Assembly (NCBI RefSeq): GCF_030547005.1
Contig: NZ_JAUOPN010000002.1
Span: 62,001 to 126,000, forward strand
Source of the DNA: Maribacter sp. 1_MG-2023
GTDB taxonomy: Bacteria; Bacteroidota; Bacteroidia; Flavobacteriales; Flavobacteriaceae
Direction of reading: 5' to 3'
DNA: 64,000 nt
The position numbers and the translations under genes are program-made. The notes beneath the pieces were generated by a model. The model made no database searches. It was not told the origin of the DNA and saw only the letters and a program-made list of their open reading frames with translations. Numbering within the stretch: position 1 is the stretch's first letter; the number at the start of each line of letters is the position of its first letter. Positions 1 through 64,000 of this stretch are shown piece by piece.

Positions 1-2
1 TT

Positions 3-911
3 GCTTGTACACAAAGTAAAATCTTAGGCGAGAAAATCGCTAAGGCTTATGGAACGGAGTTAGGTAAAATATCTTTTTCTCGTTATAGCGATGGGGAGTT
101 TCAACCTTCTTTCGAAGAATCTATTCGTGGAACGCGAATCTTTATTATAGGTTCTACACATCCTGGTCCTGAAAACTTGATGGAAATGTTGTTAATGATA
201 GATGCTGCAAAAAGAGCATCTGCACGTCATATTACAGCAGTTATGCCATACTTTGGTTGGGCAAGGCAAGACAGAAAAGACAAACCTAGAGTACCTATTG
301 CAGCAAAATTAGTTGCTAAAATGCTCGAAACAGCAGGTGCTACTAGAATTATTACAATGGATCTGCATGCTGATCAGATACAAGGGTTCTTTGAAAAACC
401 TGTTGATCATCTTTTCGCATCTACATTATTTTTACCATACCTAAAAAACTTAGGTCTAAAAGATCTTACTATAGCCTCACCAGATATGGGTGGTTCAAAA
501 AGAGCATATGCATACTCTAAAGCATTAGATAGCGATGTTGTTGTTTGTTACAAACAAAGAGCTAAAGCTAATGTCATCTCTCATATGGAGTTGATAGGTG
601 ATGTAAGTGGTAAAAATGTTGTACTAGTAGATGACATGGTAGATACTGCGGGTACATTGACCAAAGCAGCTGATTTAATGATGGAGCGCGGTGCTCTTAG
701 TGTTAGGGCTATAACCACACATGGTTTATTGTCAGGTGATGCATACGAGAAAATTGAAAAATCGAAATTAACGGAATTGATCATTACAGATTCTATTCCG
801 ATCGAAATAAAGAGTGATAAGGTAAGAGTATTAAGTTGTGCTAATCTATTTGCCGAGGTAATGGATAAAGTACACAACAATAACTCTATTTCTTCTAAGT
901 TCTTAATGTAA
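3..911 (+). CDS. prs: Ribose-phosphate pyrophosphokinase, 5' end cut by window
   Basis: This enzyme makes PRPP from ribose 5-phosphate and ATP in the cytoplasm, feeding purine, pyrimidine, histidine and tryptophan synthesis. The reading frame is open from base 3, so the true start lies outside the window. The visible part begins with family sequence containing SDGEF, then has the ATP loop FGWARQDRK, the metal-binding DLHADQIQGFF, and the phosphoribosyl-binding VLVDDMVDTAGTL. About 302 residues are visible, so only a few N-terminal residues are missing. rplY and pth follow on the same strand with short gaps; this trio is a familiar Bacteroidetes neighbourhood. Identification is secure. Confidence 0.97.
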   Translation, partial: ACTQSKILGEKIAKAYGTELGKISFSRYSDGEFQPSFEESIRGTRIFIIGSTHPGPENLMEMLLMIDAAKRASARHITAVMPYFGWARQDRKDKPRVPIAAKLVAKMLETAGATRIITMDLHADQIQGFFEKPVDHLFASTLFLPYLKNLGLKDLTIASPDMGGSKRAYAYSKALDSDVVVCYKQRAKANVISHMELIGDVSGKNVVLVDDMVDTAGTLTKAADLMMERGALSVRAITTHGLLSGDAYEKIEKSKLTELIITDSIPIEIKSDKVRVLSCANLFAEVMDKVHNNNSISSKFLM

Positions 912-952
912 GTTAGAAGCCAAAACAAGAATATTAATTTTTAATACATATA

Positions 953-1582
953 ATGAAGTCAATTACAATTAAAGGATCAGAAAGAGAAAGCGTGGGCAAA
1001 AAAGCAACCAAAGCCTTACGTAATGCTGGAAAGGTTCCTTGCGTAGTATACGGAGGGGATAAACCATTACATTTTTCAGCAAATGAACTAGCGTTCAGAG
1101 ATTTGGTTTACACTGCAAATGCGCACACAGTTGCAATTGAATTAGATGGTGGAGCTTCTGTAAAAGCTATTATGCAAGATATTCAGTTTCACCCTGTAAC
1201 AGATGCTATCATCCATATTGATTTTTATCAATTATTCGATGATAAAATGGTTACTATGGATATTCCTGTAACTTTAGAAGGAAATTCACCAGGTGTACGT
1301 AACGGTGGACGTTTATTGTTCAGAAAACGTAAACTTTCTATTAAAGCTTTACCTGGCAAATTACCTGATTTCTTCAACATTGATATCTCTAAGTTGAAAA
1401 TCGGTCAAAACATTGATGTAGCATCATTATTAAATGATGATTTCACCATTTTACACCCAGATAGCCAAGTTGTAGTACAGGTTAAAACTGCACGTACCGC
1501 TGTTGTTGTGGATGAAGATGAAGAAGGTGAAGAAGGAGCTGAAGGTGCAGAAGGTGCATCTGAAGAAGCTGCTCAAGAGTAG
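953..1582 (+). CDS. rplY: 50S ribosomal protein L25/general stress protein Ctc
   Basis: L25 binds 5S rRNA in the large ribosomal subunit. The 209-residue product is the long (TL5/Ctc) form: an N-terminal beta-barrel domain (about residues 1-95, starting [12 protein letters not shown]), a second beta domain carrying [15 protein letters not shown], and a low-complexity acidic tail rich in Glu, Gly and Ala, which is typical of Bacteroidetes L25. The gene lies 41 bases after prs and is probably cotranscribed with it. A strong hairpin terminator follows at 1609-1641, so the transcript likely ends before pth. Confidence 0.96.
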
Positions 1583-1608
1583 TCTTTACAATTTTAAGAT
1601 TCATAATA

Positions 1609-1641
1609 AAGCATCCTGATACTTGTATCAGGATGCTTTTG
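1609..1641 (+). terminator. Rho-independent terminator after rplY
   Basis: A perfect 13-base stem (AAGCATCCTGATA paired with TATCAGGATGCTT) closes a four-base loop and runs into a short T tract. It sits 26 bases after the rplY stop codon and separates prs-rplY from pth. Confidence 0.9.
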
Positions 1642-1669
1642 TATTTTTATCAATTAAATCACAAAACAA

Positions 1670-2299
1670 ATGTTCGGTTTTTTTAAAGCTCTTTTTACAA
1701 AACAGAACATCATACTTGAAGAGAAAGATCCCATGAAGAAATTTTTAATCGTAGGCTTAGGTAATATCGGTGATGAATATGCAGAAACCCGACATAACAT
1801 TGGTTTCAAAGTACTAGACGAAGTAGCACGTGAAAATGACTTTACTTTTGAAACCGTAAAGCTTGGCGATATAGGGTCATACAAGGTAAAAGGTAGAACT
1901 ATAATTTGCCTTAAACCTTCCACATATATGAACAGAAGCGGGAAGGCTATGAAGTATTGGATGGATAAAGAAAAAATACCTCAAAGTAACATTCTAGTCA
2001 TAACAGATGACATCAATTTACCTTTTGGCACCATTAGAATAAAAACTAAAGGTAGCAATGGAGGTCATAATGGATTAAAAGATATAGAGCTGTTTCTACA
2101 GACTATACTTTACAACAGATATCGTTTTGGAGTTGGTGCTGACTTCGGCAAAGGTAGACAGGTAGAATATGTTTTAGGGCAATGGAGCGAAGAAGAAAAA
2201 GCACTAATGCCAGAGCGATTAAAAAAGTCAACCGAAATTATTAATTCATTTGTACTAGCGGGCATTGCTAGAACTATGAATCAATTCAATAATTCTTAA
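1670..2299 (+). CDS. pth: Peptidyl-tRNA hydrolase
   Basis: Pth releases peptides from prematurely dropped peptidyl-tRNA and is normally essential. The family signatures are present: GLGNIGDEYAETRHNIGF with the catalytic His, KPSTYMNRSG, and DDINLPFGTIRIK followed by GSNGGHNGL. The chosen ATG gives a 21-residue basic/hydrophobic extension before the core start MKKFLIVGLGN; such an extension is common in flavobacterial Pth, but an internal start at 1733 would give the canonical length. The last four bases overlap the end of the convergent lipoprotein gene. Confidence 0.96.
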   Translation: MFGFFKALFTKQNIILEEKDPMKKFLIVGLGNIGDEYAETRHNIGFKVLDEVARENDFTFETVKLGDIGSYKVKGRTIICLKPSTYMNRSGKAMKYWMDKEKIPQSNILVITDDINLPFGTIRIKTKGSNGGHNGLKDIELFLQTILYNRYRFGVGADFGKGRQVEYVLGQWSEEEKALMPERLKKSTEIINSFVLAGIARTMNQFNNS

Positions 2300-2982
2300 A
2301 GCACTTTAAAAGTAAAAATACCGGTATCTGATTTATTACCTTCTTCGTCAATAACAACAACTCTCCAGTAATACACCGTATCTGATGTTACAGATACTTT
2401 TATACTTGTTACTGGTGATGACAATTCTCGAATTAAATTTATTGGTGGTGTTTCTACAGAGAAATACACTTCATAACCAGCGATATCATTATCTAAATCA
2501 GAAGCAGACCATGATAATTCAACCTCATTATTAATATCTTTAAAAACATTATCTGAAGAAGCCGGACTTATAATAGTTGCAGGAAAAGGTGCAAATGTGG
2601 TTCTAGATCCAGAATTATAAAAATACCACTCTTTACTAGATACCGTTTGCTCTACTTCACTATTTCTAGAGCGAACAAGCCATGAAAATTGCTCGCCTTT
2701 TGCCAAAGGTAATTGAGCAGAATTCGACGCCGAAACAATGGTCTGTACTGTACCAGTGGCGATATTAGTAACACGTAGTTCATACGTCTCGGTATTATCT
2801 GCCAAATCCCAACGAAACTCTACTCTACTCGTCTCCTCACCTATATCAACACCTGTCGTACATTCAGAATTCTCTTCTGGAAAAACCAAAAGCACTGCTT
2901 CAGGTGGATTTGCGGCACTTTTCTTTTTACAACTGGTAACAGCCATAAACAAACACGTAATAAGTACTAAAAAGCGCATCAT
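2296..2982 (-). CDS. Lipoprotein with fibronectin III-like repeats, unknown function
   Basis: The 228-residue product begins with a short hydrophobic stretch ending in a lipobox (AVTSC, then KKK), so it is predicted to be a lipid-anchored envelope protein. The rest looks like two beta-sandwich modules related to fibronectin type III: about residues 28-120 (FRWDLADNTETYELRV) and 130-225 (ELSWSASDLDNDIAGYEVYF, YYWRVVVIDEEGN). No catalytic motif is visible. Its start codon overlaps the stop codon of the upstream metalloprotease gene (ATGA), which implies translational coupling and a role in the same surface process. Two adjacent ATG codons are possible starts. Confidence 0.8.
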   Translation of the reverse strand: MMRFLVLITCLFMAVTSCKKKSAANPPEAVLLVFPEENSECTTGVDIGEETSRVEFRWDLADNTETYELRVTNIATGTVQTIVSASNSAQLPLAKGEQFSWLVRSRNSEVEQTVSSKEWYFYNSGSRTTFAPFPATIISPASSDNVFKDINNEVELSWSASDLDNDIAGYEVYFSVETPPINLIRELSSPVTSIKVSVTSDTVYYWRVVVIDEEGNKSDTGIFTFKVL

Positions 2983-5900
2983 TCTTTAATTACTTTAGAA
3001 GTTCCATTTATTGTTCTTCCCTCATATTTTAAGTAATAAATACCCGTAGATAGCGAACTCAAATCTAAACTTATGATTCCATTTAATGGCAGTATAGAAT
3101 TACTAGAAATATATCTGCCGTCGGCACTAAAAACACTTACAGTTACTTCTTCTTGCTGAGTACCTAAATAGATTTGAACAATATCTTTTACAGGATTTGG
3201 ATATACAACCGGCTGTACATAAAAACCTATCTGCTCTTCATAAACACCTTGACATGGTATATCTGTAAAAACCTTTAAAGTATTCAATCCTTTATCTAAA
3301 TCTAGTGCTACTGTTGATTCTTCTGTTTGTATAGCCACACCGTTTAGTTCTATGGTGTAAAATAACGCCCCGTTCATTTCAAGTGTTACTTGAGAGCCAT
3401 CTACCGCAATTTTAGAAGTTACATTAAGTGATGAAGGTTCGGTAATCTGCACTTCAACACAATACTCTTGATACGCGATAACACCATCTGTCCCCGTCAT
3501 ACACAAAGTATATGTACCAGACTCAAGATTTGCTAAATTAAAGGCATTCGAAAAATTCTGTGTTAGATTTAATCCATTACCAGAAACTACCACCTGGTAA
3601 TCTAGCGCCAACTTTGGAACAATAGAGAGCGAACCATCGTTATTATCTCTACACGTTTCACTTTCTAAACTAATAATAAAGTTCTCAACAGGGAAACGAT
3701 ATATAGCACAACCAGAAGCATCTACCTCTTGACCGGCAGGCGTACCTAAACATAAATCATCACCATCATCAAACACTCCATCATTATCGTCATCTGGTCT
3801 AAAAACCCCCTCTACACAAGCTTCAAGAACAAAAGAATTCAAACTACCACCATCTGAAGGAGCGTTATCCTTAATTTCTAAAGTCCATTCACCCAATATA
3901 GATTCTCCATTAAAAGAACTTAAACTCCCTAAAGGTTTTACCAAACCACTAATACCAGGATTAACCGAACAAGTAAAAGCCGGACTATCATCATCAAAAG
4001 TTGCATCAATATTTCGCGAATCACCACATGAATTAGAAACCAAAGTTACCGTAGTACCTGCAGGCGATGTTAAGGTAATTACCAAATCGGACAGAAAAGT
4101 ATGTTCAATATCTAGCTGTACGTTAATATCTGCAACAGGCAAATCTTCAAAAAACACAATTTTAGAGGTAATAACTGGTGTACCGCTACTTGATATAGCG
4201 ATTGGCATACCTGTAGCACTTTTTGTAGCGCAGTTAAATTGAACTGTAGAAAACCTAAAAGGGGTGCTAAAAACACCTTCTCCACAATCATTTTTTGGCT
4301 TTACCCTCCAAAAATAAGTGCTATTATTATCTAAAAGCGTAGGCGAGAACGAACTATCATTAACAGTACTCGATTCTATAATATTCGTGAAAGCAGCATC
4401 ATCTGCAATTTCAACATCATACTGGGTATTCCCAACCGATGTTCCCCATTCTAACAACACATCGGTAGACGCGTTCTCAAAACTATCAACAGGTGAAATT
4501 AGAATTACTTCCTCAAAATTATCATCGTAAATTCTTAACTGCAGTATAATTTCTTTTGTTAACGTATCTGCACTCGCTAAAACCCGAACAGGATAAATAC
4601 CAGGATCTACAGTAACGATTCCTTCAAAATCAACTGTAACCAAAGTGTCGTCTGCATCTGCGACAGCAGGTGTAAAAGTTGCTGTAATACCTATTGGCAA
4701 ATCAAGTACGCTAAAGACACTTTCTTCATCAAAACCTAAATCGGTCTCATAGGTAAAATCAACACTTAGATTGTCTGGTTTACAAATATCAAAAACAACC
4801 TCTTCAAAATTTAGTACGATTTCTGAAGGAGTTATAGAAAAAATTGCATCATTAACGGCAAAGAAAATATTGTCATCTGCCTTAATCATTATACGTCCCG
4901 TACTGGTAGGAATGTTTGGCACAATTATAGTCTGACTACCATCGTTCAAAATATTCTCCTCTAGAACAATAGGAAAAGTTACACCTCCATCTGTAGATAA
5001 ATATATAGAAACAGTTTCTGCGCTTACAGGTAAAACATCAGTATTCGCAACATCCCAAGTAATGGTTTGCAACGATCCAGCCTCAAAAGATTCTCCATTA
5101 GTTTGCGAACTAATTAAAAAAGGACCGGCCTCATTGACCACCGAAACTGTCATCTCATCAGAATCTGATTGTCCGCCATTTAAAGCATTATCACGAACGG
5201 TTAATGAAAAATTCATTTCACGCCCGACATTAGACAGCGTTTCCCAAGCAGAACCAGAAGTTGGTACTGTCTGAGTTAGTTCTCCGCTTAAAATTCTATT
5301 TAAATTAGGAAAATACCTTTCGGGAACCAGCGTAGGCGGTAAGGATCTAAAATTTGCCCCAGCTGGGTTATCAGGTCCAAATGTAGCTTGAGTAACTATT
5401 CCGTTATCAATCTGCTCCCAAGTATAACTAAGCACATTTGCTGCATCAACATCTGTAGCCTCACCCGTAAGAACAAAAGGAGTTCCTTTAGGTATAACGT
5501 AATTTGTTAAAGGCGTAATCGTAGGCGGATTATTGGTGAGCACATCTGTAACTCCGCATGAAACAGTTTTTAAGTAATCTCGTATCTGTACAATGCTAAC
5601 GTAATGAAAGTAATCATCACTATTAGAAGCAACGTTATTAACACCAGTTATGCCTGCATACCCCATAATTGTTGTACCACTAGCTGGCTCAACCTGCACA
5701 ATCGTACCTTCAGAAGTATGTGAAAATGAATGGTTTGCACCTAATTGATGCCCCATTTCATGAGCAACAAGGTCAATATCAAAAGCATCGCCTACAGGAG
5801 AAGATAACGTGCTGTAACCACTACCCTTTCTGCCATCTGTACATACAGCGCCAATAAAACCAGAATTACCATCTAAGGTATTATCCTGCTGATTAAAAAG

Positions 5901-6746
5901 GTGCCCAATATCGTAATTAGCCTCCCCAATAACAGATGTCAATGTATTTTGCACTTGAGAACTTAAACTGCCCATATAAGGATCAGTTTCTGGATCTGTA
6001 TAAATTACAAGGTCTGTATTTGCAATCAACTCTAAGGTTATGGCTAAATCGCGTTCAAATACGGCATTAATTCTAGTTAAGGTTGCATTAATGGCAGCAA
6101 GAGCATCTGCCTTTGTTCCTCCATGAAATGCAGTGTATTCACCCGAAGCCGAAATGGCCACTCTAAACTTTCTTAGTGTTTGGTCATCCACTAACTTCGC
6201 AGTAAGGTTCTGCGAATATTCTTTAACCTCTGGCATAGTTTTACACACAAAATCAATATCGCGCTCGTCTTGCTCCGTTCTACGATATAACACATAGGTA
6301 TCATCTGCAGATTTCTGCATAAACAATGCTCCGTTTTTACCAGAAGTACTCATAGTACTTTGAATACCTTTAGGAGAAATACTAAACCTAATTTGGGTCG
6401 TGGCATCGTGCAAAGCAATACCTTTATACGATTTTATGGACGGATATTTAAGTGCTAATTCTTCAGAAAAAAGATGAGAATCTTCTACTAGAAAGGGAAT
6501 TAACTTGCCCGTTTCATCGGGAAAATAAATAATCTTGGAAGCTTTATGCCCTGAAAGTGCCTGTAAAAATTCTTGCTGATTAAGGGTAAAAGCTGTTCCT
6601 TTATTCACTCTTAACTGTTGCTTAGTGAATTGCTTAGCCTTATTATTTAATTTCGTGTTTTTCCAATAAGCAGTTTGTGCCATACCGGAAAAGGAAAGAA
6701 ATACTATGGTAATTGTAAAAACTAGGCGTAATTTTGCAATCATCAA
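2979..6746 (-). CDS. Secreted M12B-like zinc metalloprotease, T9SS cargo
   Basis: This 1255-residue protein has a signal peptide (residues 1-23, ending GMAQ), a propeptide-like region, and a reprolysin-type catalytic domain with the zinc motif HEMGHQLGANH at about residues 329-339 and a Met-turn candidate (TTIMGYAG) at about 358. Beta-sandwich modules follow, then a proprotein-convertase P domain at about 840-990 (INVQLDIEHTFLSDLVITL; GEWTLEIKDNAPSDGG), a calcium-binding-like segment (DDDNDGVFDDGDD), and a C-terminal type IX sorting domain (VYPNPVKDIVQIYL; STGIYYLKYEG). It is predicted to be exported by the Sec and type IX systems and released or anchored outside the cell. Substrates are unknown. 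A candidate promoter lies at 6766-6773. Confidence 0.93.
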   Translation of the reverse strand: MMIAKLRLVFTITIVFLSFSGMAQTAYWKNTKLNNKAKQFTKQQLRVNKGTAFTLNQQEFLQALSGHKASKIIYFPDETGKLIPFLVEDSHLFSEELALKYPSIKSYKGIALHDATTQIRFSISPKGIQSTMSTSGKNGALFMQKSADDTYVLYRRTEQDERDIDFVCKTMPEVKEYSQNLTAKLVDDQTLRKFRVAISASGEYTAFHGGTKADALAAINATLTRINAVFERDLAITLELIANTDLVIYTDPETDPYMGSLSSQVQNTLTSVIGEANYDIGHLFNQQDNTLDGNSGFIGAVCTDGRKGSGYSTLSSPVGDAFDIDLVAHEMGHQLGANHSFSHTSEGTIVQVEPASGTTIMGYAGITGVNNVASNSDDYFHYVSIVQIRDYLKTVSCGVTDVLTNNPPTITPLTNYVIPKGTPFVLTGEATDVDAANVLSYTWEQIDNGIVTQATFGPDNPAGANFRSLPPTLVPERYFPNLNRILSGELTQTVPTSGSAWETLSNVGREMNFSLTVRDNALNGGQSDSDEMTVSVVNEAGPFLISSQTNGESFEAGSLQTITWDVANTDVLPVSAETVSIYLSTDGGVTFPIVLEENILNDGSQTIIVPNIPTSTGRIMIKADDNIFFAVNDAIFSITPSEIVLNFEEVVFDICKPDNLSVDFTYETDLGFDEESVFSVLDLPIGITATFTPAVADADDTLVTVDFEGIVTVDPGIYPVRVLASADTLTKEIILQLRIYDDNFEEVILISPVDSFENASTDVLLEWGTSVGNTQYDVEIADDAAFTNIIESSTVNDSSFSPTLLDNNSTYFWRVKPKNDCGEGVFSTPFRFSTVQFNCATKSATGMPIAISSSGTPVITSKIVFFEDLPVADINVQLDIEHTFLSDLVITLTSPAGTTVTLVSNSCGDSRNIDATFDDDSPAFTCSVNPGISGLVKPLGSLSSFNGESILGEWTLEIKDNAPSDGGSLNSFVLEACVEGVFRPDDDNDGVFDDGDDLCLGTPAGQEVDASGCAIYRFPVENFIISLESETCRDNNDGSLSIVPKLALDYQVVVSGNGLNLTQNFSNAFNLANLESGTYTLCMTGTDGVIAYQEYCVEVQITEPSSLNVTSKIAVDGSQVTLEMNGALFYTIELNGVAIQTEESTVALDLDKGLNTLKVFTDIPCQGVYEEQIGFYVQPVVYPNPVKDIVQIYLGTQQEEVTVSVFSADGRYISSNSILPLNGIISLDLSSLSTGIYYLKYEGRTINGTSKVIKE

Positions 6747-6765
6747 GAGGCTTTTAACTCAAAAT

Positions 6766-6773
6766 CAAATATA
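6766..6773 (-). promoter_or_regulatory. Bacteroidetes -7 promoter box for the metalloprotease
   Basis: On the minus strand this reads TATATTTG, an exact match to the TAnnTTTG -7 consensus of the Bacteroidetes sigma factor, 19 bases before the metalloprotease start. No clear -33 TTG element was found at the expected distance, so this is a single-element call. Confidence 0.5.
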
Positions 6774-6796
6774 AGTCTTTTTATTTTCTATCATAG

Positions 6797-7723
6797 GTGA
6801 TTACAGTCCGCAACATTTCTAAATATAAAGAAGAATATCCTACGGTCATTACCATAGGCACCTTTGATGGTGTACATATAGGTCACCTTAAAATACTTAG
6901 TAAAATCATAAATCATGCCAAAAGTACCGAATTAAAATCTTCGGTTCTTACGTTTTTTCCGCACCCGAGAATGGTCTTACAAAAAGATGCGAATATAAAA
7001 CTGCTGAATACCATAGACGAAAAGATTCATATTTTAGAAAAACTTGGTCTAGACGTACTTATAATTCATCCTTTTACCAAAGAATTTTCTCGCCTTACAG
7101 CTATTGAGTTCGTACGCGATATGCTTGTAAATACTTTACATATAAAAAAGGTGATTATTGGGTATGACCACAGATTTGGACGAAATAGAAATGCCAATAT
7201 CACAGATTTAATCACTTTTGGCAACACGTATGACTTTACTGTAGAAGAAATTCCTGCTCAAGAAATTGACGATGTATCGGTAAGTTCTACCAAAATCAGA
7301 AAAGCATTAGAAGATGGCGATATTGAAACCGCTAATAGCTATTTAGGTTATAAATATATGCTTACAGGTACCATTATAAAAGGCAAGGGCATTGGCAAGC
7401 AACTAGGCTACCCAACAGCAAACCTTGCTATAGCTGAAGATTACAAGCTGATACCTAAAACTGGTGCTTACGCTGTAAATAGCATTTTAAATGGAGTGGT
7501 TGTTTATGGTATGATGAATATTGGCTATAACCCAACCGTAAATGGTACGGAGAAATCGATAGAGATCAATTTTTTCGATTTTGATGAAGATTTGTATGAC
7601 CAAAAAATTCAGGTTAATATTTTGGTTCGTTTAAGAGATGAGCATAAATTTGAATCTATCGATGCTCTAAAAGCTCAATTGGCCAAAGACAAAGAAAAAT
7701 CGCTACACTATATTAAAAAGTAA
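6797..7723 (+). CDS. ribF: Bifunctional riboflavin kinase/FAD synthetase
   Basis: RibF phosphorylates riboflavin to FMN and adenylylates FMN to FAD. The N-terminal adenylyltransferase domain shows TIGTFDGVHIGHLKIL and FFPHPRMVL; the C-terminal kinase domain shows GKGIGKQLGYPTANL and the closing VRLRDEHKFESIDALK. The 308-residue length is normal. Translation appears to start at GTG 6797, because the family N-terminus (VRNISKYKEEYPTVITIGTFDG) follows directly and no ATG is suitably placed. It is divergent from the metalloprotease gene, and the HTTM gene starts two bases after its stop. Confidence 0.96.
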   Translation: MITVRNISKYKEEYPTVITIGTFDGVHIGHLKILSKIINHAKSTELKSSVLTFFPHPRMVLQKDANIKLLNTIDEKIHILEKLGLDVLIIHPFTKEFSRLTAIEFVRDMLVNTLHIKKVIIGYDHRFGRNRNANITDLITFGNTYDFTVEEIPAQEIDDVSVSSTKIRKALEDGDIETANSYLGYKYMLTGTIIKGKGIGKQLGYPTANLAIAEDYKLIPKTGAYAVNSILNGVVVYGMMNIGYNPTVNGTEKSIEINFFDFDEDLYDQKIQVNILVRLRDEHKFESIDALKAQLAKDKEKSLHYIKK

Positions 7724-7725
7724 TT

Positions 7726-9057
7726 ATGCTCAATAGGTTATTATTTCAACGCATTGATAATAGCCCGTTAATCATCTTTCGTATAATTTTCGGTATACTC
7801 GTCTCCTTAGAATGTTTTGGCGCTATTGCTACAGGATGGGTAAAGAGAAATCTAATCACTCCTGATCATACATTTCCTTTCATAGGTTTTGAATTTCTTC
7901 AACCAGTACCTGGCAATGGCATGTATTTCTATTTTATAGTGATGGGACTACTTGGGCTTTTTATTGCCGTAGGGTTCAAATACCGAGTAAGCATCATATC
8001 ATTTACCGTGTTGTGGACTGCAACGTATTTGATGCAAAAAACAGCTTATAACAATCATTACTACTTACTCATATTGATATCATTGATTATGTGCTTTTTT
8101 CCTGCGGAAAGAAGTCGATCATATGATGTTAAAATGAAACCTGAATTAGAAAGCAATTCAATGTACGCCTATGTAAAATGGGTAGTAGTGCTACAATTGT
8201 TTATAGTCTACGTATACGCTTCTATTGCTAAAATGTATGGAGATTGGCTTGATTTTAGTACCATAGCAGTATTAATGCATTCTAAAAAAAACTATTGGTT
8301 AGTTGGTGATATTTTACAAGAACCTTGGATACATAGTATTATTGGATCCGTTGGCATTTTGTTTGATTTACTCATTGTACCCGCCCTTCTCTGGAAACCA
8401 ACAAGAAAAGCGGCTTTCTTTATCTCACTTTTCTTTCATCTATTCAATTCCATCATATTTCAGATTGGCATATTCCCTTATTTATCTATTGCTTTTAGTG
8501 TCTTCTTTTTTGAACCAGAAACTATTCGCAAGATATTTTTTAAATCTAAGAGACCGTATACTGCGTCAGAACTAATTGTTTCAACACACAAAAACGCACT
8601 TTTATTAGGCTTTGCTGTATACTTTATTATCCAATTACTAATGCCCATTCGTCATCATGCTATTGATGGAGATGTGCTTTGGACAGAAGAGGGACACCGA
8701 ATGAGCTGGAGAATGATGTTACGCAGCAGACGTGGCAAAGGCAACTTTAAAGTAGTCGACAATACCACGAAAGAGGAAATTATAATAGATCCAAAAAAAT
8801 ATATAACACGAGGCCAACAACGCAAAGTATTTGCTTACCCAGATTTTGCATGGCAGTTTGCCCAATATTTAAAGAAAGAGTTTGAGCAAAATGACAGAGA
8901 TGTTTCAGTATACCTAGAAAACTCAAAGATCAGCATCAACCGCAAACCTTTTGTTCCGTTTATAGACTCTAAAACTGATCTGGCGGCAGAGACTTGGTAC
9001 CAAACAAAACATCACGACTGGATTCTTCCCTCAAACTTCGGGAACTCAAAAAATTAG
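7726..9057 (+). CDS. HTTM-domain membrane protein (vitamin K gamma-carboxylase-like)
   Basis: The 443-residue product has a multi-pass N-terminal half (segments near residues 13-35, 65-85, 92-120, 148-165, 205-222, 228-265 and 288-305) followed by a soluble C-terminal half. The core with NNHYYLLILISL and the segment RHHAIDGDVLWTEEGHRMSWRMMLR match the HTTM family related to vitamin K-dependent gamma-glutamyl carboxylase. The biochemical role of bacterial members is mostly unestablished. It abuts ribF, suggesting cotranscription, but a link to flavin metabolism is not shown. Family assignment is good; function is open. Confidence 0.85.
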   Translation: MLNRLLFQRIDNSPLIIFRIIFGILVSLECFGAIATGWVKRNLITPDHTFPFIGFEFLQPVPGNGMYFYFIVMGLLGLFIAVGFKYRVSIISFTVLWTATYLMQKTAYNNHYYLLILISLIMCFFPAERSRSYDVKMKPELESNSMYAYVKWVVVLQLFIVYVYASIAKMYGDWLDFSTIAVLMHSKKNYWLVGDILQEPWIHSIIGSVGILFDLLIVPALLWKPTRKAAFFISLFFHLFNSIIFQIGIFPYLSIAFSVFFFEPETIRKIFFKSKRPYTASELIVSTHKNALLLGFAVYFIIQLLMPIRHHAIDGDVLWTEEGHRMSWRMMLRSRRGKGNFKVVDNTTKEEIIIDPKKYITRGQQRKVFAYPDFAWQFAQYLKKEFEQNDRDVSVYLENSKISINRKPFVPFIDSKTDLAAETWYQTKHHDWILPSNFGNSKN

Positions 9058-9107
9058 TTAATACGTGTTTAGTCCTCAAAGTACCCGCTATAAATATAAG
9101 ATTAACG

Positions 9108-9115
9108 TAAATTTG
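9108..9115 (+). promoter_or_regulatory. -7 promoter box for serS
   Basis: TAAATTTG matches TAnnTTTG exactly and lies 20 bases before the serS start codon. No convincing -33 TTG is visible upstream. Confidence 0.5.
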
Positions 9116-9135
9116 CAGTCAAATACAATTCAATA

Positions 9136-10407
9136 ATGTTACAAATACAGACCATTAGAGATAATCAAGAAGATATTATCCTAGCCCTTGGAAAAAGAAA
9201 TATTGATGCACAACCCTTAATTGAAAAAGTGCTTCAATTAGATGAAAACCGACGTGCTGCCCAAACAAGTTTGGACAATATTTTGGCAGAATCGAATAAA
9301 ATTTCCAAAGAAATTGGTGTTTTGTATAAAACAGGAAAAGCTCAAGAAGCTAATTCTTTAAAAGAACAAACAGTAAAGCTGAAGGAAGAGTCTAAACAAT
9401 TAAGCGAAGATTTAAACACTGCAGAAGAAGAGTTACAAACACTTCTTTACCAATTACCGAATGCTCCGCATACTTCTGTAAAGAAAGGTTCTACTGAAGA
9501 GGACAATGAGGAAATATTCAGTGAAGGTGAAATACCTAAGTTAATAGAAGGCGCCTTACCTCACTGGGAGTTGGCGAAGAAATATGATATCATAGATTTT
9601 GAATTAGGTGTTAAAATCGCTGGAGCCGGTTTTCCTGTTTACAAAGGAAAAGGAGCTCGTTTGCAACGTGCTTTAATTGCCTATTTCTTAGATAAAAATA
9701 CCGAAGCAGGATATACTGAAATTCAAGTGCCACACTTGGTAAACGAACTATCTGGTTATGGCACAGGTCAATTACCAGACAAAGAAGGTCAAATGTACCA
9801 TGTAACGGCAGATGACCTTTATTTAATACCTACTGCAGAAGTTCCTGTAACCAACATTTTTAGAGATGTTATTGTAAACGAAAGTGATTTTCCAATTTCA
9901 TATACGGGGTATACTCCGTGTTTTAGAAGAGAAGCAGGTAGTTATGGCGCACATGTACGTGGTTTAAACCGTTTACACCAATTCGATAAAGTTGAAATTG
10001 TACGCGTAGAACACCCTTCAAAATCATATGATGCCTTAGATGGTATGGTTGATCACGTAAAGAACATTCTAGGAGAATTAAAATTACCATACCGTATTCT
10101 AAGACTATGTGGTGGTGATTTAGGTTTCACAGCTGCACTTACGTTTGATTTTGAAGTGTTTTCAACTGCACAAGACAGATGGTTAGAAATTAGCTCTGTC
10201 TCAAACTTTGAAACTTACCAGGCCAATAGATTAAAACTACGTTTTAAGGATGAAAACGGAAAGAATCAACTAGCTCATACATTAAATGGTAGCTCTTTGG
10301 CCTTACCACGTGTATTAGCCGGAATTCTAGAGAATTATCAAACTACAGACGGCATTAAAATACCAGATGTATTAGTACCTTATTGTGGTTTTGATATGAT
10401 TAATTAA
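9136..10407 (+). CDS. serS: Seryl-tRNA synthetase
   Basis: SerRS charges tRNA-Ser with serine. The 423-residue product has the N-terminal antiparallel coiled-coil arm (about residues 1-110, rich in Glu, Lys and Leu) and a class II catalytic core: motif 2 is seen in YTPCFRREAGSYGAHVRGL and motif 3 in HTLNGSSLALPRVLAGILENYQ. ISSVSNFETYQANRL matches the bacterial SerRS segment with SNFxxFQARR. Length is normal and the gene appears monocistronic, with a promoter box just upstream and a 440-base gap after it. Confidence 0.98.
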   Translation: MLQIQTIRDNQEDIILALGKRNIDAQPLIEKVLQLDENRRAAQTSLDNILAESNKISKEIGVLYKTGKAQEANSLKEQTVKLKEESKQLSEDLNTAEEELQTLLYQLPNAPHTSVKKGSTEEDNEEIFSEGEIPKLIEGALPHWELAKKYDIIDFELGVKIAGAGFPVYKGKGARLQRALIAYFLDKNTEAGYTEIQVPHLVNELSGYGTGQLPDKEGQMYHVTADDLYLIPTAEVPVTNIFRDVIVNESDFPISYTGYTPCFRREAGSYGAHVRGLNRLHQFDKVEIVRVEHPSKSYDALDGMVDHVKNILGELKLPYRILRLCGGDLGFTAALTFDFEVFSTAQDRWLEISSVSNFETYQANRLKLRFKDENGKNQLAHTLNGSSLALPRVLAGILENYQTTDGIKIPDVLVPYCGFDMIN

Positions 10408-10849
10408 CACCAGTTCGCCTTACTTTATTTTATAATTTAGAATGTATTTTGAGCGGTCTGATTGTATTTTCAATTTAGACGAATATTGAAGGTGCCTACA
10501 ATATTGATTTTATTTTTGCACAATAAAAATCTCTATTGATAAATTTCAAAAAGAATACAATAGCCAAAATATTAGTCCGCAAACAGGTTAACCCGCTTTT
10601 ACCGATCCCATAGGTTTTATTAGTAGAAATTTACCAGTGGGACTGCAATTTCTGGGTAGAATATATGACGAGCCAATTTTAATAGGGCTAACTTATTCTT
10701 ATGAACAAGGCACAAAACATAGAAAACCTCCAATATTAAATTAAGCATAAGATATATTTTCAAAATCTTTATAGACTATTTGTTAATGAAAAGCGTATAT
10801 AAATAACCAAATATATAGACTCCACTAAACAATATTATAATTTACGCTT
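10408..10849. other. Intergenic stretch with only an amidase remnant
   Basis: These 442 bases hold no intact gene. The only recognisable content is the amidase C-terminal remnant at 10592-10744. The remainder is AT-rich, with no clear terminator, RNA gene or repeat that I could identify. Confidence 0.6.
10592..10744 (+). pseudogene. C-terminal remnant of an amidase-signature gene
   Basis: The frame just after an in-frame TAA (10589-10591) encodes 50 residues that read like the end of an amidase-signature enzyme: DPIGF, then NLPVGLQFLGRIYDEPILIG, then YEQGTKHRKPP before a TAA stop. Intact amidases are roughly 450-550 residues long and carry their catalytic Lys-Ser-Ser triad far upstream; none of that is present here. 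There is no plausible start codon for a functional product. This is a decayed gene fragment left by deletion. Confidence 0.75.
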
Positions 10850-11692
10850 ATGAGAAACATTAGTCTACTAATATTGTTATCGACCTTTATTGCTTGTAAT
10901 GATAAAGCTGATATTGCCAGTACTGATGAAGTAACAGAGGAAAATGAAAATTCTAACGCAATACCAATCTACAACCACGCCTATATTGAAAATTATGAAG
11001 TAGACCAATTAGCCTACATTGCTTTAAATGCTACAAATGCATATGTATTAGTTGACCCATTCGAAGATGACGTTGCAGAATCAATCGCTGAAATTAAAGC
11101 TAACGGCAATCAATTAGCAGCCTATATCAGTATTGGTACAGGTGAAGATTGGAGAGATGATTTCAATGAACTTCAGCCTTTTTTAACTACCGAACAATGG
11201 GCAGAGTGGCCAGGTGAATACTTCGTAAACACTACTACAACCGGAATAATCGATGTCATGAAAGCTCGAATTGATAAAATTACAGATTTGGGTTTTGATT
11301 GGGTAGAATTCGATAATATGGATTGGGCATTGTATGATGAAACACGAGAAACTTATGGCATTCAAGTATCGAAAGAAGATGGTATTGCCTATTATAAAGA
11401 GCTTTGTAATTATGTACATGAAAAAGGCATGAAATGCATGGCAAAGAACTTCGTTGAAAATGCCGAAGATTTTGATGGGGTAACTTATGAATCATACAGT
11501 GATGAGAAAAATTGGTGGGATACCTCTGGAGCACAAAGCTTTTTAGATAACGAAAAACTCGTTATTATAATTCATTATAATGAAAGTAACTGCAATCAGG
11601 TTTATGCTGATTACCAAGCGATTTACAACGAAGATCTTTCGTTTATCTGCGAAGACACCACACTTAAAAAATACCTTCATTACAATGAATAG
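10850..11692 (+). CDS. GH114-family (endo-alpha-1,4-polygalactosaminidase-like) lipoprotein
   Basis: The 280-residue product begins with a lipoprotein signal (MRNISLLILLSTFIAC, lipobox cysteine at 16) and then a TIM-barrel domain of the GH114 type. Recognisable parts are the strand AAYISIGTGEDWRDDF, the acidic segment GFDWVEFDNMDWAL, and late-barrel strands GMKCMAKNF and FDGVTYESYSD. Family members cleave alpha-1,4-linked galactosamine polymers; the substrate here is inferred only. As a lipoprotein it would act at the envelope, on the cell's own or a competitor's exopolysaccharide. No polysaccharide-utilisation genes (SusC/SusD) lie nearby. Confidence 0.8.
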   Translation: MRNISLLILLSTFIACNDKADIASTDEVTEENENSNAIPIYNHAYIENYEVDQLAYIALNATNAYVLVDPFEDDVAESIAEIKANGNQLAAYISIGTGEDWRDDFNELQPFLTTEQWAEWPGEYFVNTTTTGIIDVMKARIDKITDLGFDWVEFDNMDWALYDETRETYGIQVSKEDGIAYYKELCNYVHEKGMKCMAKNFVENAEDFDGVTYESYSDEKNWWDTSGAQSFLDNEKLVIIIHYNESNCNQVYADYQAIYNEDLSFICEDTTLKKYLHYNE

Positions 11693-11736
11693 GTAGAAGA
11701 GATTATCGACCTTTAGTATAACTAAGTATTTGTATT

Positions 11737-12063
11737 ATGAATTGGGCACTATTAATAATCGCGGGTCTTTTTGAGGTAGCCTTCGCATTCTGTTTAGGTA
11801 AAGCCAAAGAAACCGCTGGCAATGAAATGTACTTGTGGTATGTTGGGTTTTTAGTTGCACTTGCCATAAGTATGATACTATTAGTAAAAGCGACACAAAC
11901 ATTACCCATTGGTACCGCATATGCCGTGTGGACAGGTATTGGTGCCGTAGGCACAGTACTAGTTGGTATATTCGTATTCAAAGAACCAGCTACTTTTTTA
12001 CGTATACTTTTCATTACAACATTAATAGGTTCTATTATAGGTCTTAAAGTAGTATCTCATTAA
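11737..12063 (+). CDS. SMR-family exporter, Gdx/SugE-like
   Basis: This 108-residue protein has four transmembrane helices and the essential membrane-embedded glutamate of small multidrug resistance transporters (Glu13 in IAGLFEVAFAF). The segment LPIGTAYAVWTGIGAVGT and the end IIGLKV are closer to the Gdx/SugE branch (guanidinium exporters) than to EmrE. Such proteins work as antiparallel dimers exchanging substrate for protons. No guanidine riboswitch is visible in the 44 bases upstream. The gene lies 44 bases after the GH114 gene, but a functional link is not evident. Substrate is inferred from family only. Confidence 0.88.
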   Translation: MNWALLIIAGLFEVAFAFCLGKAKETAGNEMYLWYVGFLVALAISMILLVKATQTLPIGTAYAVWTGIGAVGTVLVGIFVFKEPATFLRILFITTLIGSIIGLKVVSH

Positions 12064-12165
12064 TACTATAGTTATTACAAGAATTACTCACTAAAAAATT
12101 AATATTACCGCATAAAATCAAGTGCTTGTTAGCATCTACTTAACAACAACTTACTGCATTCTATG

Positions 12166-12173
12166 TATATTTG
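12166..12173 (+). promoter_or_regulatory. -7 promoter box immediately before the TPR gene
   Basis: TATATTTG matches TAnnTTTG exactly and ends three bases before ATG 12177, so transcription would start at or within a few bases of the start codon if the box is used. Confidence 0.45.
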
Positions 12174-12176
12174 ATT

Positions 12177-13964
12177 ATGCGCTTTATCTTTTTCATAATA
12201 ACATATTTAGCACTGTCTATGTTTGCCTTTGCCCAAGATGTTTTTTTGGCAAAGCAATATTTTGCCGATGGTGATTTTGAAAAAGCAGTTGTTTTTTATG
12301 AAAAACTAGTAGAAAAAAGTCCGAGAAGAACGGAATATGTTCAAGATTTAGTTGCTTGCTATCAGCAATTAGAACGCTACCAAGATGCTGAAGATTTTTT
12401 AAACCAGCGTCTAAAAGACCGTAATCCCTACCCAACATTATTAATAGACTTAGGTTACAATTATGCCCTTCAAGAAAAAGAAGAAATGGCACAAACCTAT
12501 TATGACAAAGCTTTAGATATCATCTCTAAAAATCCTAATTATGGATACGCTATAGGCCTACAATTTCAAAAATACAGTCTTTTAGACATGGCTATAAAAG
12601 CCTTTCAAACATCAATGAAGCTAAATCCGGCATTGAACTTCAACTTTCAACTTGCCAGAATTTATGGAGAACAAGGCAATGTTGAATCTATGTATAACTC
12701 ATATCTAAATCTTGTTATTGATGGCAAAACATCTAAATCTAACATATTAAGGAGTATTGATGATTTCGTTTCTGAAGATGCGGAAAACAAAAACAACATA
12801 CTCTTAAAAAAAGTACTATTAGAACGCGCACAAAAGAATCCTGATATTCTTTGGAACGAACTTCTGAGTTGGCTGTTCGTTCAGCAAAAGCAATACGGAA
12901 GTGCGTTCAGGCAAGAAAAAGCCATTTTCAAACGTATGAACGGTAGCTCTACTACTCGTTTAGAAAATTTAGGCAATGATGCCCAAGACAATGAAGAACA
13001 TAAAGTTGCCAAAGATATTTACAGTTATATTATTAAAAATACCAGCAATAAAATAACACAGTTAGATGCCGAATTAAACCTCATTGATATTGAACTATTA
13101 AATGTGTCTGGCAATCAATTAGATGCTATTCAAAAAAAATACGATGCCTTAGTAGATGAATATGGCTACAAAAAGCAATCGTTACAACTTCAAGTAGCCT
13201 ATGCTAATTTTCTAACGTTTACAAAGAACAATCCTGAGCCTGCAGAAAAATTATTGAAAAATAGTTTAGAGTTGCCATTAAGTGACAGAGATACCGCATA
13301 TTTAAAATTAGCATTAGGCGATATTTTGGTCTATGACAAAAAGTTCAACGAAGCACTCATCTATTTCTCTCAGATTCAGCAAAAATTAAAGAACGATGTT
13401 CTTGGTCAAGATGCGCGTTATAAAGTAGCACAAACTAGTTTTTACAAAGGAGATTTCGATTGGGCTTTAACCCAATTAAAGGTATTGCGAAGTTCTACTT
13501 CTCAACTAATTGCCAACGATGCTATGCAGTTGAGCTTACTAATTTCAGACAATTCACTTGAAGACTCTACACAAACAGCTTTGAAAAAATATGCAAGGGC
13601 AGATTTCTTAGCCTACCAGAATAAAACCGATGAGGCAATAATCGCATTGGGCGATATTTTAGAAAATCATAAAGGCGAAAAAATTGAAGACGAGGCACTT
13701 TTAAAACAAGCTCAATTATTTGAGAAGCAAAAGAAATATGAAGAAGCACAACTAAACTATCAGAAAATCATCACATTTTACGGTAATGGAATTCTAGCTG
13801 ATGATGCCTATTATGCTTTAGGTGAATTGTATAGAAAAGTATTGAACGACCCTCAAAAAGCAAAAGAGCAGTACGAGAAAATTATCTACAATTATCAGGA
13901 CAGTTACTACTTTCCCGAAGCCAGAAAGAACTTTAGAATTTTAAGGGGAGACGCCATAAATTAA
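12177..13964 (+). CDS. Tetratricopeptide-repeat protein with signal peptide
   Basis: After a signal peptide (MRFIFFIITYLALSMFAFAQ) the roughly 595-residue product is almost entirely alpha-helical TPR-like repeats: for example AKQYFADGDFEKAVVFYEKL near the start, then DARYKVAQTSFYKGDFDWAL, and YYALGELYRKVLNDPQKAKE near the end. Export to the periplasm or outer membrane is predicted, with a scaffold role in protein assembly; no catalytic domain is seen. I start it at ATG 12177 rather than TTG 12171, because the TTG is part of the promoter box and the ATG gives a standard signal peptide. Specific partners cannot be inferred. Confidence 0.85.
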   Translation: MRFIFFIITYLALSMFAFAQDVFLAKQYFADGDFEKAVVFYEKLVEKSPRRTEYVQDLVACYQQLERYQDAEDFLNQRLKDRNPYPTLLIDLGYNYALQEKEEMAQTYYDKALDIISKNPNYGYAIGLQFQKYSLLDMAIKAFQTSMKLNPALNFNFQLARIYGEQGNVESMYNSYLNLVIDGKTSKSNILRSIDDFVSEDAENKNNILLKKVLLERAQKNPDILWNELLSWLFVQQKQYGSAFRQEKAIFKRMNGSSTTRLENLGNDAQDNEEHKVAKDIYSYIIKNTSNKITQLDAELNLIDIELLNVSGNQLDAIQKKYDALVDEYGYKKQSLQLQVAYANFLTFTKNNPEPAEKLLKNSLELPLSDRDTAYLKLALGDILVYDKKFNEALIYFSQIQQKLKNDVLGQDARYKVAQTSFYKGDFDWALTQLKVLRSSTSQLIANDAMQLSLLISDNSLEDSTQTALKKYARADFLAYQNKTDEAIIALGDILENHKGEKIEDEALLKQAQLFEKQKKYEEAQLNYQKIITFYGNGILADDAYYALGELYRKVLNDPQKAKEQYEKIIYNYQDSYYFPEARKNFRILRGDAIN

Positions 13965-14004
13965 AATCAGGTATTATCTAATTCGTTTTAAGCCCTAGTT
14001 AAAC

Positions 14005-14012
14005 TAACTTTG
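14005..14012 (+). promoter_or_regulatory. -7 promoter box for the DUF4286-GGCT gene
   Basis: TAACTTTG is an exact TAnnTTTG match 28 bases before ATG 14040. It probably drives the DUF4286-GGCT, rsmA and mgtE run. Confidence 0.5.
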
Positions 14013-14039
14013 CATTTCAAATAGAACTTGAGATAACCC

Positions 14040-14672
14040 ATGTATATATATAACGTTACCACGAATATAGAAGAAACTGCTCATAATACCTGGTTGCAGT
14101 GGATGAAAGAAACTCATATTCCACAAGTGCTATCAACAGGTAAATTTTTAAGTGCAAAATTCTCAAAAGTATTAGTTGAAGAAGATATGGGCGGCTTCAC
14201 TTATTCGGTACAATATACCGTAAAAGACAAAGCTACCTTAGAAAGATACTATGAAGAAGATGCACCTGCGCTAATAGAAAGTATTCAGAAGAAGTTTGCT
14301 GGTCAGCTGGTTTCTTTTAAAACCGAATTAGAAGTGGTAGATGAATTCTTTGTTCAAAGAGCAACTGCCACACACTATCTATTTACGTACGGAACTTTAC
14401 AAGAATTAGAAGTACAATTGGGAGTTTTCGCAAGACCTTTAAACGGATTCGAAGACGAATTACCTTTATATACATTATCTGACATAAAAGTGGCTGACCT
14501 CTACCCTACTTTGCAGCATACAGGAGTTAAGGAAGATGCCATAAAAGGACAAGTATATACCCTATCTCATCAAGAGTTACAAAAAGCAGATAGGTACGAA
14601 GGTGAAGCTTACGAAAGAATTGAAATTCAATTAGCTTCAGGAAAAAATGCTTGGGCATATATTGCAAAATAA
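14040..14672 (+). CDS. DUF4286 domain fused to a gamma-glutamylcyclotransferase-like domain
   Basis: Residues 1-100 match the DUF4286 family (MYIYNVTTNIEETAHNTWLQ; FTYSVQYTVKDKATLERYY), normally a stand-alone protein of about 100 residues found next to rsmA in flavobacteria. Residues about 110-210 form an AIG2/GGCT-like domain: YLFTYGTLQE is the YGSL-type substrate loop, and ADRYEGEAYERIEI carries the Glu in the position of the family's catalytic acid. GGCT-like enzymes remove gamma-glutamyl groups as 5-oxoproline. The fusion is one uninterrupted frame. It is followed 20 bases later by rsmA. A role in glutathione-like or gamma-glutamylamine turnover is conjecture. Confidence 0.85.
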   Translation: MYIYNVTTNIEETAHNTWLQWMKETHIPQVLSTGKFLSAKFSKVLVEEDMGGFTYSVQYTVKDKATLERYYEEDAPALIESIQKKFAGQLVSFKTELEVVDEFFVQRATATHYLFTYGTLQELEVQLGVFARPLNGFEDELPLYTLSDIKVADLYPTLQHTGVKEDAIKGQVYTLSHQELQKADRYEGEAYERIEIQLASGKNAWAYIAK

Positions 14673-14692
14673 GGCACCGTTAAATTAGAGCT

Positions 14693-15559
14693 ATGGGAAC
14701 GAAAAGAAAGAAGAATAAAGGTGATAAGTATGCTTATAAAAAGCAATACGAAAAAGGTCCTGTAAAAGCAAAGAAATACCTAGGTCAACACTTCTTAAAA
14801 GATGAGGACATTGCCCGACAAATAGCCGAAACACTATTACAACAAGATTATAAGAATGTAATAGAAATTGGTCCGGGTACTGGGGTACTTACTAAATACC
14901 TCCTTTTAAGAGATAGCAATTTAGTGGCTATGGATTTAGATACGGAATCTATCACCTACCTCAACGAGAACTTTCCGTTAGAACACCCAAAAGCATTTGA
15001 AGGCGATGGTACTTTTAAAGTCATTGAAGCCGATTTTTTAAATTTTGATACTTCAACCCTTTTCGGCGATGAGCAATTTGGCATAACCGGTAACTTCCCA
15101 TATAATATCTCTACTCAGATAGTTTTTAAAATGTTAGAGCTTCGAAATCAAATTCCTGAATTTTCGGGGATGTTTCAGAAAGAAGTCGCGCAACGTATTT
15201 GCTCACCAGAAGGTAGTAAGGCATACGGTATTCTTTCAGTTTTGGTACAGGCTTTCTATGAGGCAGAATATCTTTTTACGGTTGAACCAGATGTTTTTGA
15301 TCCTCCGCCAAAAGTACAGTCGGGCGTTTTACGATTAACTCGTAAAGCGAATTTTGAACTTTCTTGCGATGAACAACTTTTGTATCGTGTGGTAAAAACT
15401 GCATTTAATCAACGTAGAAAGACATTACGTAACAGTTTAAAAACATTTACACTATCAGATAATTTAAGAGAAGATATTATATTTGACCTTCGACCAGAAC
15501 AATTGGCGGTCGACGATTTTATAGCATTGACGAACAAAATAGCAGATGACACCCTTTAA
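14693..15559 (+). CDS. rsmA: 16S rRNA dimethyladenosine transferase
   Basis: RsmA (KsgA) dimethylates two adjacent adenines near the 3' end of 16S rRNA during small-subunit maturation. The 288-residue product shows the family start [15 protein letters not shown], the SAM-binding [13 protein letters not shown], the catalytic [11 protein letters not shown] (NxPY-type motif), and the C-terminal helical domain with [13 protein letters not shown] basic N-terminal extension of about 25 residues precedes the core. Its last 14 bases overlap mgtE, indicating translational coupling. Confidence 0.97.
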
Positions 15560-16901
15560 GCTAACCGAAGAATTTGTAGTAGAAATAGAACAGCTCATTG
15601 AACAGAACAATGATACTGAACTTAATTCTATGCTAGGTGCTGTGCATTATGCCGATGTTGCCGAAATCATTAATGAGTTAGATGAAGACAAGGCTACCTA
15701 TCTTATTAAACTGCTTGAAAGTGACAAAACCTCTGATGTACTTACCGAGCTAGATGAAGACGTTCGTGAGGCCATTTTAGGTAATCTTTCATCTCAAGAA
15801 ATTGCTAGCGAATTAGAAGAGCTAGATACCGATGATGCTGCAGATATTATTGGTGAATTACCTAAAGACCAAATACAAGACGTTATCTCTAAAATTGAAG
15901 ATAGAGATCACGCAAAAGATATCGTTGACTTATTAAGATATGCTGACGATTCTGCTGGCGGACTTATGGCAAAAGAGCTTGTAAAAGTCAATGAAAACTG
16001 GAATGTGCTCACCTGTGTAAAAGAAATGCGGGCGCAAGCAGAGAATGTAACTAGGGTACATTCTATTTATGTGGTAGATGATGAAGACAAACTAAAAGGA
16101 AGATTATCGTTAAAAGATTTATTAACCACTTCTACAAAAACCCACATTAAAGACGTCTTTATAAAGAACGTAGATTCTGTTAACGTTAACGAAGACCCCG
16201 AAGAAGTGGCAAGAATCATGACTAAATATGACCTTGAAGCTATACCTGTAGTTGACGAAATAGGTAGATTGGTTGGCCGTATTACTATTGATGATATTGT
16301 AGATGTCATAAAAGAAGAAGCTGAGCGCGATTACCAAATGGCAGCAGGTATATCTAGAGGCGTAGAGGCGGATGATAGTATTTGGGAACTTACCAAAGCA
16401 AGACTACCATGGTTAATTATTGGTATGTTTGGTGGTATTGGTGCAGCAAGTATTATTAGTAGTTTTCAAGAAGTAATGAGCACTTTTCCAATCTTACTAA
16501 TTTTTGTTCCATTAATACAGGCTACTGCAGGTAATGTTGGGGTACAGTCTTCGGCAATTATGGTACAAGGTCTTGCCAACAATACAGTTAAAGGAGAAAT
16601 ATTAAACAGATTATTAAAAGAATTTACCTTAGGCTTAATAAATGGTGTTGCAATAGCCTCCATAGTATTGGTTATAAGTCATTTCTTCTTTCACACCAGT
16701 TACCTAATTTCAATTACGCTGTGTGTTGCATTAATCTCCGTAATAATAATTGCTGCCCTAATTGGCACCTTCATACCTGTATTTTTAGATAAAAGAGGCG
16801 TGGATCCCGCAGTTGCTACCGGTCCGTTTATTACGACAGGAAATGATATTTTCGGTATTTTAATCTACTTCTCTATTGCCAAAGTAATTCTTGGCATTTA
16901 A
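15546..16901 (+). CDS. mgtE: Magnesium transporter MgtE
   Basis: MgtE is a Mg2+-gated magnesium channel of the inner membrane. The 451-residue product has the acidic superhelical N domain (residues about 1-130; repeats such as [16 protein letters not shown]), two CBS domains (about 135-255; [20 protein letters not shown] and [20 protein letters not shown]), and five C-terminal membrane helices with the pore-region [17 protein letters not shown] and the end [20 protein letters not shown]. All domains are complete. It overlaps rsmA by 14 bases and is probably expressed with it. Confidence 0.96.
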
Positions 16902-16986
16902 TAAACCACTCATCTTCTTTTTAGAATAGTGGCGCTTTGCGTATCTTACTATATCATATTTTATATTCACAGAAAATAAACGACCC

Positions 16987-17009
16987 TTTTATCCTAAAGC
17001 AGGATAAAA
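16987..17009 (+). promoter_or_regulatory. Perfect inverted repeat just before the cupin gene
   Basis: TTTTATCCT and AGGATAAAA form a perfect 9-base inverted repeat around a five-base loop, ending nine bases before the cupin start codon. It has no T tract after it. It could be an operator or an RNA hairpin close to the ribosome-binding region. Confidence 0.4.
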
Positions 17010-17018
17010 CGAACACAC

Positions 17019-17384
17019 ATGAAAAGTATTAACCTAAAAGAAAAGTATAATCATGTAAATGATTTTTGGCATCCACACCAAATAGGTATTGTTGACAATA
17101 TGCAAGTGCTATTGGCAAAAATCAAAGGTGAGTTTGTATGGCATTCACATGAAAATGAAGATGAACTTTTTCAAGTTGTAAAAGGCACGCTTTATATGCA
17201 ATTTCGAAATCGCACAGAAGTTGTTCAACAAGGAGAAATTATTATAGTACCCAAAGGTATTGAGCACTGCCCCATGACCAAAAACGATGAAGTTGTACAA
17301 CTCATGTTATTCGAAAAATTAAGCACAGCCCATACCGGTAACGTTAAAGACGAAAAAACACAAACAGATTACCCCAAAATATAA
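17019..17384 (+). CDS. Small cupin-domain protein
   Basis: This 121-residue protein is a single beta-barrel cupin. It has the metal-ligand pattern of motif 1 (WHSHENEDELFQVVKG, two His and a Glu) and motif 2 (GEIIIVPKGIEHCPM with the late His). Homologues bind a divalent metal and serve as isomerases, dioxygenases or binding proteins; the substrate is not predictable from sequence. It is followed by a 2-hydroxyacid dehydrogenase gene 10 bases later, so the two are probably cotranscribed. Confidence 0.88.
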   Translation: MKSINLKEKYNHVNDFWHPHQIGIVDNMQVLLAKIKGEFVWHSHENEDELFQVVKGTLYMQFRNRTEVVQQGEIIIVPKGIEHCPMTKNDEVVQLMLFEKLSTAHTGNVKDEKTQTDYPKI

Positions 17385-17394
17385 TTAAGCATAA

Positions 17395-18339
17395 ATGAAA
17401 GTATTACACGTAGATATAAATCACCCACTAATAATTGAGCAATTTTCTGAATTAGGTTTTCAAAACGATGAAGACTACACCGCTACCAAAGAAGAAATCG
17501 AAGCCAAAATAGAAGATTATGACGGACTCATAATACGTAGTAGATTCTCGATAGATGCTGCGTTTTTAGACAAAGCAAAAAACTTAAAATTTATAGGAAG
17601 ATTAGGCGCCGGTTTAGAAAATATAGATACACAACATGCTAAGTCGCTTGGTATATTTCTTGCTGCCGCACCCGAGGGCAATCGTAATGCTGTAGGTGAA
17701 CATGCTTTAGGTATGCTTTTATCTCTTTTTAATAAGTTGAACACGGCAGACAAAGAAGTAAGAAGTGGCAATTGGGATCGCGAAGGCAACCGTGGCATTG
17801 AGCTAGAAGGTAAGGTTGTTGGTATTATCGGCTATGGCAATATGGGCAAAGCATTTGCTAAAAAGCTAAAAGGTTTTGACGTAGAAGAGGTTATTTGTTA
17901 TGATATTCAAGGCGGTGTAGAAGATGAAAATGCTCGTCAAGTAGGTATTATCGAATTTCAAAATAGAGTCGATGTCATTAGCTTACACGTACCACAGACA
18001 GAATTAACTATAGGTATGGTCGATTCAGAGTTTCTTGAGAAATTTAAAAATCCGATTTGGATTATTAATACCGCAAGAGGTAAATGTATCATAACCACAG
18101 CTTTGGTAGATGCCTTAAAATCTGGTAAAGTTCTAGGAGCAGGATTAGATGTGTTGGAATATGAAAAAGCCTCTTTCGAAAATATGTTTACTGACGGCAA
18201 TTTACCTGAAGCATTTCAATACCTAATTAAATCTGACCAAATAATACTATCACCCCATGTAGCTGGGTGGACGGTTGAAAGCAAAATTAAATTAGCACAG
18301 ACTGTAGTAGACAAGATAAAAGCTAAATTTTTGGAGTAG
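17395..18339 (+). CDS. D-isomer-specific 2-hydroxyacid dehydrogenase
   Basis: This 314-residue NAD-dependent dehydrogenase has the SerA-like catalytic and nucleotide-binding layout: GRLGAGLENID in the N-terminal domain, the Rossmann motif GKVVGIIGYGNMGKAFAKKL at about residues 138-157, INTARGKCI with the active-site Arg, and SPHVAGWT with the catalytic His. It lacks the C-terminal ACT domain of long 3-phosphoglycerate dehydrogenases. It could be phosphoglycerate dehydrogenase or a more general hydroxyacid dehydrogenase; the sequence does not settle this. DUF1801 and VOC genes follow closely. Confidence 0.88.
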   Translation: MKVLHVDINHPLIIEQFSELGFQNDEDYTATKEEIEAKIEDYDGLIIRSRFSIDAAFLDKAKNLKFIGRLGAGLENIDTQHAKSLGIFLAAAPEGNRNAVGEHALGMLLSLFNKLNTADKEVRSGNWDREGNRGIELEGKVVGIIGYGNMGKAFAKKLKGFDVEEVICYDIQGGVEDENARQVGIIEFQNRVDVISLHVPQTELTIGMVDSEFLEKFKNPIWIINTARGKCIITTALVDALKSGKVLGAGLDVLEYEKASFENMFTDGNLPEAFQYLIKSDQIILSPHVAGWTVESKIKLAQTVVDKIKAKFLE

Positions 18340-18340
18340 C

Positions 18341-18796
18341 ATGAAATACGAAGCCAACTCACCAGACGAATATATTGCTCAACTACCACAAGAACGCAAA
18401 GTGGTAATTAAAAAACTAAGAGGTATTATTTCAAAAAATTTACCCGTTGGTTTTGAAGAGCAGTTAAGTTATGGCATGTTGGGCTACGTAGTACCACATT
18501 CTTTATACGAGCCAGGGTATCATGTAAAACCAGAACTACCTTTACCTTTTATTAATTTGGCGTCTCAGAAAGTTTATATAGCACTTTACCACTCCGGCAT
18601 ATATGCAGACCCTGCTTTAATGAACTGGTTCAAGAACGAATACTCAATTCATTGCAAACGCAAGCTAGATATGGGTAAAAGTTGCGTTCGGTTTAAAAGT
18701 ATGGATGATATTCCGTACGAGCTCATTGCAGAACTATGCACTAAAATGACCGCGACAGAATGGATTAGTTTATACGAGAAGAATATCAAAAAATAA
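18341..18796 (+). CDS. DUF1801-domain protein
   Basis: The 151-residue product matches the DUF1801/YdhG-like fold: SPDEYIAQLPQERKVVIKKLRGI at the N-terminus, EEQLSYGMLGY, and INLASQKVYIALYHSGIY in the core. The function of this family is not established. It starts one base after the stop of the dehydrogenase gene and ends six bases before the VOC gene, so it sits in a tight gene run. Confidence 0.85.
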   Translation: MKYEANSPDEYIAQLPQERKVVIKKLRGIISKNLPVGFEEQLSYGMLGYVVPHSLYEPGYHVKPELPLPFINLASQKVYIALYHSGIYADPALMNWFKNEYSIHCKRKLDMGKSCVRFKSMDDIPYELIAELCTKMTATEWISLYEKNIKK

Positions 18797-18802
18797 ATCG
18801 AT

Positions 18803-19189
18803 ATGAAAAAAAGAGTAACAGGTTTAGGCGGATTCTTTTTCAAAGCGAAAGATCCTGACCATTCTAAAAATTGGTACAACAAACATTTAGGGCTTAACAC
18901 TGACCAATATGGCTGTACATTTTGGTGGAAAGATAAAGAAGGAAATGATTGCTCCACACAATGGAGCCCCATGAACGACGATACTGATTATTTCAAACCT
19001 AGCCAATCTACTTTCATGATGAATTTTAGGGTTGAAAATCTTGTAGAACTATTAGAAGTACTCAAGGAAGAAGGAGTTACTGTGGTCGGTGAGATTCAGG
19101 AATTCGAATATGGAAAGTTCGGTTGGATTTTAGATCCCGACGGAAATAAGCTAGAACTTTGGGAACCAATAGATAAAGCATTTTTATGA
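18803..19189 (+). CDS. VOC (glyoxalase/bleomycin resistance) family protein
   Basis: The 128-residue product has the paired beta-alpha-beta-beta-beta modules of the vicinal oxygen chelate superfamily: GGFFFKAKDPDHSKNWYNKHLGL in the first half and GEIQEFEYGKFGWILDPDGNKLELWEP in the second. The closing Glu in LELWEP is the usual metal ligand. Substrate is unknown. It is the last gene of the tight run with DUF1801. Confidence 0.87.
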   Translation: MKKRVTGLGGFFFKAKDPDHSKNWYNKHLGLNTDQYGCTFWWKDKEGNDCSTQWSPMNDDTDYFKPSQSTFMMNFRVENLVELLEVLKEEGVTVVGEIQEFEYGKFGWILDPDGNKLELWEPIDKAFL

Positions 19190-19243
19190 TGTTAAAATAA
19201 TCGCTACATTTATCGCTTATAATAACCACCAAACAACAAAAAA

Positions 19244-19681
19244 ATGTCAGACGAGAATAAAGATTTTGGAGATAAGGCAGAAGATGCTTTTGACAGTGCT
19301 AAAGAATCGGCTAAAGAATTTTCAGAGGATGCTAAAGAATCTGCTAAAGAATTTAGCGAAGGAGCTAAAAAAACAGCTAATGATTTTACTGCCGGAGCTA
19401 AAGAGGCTTTCAGCGGAGGTCCAGGAGGAGAAAACAAGAAAATGCTTGCTGGAATTTTAGCAATCGTAGTTGGTTCTTTAGGGATTCATAAATTTATTTT
19501 AGGATACCAAAAAGAAGGTATTATTATGTTAGTTATTACGCTAGTATTAGGGGCGGTAACTTGTGGTATCGGTGCATCTGCAATGTGGGTAGTTGGTATC
19601 ATTGAAGGTATCATATACCTAACAAAATCAGACGAAGAGTTTTACAACACCTATCAAGTAGGTAGAAAACCTTGGTTCTAA
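19244..19681 (+). CDS. TM2-domain protein with repetitive Lys/Glu/Ala N-terminus
   Basis: Residues 1-65 are built from near-repeats of the form DAKESAKEFSE, an amphipathic helical pattern like that of YtxH/LEA-type stress proteins. Residues 66-145 are a TM2 domain: two membrane helices around a short turn (GSLGIHKFILGYQKEGIIML; GASAMWVVGIIEGIIYL). TM2 proteins have no agreed biochemical role in bacteria. A strong terminator follows at 19689-19719, so the gene ends its transcript. Confidence 0.86.
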   Translation: MSDENKDFGDKAEDAFDSAKESAKEFSEDAKESAKEFSEGAKKTANDFTAGAKEAFSGGPGGENKKMLAGILAIVVGSLGIHKFILGYQKEGIIMLVITLVLGAVTCGIGASAMWVVGIIEGIIYLTKSDEEFYNTYQVGRKPWF

Positions 19682-19688
19682 ATAATGT

Positions 19689-19719
19689 AAGCCAGATAAA
19701 ATATCATCTGGCTTTTTTT
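19689..19719 (+). terminator. Rho-independent terminator after the TM2 gene
   Basis: AAGCCAGAT pairs with ATCTGGCTT across an eight-base loop and is followed by a run of T residues. It isolates the TM2 gene from arsR. Confidence 0.9.
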
Positions 19720-19734
19720 ATAATATTTATTATC

Positions 19735-19758
19735 GCAATATAGCAATATAGCAATATA
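19735..19758. promoter_or_regulatory. Three tandem GCAATATA repeats before arsR (candidate operator)
   Basis: The 8-base unit GCAATATA occurs three times head-to-tail, ending 10 bases before the arsR start codon. Its position between a terminator and an ArsR-family gene fits an autoregulatory operator that overlaps the promoter; this is inference from location and repetition. Confidence 0.5.
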
Positions 19759-19768
19759 TAAATACAAA

Positions 19769-20092
19769 ATGGGAGTTACTAAAACACAAATATTTAATGT
19801 AGAGCAGAATCAGTTGGCGATTATATTTAAGGTATTATCAAACCCTGCTCGTATTGCCATTTTACAATATATAAGTAAGCAAGATGCATGTATTTGCAAT
19901 GACATCGTTGATGAAATAGGTTTAGCACAACCTACTATTTCTCAGCATCTAAAAGAACTAAAAAGTATAGATTTAATTATAGGTGAAATTGAAGGTAAAA
20001 AAGTATGCTATTGTATTAATCTACCAAAATGGACAGAAATACAAGCATTATTAAATTCTTTTTTCGACGCCACTAAAAGCAATTATTGTTAA
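19769..20092 (+). CDS. arsR: ArsR-family transcriptional repressor
   Basis: The 107-residue product is a winged-helix ArsR/SmtB repressor: LSNPARIAILQYIS, then the recognition region GLAQPTISQHLKELKSIDLI, then the wing GEIEGKKVCYCI. A Cys-x-Cys pair at residues 41 and 43 (DACICND) lies where arsenite-sensing ArsR proteins bind As(III), and further Cys residues occur at 80, 82 and 107. It is expected to release DNA on binding arsenite, antimonite or a related arsenical. The next gene is an ArsN1-like acetyltransferase, supporting an arsenical signal. Confidence 0.87.
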   Translation: MGVTKTQIFNVEQNQLAIIFKVLSNPARIAILQYISKQDACICNDIVDEIGLAQPTISQHLKELKSIDLIIGEIEGKKVCYCINLPKWTEIQALLNSFFDATKSNYC

Positions 20093-20103
20093 GAATACTC
20101 GAT

Positions 20104-20604
20104 ATGAATGCTATAACAATAAGAACCATGTTGCCGACAGATTGGGAATTTGTTGCTAATATTTATAAAGAAGGCATTGCTACTGGCATAGCCACTTTTG
20201 AAACCAATGTCCCCGCTTTTGAAGCTTGGGACAAAGCACACATGAGCACCTGCCGTTTTGTTGCCGAAAGCAATACTGATATTATGGGCTGGGTTGCCCT
20301 CTCCCCTGTTTCAAGCAGATGTGTATATGGTGGCGTCGCAGAAATCAGTGTCTATATTTCTAAAAATAGCCGTGGCAAAGGTTTAGGCAAGTTATTGTTA
20401 GAACATGTTATATCGGCAAGCGAACAAGAAAGCATCTGGACCTTACAATCTGGTATCTTCCCTACAAATTATGGCAGCATAAATATACATGAAGCTACAG
20501 GGTTTAGAATGATCGGCATACGAGAGCGTATTGGTAAATTACACGGTAAATGGGTAGATAATGTGCTTTTTGAACGACGAAGTAGCGTTGTTGGTATAGA
20601 CTAA
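20104..20604 (+). CDS. GNAT acetyltransferase of the PAT/ArsN1 type
   Basis: The 166-residue product resembles phosphinothricin acetyltransferase and the arsinothricin-detoxifying ArsN1 family: IYKEGIATGIATFETNVP, GWVALSPVSSRCVYGGVAEI, then the acetyl-CoA loop SRGKGLGKLLLEHV. Family members N-acetylate the amino group of glutamate-mimic antibiotics. ATG 20104 is chosen; TTG 20086 would overlap arsR. Placement 11 bases after an ArsR with a Cys-x-Cys site favours arsinothricin over phosphinothricin as the substrate, but this is inference and a generic PAT-like role is possible. Confidence 0.82.
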   Translation: MNAITIRTMLPTDWEFVANIYKEGIATGIATFETNVPAFEAWDKAHMSTCRFVAESNTDIMGWVALSPVSSRCVYGGVAEISVYISKNSRGKGLGKLLLEHVISASEQESIWTLQSGIFPTNYGSINIHEATGFRMIGIRERIGKLHGKWVDNVLFERRSSVVGID

Positions 20605-20605
20605 A

Positions 20606-22426
20606 TTACGCTTCTGCTTCAGGATTTTGAGATTCATGTAATTTTCGTTCCAATTCTGCCTGAAACTCCTCCATTACCGGTTTTACTGTACTCTCAGGTA
20701 AATCTGCAATTTTAATATACATTAATCCGTCTACCGAATTATTGAATAATGGATCTACATTAAACGCAACTACTTTAGCATTCTGCTTGATGTATTTTTT
20801 AATTAAAACTGGTAAACGTAAATTACCAGGTTCTACCTCATCAATTAAACGATCAAACTTATTTAAATCTGCCTGAGTTTCATCAAAAACAAACTCCTTA
20901 TCAGCATCGTTTAGCTTCACTTTGAATTCCTTTTTTGGTCTTATATATTGCGCTACATAAGGATCCCAATAATTAGACTTCATAAATTCGATCATCAACG
21001 ATTTAGAAAAGTTTGAAAACTGGTTGCTGATACTTACCCCACCTATTAAGTACTTATGTTCTGGAAATCGTAAAGTAGTATGCACTATCCCTTTCCAAAG
21101 CAAAAATAATGGCATTGGTTTTTGCTGATATTCTTTAGTGATATAGGCACGACCCATTTCAATAGAGTGTTCCATCATATCATACAATTCAGGTTCTACC
21201 CTAAAAAGATCTTGAAGATAAAAACCATCAATACCATGTTCTGGGAAAATTTCAGAACCCATTCCCATTCTATAAGCACCTACAATGCATTTAGCCTCGG
21301 CATCCCATAAAAAAAGATGATGATAATAGCTATCAAAACTATCAAGATCAATCGCTTTATTCGTACCCTCGCCAATGGCTCTAAAGGTTACTTCACGCTG
21401 TCTTCCTATTTCTTTCAAAATAAAAGGCATGTCTTTTTCCTTCGCTAGAAATACTTCATAATTTTTACTTTGAAGTAAACGACAGTCTTTCTCCCTAAGT
21501 TTCTCAATTTCGCCCTCCATAACCTCTTTACGAACCGCATCTGCAATTTTCTTTGGCTGCTTAGGTATTTTAAGGGAAGTAGGTATTTGATCTATTAAAC
21601 GTTCTTTCTCATATGCGTTAGATAGCATATACGTTTTACGACGCAGAAGATCAGTGTATTCTTCTAAACTCTGTTGTTCTTTTTGGGTAGCTATAGAAAT
21701 AGGCTGCCCTATTCTCACCTTTATTGGTCTGTTTCTTTGCGAAAATACCTGAGAAGGAATCATTGCCGTTCGCAACGAATCTCCCAATTTAGAAATACGG
21801 TAAAACAACGAACTGTTCTTGGCATGAAAATAAATAGGCACCACAGGTACATTAGCCTTTCTAATCAATTTTAAAGCGGCTTCTTCCCAAGGTTTATCTA
21901 CAATGAGCTTACCATCTTTATGTGTAGAAACTTCACCAGCAGGAAAAACCCCTAATACGTGACCATCTTTTAAATGCTCTAAAGTTTTCTTGAATCCGGC
22001 TAAATTACTTCTAGCATCTTTATGTTCAGTGAAAGGATTAACAGGCAGAACGAAAGGCTCTAGCGGCACCATTCTTTGTAGTAAGAAATTAGCCATTATC
22101 TTATAATCGGGTCGTTGTTTCACCATTAACTTGAACAACAAAATACCGTCAATAGCACCTAATGGATGGTTACTTATAGTCACATACGGACCTTCTTTCG
22201 GCAAACGCCTAAAATCTTCCTCAGGAATTTCGTAGTCAATTTCATAAAGCTTTAGAATAGCATTGGCATAATCTTCACCTTCTAAATGGGCAATGCTATC
22301 GTAATCTCTATTTATACGAGATAAACGCGTCACTTTTAATAGTACCCAACCAATAAAAGTACCAAACACCCCATATTTAGAGAGATTGATAGCAATGGCA
22401 ATTTCCTTCGCGGTAACTAAACCCAT
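20606..22426 (-). CDS. olsF: Bifunctional ornithine-lipid synthase (OlsF-type acyltransferase)
   Basis: The 606-residue protein joins two acyltransferases. Residues about 75-260 are a PlsC-like O-acyltransferase with SNHPLGAIDG (His-Asp site) and GVFPAGEVS near 161. Residues about 315-510 are a GNAT/OlsB-like N-acyltransferase (EVFLAKEKDMPFILKEI; FRAIGEG; HLFLWDAEAKCIVGAYRMG). This order matches OlsF described from Serratia and Flavobacterium, which N-acylates ornithine and then O-acylates lyso-ornithine lipid to make ornithine lipids without phosphorus. It would act at the inner face of the inner membrane. It ends one base from the convergent ArsN1-like gene. Confidence 0.85.
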   Translation of the reverse strand: MGLVTAKEIAIAINLSKYGVFGTFIGWVLLKVTRLSRINRDYDSIAHLEGEDYANAILKLYEIDYEIPEEDFRRLPKEGPYVTISNHPLGAIDGILLFKLMVKQRPDYKIMANFLLQRMVPLEPFVLPVNPFTEHKDARSNLAGFKKTLEHLKDGHVLGVFPAGEVSTHKDGKLIVDKPWEEAALKLIRKANVPVVPIYFHAKNSSLFYRISKLGDSLRTAMIPSQVFSQRNRPIKVRIGQPISIATQKEQQSLEEYTDLLRRKTYMLSNAYEKERLIDQIPTSLKIPKQPKKIADAVRKEVMEGEIEKLREKDCRLLQSKNYEVFLAKEKDMPFILKEIGRQREVTFRAIGEGTNKAIDLDSFDSYYHHLFLWDAEAKCIVGAYRMGMGSEIFPEHGIDGFYLQDLFRVEPELYDMMEHSIEMGRAYITKEYQQKPMPLFLLWKGIVHTTLRFPEHKYLIGGVSISNQFSNFSKSLMIEFMKSNYWDPYVAQYIRPKKEFKVKLNDADKEFVFDETQADLNKFDRLIDEVEPGNLRLPVLIKKYIKQNAKVVAFNVDPLFNNSVDGLMYIKIADLPESTVKPVMEEFQAELERKLHESQNPEAEA

Positions 22427-22507
22427 AAATCATCATCGATTAGACTGTAAATATAGGAAAATAGCGTTTGTAGCTACCTATTAAAAATTACTGAAATGAC
22501 CTTTGAA

Positions 22508-23755
22508 TTACTTCACAACCAACTGTACCGTTTCTGTACCACGTTGTTCTAATAATAGCTCATGGCCATTCTGCAACGATTCTAATGCTTGAGTATTAAA
22601 ATGTCTAATGGTGTATAATGAAACATTCTCATGATGAGCAACTTTAAACTTACTTTTTAGTTGCTGTAGCAGCGCTTCTAATCCGCCAAATTTATTATCT
22701 ATACAAACAGAAAAACTAATAGCGGAATTCTGAATTAAATCTACCTTAATTTTATGTTGATGAAACAATTTAAATAGTTCGCTAATACTATCTTCTACTA
22801 TAAAAGAGAAATCAAGTGAGGACAATTTCATTAAAACCTGATTTTTTTTTACTATAAAGCAAGGTACTTTTGGTTCTATACCAACACCTTTGCCAACAGT
22901 TGTACCCTTACCTTTAGGATTAACGAAAGATTTTACATGAAGTGGTATCTCTTTACGCTGTAAAGGCTGTAATGTTTTTGGGTGAATTACTGATGCTCCA
23001 TAAAACGCCAGTTCAATAGCTTCTCTATAAGATATATTATTTAGCAATTGCGTTTCTTTAAAATACCGAGGATCGGCATTTAAAACGCCTGGTACATCTT
23101 TCCAAATAGTAACCGAATCGGCATTTAAACAATAGGCTAATATTGCAGCAGAATAATCTGAACCTTCACGACCCAATGTAGTAGTAAAGTTATTGTCATC
23201 ACTACCCAAGAAACCCTGAGTAATATTCAATACCTTTTGATCAATTTTAGTTACGTTCTTTTGAGTACGCTCCCAATCTACCGTGGTATCTCTATAATTA
23301 CTATCTGTTTTAATAAAGTTTCTTACATCTAACCAATTATTTTTTATGCCAATTTCTTTAAAATAGGCACTGATAATAGTGGTAGAAATCAATTCTCCGT
23401 AGCCGACTATTTGATCATATACGAAGTTATAATTGGGCGATTTATTCCAAACTAAAAAACCGTTGATCTCATCGACCAATATTTTTATATCCTTATAAAT
23501 AGCATGCTGTGCATTAGGAAATAAGTCTTTTATAATACCATGATGATAGTCTACCATCTCGGCAACCTTAGAAGGTATTTCCTTCTTATCATTAAAATAA
23601 GCGTTTATAATATCTTCCATAGCATTGGTGGTCTTACCCATTGCCGATACTACCAATAGCGTATTTTCATACCCTACTTCTTTTAAAACCTTAACTACAT
23701 TTTTAACCGCATTTGCATCTTTAACCGATGCTCCTCCAAATTTAAAAACTCTCAT
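22508..23755 (-). CDS. Aspartate kinase
   Basis: This monofunctional aspartokinase (415 residues) phosphorylates aspartate at the entry of the lysine, threonine, methionine and diaminopimelate pathways. The kinase domain begins MRVFKFGGASVKDA and contains GFLGSDDNNFTTTLGREGSDYSA and SVTIWKDVPGVLNADPR. Two ACT-like regions follow residue 300 and would bind the feedback inhibitor. The homoserine dehydrogenase domain of ThrA is absent. A GNAT gene lies 37 bases upstream on the same strand and fbp is divergent, an arrangement common in flavobacteria. Confidence 0.94.
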   Translation of the reverse strand: MRVFKFGGASVKDANAVKNVVKVLKEVGYENTLLVVSAMGKTTNAMEDIINAYFNDKKEIPSKVAEMVDYHHGIIKDLFPNAQHAIYKDIKILVDEINGFLVWNKSPNYNFVYDQIVGYGELISTTIISAYFKEIGIKNNWLDVRNFIKTDSNYRDTTVDWERTQKNVTKIDQKVLNITQGFLGSDDNNFTTTLGREGSDYSAAILAYCLNADSVTIWKDVPGVLNADPRYFKETQLLNNISYREAIELAFYGASVIHPKTLQPLQRKEIPLHVKSFVNPKGKGTTVGKGVGIEPKVPCFIVKKNQVLMKLSSLDFSFIVEDSISELFKLFHQHKIKVDLIQNSAISFSVCIDNKFGGLEALLQQLKSKFKVAHHENVSLYTIRHFNTQALESLQNGHELLLEQRGTETVQLVVK

Positions 23756-23792
23756 ATGTTATTGCTATCTAAATTTTATAGTTCTTTTTCAA

Positions 23793-24275
23793 TTAAGCTA
23801 ACGCGCTTAAATACTCTTTCATGCCTGCTTCATCTAACTGAACAACATCCCAATCTCTCATCACATTGGCTCCTTTACTTTCGTAAAAACCAATTGCAGG
23901 TTCGTTCCAATCGATCACTTCCCAGCTTATTCTTTTTACACCTAACTCATCACCATATTTAACGACCTCATTTAAAAGTGCCGTACCTAAACCACTACCA
24001 CGCATTTCTTCGGTAACAATTAAATCTTCTAAATGAATTACAGGTCCTTTCCAAGTAGAGTATCTAGGGTAAACCAAAGCCATACCTACAATTTTATCAT
24101 TCTTTTCTGCAACAAAACAGTGAAACAATTTCTGTTTACCAAAACCATCTTCCTCTAAGTTCTGTACACTTACTTCAACGGCATCATCTTCCTTTTCAAA
24201 AGAGGCTAATTCTTGAATTAAATGAAGCACTTGGCTCATATCTTCTCTCTGGGCAACTCTAATAGTATAATTCAT
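23793..24275 (-). CDS. GNAT-family N-acetyltransferase
   Basis: The 160-residue product is a complete GNAT domain: YTIRVAQREDMSQVLHLIQEL, LEDLIVTEEMRGSGLGTALL (acetyl-CoA loop), and WEVIDWNEPAIGFYESKGA. It resembles spermidine/diamine acetyltransferase-like GNATs, but the acceptor cannot be fixed. It precedes the aspartate kinase gene on the same strand with a 37-base gap and may share its transcript. Confidence 0.9.
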   Translation of the reverse strand: MNYTIRVAQREDMSQVLHLIQELASFEKEDDAVEVSVQNLEEDGFGKQKLFHCFVAEKNDKIVGMALVYPRYSTWKGPVIHLEDLIVTEEMRGSGLGTALLNEVVKYGDELGVKRISWEVIDWNEPAIGFYESKGANVMRDWDVVQLDEAGMKEYLSALA

Positions 24276-24382
24276 AATTGTTACAAATAAAACACAAAGT
24301 TATAAATTTAAAAAATGTAATTAAAATCAAAATTGAACGTTTAACAAAATACACGATATTTGTATAAACCATAAACTAAAAG

Positions 24383-25393
24383 ATGTCTCCAAAAAGAAAT
24401 CAGACCCTAGGGGAGTTTATTATTGAAAATCAAGATTCATTTCAATATTCCTCAGGTGAATTATCAAAGCTTATCAATGCCATTAGATTAGCCGCTAAAG
24501 TTGTAAACCACGAGGTGAGCAAAGCAGGTCTAATCGATATTTTAGGCGGAGTTGGCGAAACCAACATTCAAGGTGAAGATCAACAAAAACTTGACCTATT
24601 TGCTAATGACAAATTTATTCAGACTTTAAAAAACAGAGAAATTGTATGCGGTATCGCATCTGAAGAAGAAGATAGTTTCATTAGTATTAATAGTAATGAC
24701 GACAATCATCAAAATAAATATGTAGTGCTGATAGATCCATTAGACGGATCTTCTAACATTGATGTAAATGTTTCGGTAGGTACTATTTTCTCTATTTACA
24801 GACGTATAACTCCCGTAGGTACACCCGTAACTATGGAAGATTTTTTACAACCAGGTAACCAGCAAGTTGCAGCAGGTTATGTAGTGTACGGTACTTCTAC
24901 CATGTTAGTATATACAACTGGTGATGGCGTAAATGGCTTTACATTAAACCCTGCGTTAGGTACTTTTTACCTATCTCACCCAAATATGAAGTTTCCTGAA
25001 AATGGCAGAATCTACTCTGTAAACGAAGGAAACTATGTGCATTTTCACCAAGGGGTAAAAGATTACATTAAGTATTGCCAAATGGAAGAAGACGACAGAC
25101 CTTATACCTCAAGGTACATAGGATCTTTAGTTTCTGATTTTCATAGAAACATGATAAAAGGTGGTATATATATGTACCCAAAAAGTAGCGTAAGTGAAAG
25201 TGGTAAACTAAGATTGTTATACGAATGTAACCCTATGGCTTTTTTAGCCGAGCAAGCAAACGGAATAGCAATTGGCGGTAAAAATCGTATTATGGATATT
25301 CAACCAACAGAACTCCATCAACGGGTTCCGTTCTTCTGTGGAAGCAAAAACATGGTCGAAAAACTACAAGAATTTTTAAATAAATATCATTAA
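24383..25393 (+). CDS. fbp: Class 1 fructose-1,6-bisphosphatase
   Basis: This gluconeogenic enzyme removes the 1-phosphate from fructose 1,6-bisphosphate. At 336 residues it is of normal class 1 length. The metal-binding motif [14 protein letters not shown] is clear, with an upstream GIASEEED, and the substrate-binding [10 protein letters not shown] and [15 protein letters not shown] are present. It is divergent from the GNAT/aspartate kinase pair and ends in a bidirectional terminator shared with the convergent TerB-like gene. Confidence 0.97.
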
Positions 25394-25394
25394 T

Positions 25395-25424
25395 AAAAAA
25401 AGGGAGCAAATTGCTCCCTTTTTT
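25395..25424. terminator. Bidirectional terminator between fbp and the TerB-like gene
   Basis: GGGAGCAA pairs with TTGCTCCC around a single base, flanked by an A tract on the left and a T tract on the right, so it can terminate both converging transcripts. Confidence 0.9.
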
Positions 25425-25443
25425 ATTTCACTTTTTTCAAAGC

Positions 25444-25866
25444 TTAATGTTTTACTAAGTATAGATAATCATCAAAATCTATTCTACCACCAAAAATAGC
25501 TACAGAACGTTCTATAATAACATCTGCTTTTTCTTCAGTAAAGCCAAGACCAATAGCATACTTCTTAATCAATAGTCTTTCTTCATCGTCAATTTCATGA
25601 TCAGAATACACGATTCTAAACAAGTCGTATAAACGCTCTAATCGTTTCTCAGAATCTGGCGTAGAATCGATAGGATATTTATTTTCTTTCTTAAACACCT
25701 CTAAATACTCAGAATCAGTGATATCTAATTTAGTAGCGAAACGATCTAATAATTTTTTTTCTTCAGTACTAATTTCACCATCAATAGATGCTAAAGTTGC
25801 CAAAGCTGCAAAATGAGCTAAGTTTCTTCTGTGCTCACCGCTACTATATAAATCTGCAAAAGACAT
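25444..25866 (-). CDS. TerB-like helical protein
   Basis: The 140-residue all-helical product resembles the TerB/DjlA-N family: LATLASIDGEISTEEKKLLDRFA in the first half and IVYSDHEIDDEERLLIKKYAIGLGF in the second, each with the acidic DGEIS/DHEID-type signature that in this family can bind divalent metal. Its cellular role is not known; TerB relatives are linked to tellurite and envelope stress. Three shorter TerB-like genes lie at 37538-38685 but are only distantly similar. Confidence 0.78.
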   Translation of the reverse strand: MSFADLYSSGEHRRNLAHFAALATLASIDGEISTEEKKLLDRFATKLDITDSEYLEVFKKENKYPIDSTPDSEKRLERLYDLFRIVYSDHEIDDEERLLIKKYAIGLGFTEEKADVIIERSVAIFGGRIDFDDYLYLVKH

Positions 25867-25968
25867 ATCTTATTTTTTAATTATTGAGCAAATATAATTT
25901 TTTTAGAGGTCATAGTTTAGTTTGTCATCAACTTTGTTTGCATGCAAAATTTGTAACTTGATGTCGCT

Positions 25969-26994
25969 ATGAAAACTCCTCTATTACAATTTACTGCCAA
26001 TGGCATTTATTGCGAAAAAGCCAAGGTCTATCTTGACCCGTGGAAACCAGTAGACCATGCCATTATTTCGCATGGGCATGCCGACCATAGTCGGTACGGT
26101 CATAAAAAGTATATTACCCACCACAGAAATGTTCCAATTATTCTACATCGATTAGGTGAAATTAATGTTGATGGAAAAGAATGGGGCGAAACTTTTGTTA
26201 TCAATAATGTAAAATTTAGTCTGCACCCGGCAGGTCATATAATAGGTTCTTCACAAATACGTGTAGAACATAAAGGCGAGGTTTGGGTATTTACAGGTGA
26301 TTACAAAACTGAAAACGATGGAATCTCTACTCCGTACGAACCCATAAAATGCAACACCTTTATTACCGAATGTACTTTTGGACTTCCAGCATTTAAATGG
26401 ACGCCACAAGCAGAGGTGCTAGAGAACATTAATAATTGGTGGGTAGAAAATAAAGCCGAAGGCAAAACATCTATTCTTTTCGGATATAGCTTAGGAAAAG
26501 CTCAGCGGCTGTTAAAATATTTAAATACTGATATTGGTGAAATATATACTCATGGCGCTATTGAGAATATGACAGAGGTATTGCGACCCTTAGTAGATTT
26601 TCCAAAAACGACTCTTATTACTAGAGAAACGAAGAAAGAGCAATTGTTAGGCAATATAGTGTTGGCACCGCCAAGTGCACACGGCAGCACATGGATAAGA
26701 AAAATGGTACCTTATGTAACCGCTTCCGCAAGCGGATGGATGACCTTTAGAGGTGCCCGAAGAAGAAGAGCAATTGACAAAGGTTTTGTTTTAAGTGACC
26801 ACTGTGATTGGCCGGGACTTCTAGAAAGTATTGAGGCAACGGGAGCAGAAAAAATTATTTCTACACACGGATACACCGATATATTTTCTAAATATTTACG
26901 TGAACAAGGGTATGACGCACGTACCGAAGCAACGCAATATGGCGAAGAAGAAAACGAAACTGCATTAGCGTCTAAATCTACCGTTGCATCATGA
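25969..26994 (+). CDS. Ligase-associated DNA exonuclease (metallo-beta-lactamase fold)
   Basis: This 341-residue enzyme is a metallo-beta-lactamase/beta-CASP nuclease of the ligase-associated family. It has the metal motif ISHGHADHSRYGH, then PAGHIIGSSQI, VFTGDYKTE, and the late His of LSDHCDWPGL and STHGYTD. Related proteins are DNA 3' or 5' exonucleases used in repair. Its last four bases overlap the start of the DNA ligase gene, so the two are translationally coupled, consistent with a shared end-processing and sealing job. Confidence 0.92.
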   Translation: MKTPLLQFTANGIYCEKAKVYLDPWKPVDHAIISHGHADHSRYGHKKYITHHRNVPIILHRLGEINVDGKEWGETFVINNVKFSLHPAGHIIGSSQIRVEHKGEVWVFTGDYKTENDGISTPYEPIKCNTFITECTFGLPAFKWTPQAEVLENINNWWVENKAEGKTSILFGYSLGKAQRLLKYLNTDIGEIYTHGAIENMTEVLRPLVDFPKTTLITRETKKEQLLGNIVLAPPSAHGSTWIRKMVPYVTASASGWMTFRGARRRRAIDKGFVLSDHCDWPGLLESIEATGAEKIISTHGYTDIFSKYLREQGYDARTEATQYGEEENETALASKSTVAS

Positions 26995-28628
26995 AAAATT
27001 TTGCCCTACTCATAAAAACATTAGACAGTACCAATAAAACTACGGTTAAGGTACAGGCACTGACCAACTACTTTTTAAAGGCTAACGATGCCGATAAAGT
27101 ATGGACAATAGCTATATTATCTCATCGTAGGCCGCCACGACCAGTGAACACTACCCTTCTAAGAACTTGGGCGTCAGAATTGGCGAATATTCCGTTATGG
27201 CTATTTGAAGAGAGCTACCATATAGTAGGTGATTTAGCCGAAACTATTGCCTTGGTCATTCCTGCAGCCAATCAATCATCAGACAAGAGTTTGACGGTTT
27301 TTCTTGAGGAAATGATAGCCCTAAAAAAGAAGTCAGATGATGATAAAAAAGCATATCTATACGAAAACTGGAAAGTACTTAACTACTACGAACGTTTTGT
27401 GTTTACAAAATTGATTACTGGCGGATTCAGAATTGGAGTTAGCCAAAAACTGATGACCAGAGCATTAGCCAAAGCAAGCGAGATAGATGAGGATATTTTA
27501 GCTTACAAACTTATGGGTAATTGGGACCCTAACACTATTTCTTTTCAACAATTGGTACTTGAAGAAAATGAGAGCGATTACCTGTCAAAACCCTACCCAT
27601 TTTATTTGGCTTATGCTATAGAGGGTGAAGCGTCAGACCTAGGCGATATTAATGAATGGTCTGCAGAACATAAATGGGATGGTATTCGTTCGCAAGTAAT
27701 TCTTAGAAACGATGAACTATTTGTGTGGAGTCGTGGTGAAGAATTAGTGACCGATAAGTATCCAGAATTTAAAAAGTTCGTTGGTGTAATTCCTAATGGA
27801 ACTGTCATTGATGGTGAAATTCTTCCTTATCCCAATGGAACCATAGGAACCTTTAATGACCTACAGACTAGAATTGGCCGTAAAAATATATCCTCAGCAC
27901 TATTAAAAAAAGTGCCAGTTATATTAAAAGCTTATGATATTTTAGAGTGGGAAGGAAAAGATATTCGCCAAACACCATTTATAGAACGCAGACAACTTTT
28001 AGAAAAGCTATTTAAAGATGTTACTGAGCGTAGCCAAAGTGAGGTCGCTGAGCGTAGCCAAAGTGATATCCCTCTTTACCTTTCTGAAACAATGCATTTT
28101 AATTCTTGGGATGAATTAGCGCGAGAAAGAGACCGATCTCGTGAAATGCATAGTGAAGGACTCATGCTTAAGAGAAAAGATTCTCCTTATTTAGTAGGCC
28201 GAAAAAAAGGTGACTGGTGGAAATGGAAAGTAGATCCATTAACTATTGATGCCGTACTTACTTATGCCATGCGCGGACATGGAAGACGAAGTAATCTTTT
28301 TACAGATTATACCTTTGCCCTTTGGAAAGATAATGAAGAAGGAGAAAAAGAACTGGTTACGTTCGCTAAAGCTTATTCCGGATTAACAGATGCAGAATTC
28401 AGAAAGCTTGATGCATGGATAAAGAAAAATACCTTGGAGAGGTTCGGACCCGTACGAAGTGTTACGCCACATCACGTGTTTGAAATTGCCTTCGAAGGTA
28501 TAGCATTATCAAAGCGTCATAAAAGCGGGATCGCCACTCGTTTTCCAAGAATGTTACGATGGCGAAAAGACAAGAATATTCATGAAGCAAATACGCTTGA
28601 GGATTTGAAAGGATTAATACCCAATTAA
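26991..28628 (+). CDS. ATP-dependent DNA ligase
   Basis: The 545-residue enzyme seals DNA nicks using ATP. The nucleotidyltransferase motif I is HKWDGIR with the adenylated Lys at 228; motifs IDGEILPY, HSEGLMLKRKDSPY and WWKWKVDPLTIDAVL (motifs III, IV and V) follow. An N-terminal helical domain (1-200) and a C-terminal OB domain are present. Residues about 345-360 contain a tandem eight-residue repeat (TERSQSEV, AERSQSDI) encoded by interspersed-repeat-like DNA, which looks like an insertion in a loop. It is the second gene of the exonuclease, ligase, helicase, PdeM module. Confidence 0.93.
   Translation: MKNFALLIKTLDSTNKTTVKVQALTNYFLKANDADKVWTIAILSHRRPPRPVNTTLLRTWASELANIPLWLFEESYHIVGDLAETIALVIPAANQSSDKSLTVFLEEMIALKKKSDDDKKAYLYENWKVLNYYERFVFTKLITGGFRIGVSQKLMTRALAKASEIDEDILAYKLMGNWDPNTISFQQLVLEENESDYLSKPYPFYLAYAIEGEASDLGDINEWSAEHKWDGIRSQVILRNDELFVWSRGEELVTDKYPEFKKFVGVIPNGTVIDGEILPYPNGTIGTFNDLQTRIGRKNISSALLKKVPVILKAYDILEWEGKDIRQTPFIERRQLLEKLFKDVTERSQSEVAERSQSDIPLYLSETMHFNSWDELARERDRSREMHSEGLMLKRKDSPYLVGRKKGDWWKWKVDPLTIDAVLTYAMRGHGRRSNLFTDYTFALWKDNEEGEKELVTFAKAYSGLTDAEFRKLDAWIKKNTLERFGPVRSVTPHHVFEIAFEGIALSKRHKSGIATRFPRMLRWRKDKNIHEANTLEDLKGLIPN
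28023..28070 (+). repeat. Tandem 24-base repeat inside the ligase gene
   Basis: Two 24-base units (28023-28046 and 28047-28070) share the core CTGAGCGTAGCCAAAGTGA exactly. The core resembles the TGAGCGTAGTCGAA-type interspersed repeat common in Bacteroidetes genomes. The insertion keeps the reading frame. Confidence 0.75.
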
Positions 28629-28656
28629 ATAATACTAAAACTAACTTATAAAAACA

Positions 28657-28680
28657 GATTGCTTCGCTTTGCTCGCAATG
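28657..28680. repeat. REP-like palindromic element overlapping the helicase start
   Basis: The sequence GATTGCTTCGCTTTGCTC followed by GCAATG has outer complementary arms ATTGC/GCAAT. It matches a widespread REP-type repeat whose reverse translation gives the peptide HCEQSEAI. The ATG of its last three bases is the likely helicase start codon. Confidence 0.7.
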
Positions 28681-31149
28681 GTAAAAAGACAAGAACTTTA
28701 CGATATCGCCGAAAATTGGTTTCAAGAACAAGATTGGAAACCATTTAAATTCCAAAAAGATACTTGGAAGGCATTTCTGCAGGGTAAAAACGGGCTACTA
28801 AACGCTCCTACAGGCAGTGGAAAAACCTATGCATTATGGTTTCCTATTGTGTTGAATTACATAAAAAACAATCCCGATTATAAGACAAAGCATAAAAAGG
28901 GATTAAAGGCTATTTGGATTACCCCACTTCGCGCTTTATCCCAAGAAATAAAGCAATCTGCCGAACGTATTACCTTAGATCTAGGCACACAAATGAACGT
29001 TGGTATTCGCTCAGGAGACACGACTACCAAAGAGCGCGCGCAACAAAAAAAGCAAATGCCCGATTTGCTGATTACAACACCGGAAAGCTTACAATTACTA
29101 TTAGCCACAAAAGGCTACGAGAAAATATTTAAAGATTGCACTGCTATTGTGGTAGATGAATGGCATGAAATTTTGGGTACCAAAAGAGGTGTACAAATGG
29201 AGCTTGCATTATCTCGCTTAAAAAATGTATCGCCGCAATTAAGAATTTGGGGAATCTCGGCCACCATAGGTAATTTAGAACAGGCTAGAGATGTATTATT
29301 AGGCATAGAATCAAAAGCACTTGAGAATTCCGTCCTCATTAAAGCTAACATAAACAAGAAGATTACGGTAAAAAGTATCATTCCAAAAAAGATGGAAACC
29401 TTCCCCTGGCGTGGTCATCTAGGGCTTCATTTGTTAGAAGAAGTTGTACCTATTATCAACAACAGTAAAACCACATTACTGTTCACCAATACCCGTAGTC
29501 AATGCGAAATTTGGTTTCAGAAAATTCTTGAAAAACACCCAGAATATGCCGGTGAAATGGCAATGCACCATGGTAGTATAAATAAAGAAACTAGGGTTTG
29601 GGTTGAAAATGCCATTCGCAATGAACAACTAAAGGCAGTTGTTTGTACCTCAAGTTTAGATTTGGGGGTTGATTTTGCCCCAGTGGAAACCGTTATTCAA
29701 ATTGGAGGGCCAAAAGGTGTTGCCCGGTTTTTACAACGCGCAGGGCGCAGCGGTCACCGTCCAGGTAAGGAAAGTGTAATCTATTTTCTACCAACACATG
29801 CCATTGAACTTATAGAGGCTTCGGCATTACAAAAAGCAGTAAAGCAGAATACGGTTGAAGATCGCATGCCATACCTCAACAGCTATGATGTCTTATTACA
29901 GTATTTAACCACTTTGGCGATTTCTGACGGATTCTATCCTAAAGAAATTTATCAAGAAATAAAACAGACGTTCTGCTACCAAGCCCTTACCGAAGAAAAA
30001 TGGCAGTGGTTATTGAACTTCTTGGTAATGGGCAGTCAAAGTTTACAGAGCTATGACGAATACAAAAAAGTAGAAATTGAAGAAGACGGTAAATTCAAGG
30101 TGAATAACAGAGGTGTGGCGATGCGACACCGTTTTCAAATCGGGACTATTGTCGGTGATGTTAATTTATCCGTCAAATATCAAAAAGGTGGCTACATTGG
30201 TTCTATTGAAGAGTTCTTTATTTCAAAATTAAACAGAGGTGATGTATTCACATTTGCTGGTAGAAATTTAGAATTAATCCGGATAAAGGAAATGACCGTT
30301 CAGGTAAAAAATTCGAATAAGAAAACCAATAAAATTTCGAGTTGGATGGGAAGCCGCCTTACCTTATCTGCTCAAATGTCAGAGTTACTTAGAAATGAAT
30401 TATACAGCTCTAGCGAATCTATTAAAAATCAATCTGCAGAAATACGAGCTTTAAAACCTCTTTTTGACCGACAACGAAGAGATAGCATTGTACCCAAACC
30501 ATCAGAATTTCTAATTGAAACCTTTAAAACACGCGATGGGTACCATCACCTGTTTTATCCCTTTGAAGGTCGTTTTGTACATGAGGCAATGGGCAGCTTG
30601 CTAGGGTATCGCATTAGTTTACTCTCCCCTATTACTTTTTCATTGGCGTTTAATGATTACGGTTTTGAGCTACTATCAGATCAACCTATAAATATTCAAC
30701 AAGTGTTAGATAATGATTTGTTCACCACAGATTTTATGTTAGATGATTTGCAAAAAAGTTTGAATGCCACAGAAATGGCGCGTCGACGTTTTAGAGATGT
30801 TGCTATTATTAGCGGTATGGTCTTTACCGGATACCCCAAAAAAGGTATTAAAATGAAACACTTACAAAGCAGTTCGCAATTATTATTTGATGTTTTTAGA
30901 GATTACGAGCCCGACAACTTATTATTTCAACAAGCCTTTACAGAAACCTTTGAGCATCAATTAGAAGAAGGACGTTTACGACTTTCATTAGAACGTATTG
31001 CAACGCAAGAAATCGTTTGGAAAGCGTGCGAGCAACCCACACCATTTTCTTTCCCTTTAATTACGGAACGTGTGGGGCGCGAAAAATTATCAAGTGAAAT
31101 ATTGGCTGACCGAATTAAAAAAATGGCTGCACTATTGATGAAGAAATAG
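28678..31149 (+). CDS. Ligase-associated DExH-box DNA helicase (Lhr-like)
   Basis: The roughly 823-residue protein is a superfamily 2 helicase of the Lhr-core type: Walker A APTGSGKT, Walker B VDEWHE (DEWH box), SAT-like GISATIGNL, and motif VI FLQRAGRSGHRPG, followed by the winged-helix and C-terminal domains. Lhr-type enzymes translocate 3' to 5' on single-stranded DNA and unwind duplexes, preferring RNA:DNA in studied cases. I choose ATG 28678, since TTG 28669 gives a poor N-terminus and MVKRQELYDIAENWF fits the family start. It follows the ligase gene by 49 bases. Confidence 0.94.
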   Translation: MVKRQELYDIAENWFQEQDWKPFKFQKDTWKAFLQGKNGLLNAPTGSGKTYALWFPIVLNYIKNNPDYKTKHKKGLKAIWITPLRALSQEIKQSAERITLDLGTQMNVGIRSGDTTTKERAQQKKQMPDLLITTPESLQLLLATKGYEKIFKDCTAIVVDEWHEILGTKRGVQMELALSRLKNVSPQLRIWGISATIGNLEQARDVLLGIESKALENSVLIKANINKKITVKSIIPKKMETFPWRGHLGLHLLEEVVPIINNSKTTLLFTNTRSQCEIWFQKILEKHPEYAGEMAMHHGSINKETRVWVENAIRNEQLKAVVCTSSLDLGVDFAPVETVIQIGGPKGVARFLQRAGRSGHRPGKESVIYFLPTHAIELIEASALQKAVKQNTVEDRMPYLNSYDVLLQYLTTLAISDGFYPKEIYQEIKQTFCYQALTEEKWQWLLNFLVMGSQSLQSYDEYKKVEIEEDGKFKVNNRGVAMRHRFQIGTIVGDVNLSVKYQKGGYIGSIEEFFISKLNRGDVFTFAGRNLELIRIKEMTVQVKNSNKKTNKISSWMGSRLTLSAQMSELLRNELYSSSESIKNQSAEIRALKPLFDRQRRDSIVPKPSEFLIETFKTRDGYHHLFYPFEGRFVHEAMGSLLGYRISLLSPITFSLAFNDYGFELLSDQPINIQQVLDNDLFTTDFMLDDLQKSLNATEMARRRFRDVAIISGMVFTGYPKKGIKMKHLQSSSQLLFDVFRDYEPDNLLFQQAFTETFEHQLEEGRLRLSLERIATQEIVWKACEQPTPFSFPLITERVGREKLSSEILADRIKKMAALLMKK

Positions 31150-31163
31150 GTAATTTTGCATCA

Positions 31164-31835
31164 ATGACCCATTCCATTATCCTTCATAATCAAACTTTTG
31201 AAATGCACTTCTCTGGCGCTCTTTTTTGGGTAGAGAAATCAATGTTAATGATTAGTGATGTTCATTTAGGCAAAGTATCACATTTTAGAAAATACGGTGC
31301 CGCTGTACCACAACAAGCTGTACAGCAAAATTTTGATGCACTAACCTCGGTAGTGAATCATTTTAAACCAGATTCGATAGTTTTTTTAGGTGATTTATTT
31401 CACTCTGCATTAAACACAGAATGGCTTCTTTTTGAACAATGGGTAAAGGCTACTCCACAAGAAATAATTTTAGTAAGCGGTAATCACGATATTATTTCTC
31501 CGCTGAAATATGAAGAATTACATATTAAAGTAATTTCCGAAATGATTATAGATTCTTTTCTACTAACCCATCACCCAGAAGAACGAGATCGTTTATTCAA
31601 CTTTTCAGGACATATACATCCTGCAATTAAACTTAGCGGATTAGGAAGACAATCTGTTCGATTGCCTTGTTTTTACAAAACCGAACATCAAATGATAGTA
31701 CCGGCATTTGGAGAATTTACTGGCACTTACACTTTAGAACCTTGCGATGGATGTGAGATTTATGCCCTTTTAGGTGACGCTGTACTGCCAGTTCCTATAA
31801 AAGCGGTAAAAAAGAAGCGTAATTACCGAAAATAG
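31164..31835 (+). CDS. pdeM: Ligase-associated metallophosphoesterase/endonuclease PdeM
   Basis: The 223-residue protein is a binuclear metallophosphoesterase: MISDVHLGKVSHFRK, FLGDLFHS, VSGNHDI and FSGHIHPAI supply the standard metal ligands (D-x-H, GD, GNHD, GHxH). It belongs to the ligase-associated family whose studied members have phosphodiesterase or endonuclease activity. It lies 14 bases after the helicase gene and completes a four-gene repair module. Confidence 0.93.
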   Translation: MTHSIILHNQTFEMHFSGALFWVEKSMLMISDVHLGKVSHFRKYGAAVPQQAVQQNFDALTSVVNHFKPDSIVFLGDLFHSALNTEWLLFEQWVKATPQEIILVSGNHDIISPLKYEELHIKVISEMIIDSFLLTHHPEERDRLFNFSGHIHPAIKLSGLGRQSVRLPCFYKTEHQMIVPAFGEFTGTYTLEPCDGCEIYALLGDAVLPVPIKAVKKKRNYRK

Positions 31836-31858
31836 TTCGTTTAATACGCTAAAGAGCA

Positions 31859-31866
31859 TAACTTTA
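31859..31866 (+). promoter_or_regulatory. Near-consensus -7 box for the TspO-like gene
   Basis: TAACTTTA matches TAnnTTTG except for its last base and lies 27 bases before the start codon at 31894. Confidence 0.35.
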
Positions 31867-31893
31867 TAAGATAACCACAATAGCTTTACAGTT

Positions 31894-32685
31894 ATGAAAA
31901 AGAAATTATCCGTTCTTAATTTGGCATCTGTTATTCTAGTAATTGTAGTTAATTACATTTCACAAGCATTTTCTCTTAATGATACTACCATTGGTGAGAT
32001 GAGTGCTCAATATGCAAACTTGTTTACTCCCGCATCATATGCTTTTGCTATTTGGGGCCCAATCTTTTTAGGATTACTTGCTTATGGTATTTTTCAAGTA
32101 AAAAGAGCTTTTTTCAGTGATAAACCTAGTAATTTTATTGAACAAACTGGCTACTGGTTTGTCTTCGCGAATATTTTAAACTGTTGCTGGGTAATTGCAT
32201 TCATGTACAATTACACCGGACTTTCAGTGGTTATTATGTTCGGAATATTGCTTTCATTAATTAAGATTATTCTAAACACCAATATGGAACGTTGGGATGC
32301 TACTATTTCGGTCATTGCATTTGTTTGGTGGCCTATTTGTTTTTACAGCGGATGGATTACTGTAGCCACCATTGCAAACATATCAGCTTTTTTAAGTAAA
32401 CTAGATTGGAACGGGGGAGTATTATCAGAACAAGCCTGGACGATAAATATGATTGTAGCAGCCACCATCATAAATCTACTAATGATTTGGAAAAGAAATA
32501 TGCGCGAATTCGCCCTTGTAGGCATTTGGGCATTATTCGCCATTTATGTAAGACATAACGAATCAAATATCTACATTGCTTACGCAGCAATGACGGGCAC
32601 GGTAATTCTATTTATTGCCATTGCTTTTCATGCCTTCAAAAATCGAGAAACTAGTCCGTTTAAAAAGCTACAAGAACGATTATAA
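31894..32685 (+). CDS. Multi-pass membrane protein related to TspO/tryptophan-rich sensory proteins
   Basis: The 263-residue product has about seven membrane helices and aromatic-rich segments such as YAFAIWGPIFLGLLAYGIFQ, which matches the first-helix signature of TspO-like proteins (AIWGxIFxxL), and VWWPICFYSGWITVATIAN. It is longer than classical TspO (about 160 residues, five helices) and belongs to the extended family seen in Bacteroidetes. TspO proteins bind porphyrins; no ligand can be assigned here. It is convergent with the flavin oxidoreductase gene. Confidence 0.65.
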   Translation: MKKKLSVLNLASVILVIVVNYISQAFSLNDTTIGEMSAQYANLFTPASYAFAIWGPIFLGLLAYGIFQVKRAFFSDKPSNFIEQTGYWFVFANILNCCWVIAFMYNYTGLSVVIMFGILLSLIKIILNTNMERWDATISVIAFVWWPICFYSGWITVATIANISAFLSKLDWNGGVLSEQAWTINMIVAATIINLLMIWKRNMREFALVGIWALFAIYVRHNESNIYIAYAAMTGTVILFIAIAFHAFKNRETSPFKKLQERL

Positions 32686-32693
32686 GAAAAATC

Positions 32694-34043
32694 TTAAACC
32701 ATACTTTTTATATCATTACCCCAAGACGGATAAGAGAATATAGTAGATTTTATATTCTTATCTGTCATTTTATTAGTGATAGCTAAAGTTAATATATTGA
32801 TGGTCTCACCAGCATCAGAACCTAATAGATGTGCACCAACAATTTCGCCTGTTCTATCATTCATAATGATTTTGAATGCATATAAAGGTGCATTTATTCG
32901 CTTGGCATTAAACCAATCGGTTGCAATCTCAAAATTTACTCTTATGTTCTTATAACGGCTACGTGCTTCTTCTTCAGAATACCCAACAGTAGCCAAATTT
33001 GGAGAAGTAAATACCACAGATGGTATTACAGGAACCTCTAATTTTTTGTCATTTCCATTTATAATATTTTCTGCAACCACATAACCTTGTCTACCAGAAA
33101 GCGGAGTCAACGATAAGTTCTTATCAGATACATCTCCACAAGCATAAACATTTGCGTTACTGGTACTTTGTAAGTACGCATTTGTTTCTATACCTTTATC
33201 GCTAAAATCAACATTGCCTTTTTCTAAATCTAAACCTGCCAATGCGGGTTCACGACCAGCGGTATTAAAAAATGCTTCGGCTTCAATAGTCTTCTCCTTC
33301 CCTTTTGACTCATAGGTTAGTGTGAGTTGTTTACGTTTCTTTTTCAATGCCTTAGGTGTAGCCTCAAAAATGAAATTAATCCCTATTGTTTCAGAATATT
33401 TCCTAAGCTCATTAACCAAATCTTCGTCAAAAGCATGCAGAGGTCTTTTACCGGTATCTATTACCGTAACAATAGCTCCAGCTCTTGCCGCCATATGAGC
33501 AAACTCCATCCCAATATAACCTCCGCCAACAAAAACAATTTTCTTCGGTAGCTTTTTTAGGTTTAAAAAATCATCACTTTCTTTAAAATGTTTCGCTCCA
33601 GGTAAAGCCAACTTTCTTGGCACCAAACCCGTGGCAATGACAATTTTCTTGGCGATGATTTTTTTACCTTCTACCAATAAAGTATTCTTATCTAAAAAAG
33701 TAGGAGATTGATGAAACAACGTAATTCCTAATTCTATCAAATTATATTCTGTAGAAGCAGGTATATTAGAAGTGAAATTTCGTTTGAACTTTTGCAATTG
33801 CTTCCAATCAATTTTCGCAGTCTTACTTATGCCTTTTCCCTTTAAGTTTTCACTTAACTCGTAGGCTTCTATCGCTCCGAGAAATATTTTCTTAGGATCA
33901 CAACCTCTATTTGCACAAGTACCACCAAATTCACGATTATCGGTAATAGCAACTTTTAATCCCTTATCAGTGCAAGCCTTAGCGACCGTTTGTCCGGCAA
34001 CACCACTTCCTATTACAAAAACATCAAACTCATTATCTTCCAT
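32694..34043 (-). CDS. FAD/NAD(P)-dependent pyridine nucleotide-disulfide oxidoreductase
   Basis: The 449-residue protein has the fold of glutathione reductase: FAD site VIGSGVAGQTVAKAC, redox CxxxxC motif GGTCANRGCDP, NAD(P)H site KIVFVGGGYIGMEFAHMAARAG, second FAD motif VYACGDVSD, and a dimerisation domain. The C-terminal segment where this class carries the catalytic His-Glu pair reads TIFSYPSWGND, with Tyr in the usual His position and no Glu, so its disulfide chemistry may differ from glutathione reductase. Substrate is unknown. The gene appears monocistronic and is divergent from mfd. Confidence 0.9.
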   Translation of the reverse strand: MEDNEFDVFVIGSGVAGQTVAKACTDKGLKVAITDNREFGGTCANRGCDPKKIFLGAIEAYELSENLKGKGISKTAKIDWKQLQKFKRNFTSNIPASTEYNLIELGITLFHQSPTFLDKNTLLVEGKKIIAKKIVIATGLVPRKLALPGAKHFKESDDFLNLKKLPKKIVFVGGGYIGMEFAHMAARAGAIVTVIDTGKRPLHAFDEDLVNELRKYSETIGINFIFEATPKALKKKRKQLTLTYESKGKEKTIEAEAFFNTAGREPALAGLDLEKGNVDFSDKGIETNAYLQSTSNANVYACGDVSDKNLSLTPLSGRQGYVVAENIINGNDKKLEVPVIPSVVFTSPNLATVGYSEEEARSRYKNIRVNFEIATDWFNAKRINAPLYAFKIIMNDRTGEIVGAHLLGSDAGETINILTLAITNKMTDKNIKSTIFSYPSWGNDIKSMV

Positions 34044-34145
34044 ATCACTTTTCTTTTTCTGCTACACACCAATGTGCAACTTTCTAGAGGCAATCTGTAA
34101 CCCAAATTCGATAATAATGAGTCTTATCCATTTCTTAGGTATGCG

Positions 34146-34153
34146 TATATTTG
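34146..34153 (+). promoter_or_regulatory. -7 promoter box for mfd
   Basis: TATATTTG is an exact TAnnTTTG match 16 bases upstream of the TTG start of mfd, supporting that start. Confidence 0.5.
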
Positions 34154-34169
34154 TAAAAATTTTAAACTG

Positions 34170-37100
34170 TTGAGTCATTCTTCTATCCAACAACGGTATA
34201 ATCAGTCTCCCCAGATAGGGAAACTGCAAAATACTTTTGCCGATTCTGAAAAATCAGAATCCAAAAACATTCAATTAAAAGGTCTTGTAGGGTCATCACT
34301 TTCATTTGTGCTTACCAGTATATTCAATACAGAAGATCGACCATTCTTGGCGGTTTTTAATGACAAAGAAGAAGCTGCCTATTATTTAAATGACCTAGAA
34401 CGCCTTATTGGCGAAGACAAGGTACTTTTTTACCCAGGTAGCTACAGAAGACCTTATCAAATAGAAGAAACAGATAATGCCAATGTACTTTTACGTGCCG
34501 AGGTTTTAAACAGAATCAACTCTAGAAAAAAACCAGCAGTAATAGTCACCTATCCCGATGCACTTTTCGAAAAAGTAGTTACAAGAAAAGAATTAGACAA
34601 GAATACCCTAAAAATGAAATTAGGGGATACACTTTCTTTAGATTTCCTAAATGAAATTTTATTCGAATACAAATTTAAACGAGTAGATTTCATTACCGAA
34701 CCAGGTGAATTTTCGGTTCGTGGTGGTATCGTAGATGTGTATTCTTTCTCGCACGATGAGCCTTATAGAATAGAGTTTTTTGGTGATGAAATAGACAGTA
34801 TTAGAACCTTTGATGTAGAAACACAACTTTCTAAAGAAAAGGTAAAATCAATAACAATTGTGCCGAATATGGCCGACAAATTTTTGATTGATAAAAGACA
34901 AAGTTTTTTGACCTACGTGGCATCGAACACACTTGTTTTTGCAAAAAATACCGACTATTTATATGATAGATTGGACGATTTCTTTGAAAAAGCAAAAGAA
35001 GCTTTTACAAAATTATCAAAAGGCATTAAGCATGCCGAACCCGAAGAGTTATTTATGGGCGGCGCTGAATTTAAACAACAACTATCTGGCTTTACACTTT
35101 TAACCCAAGATGCTAAGCGAGATGTTATCGACTTTGTCGAATTCCACTCTAAACCACAACCTTCTTTTAATAAGAAGTTCGATTTATTAATTGAGAATTT
35201 AAATAGCTATAAAGACAAAGGCTACACCAATTACATCTTTTGTGCCAGTGAGCAGCAAGCCAAACGTTTTCATGATATTTTCGAAGAGGTTAACGAACAT
35301 GTGCATTATCAAATTATTGTTTCTCCGCTATTTCAAGGCTTTATAGATGATGATCAAAAACTAGTTTGCTATACGGATCATCAAATTTTTGAACGTTACC
35401 ACAAATTCCATTTAAAGAATGGTTATGCCAAAAAGCAAGCCATTACCTTAAAGGAAATTAACAAACTAGAGATTGGTGACTACGTAACCCATATTGATCA
35501 CGGTATTGGTAAGTTCGGCGGATTACAGAAAATAGATGTTGAAGGCAAAAAGCAAGAAGCTATAAAATTAATGTATGGTGAGCGTGATATTTTATACGTA
35601 AGCATACATTCGTTACACAAAATTTCAAAGTTCAACGGTAAAGATGGTGCACCGCCAAAAATTTATAAACTTGGTTCTGGAGCTTGGAAAAAAATTAAGG
35701 ATAAGACCAAATCAAGGGTTAAGAAAATAGCGTTTAACCTTATTAAAATTTATGCAAAAAGAAGGCTTGAAAAGGGATTTCAATATAACCCAGATAGTTA
35801 TTTGCAGAATGAACTTGAGGCTTCGTTTATTTACGAAGACACTCCCGATCAAAGTACCGCTACCGAAGATGTAAAAAGAGACATGGAAAGTGAGCGACCT
35901 ATGGATCGTTTAATTTGTGGTGATGTAGGATTCGGAAAAACGGAAATCGCTATTCGGGCAGCATTCAAAGCCGTTGATAATGGCAAACAAGTAGCAGTTT
36001 TAGTACCTACTACTATATTAGCCTTTCAACACCATCGTACTTTTGCAGAACGATTAAAAGATATGCCGGTAACGGTAGATTATCTGAACAGATTTAGAAC
36101 TGCAAAAGAGAAAAAAGATACGATTCAGCGATTAAGCGAAGGCAAGGTCGATATTATTATTGGCACTCATCAGCTTGTGAACAAAAACGTTCAATTTAAA
36201 GATCTCGGGTTATTAATTGTTGATGAAGAACAAAAATTTGGAGTTGCCGTAAAAGACAAATTAAAGTCCATCAAAGAAAATGTAGACGTACTCACGTTAA
36301 CAGCAACGCCAATACCTCGAACACTTCAGTTTAGTTTGATGGCTGCTCGAGACTTATCAACTATTACAACGGCACCGCCAAACAGGTACCCTATTGAAAG
36401 TCAGGTTGTACGTTTTAACGAGGAGATTATAAGAGATGCCGTTAGTTATGAAATTGAACGTGGCGGACAGGTATTCTTTATTCATAATAGAATAGAAAAT
36501 ATAAAAGAAGTAGCCGGTATGATTCAAAGGTTGGTGCCCGATGCAAAAGTAGCAGTGGGTCACGGTCAAATGGAGGGTAAAAAACTAGAAGCTTTAATGC
36601 TTGGTTTCATGAACAGTGAGTTCGATGTTTTGGTATCGACAACTATTGTTGAAAGTGGGCTGGATGTTACAAATGCCAATACCATTTTCATAAACAACGC
36701 CAACAATTTTGGCTTGAGCGATCTGCATCAAATGCGTGGTCGTGTAGGTCGTGGTAATAAAAAGGCATTTTGTTATTTTATTACTCCGCCATACGAAGTA
36801 ATGACCAATGATGCACGTAAACGTATTGAAGCATTAGAACAATTCACCGAATTGGGCAGCGGCTTTAATATCGCCATGAAAGATTTAGAAATTCGTGGTG
36901 CAGGAGATTTATTAGGTGGCGAACAAAGCGGATTCATCAATGAAATAGGTTTTGAAACATATCAAAAAATATTAGCTGAAGCCATCGATGAATTAAAAGA
37001 AACCGAATTTAAAGACCTTTATGAGGAGGTTGAAGGTAAACATGAGAAGGTTTTTGTAAAAGAAACTCAGATAGATTCTGACTTCGAATTGCTCTTTCCA

Positions 37101-37538
37101 GACGATTATATTAATAATATAACTGAAAGACTAACGTTATATACAGAGCTGAACCAGGTAAAAGACGAAGCAGCGCTTCAAAAATTCGAAGCACAATTAG
37201 TTGATCGTTTCGGTGAATTACCAGATCAGGCGGCAGATTTACTAAACTCGGTTCGTATAAAATGGATAGCAAACAGTATCGGTTTAGAGAAAATAGTGAT
37301 GAAACAAGGTAAATTGATCGGGTACTTTTTAAGCGACCAACAATCAGAATTTTATCAGACTTCAACATTTACTAGAGTTTTACAATATGTGCAGTCAAAT
37401 GCACAGCAATGTAAAATCAAAGAAAAAAAGACCCGAAACGGTTTACGCTTATTATTAGTTTTTGAAAATATAAGATCTACAGATAGAGCATATTTGGCAT
37501 TAAGGCCTTTTGAAATTAAAGAAAAAACAACTGCATAA
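34170..37538 (+). CDS. mfd: Transcription-repair coupling factor Mfd
   Basis: Mfd removes stalled RNA polymerase from lesions and recruits UvrA. The 1122-residue product has the UvrB-homology region (RRPYQIEETDNANVLLRAEVL; GEFSVRGGIVDVYSF), the RNA-polymerase-interaction domain (YVTHIDHGIGKFGGL), RecG-like helicase motifs (CGDVGFGKTEIAIRAAF; DEEQKFG; TATPIPRTLQFS; QMRGRVGRG), and the C-terminal TRCF domain. It starts at TTG 34170, right after a promoter box; the N-terminus then fits flavobacterial Mfd. The stop codon overlaps by one base the ATG of the first TerB-like gene. Confidence 0.97.
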   Translation: MSHSSIQQRYNQSPQIGKLQNTFADSEKSESKNIQLKGLVGSSLSFVLTSIFNTEDRPFLAVFNDKEEAAYYLNDLERLIGEDKVLFYPGSYRRPYQIEETDNANVLLRAEVLNRINSRKKPAVIVTYPDALFEKVVTRKELDKNTLKMKLGDTLSLDFLNEILFEYKFKRVDFITEPGEFSVRGGIVDVYSFSHDEPYRIEFFGDEIDSIRTFDVETQLSKEKVKSITIVPNMADKFLIDKRQSFLTYVASNTLVFAKNTDYLYDRLDDFFEKAKEAFTKLSKGIKHAEPEELFMGGAEFKQQLSGFTLLTQDAKRDVIDFVEFHSKPQPSFNKKFDLLIENLNSYKDKGYTNYIFCASEQQAKRFHDIFEEVNEHVHYQIIVSPLFQGFIDDDQKLVCYTDHQIFERYHKFHLKNGYAKKQAITLKEINKLEIGDYVTHIDHGIGKFGGLQKIDVEGKKQEAIKLMYGERDILYVSIHSLHKISKFNGKDGAPPKIYKLGSGAWKKIKDKTKSRVKKIAFNLIKIYAKRRLEKGFQYNPDSYLQNELEASFIYEDTPDQSTATEDVKRDMESERPMDRLICGDVGFGKTEIAIRAAFKAVDNGKQVAVLVPTTILAFQHHRTFAERLKDMPVTVDYLNRFRTAKEKKDTIQRLSEGKVDIIIGTHQLVNKNVQFKDLGLLIVDEEQKFGVAVKDKLKSIKENVDVLTLTATPIPRTLQFSLMAARDLSTITTAPPNRYPIESQVVRFNEEIIRDAVSYEIERGGQVFFIHNRIENIKEVAGMIQRLVPDAKVAVGHGQMEGKKLEALMLGFMNSEFDVLVSTTIVESGLDVTNANTIFINNANNFGLSDLHQMRGRVGRGNKKAFCYFITPPYEVMTNDARKRIEALEQFTELGSGFNIAMKDLEIRGAGDLLGGEQSGFINEIGFETYQKILAEAIDELKETEFKDLYEEVEGKHEKVFVKETQIDSDFELLFPDDYINNITERLTLYTELNQVKDEAALQKFEAQLVDRFGELPDQAADLLNSVRIKWIANSIGLEKIVMKQGKLIGYFLSDQQSEFYQTSTFTRVLQYVQSNAQQCKIKEKKTRNGLRLLLVFENIRSTDRAYLALRPFEIKEKTTA

Positions 37539-37864
37539 TGGAATTTGAAATATCAGAAAAATTGGCGATGGTTCATTTAATCGATTCAGTTATTGTAGCC
37601 GATGGCGAAGTGCATAATGGCGAAATTAATGCCTTAACAAAATTGATGACCATCATCGATTTTGATAGTAATTTCTTGATTCAGGCACGAAGTATCGATA
37701 TAGAACAAAGTGTCAATATCTTAAAAGATATGCCTGAGGACAAAAAAAGTAACCTAGCCCAAATATTAAAAGACGTAGCCATATCTGACGGCTATATTCA
37801 TGAGAAAGAAAGTGATGTTATACGACATGTCTTCTCTGAAATAGGGCTCTCTAAAAAAGCATAA
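37538..37864 (+). CDS. Small TerB-like protein, paralogue 1 of 3
   Basis: The 108-residue helical protein belongs with the next two genes: it has HLIDSVIVADGEVHNGEINALTKL near the start and KDVAISDGYIHEKESDVIRHVF near the end, both with the acidic D-G-x-x-H signature of TerB-like metal-binding helices. It starts within the mfd stop codon (TAATG), so it is coupled to mfd. Function is unknown; a link to repair is suggested only by position. Confidence 0.75.
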   Translation: MEFEISEKLAMVHLIDSVIVADGEVHNGEINALTKLMTIIDFDSNFLIQARSIDIEQSVNILKDMPEDKKSNLAQILKDVAISDGYIHEKESDVIRHVFSEIGLSKKA

Positions 37865-38014
37865 TAAATTATAAATGTACAAGGCTTAATATCTTCGTAT
37901 CAAGCATTTTAACAAGTACTACTCATAACTTTTAATAATGTTGTAAAACTCCTTCCACAACCATATTAAAAAGTCTCATCGTTTTCCTTATCTTTCAACT
38001 CCAAAACAAAAAGA

Positions 38015-38344
38015 ATGGAGTTTGAAGAGTTTGTAAAAGCAGCCTTTGTAAAGATGATTTATGAAGTTATAGAGGCCGACGGTGAAATTCATCCTGCAGA
38101 AGTTGAAATCTTAAATAAACTTAAAGTCAAAATTGGTTTTGACGATACATTTTTAGAACGTGCAAAGTTATTAGAGTACGATAATGCTTTAGTGACACTC
38201 TACAATTCACCACACGAACAAAAGAAAGCCTTAGCAGAGATCCTTGATGAAGTTGCTATATCTGATGGTGATATCCATAAAAAAGAAATGGACTTAATCA
38301 TCGAAACATTCATTAATATTGGACTTGGAGAAGAAACAGAGTAA
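38015..38344 (+). CDS. Small TerB-like protein, paralogue 2 of 3
   Basis: The 109-residue product is alignable over its whole length to the genes on both sides: MIYEVIEADGEIHPAEVEILNKL, LLEYDNALVTLYNSPHEQKKALAEIL, DEVAISDGDIHKKEMDLIIETF. It begins 150 bases after paralogue 1 and ends eight bases before paralogue 3. No signal peptide or membrane segment is present, so it is probably cytoplasmic. Function is unknown. Confidence 0.75.
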   Translation: MEFEEFVKAAFVKMIYEVIEADGEIHPAEVEILNKLKVKIGFDDTFLERAKLLEYDNALVTLYNSPHEQKKALAEILDEVAISDGDIHKKEMDLIIETFINIGLGEETE

Positions 38345-38352
38345 TCAAGAGA

Positions 38353-38685
38353 ATGATAGATTTTACAAAAGAAGAGAAATTAGCTGTAGTAAAAATGGTA
38401 GACTATGTTATTCTAGCAGATAGCAAAGTAGACCCTGCAGAAATGAGATATCTTACCCAACTAATGGACCGCTTTACTTTTGATAGTTTTTTTGTAGGTC
38501 AAGCCAGAAATTTGAATAAAGACAAAGCTTTTCAAATTCTTAGCCAAATGACTTTACCTAAAAAGAAAGAGGTTGCTAAACTTTTAGACGAGGTGGCTAT
38601 TTCTGATGGATTTGTTCATGATAAGGAGCTGATAAAAATAACTGAAGCACTAGGTCATATGAATATTGAAAAAGAATTTTCATAA
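38353..38685 (+). CDS. Small TerB-like protein, paralogue 3 of 3
   Basis: The 110-residue product repeats the family pattern: VKMVDYVILADSKVDPAEMRYLTQL, QARNLNKDKAFQILSQM, LLDEVAISDGFVHDKELIKITEAL. The first acidic site is weaker (DSKVD in place of DGEIH), so any metal binding may differ from the other two copies. It is likely cotranscribed with paralogue 2. The 162 bases after it hold no convincing gene. Confidence 0.75.
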   Translation: MIDFTKEEKLAVVKMVDYVILADSKVDPAEMRYLTQLMDRFTFDSFFVGQARNLNKDKAFQILSQMTLPKKKEVAKLLDEVAISDGFVHDKELIKITEALGHMNIEKEFS

Positions 38686-38847
38686 GCTTTTCAAAATTAA
38701 AGCCTACAATTGCTTTCTGAATATTACTTTTATTGACTTTATAGTACGCTTCATTACAACAGCACTTTATGTGGATTTCAAGAAACATAAAGCTCAATTT
38801 GTAATTAGCATTATACATATTGGTCCGATAATTGTTTTAAAAAAAGT

Positions 38848-40167
38848 ATGAAAGTTCTTATTAGTATTTGCCTCTTATTTATTTCATTAAGTATTCATGC
38901 CCAAGGTTCCATTGCTGGAAATTTTTCCCCGCCTAAAGATTTTAAATGGTTGATTGCCTATGAGTTGACCCCAAATGGTGAACGCTATAGCGTTGACGGT
39001 GTCGTAAGAGATGGTTCATTTGAGCTAGAAATGCCCTTAACCGCTCAAGCTGGTATGTATAGATTGGTATATGCCGTACCACAAGATGAATTTTATATCG
39101 ATGTCATTTATAATAAGAAAGAAGATATAAAATTCAATTTCAATCTTAAAGATGGTTTGACAATTACCAATTCTGAAGAAAATAAGTGGTACCGAGAATA
39201 TTTTTCTAAAATAACTGCTGCGCAAGATAAACTTATAGAGTTTTATGAAACCAATAACGAATCGAATAAAGAGTATACAAGCATTATAAAAGAATTAAAT
39301 GCGATACAAATCTCTTTTGAAGAAAAGCATGCTAACACTATTGCCCATAAATTTATTAAGGCTAATAGAAGTTACATTCCGTCAGAATTCGAAGATTTAG
39401 AAACATTTCTTAAAAATAAAAAGCAACATCATTTTGACCATTTAGCAATAAATGATCCCGTTCTACAAGGTTCTAATTTCTTAACCGATAAATTCGCCAG
39501 TTATGTTTTTTCGGCACTACCCACCGATATCACTACAAAAGAGCAATTAGCAATTGAGGTAAATAAAAACGTAAAGACCACAGCTGAGTTTATAAAAACT
39601 ACTCCAATCGGTTTTCAAGAAAGGGCTATGCATCAATTATGGAAAATAGCCGATGTAAATGATATGCCTGTTGTGCAAGATTACATTTTCAAGAACCATT
39701 TGAATAAATTGGCAATAACCAACAATAATCAAAAATTGGTCGATGAGCTAGAACTGGCATCTCGATTAAGAATTGGAGCAGTATCACCAGATATTACTTG
39801 GCAGGCAAATGGCAAAAAAGAATCGCTTTTAGCCATGGAAGAAGCGGAGAATTATTTACTGGTTTTTTGGAGCAGCACCTGTTCGCACTGTTTAAAAGAG
39901 CTTCCTGCATTACATGAAGAAGTTAAAGAGTATGACAATCTAAAAATAATAGCTATAGGGTTAGAAGATGATGATGTTAATTGGAAGGAAGTTTCTGCAA
40001 CATTACCAGGGTTTAATCACGCCATAGCATTAGGTAGATGGGAAAGTGAGTATGCACATACTTTTGGCATACAAAGCACACCTACCTATTTTATATTGGA
40101 TAGTGAAAAACGATTTTTGGCAAAACCAGAATCTGATAAAGAAGTCGTAGAGTTTTTAGAAAACTAA
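38848..40167 (+). CDS. TlpA-like thiol-disulfide protein with N-terminal DUF4369-like domain
   Basis: The 439-residue product has a signal peptide ending in IHAQ (residue 19), a beta-rich N-terminal domain (GSIAGNFSPPKDFKWLIAY) like the DUF4369 domain common before Bacteroidetes thioredoxins, a helical middle, and a TlpA/thioredoxin domain from about 305 with redox motif Cys345-Ser-His-Cys348 (WSSTCSHCLKELPAL) and the cis-Pro segment GIQSTPTYFILD. It is predicted to be periplasmic, reducing or transferring disulfides. Its stop overlaps the end of the convergent ACT gene by four bases. Confidence 0.88.
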   Translation: MKVLISICLLFISLSIHAQGSIAGNFSPPKDFKWLIAYELTPNGERYSVDGVVRDGSFELEMPLTAQAGMYRLVYAVPQDEFYIDVIYNKKEDIKFNFNLKDGLTITNSEENKWYREYFSKITAAQDKLIEFYETNNESNKEYTSIIKELNAIQISFEEKHANTIAHKFIKANRSYIPSEFEDLETFLKNKKQHHFDHLAINDPVLQGSNFLTDKFASYVFSALPTDITTKEQLAIEVNKNVKTTAEFIKTTPIGFQERAMHQLWKIADVNDMPVVQDYIFKNHLNKLAITNNNQKLVDELELASRLRIGAVSPDITWQANGKKESLLAMEEAENYLLVFWSSTCSHCLKELPALHEEVKEYDNLKIIAIGLEDDDVNWKEVSATLPGFNHAIALGRWESEYAHTFGIQSTPTYFILDSEKRFLAKPESDKEVVEFLEN

Positions 40168-40823
40168 AGCGCCTTTAAATCCTTTATGGTTTTAAATGCC
40201 ATATCTACTTGAGCATCATTTACTAGAATTGTAAATTCATTTGTTGTTGAAATTACTTCGTAAAGGACAATGCCTTCCCAAGCTAACCTCTGAAAAATAA
40301 AGTAATAAATACCAGGTACCGAAACATTTTCAGCAGGTAATTTTACGGTAATAGATGAAAGCTCTTCCGCTTTTTGAGTACACTTTTCGTCTTTAAACAG
40401 TCTCTCAACTGTTTTATCCATCACATTACTAATTACTATGTTGATTTCGTTTACACCACGGCTAGAGGTATAGAAAACATCTTGATTATTGTTAATCTCC
40501 TCAAGCAATTTAGCTTGATGAACCAATATTTTATCTGAAGCTAAAAAAGTGTAATCAGTTAGTGAAGATCGTACGGTGATCTCACCAATATTCTTCAACA
40601 CTTTTAGAATTTTATGGGTCGCTCTAAATTCTAAATCATCAGACAGGCGTTTCAATGCCATTACAATTGCGCCATTACGAATGTCTTTACCTAATTCATG
40701 CTCAATCTCTGGCTTCACTATTCTAGATAGCGATGTAAGATTGATGATGCCTTGTGCTAGAGCACTTTGTAAAAATGGCTTTTTCTTAATGTACTCTTCA
40801 ACGACTGATGATATTGTTTTCAT
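40164..40823 (-). CDS. Stand-alone ACT-domain protein, aspartokinase-regulatory-like
   Basis: The 219-residue product has an N-terminal helical region (VVEEYIKKKPFLQSALAQGI; NLTSLSRIV) that looks like a winged-helix or adaptor segment, and a C-terminal half with ACT-like folds; VPGIYYFIFQRLAWEGIVLY followed by VISTTNEFTILVNDAQVDMA closely follows the regulatory ACT repeat of aspartate kinases. The kinase domain is absent. It could be an amino-acid-responsive regulator. The real aspartate kinase is at 22508-23755, so there is no operon link here. Function is unproven. Confidence 0.72.
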   Translation of the reverse strand: MKTISSVVEEYIKKKPFLQSALAQGIINLTSLSRIVKPEIEHELGKDIRNGAIVMALKRLSDDLEFRATHKILKVLKNIGEITVRSSLTDYTFLASDKILVHQAKLLEEINNNQDVFYTSSRGVNEINIVISNVMDKTVERLFKDEKCTQKAEELSSITVKLPAENVSVPGIYYFIFQRLAWEGIVLYEVISTTNEFTILVNDAQVDMAFKTIKDLKAL

Positions 40824-40911
40824 TTTACTGTATGGTTGTTGTGCAAATATAACAACTTGTTATAAATAAAACAAAATGTTTTTTAATAAATCTACTCTTT
40901 TAGTAGATTAC

Positions 40912-41271
40912 TCAGAAATGATAAAAGGCAGATTCTAAATGTTCTAGCTCAAACTGGCTATTATTTTTAAGTATAGTTATGATATCAAAACGTACCTCAA
41001 CGTCTAAATTATTATCGGTAACATAGTGGTCAGCCGCCATAACCAATAACTTAATTTTTTTAGGTGTAACCGTCTCAGCAATATTCTCAATAAAATTTGA
41101 GCTTCTTGAACGCACTTCAACAATTGCCAACACATCACCTTTTTTAGCAATAATATCAATTTCGGCCTTTAAGTATCTATAGTTTTTATACTTGACGACA
41201 TAGCCGTTTTTTTTGAGATAATCTACCGCTATCTGCTCTCCTTCTTTACCAAATTCATTGTGTTTCCCCAT
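40912..41271 (-). CDS. YraN/UPF0102 family endonuclease-like protein
   Basis: The 119-residue protein has the restriction-endonuclease-like core seen in YraN: GEQIAVDYLKKNGYVV, then YRYLKAEIDIIAKKGDVLAIVEVRSRS, with the E-x-D and E-x-K/R-type catalytic pattern, though the usual Lys of EVK is Arg here. The family resembles Holliday junction resolvases, but its biological role is not fixed. It is transcribed in the same direction as the ACT gene, 88 bases upstream of it. Confidence 0.88.
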   Translation of the reverse strand: MGKHNEFGKEGEQIAVDYLKKNGYVVKYKNYRYLKAEIDIIAKKGDVLAIVEVRSRSSNFIENIAETVTPKKIKLLVMAADHYVTDNNLDVEVRFDIITILKNNSQFELEHLESAFYHF

Positions 41272-41457
41272 GATGTAGTACGTAGATTGTGTAATTCATC
41301 GAAAAAACAGGAATTTCATCGCCTTTTTATCAATAAATCTCGTTATTTGAAATCTTATTATCGAAAATAGATAGTTTTAAATACTATACCAAATTTCGAA
41401 ACGTTTAGCATAGAAGCCCCAACTCTACGAACGTAATACAAATGCCTATTTAAGAAT

Positions 41458-42951
41458 ATGGAATATTTCATTAATTGTAATACTTCTACTCTTGCTCCGT
41501 ATACAGCTAATTTAGATCAGCTAAGAGCAGCTCATTTATACCGCCGATTAGGTTTTAGTGCCTCAGTGGCAACTATTAACCAAGCAACGGGTCAATCTGC
41601 CAGTGCATTGGTAGATAGTTTGGTAGATGAAGCTTTGAATATGCCTAAAATAGCTACACCTGCTTGGGCAAATTGGAACAATGACAACTACCCTGCAGAT
41701 AGTGATGCAAGTAATCAACTAAAAAGAGAGCAAAAATCTGAATTTCAATTGGCTTATGCCAATGGTCTTTTAAATAACAATTTAAGAGATCGGCTAAGCT
41801 TTTTCTGGAGCAATCATTTTGTTACTGAATTAGAAGTTTATAACTGTAATTCTTTTTTATATCAATATATAGACTGTCTACAGCGCAACTCTTTAGGAAA
41901 TTTTAAAACCTTTACTAGCGAAATTGGGTTAACCAATGCCATGTTGTATTATTTAGACGGTGTATATAATAACGGTAACAACCCTAATGAAAATTATGCT
42001 CGTGAATTATATGAGCTATTTACTTTGGGTGAAGGCAATGGGTATACTGAAGAAGATATTATAGAAACAGCAAAAGCCTTAAGTGGTTATGTAGAACGCG
42101 GCGAAGTTGGTTGTTCAGCTGTAGCCTTTGATGCTACTAAGCATGATGAAGGTTCCAAAACCATATTAGGACAAACTGGTAATTGGGGGTATGATGATGT
42201 AATCAACATCCTCTTCGAACAAAGAGCTCCCGAAATAGCAGAATTCATCTGCCGTAAATTATATGAATTTTTTGTACACCCAGATTCTAAAGATGATGCG
42301 AATAACGCACAAATAATTATCGATGGTTTGGCTGCGACATTAGTAACTAATGACTTTGAATTGGCACCAGTGCTAAGAGTACTATTTAAAAGTCAGCACT
42401 TTTTCGACGATGAAGCTATTGGAGTAATTATAAAGAGTCCGGTAGATTTCTATTTTAACACACTAAATGAATCGGGCTTTAGTTATACAGACACGAATGT
42501 TGCCGAAATGGTCAATTACAGTGCCTTATTAAGCCAAGAAATATTTGAACCTTTTGATGTTGCCGGTTGGCAAAGAGACAGGTCTTGGATCAACACCAAT
42601 TTTATGATTGGGCGTTGGCTTACCATTGAAAGCATATTAGAAGAATTCTATATGGCCGACAATGAGCAATTTAGAACATTTGGACTCGAAATATCAGGAA
42701 ATACAGGTTTAACAAGCTCAAACCCCGACGAGGTTGCTAGACTAATTATAGATTTCGTTTTAACTAAGGGACTTCTAAATGAAGAAGAATATGCCAAAGC
42801 ATTTGCCATATTCAGAAGTGATGTAGAAGATGTTTACTACAATGGTGGTAATCAAGAATCATGGACGCTGGCTACTTGGCAACAAGGTCCGTTTCAAGTA
42901 TACCTCCTTTTTCAGTATTTAGCTAGACAACCTGAGTTTCAATTAAAATAA
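41458..42951 (+). CDS. DUF1800-domain protein
   Basis: The 497-residue product matches DUF1800: RAAHLYRRLGFSASVATINQ at the N-terminus, LRDRLSFFWSNHFVTE, NENYARELYELFTLGEGNGYTEEDI (the conserved NYARE.LELFTLG motif) and CRKLYEFFVHPD. No clear signal peptide is seen. DUF1800 genes are nearly always paired with a downstream DUF1501 gene, as here with an 11-base gap; the pair has no established activity. Probable extracytoplasmic function is inferred from the partner's export signals. Confidence 0.88.
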   Translation: MEYFINCNTSTLAPYTANLDQLRAAHLYRRLGFSASVATINQATGQSASALVDSLVDEALNMPKIATPAWANWNNDNYPADSDASNQLKREQKSEFQLAYANGLLNNNLRDRLSFFWSNHFVTELEVYNCNSFLYQYIDCLQRNSLGNFKTFTSEIGLTNAMLYYLDGVYNNGNNPNENYARELYELFTLGEGNGYTEEDIIETAKALSGYVERGEVGCSAVAFDATKHDEGSKTILGQTGNWGYDDVINILFEQRAPEIAEFICRKLYEFFVHPDSKDDANNAQIIIDGLAATLVTNDFELAPVLRVLFKSQHFFDDEAIGVIIKSPVDFYFNTLNESGFSYTDTNVAEMVNYSALLSQEIFEPFDVAGWQRDRSWINTNFMIGRWLTIESILEEFYMADNEQFRTFGLEISGNTGLTSSNPDEVARLIIDFVLTKGLLNEEEYAKAFAIFRSDVEDVYYNGGNQESWTLATWQQGPFQVYLLFQYLARQPEFQLK

Positions 42952-42962
42952 CACCTACTCTT

Positions 42963-44666
42963 ATGTGCAACACACACCACTCCCCATTTAAAGGTCTTCA
43001 ACACGAAGGTCATGATGAAGAACATAAAACATGGAGCAGACGCTCTTTTTTACAAGCAATGGGCATTGCGGGCTCAGGCTCAATGATGCTAGGTGCAAAT
43101 ATGTTATCGGCATCTGCCCCATCGCCATTATCGGCGGGCATATCAGCTGCAGAAACAGATAATATCTTAATACTTATTCGCCTGTCTGGTGGTAATGATG
43201 GATTAAGCACGGTTATACCTATAGAACAATACGATAGTTATGCCAATGCAAGACCAAATATCTATATACCAGAAAGTAAAGTTTTAAAATTGACCGATGA
43301 ATTTGGTGTACCATCGTACATGAGTTCTTTAGCTCCAATGTGGGAAGAAGGTCAGTTTAAAGCAGTGCATGGTGTAGGTTATGAAGGACAAAGTTTATCT
43401 CACTTTACAGGTTCAGATATTTTTGCGAATACAGACATAGAAACTACAGGGTTCAGCGGTTTAAATACTGGATGGATGGGTAGGCATTTTGAAAACATGT
43501 ACCCAGATTATTTAGTTAATCCCCCAGCGGCACCAGCTGCCATACAAATTGGACAGTTTGGTAGTTTGGTATTTCAAGGAGATGAAACCAATTATGCATT
43601 TGTAACTTCTAATGTTGATCAACTAGAGGAAATTGCAGAATCTGGCGTTGTCTATGGTTTAGATGATACCTTATTCAATGACTGTATGTACGGTGATCAG
43701 TTGAAATTTTTGAGAGGAGTAGCCAATACAACTTATGAATATTCTGGTATTATACACGATGCTTACACACGTGGGCAAAATCAAGTGGAATATCAAGACA
43801 ATAGTTTTGCACGCCAATTGGCACTTATAGCAAGATTAATAAAAGGTAACCTTGGCACAAAGGTATACATGATTTCAATGGGCGGTTTTGACACCCATGG
43901 TAATCAACCACAGGCACATGCCAATTTAATGACCAATTTATCTGTTGCGGTAAACAACTTCTATGAAGACATAGCCTTTACCCAGCAAGACGATAAAGTA
44001 CTAAGCATGACTTTCTCTGAATTTGGACGACGAATTTTTGAAAATGGCTCTAATGGTACCGATCATGGTAAAGCAACACCAACATTATTTTTTGGTTCAG
44101 GTTTAAATGGTAGTGCATTTGTTGGCGACCACCCAACGTTAGATGACCCAGATGGACGCGGAAACTTAGAATACACGATGGATTTCAGAGATCTCTATGC
44201 TACCGTTCTAGCAGAATGGCTATGTGTAGACATACCTTTGGTTGAAGCGCATTTATTGAATTACAAACCGTATGTACCGGTAGACTTAGGCTTTAGCTGT
44301 AGTGGAGAGGCTTTCCCAGATATTGTATATAGTGATGGCGAAGTAACACCACCTGTGTATCCTGATGAAGAAGCAGAGACTCCGTTTAATCCAGACTTAA
44401 TAAATGCTGTTGTACATAAACCTTTTTATCCAACGGATAGTACACCACATATCTATTTAGAAATGCCATTTTCGGCACATGTAGATATTGAACTTTTTAA
44501 TATTCTTGGTCAGAAAGTCGGCACCGTTTTTAACGAAATGATGTTTGAAGGTTCTACCGAAATAAATATACGAGAGCGCATGCCCGAACAACTATCAACA
44601 GGTAAGTACATTTATCGTATAAATGTACAAAACCAAAAAATGAGTAAATCAGTGATGGTAGTTTAA
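42963..44666 (+). CDS. DUF1501 protein with Tat-like signal and T9SS sorting domain
   Basis: The 567-residue product has a twin-arginine signal (SRRSFLQAMGIAGSGSMML, near residue 25), a DUF1501 domain resembling alkaline-phosphatase/sulfatase-fold proteins (ILIRLSGGNDGLSTVIP; GGFDTHGNQ; TFSEFGRRIFENGSNGTDHG), and a C-terminal type IX sorting-like domain at about 480-567 (FNILGQKVGTVF; STGKYIYRINVQ). It would be folded in the cytoplasm if Tat is used, then taken across the outer membrane. Enzyme activity is unknown. A terminator follows. Confidence 0.88.
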   Translation: MCNTHHSPFKGLQHEGHDEEHKTWSRRSFLQAMGIAGSGSMMLGANMLSASAPSPLSAGISAAETDNILILIRLSGGNDGLSTVIPIEQYDSYANARPNIYIPESKVLKLTDEFGVPSYMSSLAPMWEEGQFKAVHGVGYEGQSLSHFTGSDIFANTDIETTGFSGLNTGWMGRHFENMYPDYLVNPPAAPAAIQIGQFGSLVFQGDETNYAFVTSNVDQLEEIAESGVVYGLDDTLFNDCMYGDQLKFLRGVANTTYEYSGIIHDAYTRGQNQVEYQDNSFARQLALIARLIKGNLGTKVYMISMGGFDTHGNQPQAHANLMTNLSVAVNNFYEDIAFTQQDDKVLSMTFSEFGRRIFENGSNGTDHGKATPTLFFGSGLNGSAFVGDHPTLDDPDGRGNLEYTMDFRDLYATVLAEWLCVDIPLVEAHLLNYKPYVPVDLGFSCSGEAFPDIVYSDGEVTPPVYPDEEAETPFNPDLINAVVHKPFYPTDSTPHIYLEMPFSAHVDIELFNILGQKVGTVFNEMMFEGSTEINIRERMPEQLSTGKYIYRINVQNQKMSKSVMVV

Positions 44667-44682
44667 TCTGTTTCCCACTATG

Positions 44683-44722
44683 TAAAAAGCCCTATTCAAT
44701 TTAATTAAATAGGGCTTTTTAT
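44683..44722. terminator. Terminator after the DUF1501 gene
   Basis: AAAAGCCCTATT pairs with AATAGGGCTTTT around an AT-rich loop, with flanking A and T tracts. It can also serve the small convergent gene at 44724-44903. Confidence 0.9.
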
Positions 44723-44723
44723 T

Positions 44724-44903
44724 TTATGCTAATTTCGATTTGTTCATTTTGGACTCAAACCTCAATTCTTTTTTTACTCTATGGTTCTTGTCTTTGTAAA
44801 GCCGCACAACATCTTCTTTACTTGTTTGTGCATCTTCTATTCCTGCATTAAATTTCTCTAAGCTTTCATCAAGCTTTAACTTTCTTGAATTACCAACAGC
44901 CAT
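44724..44903 (-). CDS. Small basic protein of 59 residues, unknown
   Basis: An ATG-initiated frame encodes 59 residues beginning MAVGNSRKLKLDESLEKFN and ending ESKMNKSKLA. It is highly charged and helix-prone (KEDVVRLYKDKNHRVKKELR), with no Cys and no membrane segment. It lies alone between metG and the DUF1501 gene and ends right at the shared terminator, as a real gene would. I recognise no family. Codon use and composition look protein-like, but the short length leaves doubt. Confidence 0.55.
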   Translation of the reverse strand: MAVGNSRKLKLDESLEKFNAGIEDAQTSKEDVVRLYKDKNHRVKKELRFESKMNKSKLA

Positions 44904-45070
44904 AACATCTATGTTTTAATTTATAAATAGGTATTTTCTTACATTATAACAGATTCTAAATGTTTTTAGTATAAAATATCCATGAACGACATAGTTAGAC
45001 ACGGTTAAAATTTTCATCTAGTAGCTTACTACTAATCTTAAGTAATTAGTAATTCTCCCATCAAATTCAG

Positions 45071-45078
45071 TATTTTTG
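45071..45078 (+). promoter_or_regulatory. -7 promoter box for metG
   Basis: TATTTTTG is an exact TAnnTTTG match 17 bases before ATG 45096. Confidence 0.5.
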
Positions 45079-45095
45079 TAGCCTAATTTATTTTG

Positions 45096-47174
45096 ATGTC
45101 CGATATTAAATCACCCTCTAGATATACGATTACTGCTGCGTTGCCATACACAAATGGCCCAATACACATTGGTCATTTGGCCGGCGTTTACGTACCAGCA
45201 GATATTTACGCTCGTTACCTAAGATTAACTGGCAAAGATGTTGCCTTTGTCTGTGGTAGCGATGAACATGGCGTAGCCATATCAATGAAAGCTAAAAAAG
45301 AAGGCGTAACCCCTAAAGATATTATTGATAAATACCATGCAATAATTAAGCAGTCTTTTTTAGACTTTGGAATCACATTCGATAATTATTCTAGAACCTC
45401 TGCCAAGATTCATCACGATACCGCATCAGAATTCTTTGTAAATCTTTACGAAAAAGGAGATTTTATTGAAGAAACTACTGCTCAATTATATGATGAAGAA
45501 GCCCAACAGTTTTTGGCAGACCGTTTTGTTATAGGCACCTGCCCTAAATGCGGAAATGAAGAGGCATACGGCGATCAATGCGAAAATTGTGGATCTAGTT
45601 TAAATGCCACCGATTTAATAAATCCGAAATCGACCATTACAGGAACCATACCTACAACTAAAGAAACCAAGCACTGGTTTTTACCATTAGATAGGTATGA
45701 AGAATTTTTAAAAGATTGGATTCTTAAAGGTCATAAAGACGATTGGAAACCAAATGTATACGGACAATGTAAATCATGGATCGATGGTGGATTAGAACCA
45801 AGAGCCGTAACTAGAGATTTAGATTGGGGCATACCAGTACCCGTACCAGGTGGTGAAGGCAAAGTACTATATGTTTGGTTTGATGCACCTATAGGCTATA
45901 TATCATCTACCAAAGAATGGGCTGCCCGTGAAGGAAAAGATTGGGAACCCTATTGGAAAGATGAAAACACAAAATTAGTTCACTTTATTGGGAAAGATAA
46001 TATTGTTTTTCACTGTATCATTTTCCCATCAATGTTAAAGGCAGAAGGTAGTTATATTCTACCTGAAAATGTACCAGCAAATGAGTTCTTGAATTTAGAA
46101 GGAAACAAGCTGTCTACTTCTAAAAACTGGGCCGTTTGGCTACATGAGTATTTGGTAGATTTTCCTGAAATGCAAGATTCGCTGCGTTACACATTAACAG
46201 CAAATGCACCAGAAACTAAGGATAACGATTTCACTTGGAAAGATTTTCAAGCACGTAACAATAATGAATTAGTAGCCATTTTAGGTAACTTCATTAACAG
46301 AGTCGTGGTATTGACCAATAAGTATTACGATGGCAAAATACCTGCTGCAGGAAGCTTAACCGATGTAGATAACGAGACACTTGAACAATTATCAAAATAT
46401 CCAGGAATAATTTCAAGCTCTATTGAACGCTACCGTTTTAGAGAAGCAGGTCAAGAACTTATGAATCTTGCACGTTTAGGTAATAAATACTTAGCCGATG
46501 CAGAACCTTGGAAGGTAATTAAGGTAGATGAAGAACGTGTAAAAACAATTATGAATATTGCTTTACAAATTGCGGCTGGTTTAGCTGTTCTAAGTGAACC
46601 ATTTTTACCGTTTACATCTAATAAGCTTAAAAATATTCTAAATATCGATTTAAGCGCAGGTGATGGTCTAAATTGGAATGATGTTTCAACAAAAGAAGCA
46701 TTATTACAACCTGAACATCAAATAAACCAAGCAGAACTATTATTTAGAAAAATTGAGGATAGCGAAATTCAAGCCCAGCTAGATAAACTTGAAGCAACTA
46801 AAAAAGCGAACGAAAACGAAAACAAAAAACTAATGCCGCAAAAAGATACCATTACATTCGATGATTTTTCAAAACTAGATATGCGTGTTGGTACTATTAT
46901 CGAAGCTGAAAAAATGGCAAAAGCTAAGAAGCTTTTAGTTTTAAAAGTAGATACTGGCTTAGACGTTAGAACTATAGTTTCTGGTATTGCAGAAAGCTAT
47001 AAACCAGAAGAAATAGTCGGTAAAAAAGTTACTGTTTTGGTCAACCTAGCACCAAGAGCTTTACGTGGTGTTGATAGTGAAGGCATGATTTTAATGACTG
47101 AAAATACCGATGGTAAATTGGTGTTTGTTAACCCAGATGAGGATAGTGTTGGTAATGGGGAAGGGATTAACTAG
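45096..47174 (+). CDS. metG: Methionyl-tRNA synthetase with C-terminal tRNA-binding domain
   Basis: MetRS charges initiator and elongator tRNA-Met. The roughly 692-residue product shows the class I HIGH motif ([11 protein letters not shown]), a zinc knuckle ([18 protein letters not shown]), the KMSKS-equivalent NKLSTSKNW, the anticodon-binding helical domain, and a C-terminal OB-fold tRNA-binding domain from about 590 ([29 protein letters not shown]). ATG 45096 is chosen over TTG 45093. It is flanked by its own promoter box and a strong terminator. Confidence 0.97.
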
Positions 47175-47194
47175 AGAACAATTTTAATCAATTT

Positions 47195-47232
47195 AAGAAG
47201 CCTTGGTGAATATTCACCAAGGCTTCTTGTTT
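47195..47232 (+). terminator. Terminator after metG
   Basis: A long perfect stem (AAGAAGCCTTGGTGAA with TTCACCAAGGCTTCTT) closes a two-base loop and runs into a short T-rich stretch, 21 bases after the metG stop. Confidence 0.92.
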
Positions 47233-47392
47233 TAAATAAAACCCTGTTACATGCGTAATTATAGTTTTAAGGTGATCTCCATAAATCTTCAAAAAAAGAA
47301 AAGAAAGAATATTAAAATCTACACAAATACCTTCCACTGCTTGATTTCAATACCTAATAATGGGTATTTTTAAAAGTTCTAAACGATTTTAC

Positions 47393-49516
47393 ATGCAATT
47401 ACTGCCCTACATACTTAAATATACCCAGCTACCTGAGAAGGGAATTCAAAATACTATTGAGCTTTTAAATGCTGATTGCACCATTCCTTTTATATCAAGA
47501 TATCGTAAAGAAAGAACCGGTAATTTAGATGAAGTACAAGTTGGTGCAATCGTTCAATTCAAAGAACAGTTTGAAGCATTAGAAAAGAGAAAAAAAGCGA
47601 TTATAAAGGCTGTTGACGAACAAGGCGTATTAACGGCTGAGCTAAAACAAAAGTTCAATAATTCTGAAGACCTTACTCAGTTAGAAGATTTATACCTCCC
47701 ATTCAAAAAGAGCAAAAAAACCAAAGCTGAAGTAGCCCGTAAAAACGGATTAGAGCCTTTAGCAAAAATCATTATGGTTCAACGTGATGACAATATTGAG
47801 TTCACAGCTTCCAAATACCTTAATTCAACCATAGAAAACGAAGATGATGCCTTAGAAGGAGCACGCCACATCATTTCTGAGTGGATTAATGAGCGTACAG
47901 ATATAAGAAGTGCCATAAGATCTCAATTAGCGCGATTTGCCATTATTAGCACCAAAGTAATTGGCACCAAAAAAGATGATGAAAAGGCTCAGAAATTCAG
48001 AGATTATTTTGAGTGGAGCGAGCCATTGAACAAATGTCCGTCGCACCGCTTATTAGCCATTTTACGTGCAGAATCAGAGAAATTCATAAGGGTTAAAATT
48101 GAATTGGATGATGAACGCTTATTAGATAGAATTGAAAATAGAATCATAAAAACAAACAATGCCTGTGGACAGCAAATCGAACTAGCCCTCGCAGATGCCT
48201 ATAAAAGATTGCTTTTTCCATCCTTATCTAACGAACTATTAAAAGCAGCAAAAGAAAAAGCAGATGATGAAGCAATTGCTGTTTTCTCTAATAATCTAAG
48301 ACAATTATTATTGGGTGCACCTCTAGGCGAAAAACGTATTCTTGCCATAGACCCAGGTTTTAGAACGGGTTGTAAAGTGGTTTGTTTAGATGCCCAAGGT
48401 AACTTGGTACATAATGAAACTATTTATCCGCATGCGCCACAAAACGATATTGGTGGCGCCATAAAGAAATTGAGTTCATTAACAAATGCATATAAAATAG
48501 AAGCTATTGCCATTGGTAACGGTACGGCATCAAGAGAAACTGAGCAAGTTGTAAAGAAGGTGATTTTTAATGACCCGGTCGAAGTATTTGTAGTAAGTGA
48601 AGCCGGAGCATCTATTTACTCCGCCTCTAAAATTGCGCGAGATGAATTCCCAAATTACGACATTACTGTTCGTGGAGCCGTTTCTATCGGCAGACGTTTG
48701 GCAGATCCCCTTGCCGAACTGGTAAAAATTGATCCAAAATCTATAGGTGTTGGGCAATACCAACATGATGTTGATCAGAGCAAATTAAAGAACTCACTAG
48801 ATACGGTTGTTGAAAGTTGTGTAAATTCTGTGGGCGTAAACATCAACACCGCTAGCGTTCCGTTATTAAGTTATGTTTCTGGTATTGGCCCGAAATTAGC
48901 CGAGAATATTGTTGCTCAGCGAAAAGAAAAAGGTGCTTTTAAAAGCCGAAAAGATATTATGGATGTTCCACGTTTAGGCGGTAAAGCATTTGAGCAAGGC
49001 GCAGCCTTTTTACGAATAAAAGATGCTAAGAATCCGCTTGACGATTCTGCCGTACACCCAGAAAGTTATGGTATAGTCAAGCAGATGGCGAAAGATAAAG
49101 GAACAGAAATTATATCATTGATAGGAAATAAAACTTTACTCATAGAAATTGATCTTCAAAAATATTGCACCAATGAGGTCGGGCTGCCTACTTTAGAAGA
49201 TATTCGTTCTGAACTTGAAAAACCAGGATTAGATCGTAGAGAAAAAGCCAAGGTTTTTACATTTGACCAAACCATTAAATCGATTACTGATTTACATAGC
49301 GGGCAATTGTTACCGGGTATTGTAAATAACATTACCAACTTCGGTTGTTTTGTAGATATCGGTATTAAAGAAAGTGGACTAATTCATGTTTCTAATCTCT
49401 CTGATTCTTTTGTAAAAGATGTAAATGAACATGTGCATTTACATCAGCAGATTATTGTAAAGGTTTTAGATGTGGATGTTGCTAGAAAACGTATTCAATT
49501 AAAGTTGCATAAATAA
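47393..49516 (+). CDS. tex: Tex-family RNA-binding transcriptional accessory protein
   Basis: The roughly 707-residue product has the Tex architecture: N-terminal helical region (YTQLPEKGIQNTIELLNADC; IPFISRYRKERTGNLDEVQ), YqgF-like RNase H fold (RILAIDPGFRTGCKVV), helix-hairpin-helix pair (LLSYVSGIGPKLAENIV; DVPRLGGKAFEQGAAFLRI), and a C-terminal S1 domain (GIVNNITNFGCFVDIGI; GLIHVSNLS). ATG 47393 (MQLLPYILKYTQLPEKG) is chosen as it fits the family; ATG 47360 would add 11 residues. The histone-deacetylase-like gene follows eight bases later. Confidence 0.95.
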   Translation: MQLLPYILKYTQLPEKGIQNTIELLNADCTIPFISRYRKERTGNLDEVQVGAIVQFKEQFEALEKRKKAIIKAVDEQGVLTAELKQKFNNSEDLTQLEDLYLPFKKSKKTKAEVARKNGLEPLAKIIMVQRDDNIEFTASKYLNSTIENEDDALEGARHIISEWINERTDIRSAIRSQLARFAIISTKVIGTKKDDEKAQKFRDYFEWSEPLNKCPSHRLLAILRAESEKFIRVKIELDDERLLDRIENRIIKTNNACGQQIELALADAYKRLLFPSLSNELLKAAKEKADDEAIAVFSNNLRQLLLGAPLGEKRILAIDPGFRTGCKVVCLDAQGNLVHNETIYPHAPQNDIGGAIKKLSSLTNAYKIEAIAIGNGTASRETEQVVKKVIFNDPVEVFVVSEAGASIYSASKIARDEFPNYDITVRGAVSIGRRLADPLAELVKIDPKSIGVGQYQHDVDQSKLKNSLDTVVESCVNSVGVNINTASVPLLSYVSGIGPKLAENIVAQRKEKGAFKSRKDIMDVPRLGGKAFEQGAAFLRIKDAKNPLDDSAVHPESYGIVKQMAKDKGTEIISLIGNKTLLIEIDLQKYCTNEVGLPTLEDIRSELEKPGLDRREKAKVFTFDQTIKSITDLHSGQLLPGIVNNITNFGCFVDIGIKESGLIHVSNLSDSFVKDVNEHVHLHQQIIVKVLDVDVARKRIQLKLHK

Positions 49517-49524
49517 TTGAACTG

Positions 49525-50427
49525 ATGCTGAAAATAGCAAATCATCCTATATACAAACATCCGTTACCAGAGGGGCATCGTTTTCCTATGGAAAAATATG
49601 AGCTATTACCACAGCAATTAATTCATGAAGGCACCTGCACCGAAGAAAATTTCTTTGAACCAGACATCCCAAATGACAAACATATTGTAGCTGTTCACGA
49701 CCCCGAGTATTTCTATGATTTGTTGAATATGATGATTTCGCCCAAAATGGCTCGAAAAATAGGTTTCCCACTCTCGGAAGATTTAGTAGAACGAGAACGT
49801 ATTATTGCCGATGGAACGATAAAAGGATGCGATTTTGCCTTAGAATATGGAATTGCAATGAATATTGCCGGTGGAACACATCATGCCTATAGCGATCATG
49901 GTGAGGCATTTTGCATGTTGAACGACCAAGCAATTGGCGCCAAATACTTATTGAACAAAGGTCTTGCAAAAAAGATTCTCATTGTAGATTTAGATGTACA
50001 TCAAGGAAACGGAACGGCCGAAATATTTCAGAATGACGATGCAGTTTTTACATTCTCTATGCACGGTGAAAGTAATTATCCGTTTAAAAAAGAAAAGTCA
50101 GACATGGATATTCCCTTACCGAAAGGAACTACTGATGAAACATATCTTTCAATTCTAAAGGAAAATTTACCCAAACTAATAGATACGGTAAAACCAGATT
50201 TCATTTTTTACCTAAGTGGTGTTGACATTTTAGAAAGTGATAAATTAGGTACTCTTGCACTGACATTAGTAGGGTGTAAAAAACGGGATGAATTTGTTTT
50301 AACTACATGTCACAACCTAAACATACCCGTACAATGTAGTATGGGCGGCGGTTATTCACCTGACATTAAAATTATAGTTGAAGCGCATGCTAATACATTT
50401 CGATTGGCACAGAAACTCTATTTTTAA
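49525..50427 (+). CDS. Histone-deacetylase-family zinc amidohydrolase
   Basis: The 300-residue protein shows the class I/II deacetylase core: GGTHHAYSDHGEAFCMLNDQA with the catalytic His pair, ILIVDLDVHQGNGTAEIF with zinc-binding Asp and His, FTFSMHGESNYPF, and FYLSGVDILESDKLG with the late zinc Asp and an altered version of the usual SAGFD. Bacterial members deacetylate acetylpolyamines, acetoin-related or protein lysines; the substrate here is unknown. It is probably cotranscribed with tex. Confidence 0.93.
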   Translation: MLKIANHPIYKHPLPEGHRFPMEKYELLPQQLIHEGTCTEENFFEPDIPNDKHIVAVHDPEYFYDLLNMMISPKMARKIGFPLSEDLVERERIIADGTIKGCDFALEYGIAMNIAGGTHHAYSDHGEAFCMLNDQAIGAKYLLNKGLAKKILIVDLDVHQGNGTAEIFQNDDAVFTFSMHGESNYPFKKEKSDMDIPLPKGTTDETYLSILKENLPKLIDTVKPDFIFYLSGVDILESDKLGTLALTLVGCKKRDEFVLTTCHNLNIPVQCSMGGGYSPDIKIIVEAHANTFRLAQKLYF

Positions 50428-50492
50428 GCTTTTCAAGAGTTTTAGAGTTAAACATTGTTTGCTTTTAATTAATTTTTCAATTAGTAGAATTT

Positions 50493-50500
50493 TAAATTTG
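50493..50500 (+). promoter_or_regulatory. -7 promoter box before the PAP2 gene
   Basis: TAAATTTG is an exact TAnnTTTG match ending four bases before ATG 50505, implying almost no 5' leader if used. Confidence 0.45.
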
Positions 50501-50504
50501 TAGT

Positions 50505-51338
50505 ATGAAAAATTTAATAATCCTATTAGGTCTAATATCTTGTTTCTCGATTCATGCTCAAGATTTTGCAAAGGATTCTACCGAGACAAGGTGGAACATG
50601 TTTAAATATGATGTCGGAAATATGTTCAAAGGAGTTGGTTACTCATACACCAAACCTTTACATTGGCAAGGTAAACAGTGGTGTCACTTTGGTGCTATGG
50701 TAGGTGTTACAGGGCTTATATATTTAGCAGATGACAATACCTCTAAATTTATAAGAAACAATAAAGAAGGAGTCCCACAAGTAATTCGTGATTATGGAGA
50801 AATACATGGAAGTCCCGCTAATAATTATATTGCGACTTCTGGAGTATATGCTGTAGGATTAATTACCAAAAACGAAAAATTAAGAAGAACTGGAGTATTA
50901 TTAATATCATCAGCTACTTCTGCAGGACTGCTGCAACAAGTATTAAAATCTGTAGTGGGCAGAGCAAGGCCATTAGCTGAGTTGGGCAAAGATACCTTTG
51001 ACCCATTCAATTCAAGCAGAAACGTTCATTCGTTCCCATCTGGGCATGCTTTGCTTGCCTTTACCAATGCATATGCAATAGGAAAGCAATTTAAAAATTC
51101 GTGAGTAAAAGCAGGTATTTACACATTAGGCGCTATTCCAGATATTTCTCGTGTTTGGGATGGTCAACATTACTTAAGTGATATGGTCTTTGCGTTTGCC
51201 ATATGTATTGCAACCGTAGAATCTATAGATAGATATCTAGACAAAATGTACGATGAAAAATACAATGATCATAAGACATTGATGAGCTGGAATCTTAATT
51301 TCGATCCGAGGCAAATGGGTGTAACCGTTAACTTTTAA
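50505..51338 (+). pseudogene. PAP2-family phosphatase interrupted by an in-frame TGA
   Basis: The first 199 codons encode a signal peptide (to IHAQ), membrane segments, and PAP2 motifs 1 and 2: K148-x6-R155-P156 (KSVVGRARP) and FPSGH (PSGH at 178-181). Codon 200 is TGA at 51102-51104. The same frame continues for 77 more codons, giving VKAGIYTLGAIPDISRVWDG and QHYLSDM, which is motif 3 (S215-R216-x5-H222-x3-D226), then ends at TAA 51336. The truncated form lacks the catalytic His222. The stop most simply reflects TGG to TGA at a tryptophan. Intact homologues are lipid or pyrophosphate phosphatases at the membrane. Readthrough is possible but unproven. Confidence 0.85.
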
Positions 51339-51357
51339 CGCTGACAAATATCCATTT

Positions 51358-53442
51358 TTAAGAATCTAACATATACAGCGCAAACTTAATTTTCCAATAC
51401 GGCATTTTCTCTTCAAAGAATTCAAAATAGTCTTTTAGACCTGTGGCGTCTGTAAGTTCAGATTTTGCCTTTTCTATTTCAGCTATTTCTTTTGAATCAA
51501 CAAACTGATTTAAATCGAGATCCTCACCCTCGGCATGCTTTTTCATTAGATGTCCGTATATCGTATTCTCGGACAAATTTCTTGACGTAGCGATTTCAGA
51601 AACCGTAGATCCTTTACTAAACAGTTCAAAAGTTTGGTCATGAGTTGCTTTTTTTGATTTCTTAGCAGGGGCGTTTTTAGTGATTTCAGCAATAAACACG
51701 TCTGCATACTTTTCTAGCTTCGCCTGCCCTACTCCAGAGACTTGCATAAACTCTTCTCTATTTTTTGGAAGTTTAGCCTCCATATCTTTCAAACTCGCAT
51801 CCCCAAAAACAACATAAGCAGGTACATTCTGTTCCGTTGCAATTTGTTGTCTAAGTAAACGAAGCTTTTCGAATAAATTTGTTTTCGTAGTTCGTGATTT
51901 TGCTGCAGCCTTTTTCTTTTCTGCTTCCTTTTGCAATACTGCTAACTGAACTTTTTTTCCAGAAAACAAAACTTGCTTTGCCTGTTCAGTTAATCCGAGT
52001 CTTGCACCTTCCCTGAAGTTAATATCTAGTACCCCTTGGTTCAATAATTGAATAACATATTGCTGCAAGTCTAACCAAGAGACATCTTTTACGGCGCCAT
52101 ATGTTTTGATATTCTGATAGCCTTTTTCTAGAACTTGAGCATTCTGCGCACCTCTTAAAACATCGATAACCATACCCATTGGTTCTCGCTCTTTTAACCT
52201 AGCAACACCAGAGCATACTTTTTGCGCCAATAATGTAGCGTCAAAATAAGCAGGTGGAGCATTACAGATATCACAATTGCCACAACCTTCAGTTACCTGC
52301 TCTCCAAAATAATTTAGCAGCGCTATTCTACGACAACTTAATGCCTCTGCAAATTGTTGCATACGCTCTAACTTAGCATATTCAACATCTGCATTTTCAC
52401 TTTGCGTAATAAACCTACGTAATTGAGCCACATCTGCAAAACTGTAAAATAGTAACGCGTGGGCAGGTAAACCGTCACGACCACCTCGACCAATTTCTTG
52501 GTAGTACCCTTCTATGTTCTTTGGCAGGTTATAATGAATGACCCAACGCACATTACTTTTATCGATACCCATACCAAAAGCAATGGTTGCTGCAATAATA
52601 GGCACCTTATCGGTAATGAATTCTTCTTGAACAGTAGAGCGTTCATCTGAAGACATACCTGCGTGATACGCTTTGGCCTTAAAACCCGCATTACGTAATT
52701 TCTCGGCAATAGATTCTGTACTTTTTCGACTAAGGCAATAGATAATTCCGCTTTCGTTCGGTCTATCATCTAAGAAATCGAGAATATGTTTTATTCGATC
52801 TTGAGCAGGTTTTACATCAAGATATAAATTAGGTCTATTGAATGATGCCAAATGACGCTCAGCATTCGTTATTTGTAATTGATCTGCTATATCGTCTTGA
52901 GTGGTCTTATCGGCAGTAGCCGTAAGTGCCATTACCGGAATATTCGGAAACCTTCTTTTTAATCCGCCAAGTTGAGTATATGCAGGTCTAAAATCATGTC
53001 CCCAAGAAGAAATACAATGAGCCTCATCAACAGCGAACAGACTGATTTTTAAATTCCCAAGAATGTTATTAAAAAAGCCCAGACTTTCTGGAGCCACATA
53101 GAATAGTTTCAAATCCCCTCTCTCCAATTTTCCAAGGATCTCTTGCTGTGTTTCTTGGGTCTGAGAGCTATTGTAATATTCGGCAGCAATTCCGTTAGCT
53201 TTTAAAACATCTACTTGATCCTTCATTAAAGCAATTAGAGGCGAAATCACAATCGCAGTTCCCTCTAAAGCTAATGCAGTCAGCTGATAACAAAGAGACT
53301 TACCACCACCAGTTGGCATAATCGCCAACACATCTTTTTTACTAAGTGCATCTTCAATTATTGATAATTGATTCGGCTTAAATGAATCGTAACCAAAATG
53401 CTTTTTTAATAATGGTATTAAGTCTTTTTCTGTTGTAATCAT
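51358..53442 (-). CDS. recQ: ATP-dependent DNA helicase RecQ
   Basis: RecQ unwinds DNA 3' to 5' in recombination and fork repair. The roughly 694-residue product has Walker [17 protein letters not shown] ([18 protein letters not shown]), motif [14 protein letters not shown], the zinc-binding Cys cluster ([20 protein letters not shown]), a winged helix, an HRDC domain ([18 protein letters not shown]), and a C-terminal extension. ATG 53442 is chosen; TTG 53451 lies inside the promoter box. ssb lies upstream on the same strand, separated by a palindromic repeat. Confidence 0.96.
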
Positions 53443-53448
53443 GTTTTG

Positions 53449-53456
53449 CAAAAATA
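53449..53456 (-). promoter_or_regulatory. -7 promoter box for recQ
   Basis: On the minus strand this reads TATTTTTG, an exact consensus match that ends six bases before ATG 53442. Confidence 0.45.
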
Positions 53457-53502
53457 GTGTTTGAAATTGTCTTTAGCAGATGTTTTCACAGGATTAGATC
53501 TT

Positions 53503-53577
53503 TACGAGCCACGAAGCAATCTGCCAATTTCGTGTACCAAACTTACAGATTACTTCGTCGTACTCCCTCGTGAAGAC
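53503..53577. repeat. Imperfect inverted repeat between recQ and ssb
   Basis: ACGAAGCAATCTG (53511-53523) and CAGATTACTTCGT (53546-53558) are inverted copies with one mismatch, around a 22-base loop, with decayed outer arms beyond. The core CAGATT(G/A)CTTCG is shared with the REP-like element at 28657-28680, so both look like members of one interspersed family. Confidence 0.65.
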
Positions 53578-53585
53578 GTATCAAT

Positions 53586-53918
53586 CTACTTCCCCAACAT
53601 CAACAACTCATTACACCTAATTTCTGTAATATATCTTTTCTCACCTTCTTTTGTTTCATAAGAACGATGGGTAAGTTTACCTTCCACGGCAACTTGTTTT
53701 CCTTTGGTTAAATAGTTCTCTACAATCTCAGCTGTTTTTCCCCAGGCTACAATATTATGCCATTGGGTATCATCAACTTTTTCACCTTTAGCGTTTTTAT
53801 AACTATCTGTGGTGGCGATAGAAAACTTAGCCAATTTGGTACCACCTTCTAAGTTTACGACTTCTGGGTCTTGTCCTAAATTACCAATCAACTGTACTTT
53901 GTTTTTTAATGCGTTCAT
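53586..53918 (-). CDS. ssb: Single-stranded DNA-binding protein
   Basis: The 110-residue product is an OB-fold SSB: MNALKNKVQLIGNLGQDPEV, KLAKFSIATTDSYKN, DTQWHNIVAWGKTAEIVENY, KGKQVAVEGKLTHRSYE. It lacks the flexible tail and acidic DIPF-type tip of classical SSB, so it is a short-form paralogue unlikely to recruit partner proteins through that tip. Whether it is the main SSB cannot be told from this window. A candidate promoter lies at 53977-53984. Confidence 0.95.
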   Translation of the reverse strand: MNALKNKVQLIGNLGQDPEVVNLEGGTKLAKFSIATTDSYKNAKGEKVDDTQWHNIVAWGKTAEIVENYLTKGKQVAVEGKLTHRSYETKEGEKRYITEIRCNELLMLGK

Positions 53919-53976
53919 CTCTCTAATTTTTATGGTTTAACAGTTCATACTATCAAGCCAATGTGACTCGACACTG

Positions 53977-53984
53977 CAAACCTA
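53977..53984 (-). promoter_or_regulatory. -7 promoter box for ssb
   Basis: On the minus strand this reads TAGGTTTG, an exact TAnnTTTG match 58 bases before the ssb start codon. Confidence 0.45.
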
Positions 53985-54026
53985 GAACAGCATTGAAGGA
54001 TTAATCGGTATGCAAACGCTTACTTT

Positions 54027-54056
54027 CGTTTGTTATCGTTTACAGTCGTTTATAAA
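54027..54056. promoter_or_regulatory. Three CGTTT motifs at 10-base spacing upstream of ssb
   Basis: CGTTT begins at 54027, 54037 and 54047, so the copies fall on the same face of the helix. They lie just upstream of the ssb promoter box, where an activator or repressor could bind. The rest of the 53919-54183 gap is AT-rich with no gene. Confidence 0.4.
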
Positions 54057-54183
54057 CTTTTATAATACTGTTATACAGTTATTTAATAACATATCAAAAT
54101 GAAATAAAAAATAGAATAATTTATTAAATAGTTGAAAAATGCAAAACAAAACCAAAAACATCAACCATAGAAAATCTAATTAA

Positions 54184-54870
54184 TCAAATTTTACGATACA
54201 ACCACCAGTTCATATCTCTGGTTAATTCGTATCCTAATTTCTGATAAAGTGGTATAGCCAAATTTCCCTTATTGGTATGTAGAATAGGTGTTTTATTTAC
54301 TTTTAAAATCTCTTTTGTAGTATGAGTGATAAGTTGTTTTGCCAATCCTTTTCTGGTATAATCTGGATGTGTTACCACCGCACTTACTTCTATAAAAAGA
54401 TTTGTTTGCATTCGCTGACCAGATATTGAAACTAATTTCCCGTCTTTAAAAATTCCGTAATAATTACCCATTTCAAAAGTCCTTCTACGATAATAACCAG
54501 GCATTACTAACCAGATTAAGTTATACACTTCATCAATATGCTCATCGGTCAGTAAGACAATATCTTCTGTTATCGAAACATCTGGAAGTTCTTTCAACAC
54601 CATTTGGCAACCATCAATTTTCTTCTCTAGAACAATTTTAGTTTCATCTATTAGCGGAGTCTGATTCTCTGAAACGAAAAAGAAACTATCTGTAGTTTTT
54701 ATATATTGACCGGAAGCTTTTTCTGTCTTTGATTCATCGAAAAAAGATCCAAAAGTACACACCTCTTGATCATAAAACTGAACGCCGTCATATACAACAA
54801 CAAACTTTTTATGTGTTTCATTTAAGGAATACCAAACCGGATTTTTAAGCTGCTCTTCTAACTTTACCAT
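54184..54870 (-). CDS. GNAT-family N-acetyltransferase (FR47-like)
   Basis: The roughly 228-residue product has a divergent N-terminal half and a GNAT domain at the C-terminus: YYGIFKDGKLVSISGQRMQ, EVSAVVTHPDYTRKGLAKQLI (acetyl-CoA loop), HTNKGNLAIPLYQKLGYELT. This layout resembles FR47-like or GCN5-related acetyltransferases of unknown acceptor. ATG 54870 is chosen over TTG 54885. It is monocistronic. Confidence 0.85.
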   Translation of the reverse strand: MVKLEEQLKNPVWYSLNETHKKFVVVYDGVQFYDQEVCTFGSFFDESKTEKASGQYIKTTDSFFFVSENQTPLIDETKIVLEKKIDGCQMVLKELPDVSITEDIVLLTDEHIDEVYNLIWLVMPGYYRRRTFEMGNYYGIFKDGKLVSISGQRMQTNLFIEVSAVVTHPDYTRKGLAKQLITHTTKEILKVNKTPILHTNKGNLAIPLYQKLGYELTRDMNWWLYRKI

Positions 54871-55079
54871 TCTAATATGAATCAAATTTTGCGCAAATTA
54901 TTCAATCTTAAAACAATATCACATCTTACTAAACATATAAATGAATTTAATACTTATATAAAAAGAAGCCTACCTAACATTGGCTCATTCTCAATAAAAA
55001 ATTATAAATTCAAAGAGCAGAGATGATAAAGGGCATTTCAGATTCATATCTCCCCACTTAATAAATTTATAGTTTATAT

Positions 55080-56582
55080 ATGGATATCATTGATTTTAGG
55101 TATTTAACAACAATTGTCTTTACGTCTATTTTTGGCGTTTTTGGTATATACCACCTATTATCATTTCTAGTTTTGAGGCATAAAATTCTACTGTACTATT
55201 TTATTTTAATTTTCGGATTGACTTTACATTGGAGTTTATCTCTCATCATCGACGGTTCTTTTAGTGATCAGGTTATATTAATCGCTGATAAAACCTCACT
55301 TACCACAGCAATGATTTCAACTTTTGGATTATTAATGTTTACAAAAAGCTACCTGAACATTTCTCAAAACAACCACCCAACATTAGCTACAATTTATAAA
55401 GTATTTGCAATAATCATGATTTGTTTGCCTGGTTTGCACATTCTAAATAACATAATAACTAAAATTGATTGGTTAAACAGTTCTCTAGTGTTGTTCGCTG
55501 CCATCATAGCTTTATCAACAGCACTTCTCAGCTTATTTTCAGGAATACGTTTGTATACAGCTGAAAAATTTAATAAATATTATTTGTATTCTTACACACC
55601 TTATTTGCTCGGTTCATTTCTTTATATAGGAGCATGGTTTTCACAAAAGTATTTTAATGTAGATACCGACCTTGTTATATTACTAACGTCTATTCTTGTG
55701 ACTTTTCAATTAGTTCTTTTCTCCATTTTGGTTAGCTACAAGTATAAATCTATTGAAGATAATACTATAAAAATTCAGATTGAAGCTAATAGCAAACTTA
55801 CTACAGAAGTTGAAAAACAAACCCAACATTTACAAATAGCAAAGCAAGATTTAGAATACCAAAACGGGGAACTTGAAAAAGTAAATAAGCTTAAAAACAA
55901 ATTGTTCTCATTACTTACTCATGATGTAAGAGGACCGCTAAATAACGTTAGCACGATTATCGCAATGATAGAAAGTCAGTTGGAGGAAAGTGAACTAAAA
56001 GAGATTACAAAAAAATTAAAAAACGAAGTAACGGATAGAATTTCTATGGTTAACGTGTTACTCGACTGGTCTTATAATCAACTAGAAGGTGTCACCTTAA
56101 ATCGAACAGTATGCGATTTAGATACCCTATTCAAATCCATAAAGAAGGATTTTAAAAGAATGGCCGATGAAAAGGGTATAGAAATAGAACTAGCAATTTC
56201 TTGTCGGGAACTTTTTATTGATGAAAACATGTTAAAAGTCATTCTCCGTAATCTGACCTCTAACGCAATAAAATTCAGTAAGGAAGGTCAAAAAATAATA
56301 TTGTCCTCCAACTGCACATCTGATATAGTTACAATAGGGGTAAAAGATTTTGGATTGGGCATGAATACCGATTGGCAAAACACATCTGGAAGCAATGGCG
56401 CACCAGAAGTAAGGCAAGGCACAGTTGGCGAAAAAGGTACTGGTTTCGGTTTAATGATAACTAAAGATTTCGTAGAAATGAACGGTGGCGAAATAAGCTG
56501 TAAAAGTGAAATTAATAAGGGAACAGAGTTCATCTTAAGCTTTAAAACGGCAACAAATGAGCAATTGCCTACCCAACTATAA
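55080..56582 (+). CDS. Membrane sensor histidine kinase
   Basis: The 500-residue protein has seven predicted membrane helices in residues 1-220, a coiled coil at about 230-270 (TTEVEKQTQHLQIAKQDLEY), a dimerisation/phosphoacceptor domain with His281 (LLTHDVRGPLNNV), and a full ATPase domain: N box LRNLTSNAIKFSKEG, G1 VKDFGLGM, G2 KGTGFGLMITKDFV. The membrane part resembles 7TMR-type sensors of lipid or small-molecule signals. No response regulator gene is adjacent, so it is an orphan kinase. Confidence 0.92.
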   Translation: MDIIDFRYLTTIVFTSIFGVFGIYHLLSFLVLRHKILLYYFILIFGLTLHWSLSLIIDGSFSDQVILIADKTSLTTAMISTFGLLMFTKSYLNISQNNHPTLATIYKVFAIIMICLPGLHILNNIITKIDWLNSSLVLFAAIIALSTALLSLFSGIRLYTAEKFNKYYLYSYTPYLLGSFLYIGAWFSQKYFNVDTDLVILLTSILVTFQLVLFSILVSYKYKSIEDNTIKIQIEANSKLTTEVEKQTQHLQIAKQDLEYQNGELEKVNKLKNKLFSLLTHDVRGPLNNVSTIIAMIESQLEESELKEITKKLKNEVTDRISMVNVLLDWSYNQLEGVTLNRTVCDLDTLFKSIKKDFKRMADEKGIEIELAISCRELFIDENMLKVILRNLTSNAIKFSKEGQKIILSSNCTSDIVTIGVKDFGLGMNTDWQNTSGSNGAPEVRQGTVGEKGTGFGLMITKDFVEMNGGEISCKSEINKGTEFILSFKTATNEQLPTQL

Positions 56583-56609
56583 TCTACAGACACATTATTT
56601 ATTTTTTAT

Positions 56610-57245
56610 CTAAACTTCTCTTTCTAGTGACATTAGTCGTTGAAACTCGGTAACGAACAAACCTACTTCATAGCCATCCATTAAAGCATGATGTACATGT
56701 ATTGATACAGGCATAAACCTATGCTCACCATCCCCCGTCATTTTACCAAATGAAATTTTCGGGCAACTATCTGCAAATTCAAAATGTCGTGCATGAGAAA
56801 CCGATGTAAAATCTAGCCACGGCATACTAGAACAATGTAATACGTTGATACCGCATTCGGGCAATTCTAATCCCGTTGATTTTTTAACCTCTTCAGTCAC
56901 TTCATTAGCTGCGTCTCTAAACTCAATGAAAGACTCTTTATATTCGATATACGAAAAACCAAAGGTGCCATTATCTCTACCAATGGTTGGCGATGCATGC
57001 ACATGATCATACTCGAATACCTTATCATCTTCAATTCTATATTTAAACGGGGTTATGGCATTGGCAGCCTTTAACGTTCTGTGTAAATAAACCAGAAAGA
57101 AAGAGTTGCCAGATTCTTTCGCAAAATCATAGGCTTTAGAACAGTTCACTTTTACGGTTACCCCATGAAAAGGCTCGCTGAACTGCGAAAAAAAATTAAA
57201 ATGACCAGCCCTATTCCATTCCTCAATATTTAACTCCTTTTTCAT
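56610..57245 (-). CDS. Chloramphenicol acetyltransferase-family protein
   Basis: The 211-residue product has the CAT trimer fold and catalytic motif HHALMDG at residues 185-191 (catalytic His186 and structural Asp190), with FNFFSQFSEPFHGVTVKVNC and MPWLDFTSVSHARHF in the expected places. It resembles chromosomal CAT-like proteins more than mobile resistance alleles, and there is no adjacent mobile DNA. Chloramphenicol acetylation is possible but unproven; related proteins act on other acceptors. Confidence 0.88.
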   Translation of the reverse strand: MKKELNIEEWNRAGHFNFFSQFSEPFHGVTVKVNCSKAYDFAKESGNSFFLVYLHRTLKAANAITPFKYRIEDDKVFEYDHVHASPTIGRDNGTFGFSYIEYKESFIEFRDAANEVTEEVKKSTGLELPECGINVLHCSSMPWLDFTSVSHARHFEFADSCPKISFGKMTGDGEHRFMPVSIHVHHALMDGYEVGLFVTEFQRLMSLEREV

Positions 57246-57401
57246 TTATTTTTTGACCTTGATTATAAATTTTAATCCGTTTTTTTCAGCAATAAATATA
57301 CAACCTCAAATTTCAATTTAAAATTGTGATAACTTGTGCTTTCCAAATAAAGGATGTTATTTCACTTTTAATACATTATTATAATACTTTAAAAAAATAC
57401 T

Positions 57402-57605
57402 ATGGAAGAAAACAAAGACCAATGCATTACAGAAATGATTGTAGCTAATAACGGACCCCTAAAAATTAAAGGAAACTTACAAATTCAATTAGCATCGGGC
57501 GAAATTGTCGCAAAAGAAGGAACCACTGGTTTTTGTCGTTGCGGAGTTTCAGAAAACAAACCATTTTGCGATGGATCGCACAGAAAAATAGAATGGATAG
57601 GTTAA
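57402..57605 (+). CDS. CDGSH iron-sulfur protein
   Basis: The 67-residue product has one CDGSH motif, FCRCGVSENKPFCDGSH, supplying three Cys and one His to bind a [2Fe-2S] cluster. It is preceded by a beta segment (LKIKGNLQIQLASGEIVAKE) typical of short bacterial members. Such proteins are redox or cluster-transfer factors; no partner is evident. It is a single gene with its own terminator. Confidence 0.92.
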   Translation: MEENKDQCITEMIVANNGPLKIKGNLQIQLASGEIVAKEGTTGFCRCGVSENKPFCDGSHRKIEWIG

Positions 57606-57635
57606 CTTATCAAAATTCTAATACATAAATTATTA

Positions 57636-57671
57636 GGTGTATACTACATCTCAATAGTATACACCATTTTT
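57636..57671 (+). terminator. Terminator after the CDGSH gene
   Basis: GGTGTATACT and AGTATACACC form a perfect 10-base stem around a ten-base loop, followed by ATTTTT. It ends 31-60 bases after the CDGSH stop codon. Confidence 0.8.
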
Positions 57672-57714
57672 GAAATATTCCAAGAGAGATAAAAACGCTT
57701 TACCATATAGGATC

Positions 57715-59007
57715 ATGAAAAAATATAAGAATATAATTATTTTACTTTTAATTGTTAGTCCTTTATTCGGTATTGCTCAAATCTCGGTGAATCAAGACAG
57801 ATTAGAGAAACGAATTAAAGATCTTGCACAGTTTGGCATTCAAGAAAATGGCGAAACAGAACGCGTTGCTTTTAGTGATACCGATGTTGCAGCCCAGCAA
57901 TGGGTTATTGAGCAATTAAAAGCCATAGATATTGAAACTCATATCGATTTTGCCGGCAATGTTATTGGAATACGAAAAGGGACAAAACCAAATATGAAAC
58001 CAATTTCATTTGGCTCACATATAGATCGCGTTCCGCATGGTGGTAATTATGACGGCTGTGTTGGCAGTATGGCTTCCTTAGAAGTTCTTAAGGTGCTTGA
58101 TGAAAACAACGTTAAAACAAAACACCCCTTAGAAATTATCATTTTTTCTAATGAAGAAGGTGGTGTTGTAGGTAGTAGGGCAATCGCCGGACATTTGAAA
58201 GAAAGTGCTTTTTCGGTTAAAAATTCAACAGGGTATACCATTGGCGAAGGTATGATGAGATTAGGTGGAGATACCACCAGACTTGCAGAAGTTGCTCGTA
58301 AAAAAGGAGATGTTGCTGCCTTTATAGAACTACATATTGAACAAGGTGGTACTCTTGAACAAGAAAATTTAGAGATTGGTATTGTAAAAGGAATTGTAGG
58401 ATTAAAATGGTGGGATGTTCAATTCAACGGTTTTGCCAACCATGCCGGCACAACACCAATGAATGCTAGAAAAGACGCGCTTTTAGCAGCCTCAAAATTT
58501 ATCATTGCCGTTAATGAAGTTGCCACAAGTTTCGATGGCACACAAGTTGCTACGGTAGGTAGAATAAAGTCAGAACCAGGCGCGCCCAATGTAATTCCGG
58601 GTCATGTGATTACGAGTCTTGAAATTAGAGATTTGTCGTCTGAGATTATTGAAAAGGTATATACTGCTATCGAAAAAAGAGCGGAAGAAATTAGTATTGA
58701 ATCGGGAGTTGAAATTTCCTTTAAAAAATTGGATACTACGGCAGACCCTGCTATTATGGATTCAACCATACAATCTGAAATTGAAAAAAGTATTCAATCT
58801 CTTGAATTGAGTTACAAGTCAATGCCAAGTGGCGCTGGTCACGATGCCCAAGACATGGCACTTATTGCACCAACGGGTATGATATTCGTTCCCAGTAAAA
58901 ATGGCATTAGTCACTCTCCTAAAGAATTTACCTCTGCGGTTGACATGGCAAATGGTGCCAATGTATTATTGCAGACTATTTTAGCATTAGACAAAAAGCT
59001 TAAATAA
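57715..59007 (+). CDS. Exported M20-family amidohydrolase (carbamoylase/allantoate type)
   Basis: After a signal peptide (MKKYKNIIILLLIVSPLFGIAQ) the roughly 430-residue product has the dinuclear zinc M20 core of the hydantoinase/carbamoylase family: SHIDRVPHGGNYDGCVGSMA, FSNEEGGVVGSRA, ELHIEQGGTLEQE, ANHAGTTPMNARKDAL (dimer/substrate lid), SGAGHDAQDMA and KNGISHSPKEFT. Members hydrolyse N-carbamoyl amino acids or allantoate; the exported location is unusual for those. ATG 57715 is used; TTG 57670 would only add an implausible leader. Confidence 0.9.
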   Translation: MKKYKNIIILLLIVSPLFGIAQISVNQDRLEKRIKDLAQFGIQENGETERVAFSDTDVAAQQWVIEQLKAIDIETHIDFAGNVIGIRKGTKPNMKPISFGSHIDRVPHGGNYDGCVGSMASLEVLKVLDENNVKTKHPLEIIIFSNEEGGVVGSRAIAGHLKESAFSVKNSTGYTIGEGMMRLGGDTTRLAEVARKKGDVAAFIELHIEQGGTLEQENLEIGIVKGIVGLKWWDVQFNGFANHAGTTPMNARKDALLAASKFIIAVNEVATSFDGTQVATVGRIKSEPGAPNVIPGHVITSLEIRDLSSEIIEKVYTAIEKRAEEISIESGVEISFKKLDTTADPAIMDSTIQSEIEKSIQSLELSYKSMPSGAGHDAQDMALIAPTGMIFVPSKNGISHSPKEFTSAVDMANGANVLLQTILALDKKLK

Positions 59008-59013
59008 TAGTTT

Positions 59014-59481
59014 ATGAGAGACAATCAATCCATACATATTGAGCAACTTCTAAATGCATCAATTGAACAGGTATGGAAAGCATTAACCAATGTGGATGAT
59101 ATGCGGCAATGGTATTTTAATGCTATTCCTGATTTTAAGCCGAAGGTTTCTTTTAAAACTAGCTTTTTAATAACGAATTGTGGACGAAACTTTACTCATA
59201 ATTGGATTGTAACAGCCGCTATTCCAAAATCTAGAATCAGTTACACTTGGACCTTCAATGAATACCCTGGAGAAAGCATCTCTACATTTGAACTATGTGA
59301 GAAGGAATAACAAACACTACTTAAGGTCACAAGCGAAATCACAAAAGATTTTCCAACACATATTCCAGAATTTAAAAGAGAAAGCGGCGAGGCAGGATGG
59401 TCGTATTTAATTAAGGAAAGCTTACCCTCTTCCTTCAAAAATCAGACAAATTTTAACAGCAATCTTCTACCCTTAAATTAG
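59014..59481 (+). pseudogene. SRPBCC/AHSA1-like gene interrupted by an in-frame TAA
   Basis: The first 98 codons encode the start of an SRPBCC fold: IHIEQLLNASIEQVWKALTN, then MRQWYFNAIPDFKP and YTWTFNEYPGESISTFELC. Codon 99 is TAA (59308-59310). The same frame continues for 57 codons and gives the missing end of the fold, including TLLKVTSEITKDFPTHIPEF and GEAGWSYLIKESL, the Trp-containing C-terminal helix, ending at TAG 59479. One base change probably broke the gene (for example GAA to TAA). It follows the M20 gene by six bases. Readthrough is not excluded. Confidence 0.82.
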
Positions 59482-59513
59482 TACCTTAGTTCAACTAACA
59501 AACTATCTTGAAC

Positions 59514-61064
59514 ATGAAAAAAGGACTACTCTTTGGTGCATACTTATTATGCGCCACTTTCGGATTTTCTCAATCCACCGAAGACATCGTTAATGCCATT
59601 GAAAAAGAAGGTGTTGAAAACTCGCAATTAGAGCAATTAGCTTACGAATTAATGGACCTTAATGGACCACGACTAGTAGGTACTCCAGAAATGAAAACAG
59701 CACATGACTGGGCAATAAATACCTATAAAAAATGGGGTATTTCTGCCGAAAACCAACAATGGGGAACTTGGAAAGGTTGGCAAAGAGGCATCACGCACGT
59801 AGATATGGTATCGCCACGCGTAGCTTCGCTTCATGCCACACAATTGGCATGGAACCCAGGCACAAGTTCTAAAGGTGTTACCGCATCTTTAATCACATTG
59901 CCTAGTTTCAAAGACTCCTTATCTTTTGTAACATGGCTTCCGAATGTAAAAGGAAAAATAGTTATGGTGAGCATGCTACAACCTACAGGTAGACCAGATG
60001 AAAACTGGGAAGAATATGCAACTAAAGCATCCTTCGAAAAAATGAAAACCGAGCGTGATTCTATTGAAAAAATTTGGAGACAGAACATTAATAATACAGG
60101 ATACACGAGTAGAAATATCAATTCTGCATTTGAAAGAGCAGGCGCAGTTGGTATTGCACAATCAAGATGGTCTGAAGGTTTTGGAGCCAATAAAATATTT
60201 AGCGCAGGTACCGATAAAATTCCCGCAGTAGATATTTCTTTAGAAGATTATGGAATGTTGTACAGAATGGTAGAACATGGTGCCGACACTAAAATTAAAA
60301 TAGTAGCGGAATCTAAAGACTTAGGCATAGTACCTACTTTTAATACTATTGCAACCATACCTGGTACCGAATTCCCAGATGAGTACGTAATTCTTTCTGC
60401 TCATTTCGATTCATGGGATGGTGGAACAGGAGCAACGGATAACGGTACAGGAACAATTACCATGTTAGAAGCTGCTCGTATTCTTAAAAAAGTATATCCG
60501 AATCCTAAACGAACGATTTTAATTGGTCATTGGGGAAGCGAGGAACAGGGGTTGAATGGTTCTAGTTCATTTGTTCAAGATCATCCAGAAATTGTAGCGG
60601 GTGTACAAGCTGTTTTTAATCAAGATAATGGAACTGGTCGTGTAGTTCGTTTATCGGGACAAGGATTTTTACATGCCTACGATTACTTAGGGCGTTGGTT
60701 AGAAGCTGTTCCTGAAACGTATAAAAATGAAATAGAAACGACCTTCCCAGGGTCACCTAGTCGTGGTGGATCTGATTATGCCTCGTTTGTAGCAGCAGGT
60801 GCTCCGGCTTTTTCGTTAAGCTCTCTTAGTTGGGATTATTGGAATTACACATGGCACACAAATTTAGATACGTATGACAAGATTGTATTCGATGACGTAC
60901 GTAACAATGCTATTCTAACAGCTATTCTTACGTATATGGCTTGTGAAGATCCAGAGAAAACATCACGCGAAAAAGCAGTGTTAGGTATTAACCCTAGATC
61001 TGGTGAAAAAGGAGAATGGCCAACACCAAGAACACCACAACGCAAAGGTGGACAAGACGAATAA
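59514..61064 (+). CDS. Secreted M28-family metallopeptidase with PA-like insert
   Basis: The roughly 516-residue product has a signal peptide (MKKGLLFGAYLLCATFGFSQ), an N-terminal lid, a protease-associated-like insert around residues 100-260, and an M28 zinc core: ILSAHFDSWDGGTGATDNGTG, LIGHWGSEEQGLNGS (catalytic Glu pair), SRGGSDYASFVAAGAPAF and YTWHTNLDTYDKI (late zinc His). M28 enzymes are aminopeptidases or carboxypeptidases. ATG 59514 is chosen over TTG 59508. It ends five bases from the convergent fusion gene. Confidence 0.92.
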   Translation: MKKGLLFGAYLLCATFGFSQSTEDIVNAIEKEGVENSQLEQLAYELMDLNGPRLVGTPEMKTAHDWAINTYKKWGISAENQQWGTWKGWQRGITHVDMVSPRVASLHATQLAWNPGTSSKGVTASLITLPSFKDSLSFVTWLPNVKGKIVMVSMLQPTGRPDENWEEYATKASFEKMKTERDSIEKIWRQNINNTGYTSRNINSAFERAGAVGIAQSRWSEGFGANKIFSAGTDKIPAVDISLEDYGMLYRMVEHGADTKIKIVAESKDLGIVPTFNTIATIPGTEFPDEYVILSAHFDSWDGGTGATDNGTGTITMLEAARILKKVYPNPKRTILIGHWGSEEQGLNGSSSFVQDHPEIVAGVQAVFNQDNGTGRVVRLSGQGFLHAYDYLGRWLEAVPETYKNEIETTFPGSPSRGGSDYASFVAAGAPAFSLSSLSWDYWNYTWHTNLDTYDKIVFDDVRNNAILTAILTYMACEDPEKTSREKAVLGINPRSGEKGEWPTPRTPQRKGGQDE

Positions 61065-61068
61065 ATAG

Positions 61069-63657
61069 TTATAATTGATTTTCAAGCTCAAGGCTATCTG
61101 CTGCTTGTAGTGCTTTCTTAATTGCAGTACTCCATAGTGCATAGCCTTGTTTGTTTAAATGCAATCCGTCAGAAAGGTATAATTCTGGTATCGGTCTGTT
61201 ATCTGTGGTAATCATCTGTGCAAAAACATTGATGTATTGCGCATTCAGTTCGGTAATAAAATACTTAGACAGCATTAAATTTGTCTCCATAATAAGTGGA
61301 ATTAAAGCTTCTCGCTCCACACTTGGTTTTAAACTGATCAACGCCAATTCTGCATCGGGATATTTATTAGTTATCAATCCTACCAATTCCATACAACCAG
61401 AAAGTACCTCTTGGGGAGTTTTACCACTATTCAAATCATTCTCTCCAGCATACAAAACAATTTTTGACGGGTTTGCCTCTGTAAATATCTCATCAAAATA
61501 ATGAATACACCATGCAAATGTAGACCCGCCAAAACCAAGGTTCACCACATTAAACGGACTCAAATCGCGTTTCATATTCACCCATAAACGTACCGAAGAG
61601 CTCCCATAAAAAGTAATTAGATTTTCTTGTGTCGGTAATTTATCGATACGTCTTTTCAGTCTTTTGATCTCATTACACCAAATAGCAGGCGGTTCTTCTA
61701 AATTGTCGGCACCCGAACTAGATACGTTCAACTGTTCAGCTCTTTCGATCGCTTCTTGTACATAGCCTTGATATTCCGCTTGGTATTGCTCCATAAAAGC
61801 ATATAAATCTTCATTGCTTTTAGAAGGTACTTTTTCACTCAGTAAAAATGGTTCCTTAATGGCACAGTAGTATAAAGATTTGCCAATTCTATGATCAAAA
61901 TTTACCATGACTACAGGTATTATATACGGCTCTGGATCGGTATGTAATGCCAATTTAAAAGCGCCCATTTTAAAAGGACCGGGAGATTCGTCTGTTCTAT
62001 AAGAGGTGCCTTCAGGGCTTATAATTAAATTGTATTTCTGTTTTAAATGTTTAGATGCTTCACTGTAAAATATACTTCTTGCCTCTTCTTTTCTATTATT
62101 AGAAGTTTCATCAGATTCTTTGGTATACACATTTATATAGCCAAGGTTGTCGTAGTAATTCTGATGACCGTATTCTTGTCCCTGCCCTATTCTAACTGTT
62201 CTAATACCAGGTTCCTCGTATTTTTTATACAAAACCATGGCACTTAGAAAATGAGAATCTAGGGTAATCTGAAAATTATTATTTAGTGTATAATGTGGGT
62301 CATTGATTAAGTGATTATAAATAAAAATATTACCGGTATCATTAGGCAAATTATCCCATCCTTCAATAATATAGGGTACATTTTTAAACACCTTCATGGT
62401 CAACTCGGCACAAACCTTTCTATTTTGCTCAGCATCATTACTGTTCTTTTCTGCTACATTCTCATAAATCTGCTGTAAACCGCTTATAAACTCATGCTCT
62501 TTTTGATCTTCGCCCAGCAGTTCTAAACTTAATGAGGCAATATGCCGTTCTAGAGCAGTACCATTCTTAACCAAACCTGTTAAGGCATCATAAGCAAACT
62601 GTTTGGTGGTATTACTTTTTAGTAGATGCGGTACTTGATGTAAAGGTGATGATAATAATAGGCGAGATTTATTATTCTTTATCAATTGATAAACGGCCTG
62701 CAGATTGTGCTTGCCCAACAAACCAACATAACGTACAAAAGCAGCATTTAGCTGATTGCCCATAAGCCACAATAAGCGCTGATAAAATTGACCTTCAAAA
62801 GCATCATCAATTTGAAACAGCTTCATTAAATCGCCTTCAGGAATAAAATAAGCAGAAGTCTTTGTGTTCGTAATAGCAGAGCAAATATCTTTCTCCTTCA
62901 ATAGGCATGACCACCCAAATACAAAGCCGGAATTTTTAATGGAGCGCTGTTTAATCTCAATCGTGTTCTCAATTCGTTTAACTGTAACTTCTCCGTGAAT
63001 AAGAATAAACAAACCATTACTAGAACCGTCTTGTACATATAAAACTTCATCTGGTTCATATTCCCTACGTTCTGCCAACGCAGCTAAAGCCATTAAATTT
63101 TTCTCTTCAAAATAATCTAGAAATGGAGAGCGTCGCATTAATGAAACAATCTCTTCTTTTTCGGAAGCAGGAGAAATAAAAAACTGTCGGTCTTCAACAA
63201 AAGGCTGAAACCTTACGGGACTCAATAATTCAGTTTGCTTCGTTAGGGCTGTATGCAATACACGGTACAATTTTGAACCAATATTCTTAAGCAAAATATT
63301 CTGATGTCCTTTTTTTAAGTACGTATCTAGCTCGTGAAATGGAATTTCAAAAAATGATGCTTTTGGTGAAGCAACAGTAGCTTTATATGTAAATCTTTTG
63401 GGAGTATTGAATCCGTTTAAACCAATAGTAGAAAAAGGTTCTGAGTTTTGACATACGAGAATATCACTTTCAGGATTATCAAGTGAAATGTAATAGTTTA
63501 CACTACCTTCTATAAGCCATCTAAACGTTCTTACTTTTTTATGAATATAACTGATGGCATATCCTTTAGCGTATGTTTTTAACGCTCCGTTCGGGAAATA
63601 TTCTTTTAATTTTTCAGTAGTTATTTCTTGCTTTAAAACTCTATTTTGGTGTATCAT
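61069..63657 (-). CDS. Fusion of two cNMP-binding domains, a PlsC-like acyltransferase and an SGNH hydrolase
   Basis: The 862-residue protein has four modules. Two cyclic-nucleotide-binding-like folds lie at about 20-130 and 175-285 (EPDEVLYVQDGSSNGLFILI; HGEVTVKRI). A PlsC/LPLAT-like acyltransferase lies at about 420-625, with NHLIND at 448 and ISPEGTSYR at 547; its first motif is shorter than the usual NHxxxxD. An SGNH/GDSL hydrolase lies at 680-850 with GSSS (685), GFGGS (708), GEND (738) and DGLH (830). No membrane segment is evident. It could remodel acyl groups under nucleotide or redox control, but substrates are unknown. Confidence 0.85.
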   Translation of the reverse strand: MIHQNRVLKQEITTEKLKEYFPNGALKTYAKGYAISYIHKKVRTFRWLIEGSVNYYISLDNPESDILVCQNSEPFSTIGLNGFNTPKRFTYKATVASPKASFFEIPFHELDTYLKKGHQNILLKNIGSKLYRVLHTALTKQTELLSPVRFQPFVEDRQFFISPASEKEEIVSLMRRSPFLDYFEEKNLMALAALAERREYEPDEVLYVQDGSSNGLFILIHGEVTVKRIENTIEIKQRSIKNSGFVFGWSCLLKEKDICSAITNTKTSAYFIPEGDLMKLFQIDDAFEGQFYQRLLWLMGNQLNAAFVRYVGLLGKHNLQAVYQLIKNNKSRLLLSSPLHQVPHLLKSNTTKQFAYDALTGLVKNGTALERHIASLSLELLGEDQKEHEFISGLQQIYENVAEKNSNDAEQNRKVCAELTMKVFKNVPYIIEGWDNLPNDTGNIFIYNHLINDPHYTLNNNFQITLDSHFLSAMVLYKKYEEPGIRTVRIGQGQEYGHQNYYDNLGYINVYTKESDETSNNRKEEARSIFYSEASKHLKQKYNLIISPEGTSYRTDESPGPFKMGAFKLALHTDPEPYIIPVVMVNFDHRIGKSLYYCAIKEPFLLSEKVPSKSNEDLYAFMEQYQAEYQGYVQEAIERAEQLNVSSSGADNLEEPPAIWCNEIKRLKRRIDKLPTQENLITFYGSSSVRLWVNMKRDLSPFNVVNLGFGGSTFAWCIHYFDEIFTEANPSKIVLYAGENDLNSGKTPQEVLSGCMELVGLITNKYPDAELALISLKPSVEREALIPLIMETNLMLSKYFITELNAQYINVFAQMITTDNRPIPELYLSDGLHLNKQGYALWSTAIKKALQAADSLELENQL

Positions 63658-63787
63658 ACTCCTTCTAACTTAACCAGATAAAAGCGAAAAAAAAAGGACT
63701 GCCAACATTAAAACCAATTTGTCATTTTAGGAAATTGATATTGGTTAAAACCGTAAAAATTAAGCCCATAAACTTAGAATAACCAAA

Positions 63788-63820
63788 TTGATTATTTCCT
63801 ATTCTGTTTTCTTATCTTTC
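63788..63820 (+). promoter_or_regulatory. Candidate promoter for the pentapeptide gene
   Basis: TTG at 63788-63790 and TATCTTTC at 63813-63820 are 22 bases apart, matching the Bacteroidetes TTG-N19/23-TAnnTTTG layout with one mismatch in the -7 box. A GTG start lies 28 bases downstream. Confidence 0.4.
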
Positions 63821-63847
63821 CTAGCGTTAATAAGAATTCACCCTTCT

Positions 63848-64000
63848 GTGCAGAACTTTATACTAGACAAAACCTTTAAAGGAGAAAATTACACTGCTAC
63901 TAGATTAGCTAGAGCAGAATATGAAAATTGCATTTTTGAAGGATGTGATTTTTCGAAAGGTTATCTAGACAACCAAATTTTTCTAGAGTGCGAGTTTATA
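63848..64000 (+). CDS. Pentapeptide-repeat protein, 3' end outside the window
   Basis: The frame from GTG 63848 is open to the window end and encodes 51 residues: a typical leader (VQNFILDKTFKGENYT) followed by pentapeptide-type repeats, for example YENCIFEGCDF, YLDNQIFLECEF, with hydrophobic residues every five positions. Such proteins form quadrilateral beta helices; some mimic DNA and protect gyrase. The start was chosen as the first codon of the recognisable family N-terminus. It is divergent from the fusion gene. Confidence 0.78.
   Translation, partial: MQNFILDKTFKGENYTATRLARAEYENCIFEGCDFSKGYLDNQIFLECEFI

Follow-up and report, generated by a model that had tools for sequence, protein, structure and literature searches.

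Within the window, the whole 64,000-nucleotide stretch of DNA analysed here, an 862-residue open reading frame with an ATG start was confirmed on the minus strand. Its product had been predicted to consist of two cNMP-type (CNB) domains, a PlsC-like domain and an SGNH domain in this order. This arrangement was borne out by Pfam, by the predicted folds and by the homologues, and structure prediction recovered the CNB, PlsC and SGNH folds. The features of the locus are as follows.

61069–63657, minus strand: whole gene, encoding the 862-residue CNB-CNB-PlsC-SGNH protein (ORF, Pfam, homologue scan, AlphaFold2).
63223–63657, minus strand: CNB domain 1, about residues 1–145, with a non-canonical phosphate-binding cassette (fold; Pfam in homologues only; residues).
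62722–63165, minus strand: CNB domain 2, about residues 165–312, with FGWS...C259 replacing FGE...R (Pfam; Z 16.6; residues; motif from the part of PMC2246266 available).
62527–62721, minus strand: helical linker, about residues 313–377 (AlphaFold2 secondary structure).
61720–62526, minus strand: PlsC-type acyltransferase domain, about residues 378–646 (Pfam; Z 17.9 to 5kym; hhalign Prob 98.7).
62248–62316, minus strand: extended motif I, N448-H449 ... F462-QITLD467-SHF, with 13 residues inserted between the His and Asp presumed to be catalytic (alignment, hhalign).
62002–62016, minus strand: motif III, PEGTS (residues 548–552), with Ser at the Arg place of the EGTR found in many PlsC (alignment, hhalign).
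61090–61701, minus strand: SGNH hydrolase domain, about residues 653–856, with S687, G708/G711, N740, D830 and H833 (Pfam; PDB alignment; Z about 22; residues).

Pfam matches covered residues 197–282 (cNMP_binding, E 5e-10), 521–584 (Acyltransferase, E 1.3e-7) and 687–841 (Lipase_GDSL_2, E 2e-8). The whole-protein AlphaFold2 model had a mean pLDDT of 73 and a pTM of 0.56, and the AlphaFold2 models speak for the single domains, not for the domain packing.

A contig scan covering 84,980 species, each represented by one genome, looked for exact matches to six peptide patterns taken from the window protein and returned 38 distinct homologous loci, each spanning at least residues 21–850 at 56–98% identity; such patterns reach close relatives only, and the short and SGNH-only forms described below were not returned. 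The loci are titled Maribacter, Zobellia, Muricauda/Allomuricauda/Flagellimonas, Leeuwenhoekiella, Kriegella, Aquimarina and one Flavobacteriaceae bacterium, and the nearest share 98% identity with the window protein, which makes Maribacter the probable source of the window. The same architecture is thus found across genomes, near full length at all 38 loci, and a misassembly or a chance fusion was rejected on this coverage.

Within the genus of the window, 24 of 36 genomes matched at E 1e-50, of which 18 carry the gene at full length, one a decayed copy and five the SGNH part only (56–59% identity). The decaying full-length copy (L075 in genome G407, positions 1782–4056) contains seven in-frame stops, and some members of the genus can dispense with the gene. 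In the four SGNH-only loci that were read (L071–L074, in G396, G403, G411 and G401), nothing but the SGNH gene remains at the corresponding locus, next to the M28 peptidase and amidohydrolase genes that most Maribacter loci also have. At the family level, 19 of 397 genomes matched, nine at full length (the window genome included) and ten with a PlsC-SGNH protein devoid of CNB domains. These ten short forms measure 451–467 residues and come from genomes of 1.3–2.0 Mb that are 78–91% complete. Pfam analysis of the 29-member set A1 found the acyltransferase and GDSL domains in all 29 proteins and cNMP_binding in 19, the domain being absent only from the ten short forms.

At E 1e-20, 70 of 395 genomes in a phylum-wide sample matched over the SGNH part only, except for the window's own gene. 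With the PlsC profile at the same threshold, the window's own gene was the sole match in this sample and in an order sample of 346, the next best in the phylum sample being an ordinary PlsC at E 1.9e-9; both samples hold few Flavobacteriaceae and no Cytophagales near Persicobacter. A phage origin was rejected, as 50,697 phage records gave no full match and a single partial, SGNH-only one, and viral contigs gave no match to the protein. Among plasmids, 52 records matched, and one of these covered at least 80% of the query.

This record, from Persicobacter sp. JZB09 (Cytophagales), is a plasmid of 1.58 Mb that encodes a 655-residue CNB-CNB-PlsC ORF followed by a 209-residue SGNH ORF that begins one base past the upstream stop (TAG-T-ATG). 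Together, the two ORFs match residues 28–850 of the window protein in two pieces at 34% identity, and two CNB stretches pass Pfam in the Persicobacter protein. With a single record, the split may be genuine, with two separate genes, or may stem from an error of one base in the sequence. Since ten small genomes of the family encode the PlsC-SGNH pair without CNB domains and the two halves lie next to each other as separate ORFs in Persicobacter, the pair is the conserved core of the architecture. This agrees with the original prediction that the acyl-adding and acyl-removing folds belong together.

Residue conservation was read from 45 full-length rows, consisting of the window protein, 37 of the 38 contig-scan loci and seven loci from the genome search (L077–L083), which include near-duplicates, some probably from the same species. 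The ten short forms and the Persicobacter sequence were compared with these rows.

Residues 653–856 of the AlphaFold2 model matched the Phocaeicola vulgatus sialate O-acetylesterase (7pzg/6njc) and PAF acetylhydrolase (1wab) with Z of about 22. These enzymes share the SGNH fold and the Ser, Asn and Asp/His residues, but they are stand-alone proteins of about 20% identity, whereas the window protein carries its SGNH domain within a CNB-PlsC-SGNH chain. In the PDB alignment, Bacteroides esterases and acylhydrolases have their Ser, Asn and Asp/His at the positions of S687, N740, D830 and H833. The SGNH blocks, with their Ser, Gly, Asn, His and additional Asp, are as intact as had been supposed: S687, G711, N740, D830 and H833 are identical in 45/45 full-length, 10/10 short and the Persicobacter sequences, and G708 is likewise invariant in the same alignment. 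In a tree of 70 of 91 SGNH domain sequences (near-duplicates thinned, midpoint root, several long branches), 30 ordinary SGNH proteins are separated (98/84) from a group that unites the domains of the full-length, short and SGNH-only forms with that of Persicobacter. The SGNH-only genes of the genus fall beside, not inside, the full-length clade; synteny speaks for their origin from a full-length gene by loss, and this tree does not.

The PlsC assignment is supported by the predicted model, hhalign and Pfam. Residues 378–646 of the model matched Thermotoga maritima PlsC (5kym, a 1-acylglycerol-phosphate acyltransferase) with Z 17.9 and an rmsd of 4.1 over 220 aligned residues, and this match begins at the first residue of 5kym and therefore includes the N-terminal helices. 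Against ten ordinary PlsC of the phylum, hhalign gave Prob 98.7 and E 2e-16, and PF01553 scored above its cut-off over the second half of the domain, leaving the half with motif I unmatched. A PDB sequence search with the PlsC profile found 5kym only, at E 0.09. In the AlphaFold2 model, the pLDDT was below 50 at residues 458–464, 491–497, 512–518 and 549–560 of the PlsC site.

Motif I departs from the NHX4D pattern. In the hhalign alignment, H449 and D467 correspond to the His and Asp of motif I, and the 17 residues between these two invariant positions are 13 more than usual. The description of motif I as atypical therefore holds in that it is unusual, but not in the sense of broken, since the spacing is accounted for by the 13-residue insert and the Asp is found in D467. 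A broken PlsC was rejected as the same form of motif I occurs in full-length, short and Persicobacter sequences, and the extended motif is a signature of the family. H449, L450, N452, Q463, D467, H469, R486 and R489, as well as E495, H498, Y501, Y502, E549, G550 and S552, are identical in 45/45 full-length, 10/10 short and the Persicobacter sequences, although the invariance of the QITLDSHF stretch is partly built in, as it served in part as a selection rule for the rows. In the sole ORF dropped by this rule (L061), the stretch is QITLDSHY, with D467 and H469 retained.

Motif III retains its Glu-Gly, with P548, E549 and G550 present in the same 45, ten and Persicobacter sequences. Neither Arg expected of an LPA acyltransferase was found. 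The motif II Arg (R127), invariant in 10/10 ordinary PlsC, aligns with T512, a position occupied by Thr in all 45 full-length sequences and Persicobacter and by Ala or Ser in the ten short forms, and the Arg of EGTR is replaced by S552 in 56/56. For the Thermotoga enzyme, the EGTR Arg was suggested, together with K105, to bind the LPA phosphate (PMC6688108, in the part of the article available). The EGTR Arg discriminates poorly, being absent, as read from the sequences, from four of the ten ordinary PlsC compared as well, and the motif II change alone is for this reason distinctive. In comparison with Thermotoga PlsC, the window protein thus has the same fold, with the motif I His and motif III PEG aligned by sequence, but it differs in the His-Asp insert, the replaced Arg residues of motif II and EGTR, and the fused CNB and SGNH domains. 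These changes suggest that the acceptor is likely to be other than LPA.

Pfam left the first CNB domain of the window protein unmatched and detected it below the curated cut-off in three homologues scanned (E 8e-6 in L064, 4e-4 in L055 and 0.007 in L043). With the whole-protein model, the first 44 Foldseek matches were PKA/PKG-type tandem-CNB chains with one axonemal exception (best E 1.6e-11). A separate model of residues 1–330 (mean pLDDT 69) gave a best tandem-CNB Foldseek E of 5e-11, and its CNB2 matched with Z 16.6 and an rmsd of 2.0 over 140 aligned residues. Searched against PDB sequences, the CNB profile found nothing at E 0.001 and weak matches up to E 10, the best at 0.0017. The cNMP-type sensors originally proposed are accordingly upheld as a tandem CNB fold, by Pfam for CNB2 and by the predicted models, while their reading as cAMP sensors is not, given the replaced cassette and the lack of PF00211 and PF01295 matches in the genome.

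The canonical cAMP cassette is FGE[LIV]AL..R, in which the Arg holds the cAMP phosphate (PMC2246266, from the portion available). By our own placement of the motif, CNB2 has W249 and C259 in 45/45 full-length sequences, and CNB1 has L, I, V or W at position 80 and Y or F at position 91. Judged by sequence, the CNB cassettes of the Flavobacteriaceae forms are non-canonical. As the canonical Glu/Arg cassette is missing and the window genome has no match at E 0.001 to PF00211 or PF01295, the two adenylate cyclase families searched, cAMP is unlikely to be the signal. Phosphate binding by the CNB domains is possible in the wider family, since R88 of CNB1 is invariant, three residues before the expected Arg place, and an Arg (VRATAS) lies near the canonical position in CNB2 of Persicobacter. 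A tandem CNB protein solved with guanosine or inosine, not cAMP, is the cAMP-independent PKA regulatory subunit of trypanosomatids (6hyi and 6hyq, from the entry titles); it belongs to a kinase system, of which we claim no membership for the window protein.

Flanking ORFs of the window gene and of 53 loci were clustered. The flanking families are the same in most Maribacter loci, and a further set of neighbours is common to four loci titled Maribacter (L053, L054, L067 and L070) and one of Kriegella (L063). An operon partner of the full-length gene was rejected, as the neighbours differ between most Maribacter, Muricauda/Flagellimonas, Leeuwenhoekiella, Zobellia and Aquimarina; because they differ between genera, the gene looks self-standing. 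Six of the ten short forms (L108–L111, L113 and L114), from four genera and with 46–58% mutual identity apart from one pair at 86%, lie directly 3' of an otsAB-like trehalose-6-phosphate synthase/phosphatase gene, an identity taken from a Pfam run on one such gene. At this junction, the predicted start overlaps the upstream gene by 4–8 bases, stop included, in four cases, and a gap of 3–5 bases is left in two. A GH15 trehalase-like gene is divergently placed beside all six (by Pfam on one, by similar first residues on the others). The other four short forms have other neighbours. L105 and L107 have a small ORF 3' of the short gene that resembles one near L111; the latter gave weak, below-cut-off matches to polyketide-cyclase/lipid-transport families and that of L105 gave none. 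The full-length gene has no trehalose link, and the PF00982 gene of the window genome is on another contig. The link is no more than suggestive of a sugar-derived acceptor.

Combined, these data lead us to favour, at a probability just short of even, a bifunctional acyl-remodelling enzyme with a non-LPA acceptor, whose PlsC and SGNH domains would be gated by a CNB pair that does not respond to cAMP. Such an enzyme would probably be cytoplasmic and peripheral to the membrane. Its PlsC-type domain would take an acyl chain from acyl-ACP or acyl-CoA and attach it, at the membrane face, to a hydroxyl of some acceptor that is not lysophosphatidic acid. On molecules of this class, the SGNH domain would trim or remove an acyl or acetyl group, and both domains together would run a cycle of deacylation and reacylation. 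The tandem CNB domains, which may bind a ligand other than cAMP or act as an assembly module, would set the activity of the pair or its membrane engagement. We infer each enzymatic step from fold and residues, and the direction of flux is likewise part of the proposal. The self-contained acyl-remodelling switch of the original prediction is therefore an interpretation; its parts can occur apart, as ten relatives lack the sensor and the four same-genus loci read have the SGNH part alone, and these four loci also indicate that the activities are not obligately coupled. In a more specific form, which we regard as unlikely, a new PlsC subfamily with the extended motif I (YNHLxN...FQITLDSHF) and its SGNH partner would write and erase acyl groups on an acceptor without phosphate, for example a glycolipid derived from trehalose, and the CNB pair placed above them in larger-genome Flavobacteriaceae would read a non-classical-cyclic-nucleotide metabolite.

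The joint occurrence of PlsC and SGNH in the short forms and in the adjacent Persicobacter ORFs would also suit a two-step transferase, in which PlsC loads the acyl group and SGNH delivers it to the final acceptor with nothing removed. However, PlsC enzymes transfer acyl groups directly and are not known to need a relay, and SGNH occurs alone in the four same-genus loci. The model for such a relay is provided by the AT3-SGNH proteins (OafA, OafB and OatA), which, according to the part of PMC9558356 available, combine an acyltransferase and an SGNH domain in one chain, as the window protein does; SGNH domains can, by the same source, act as transferases. In these proteins, by the same partial source, a multi-pass AT3 domain precedes an extracytoplasmic SGNH, whereas the window protein has a PlsC fold behind CNB domains, and AT3 (PF01757) is not among the four Pfam families that match it at E up to 1. 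We therefore consider the relay rather unlikely.

The deviation of PlsC motifs I, II and III and the survival of SGNH alone in those four loci would be in line with an SGNH esterase as the sole working enzyme, with PlsC as a lipid-binding scaffold and the CNB domains as an assembly module. This seems quite unlikely in view of the invariance of H449, D467, E549 and G550 in all 56 sequences and of a PlsC-domain dN of 0.033–0.10 in four Maribacter pairs, for which dS was saturated in three and dN/dS was 0.05 in the finite pair (over all 20 domain comparisons, the ratio was finite in eight and synonymous sites were saturated in 12). A lipid enzyme switched by cAMP or another cNMP, or a Pycsar-like effector, would draw on the CNB fold itself, on a cUMP-bound PycTIR CNB among the fold matches (Z 15.3), on very weak PADLOC matches to TIR/PycTIR over the CNB part (E 0.018 and 0.037) and on the Arg of Persicobacter CNB2. 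It seems very unlikely considering that FGE...R is replaced in CNB2, that neither of the two cyclase families searched is found in the genome, leaving no PF00211 cyclase gene alongside or elsewhere, and that no neighbour is conserved across genera. A role as a defence effector was rejected, the PADLOC matches being very weak only.

Each single domain of the protein is already known. NTE/PNPLA6 is a patatin-type hydrolase with three CNB sites and no known acyltransferase domain. As in the window protein, several CNB sites lie ahead of a lipid hydrolase in NTE/PNPLA6 and Swiss cheese (PMC9025805, in the part available), but a patatin domain is not among the four Pfam families matching the window protein at E up to 1. 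We found no description of the domain combination, its split and short forms or the inserted motif I in the open-licence literature, which does not imply absence from print.

Marine Bacteroidota make unusual membrane lipids, and to our knowledge, few lipid-editing enzymes are under direct allosteric control. If the favoured bifunctional enzyme is correct, acyl groups would be both attached and removed by a single polypeptide under the control of its own sensor, providing a compact and testable lipid-remodelling system. Its PlsC domain would represent a variant in which both the spacing of motif I and the acceptor pocket are altered, and annotation by family may wrongly call this variant a 1-acylglycerol-3-phosphate acyltransferase. 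The retention of the PlsC-SGNH pair without sensors hints at an undescribed remodelling of a membrane lipid or sugar lipid.

In the window, two further genes stand in tandem beside the gene, at 57670–61064: one encodes an M28 peptidase (Pfam) and the other, judged by eye, an amidohydrolase-like protein. This pair recurs in many Maribacter loci. At 63850–64000 on the plus strand, the divergent start of a pentapeptide-repeat-like protein (by eye) is cut by the window end; this family flanks many Maribacter copies. Upstream of the gene, within 63665–63713 on the minus strand, the blocks TTTTAAT (63707–63713) and TAAGTTAG (63665–63672) are nearly identical in 13 aligned upstream regions titled Maribacter or Zobellia, and they are possible promoter or 5' leader elements.
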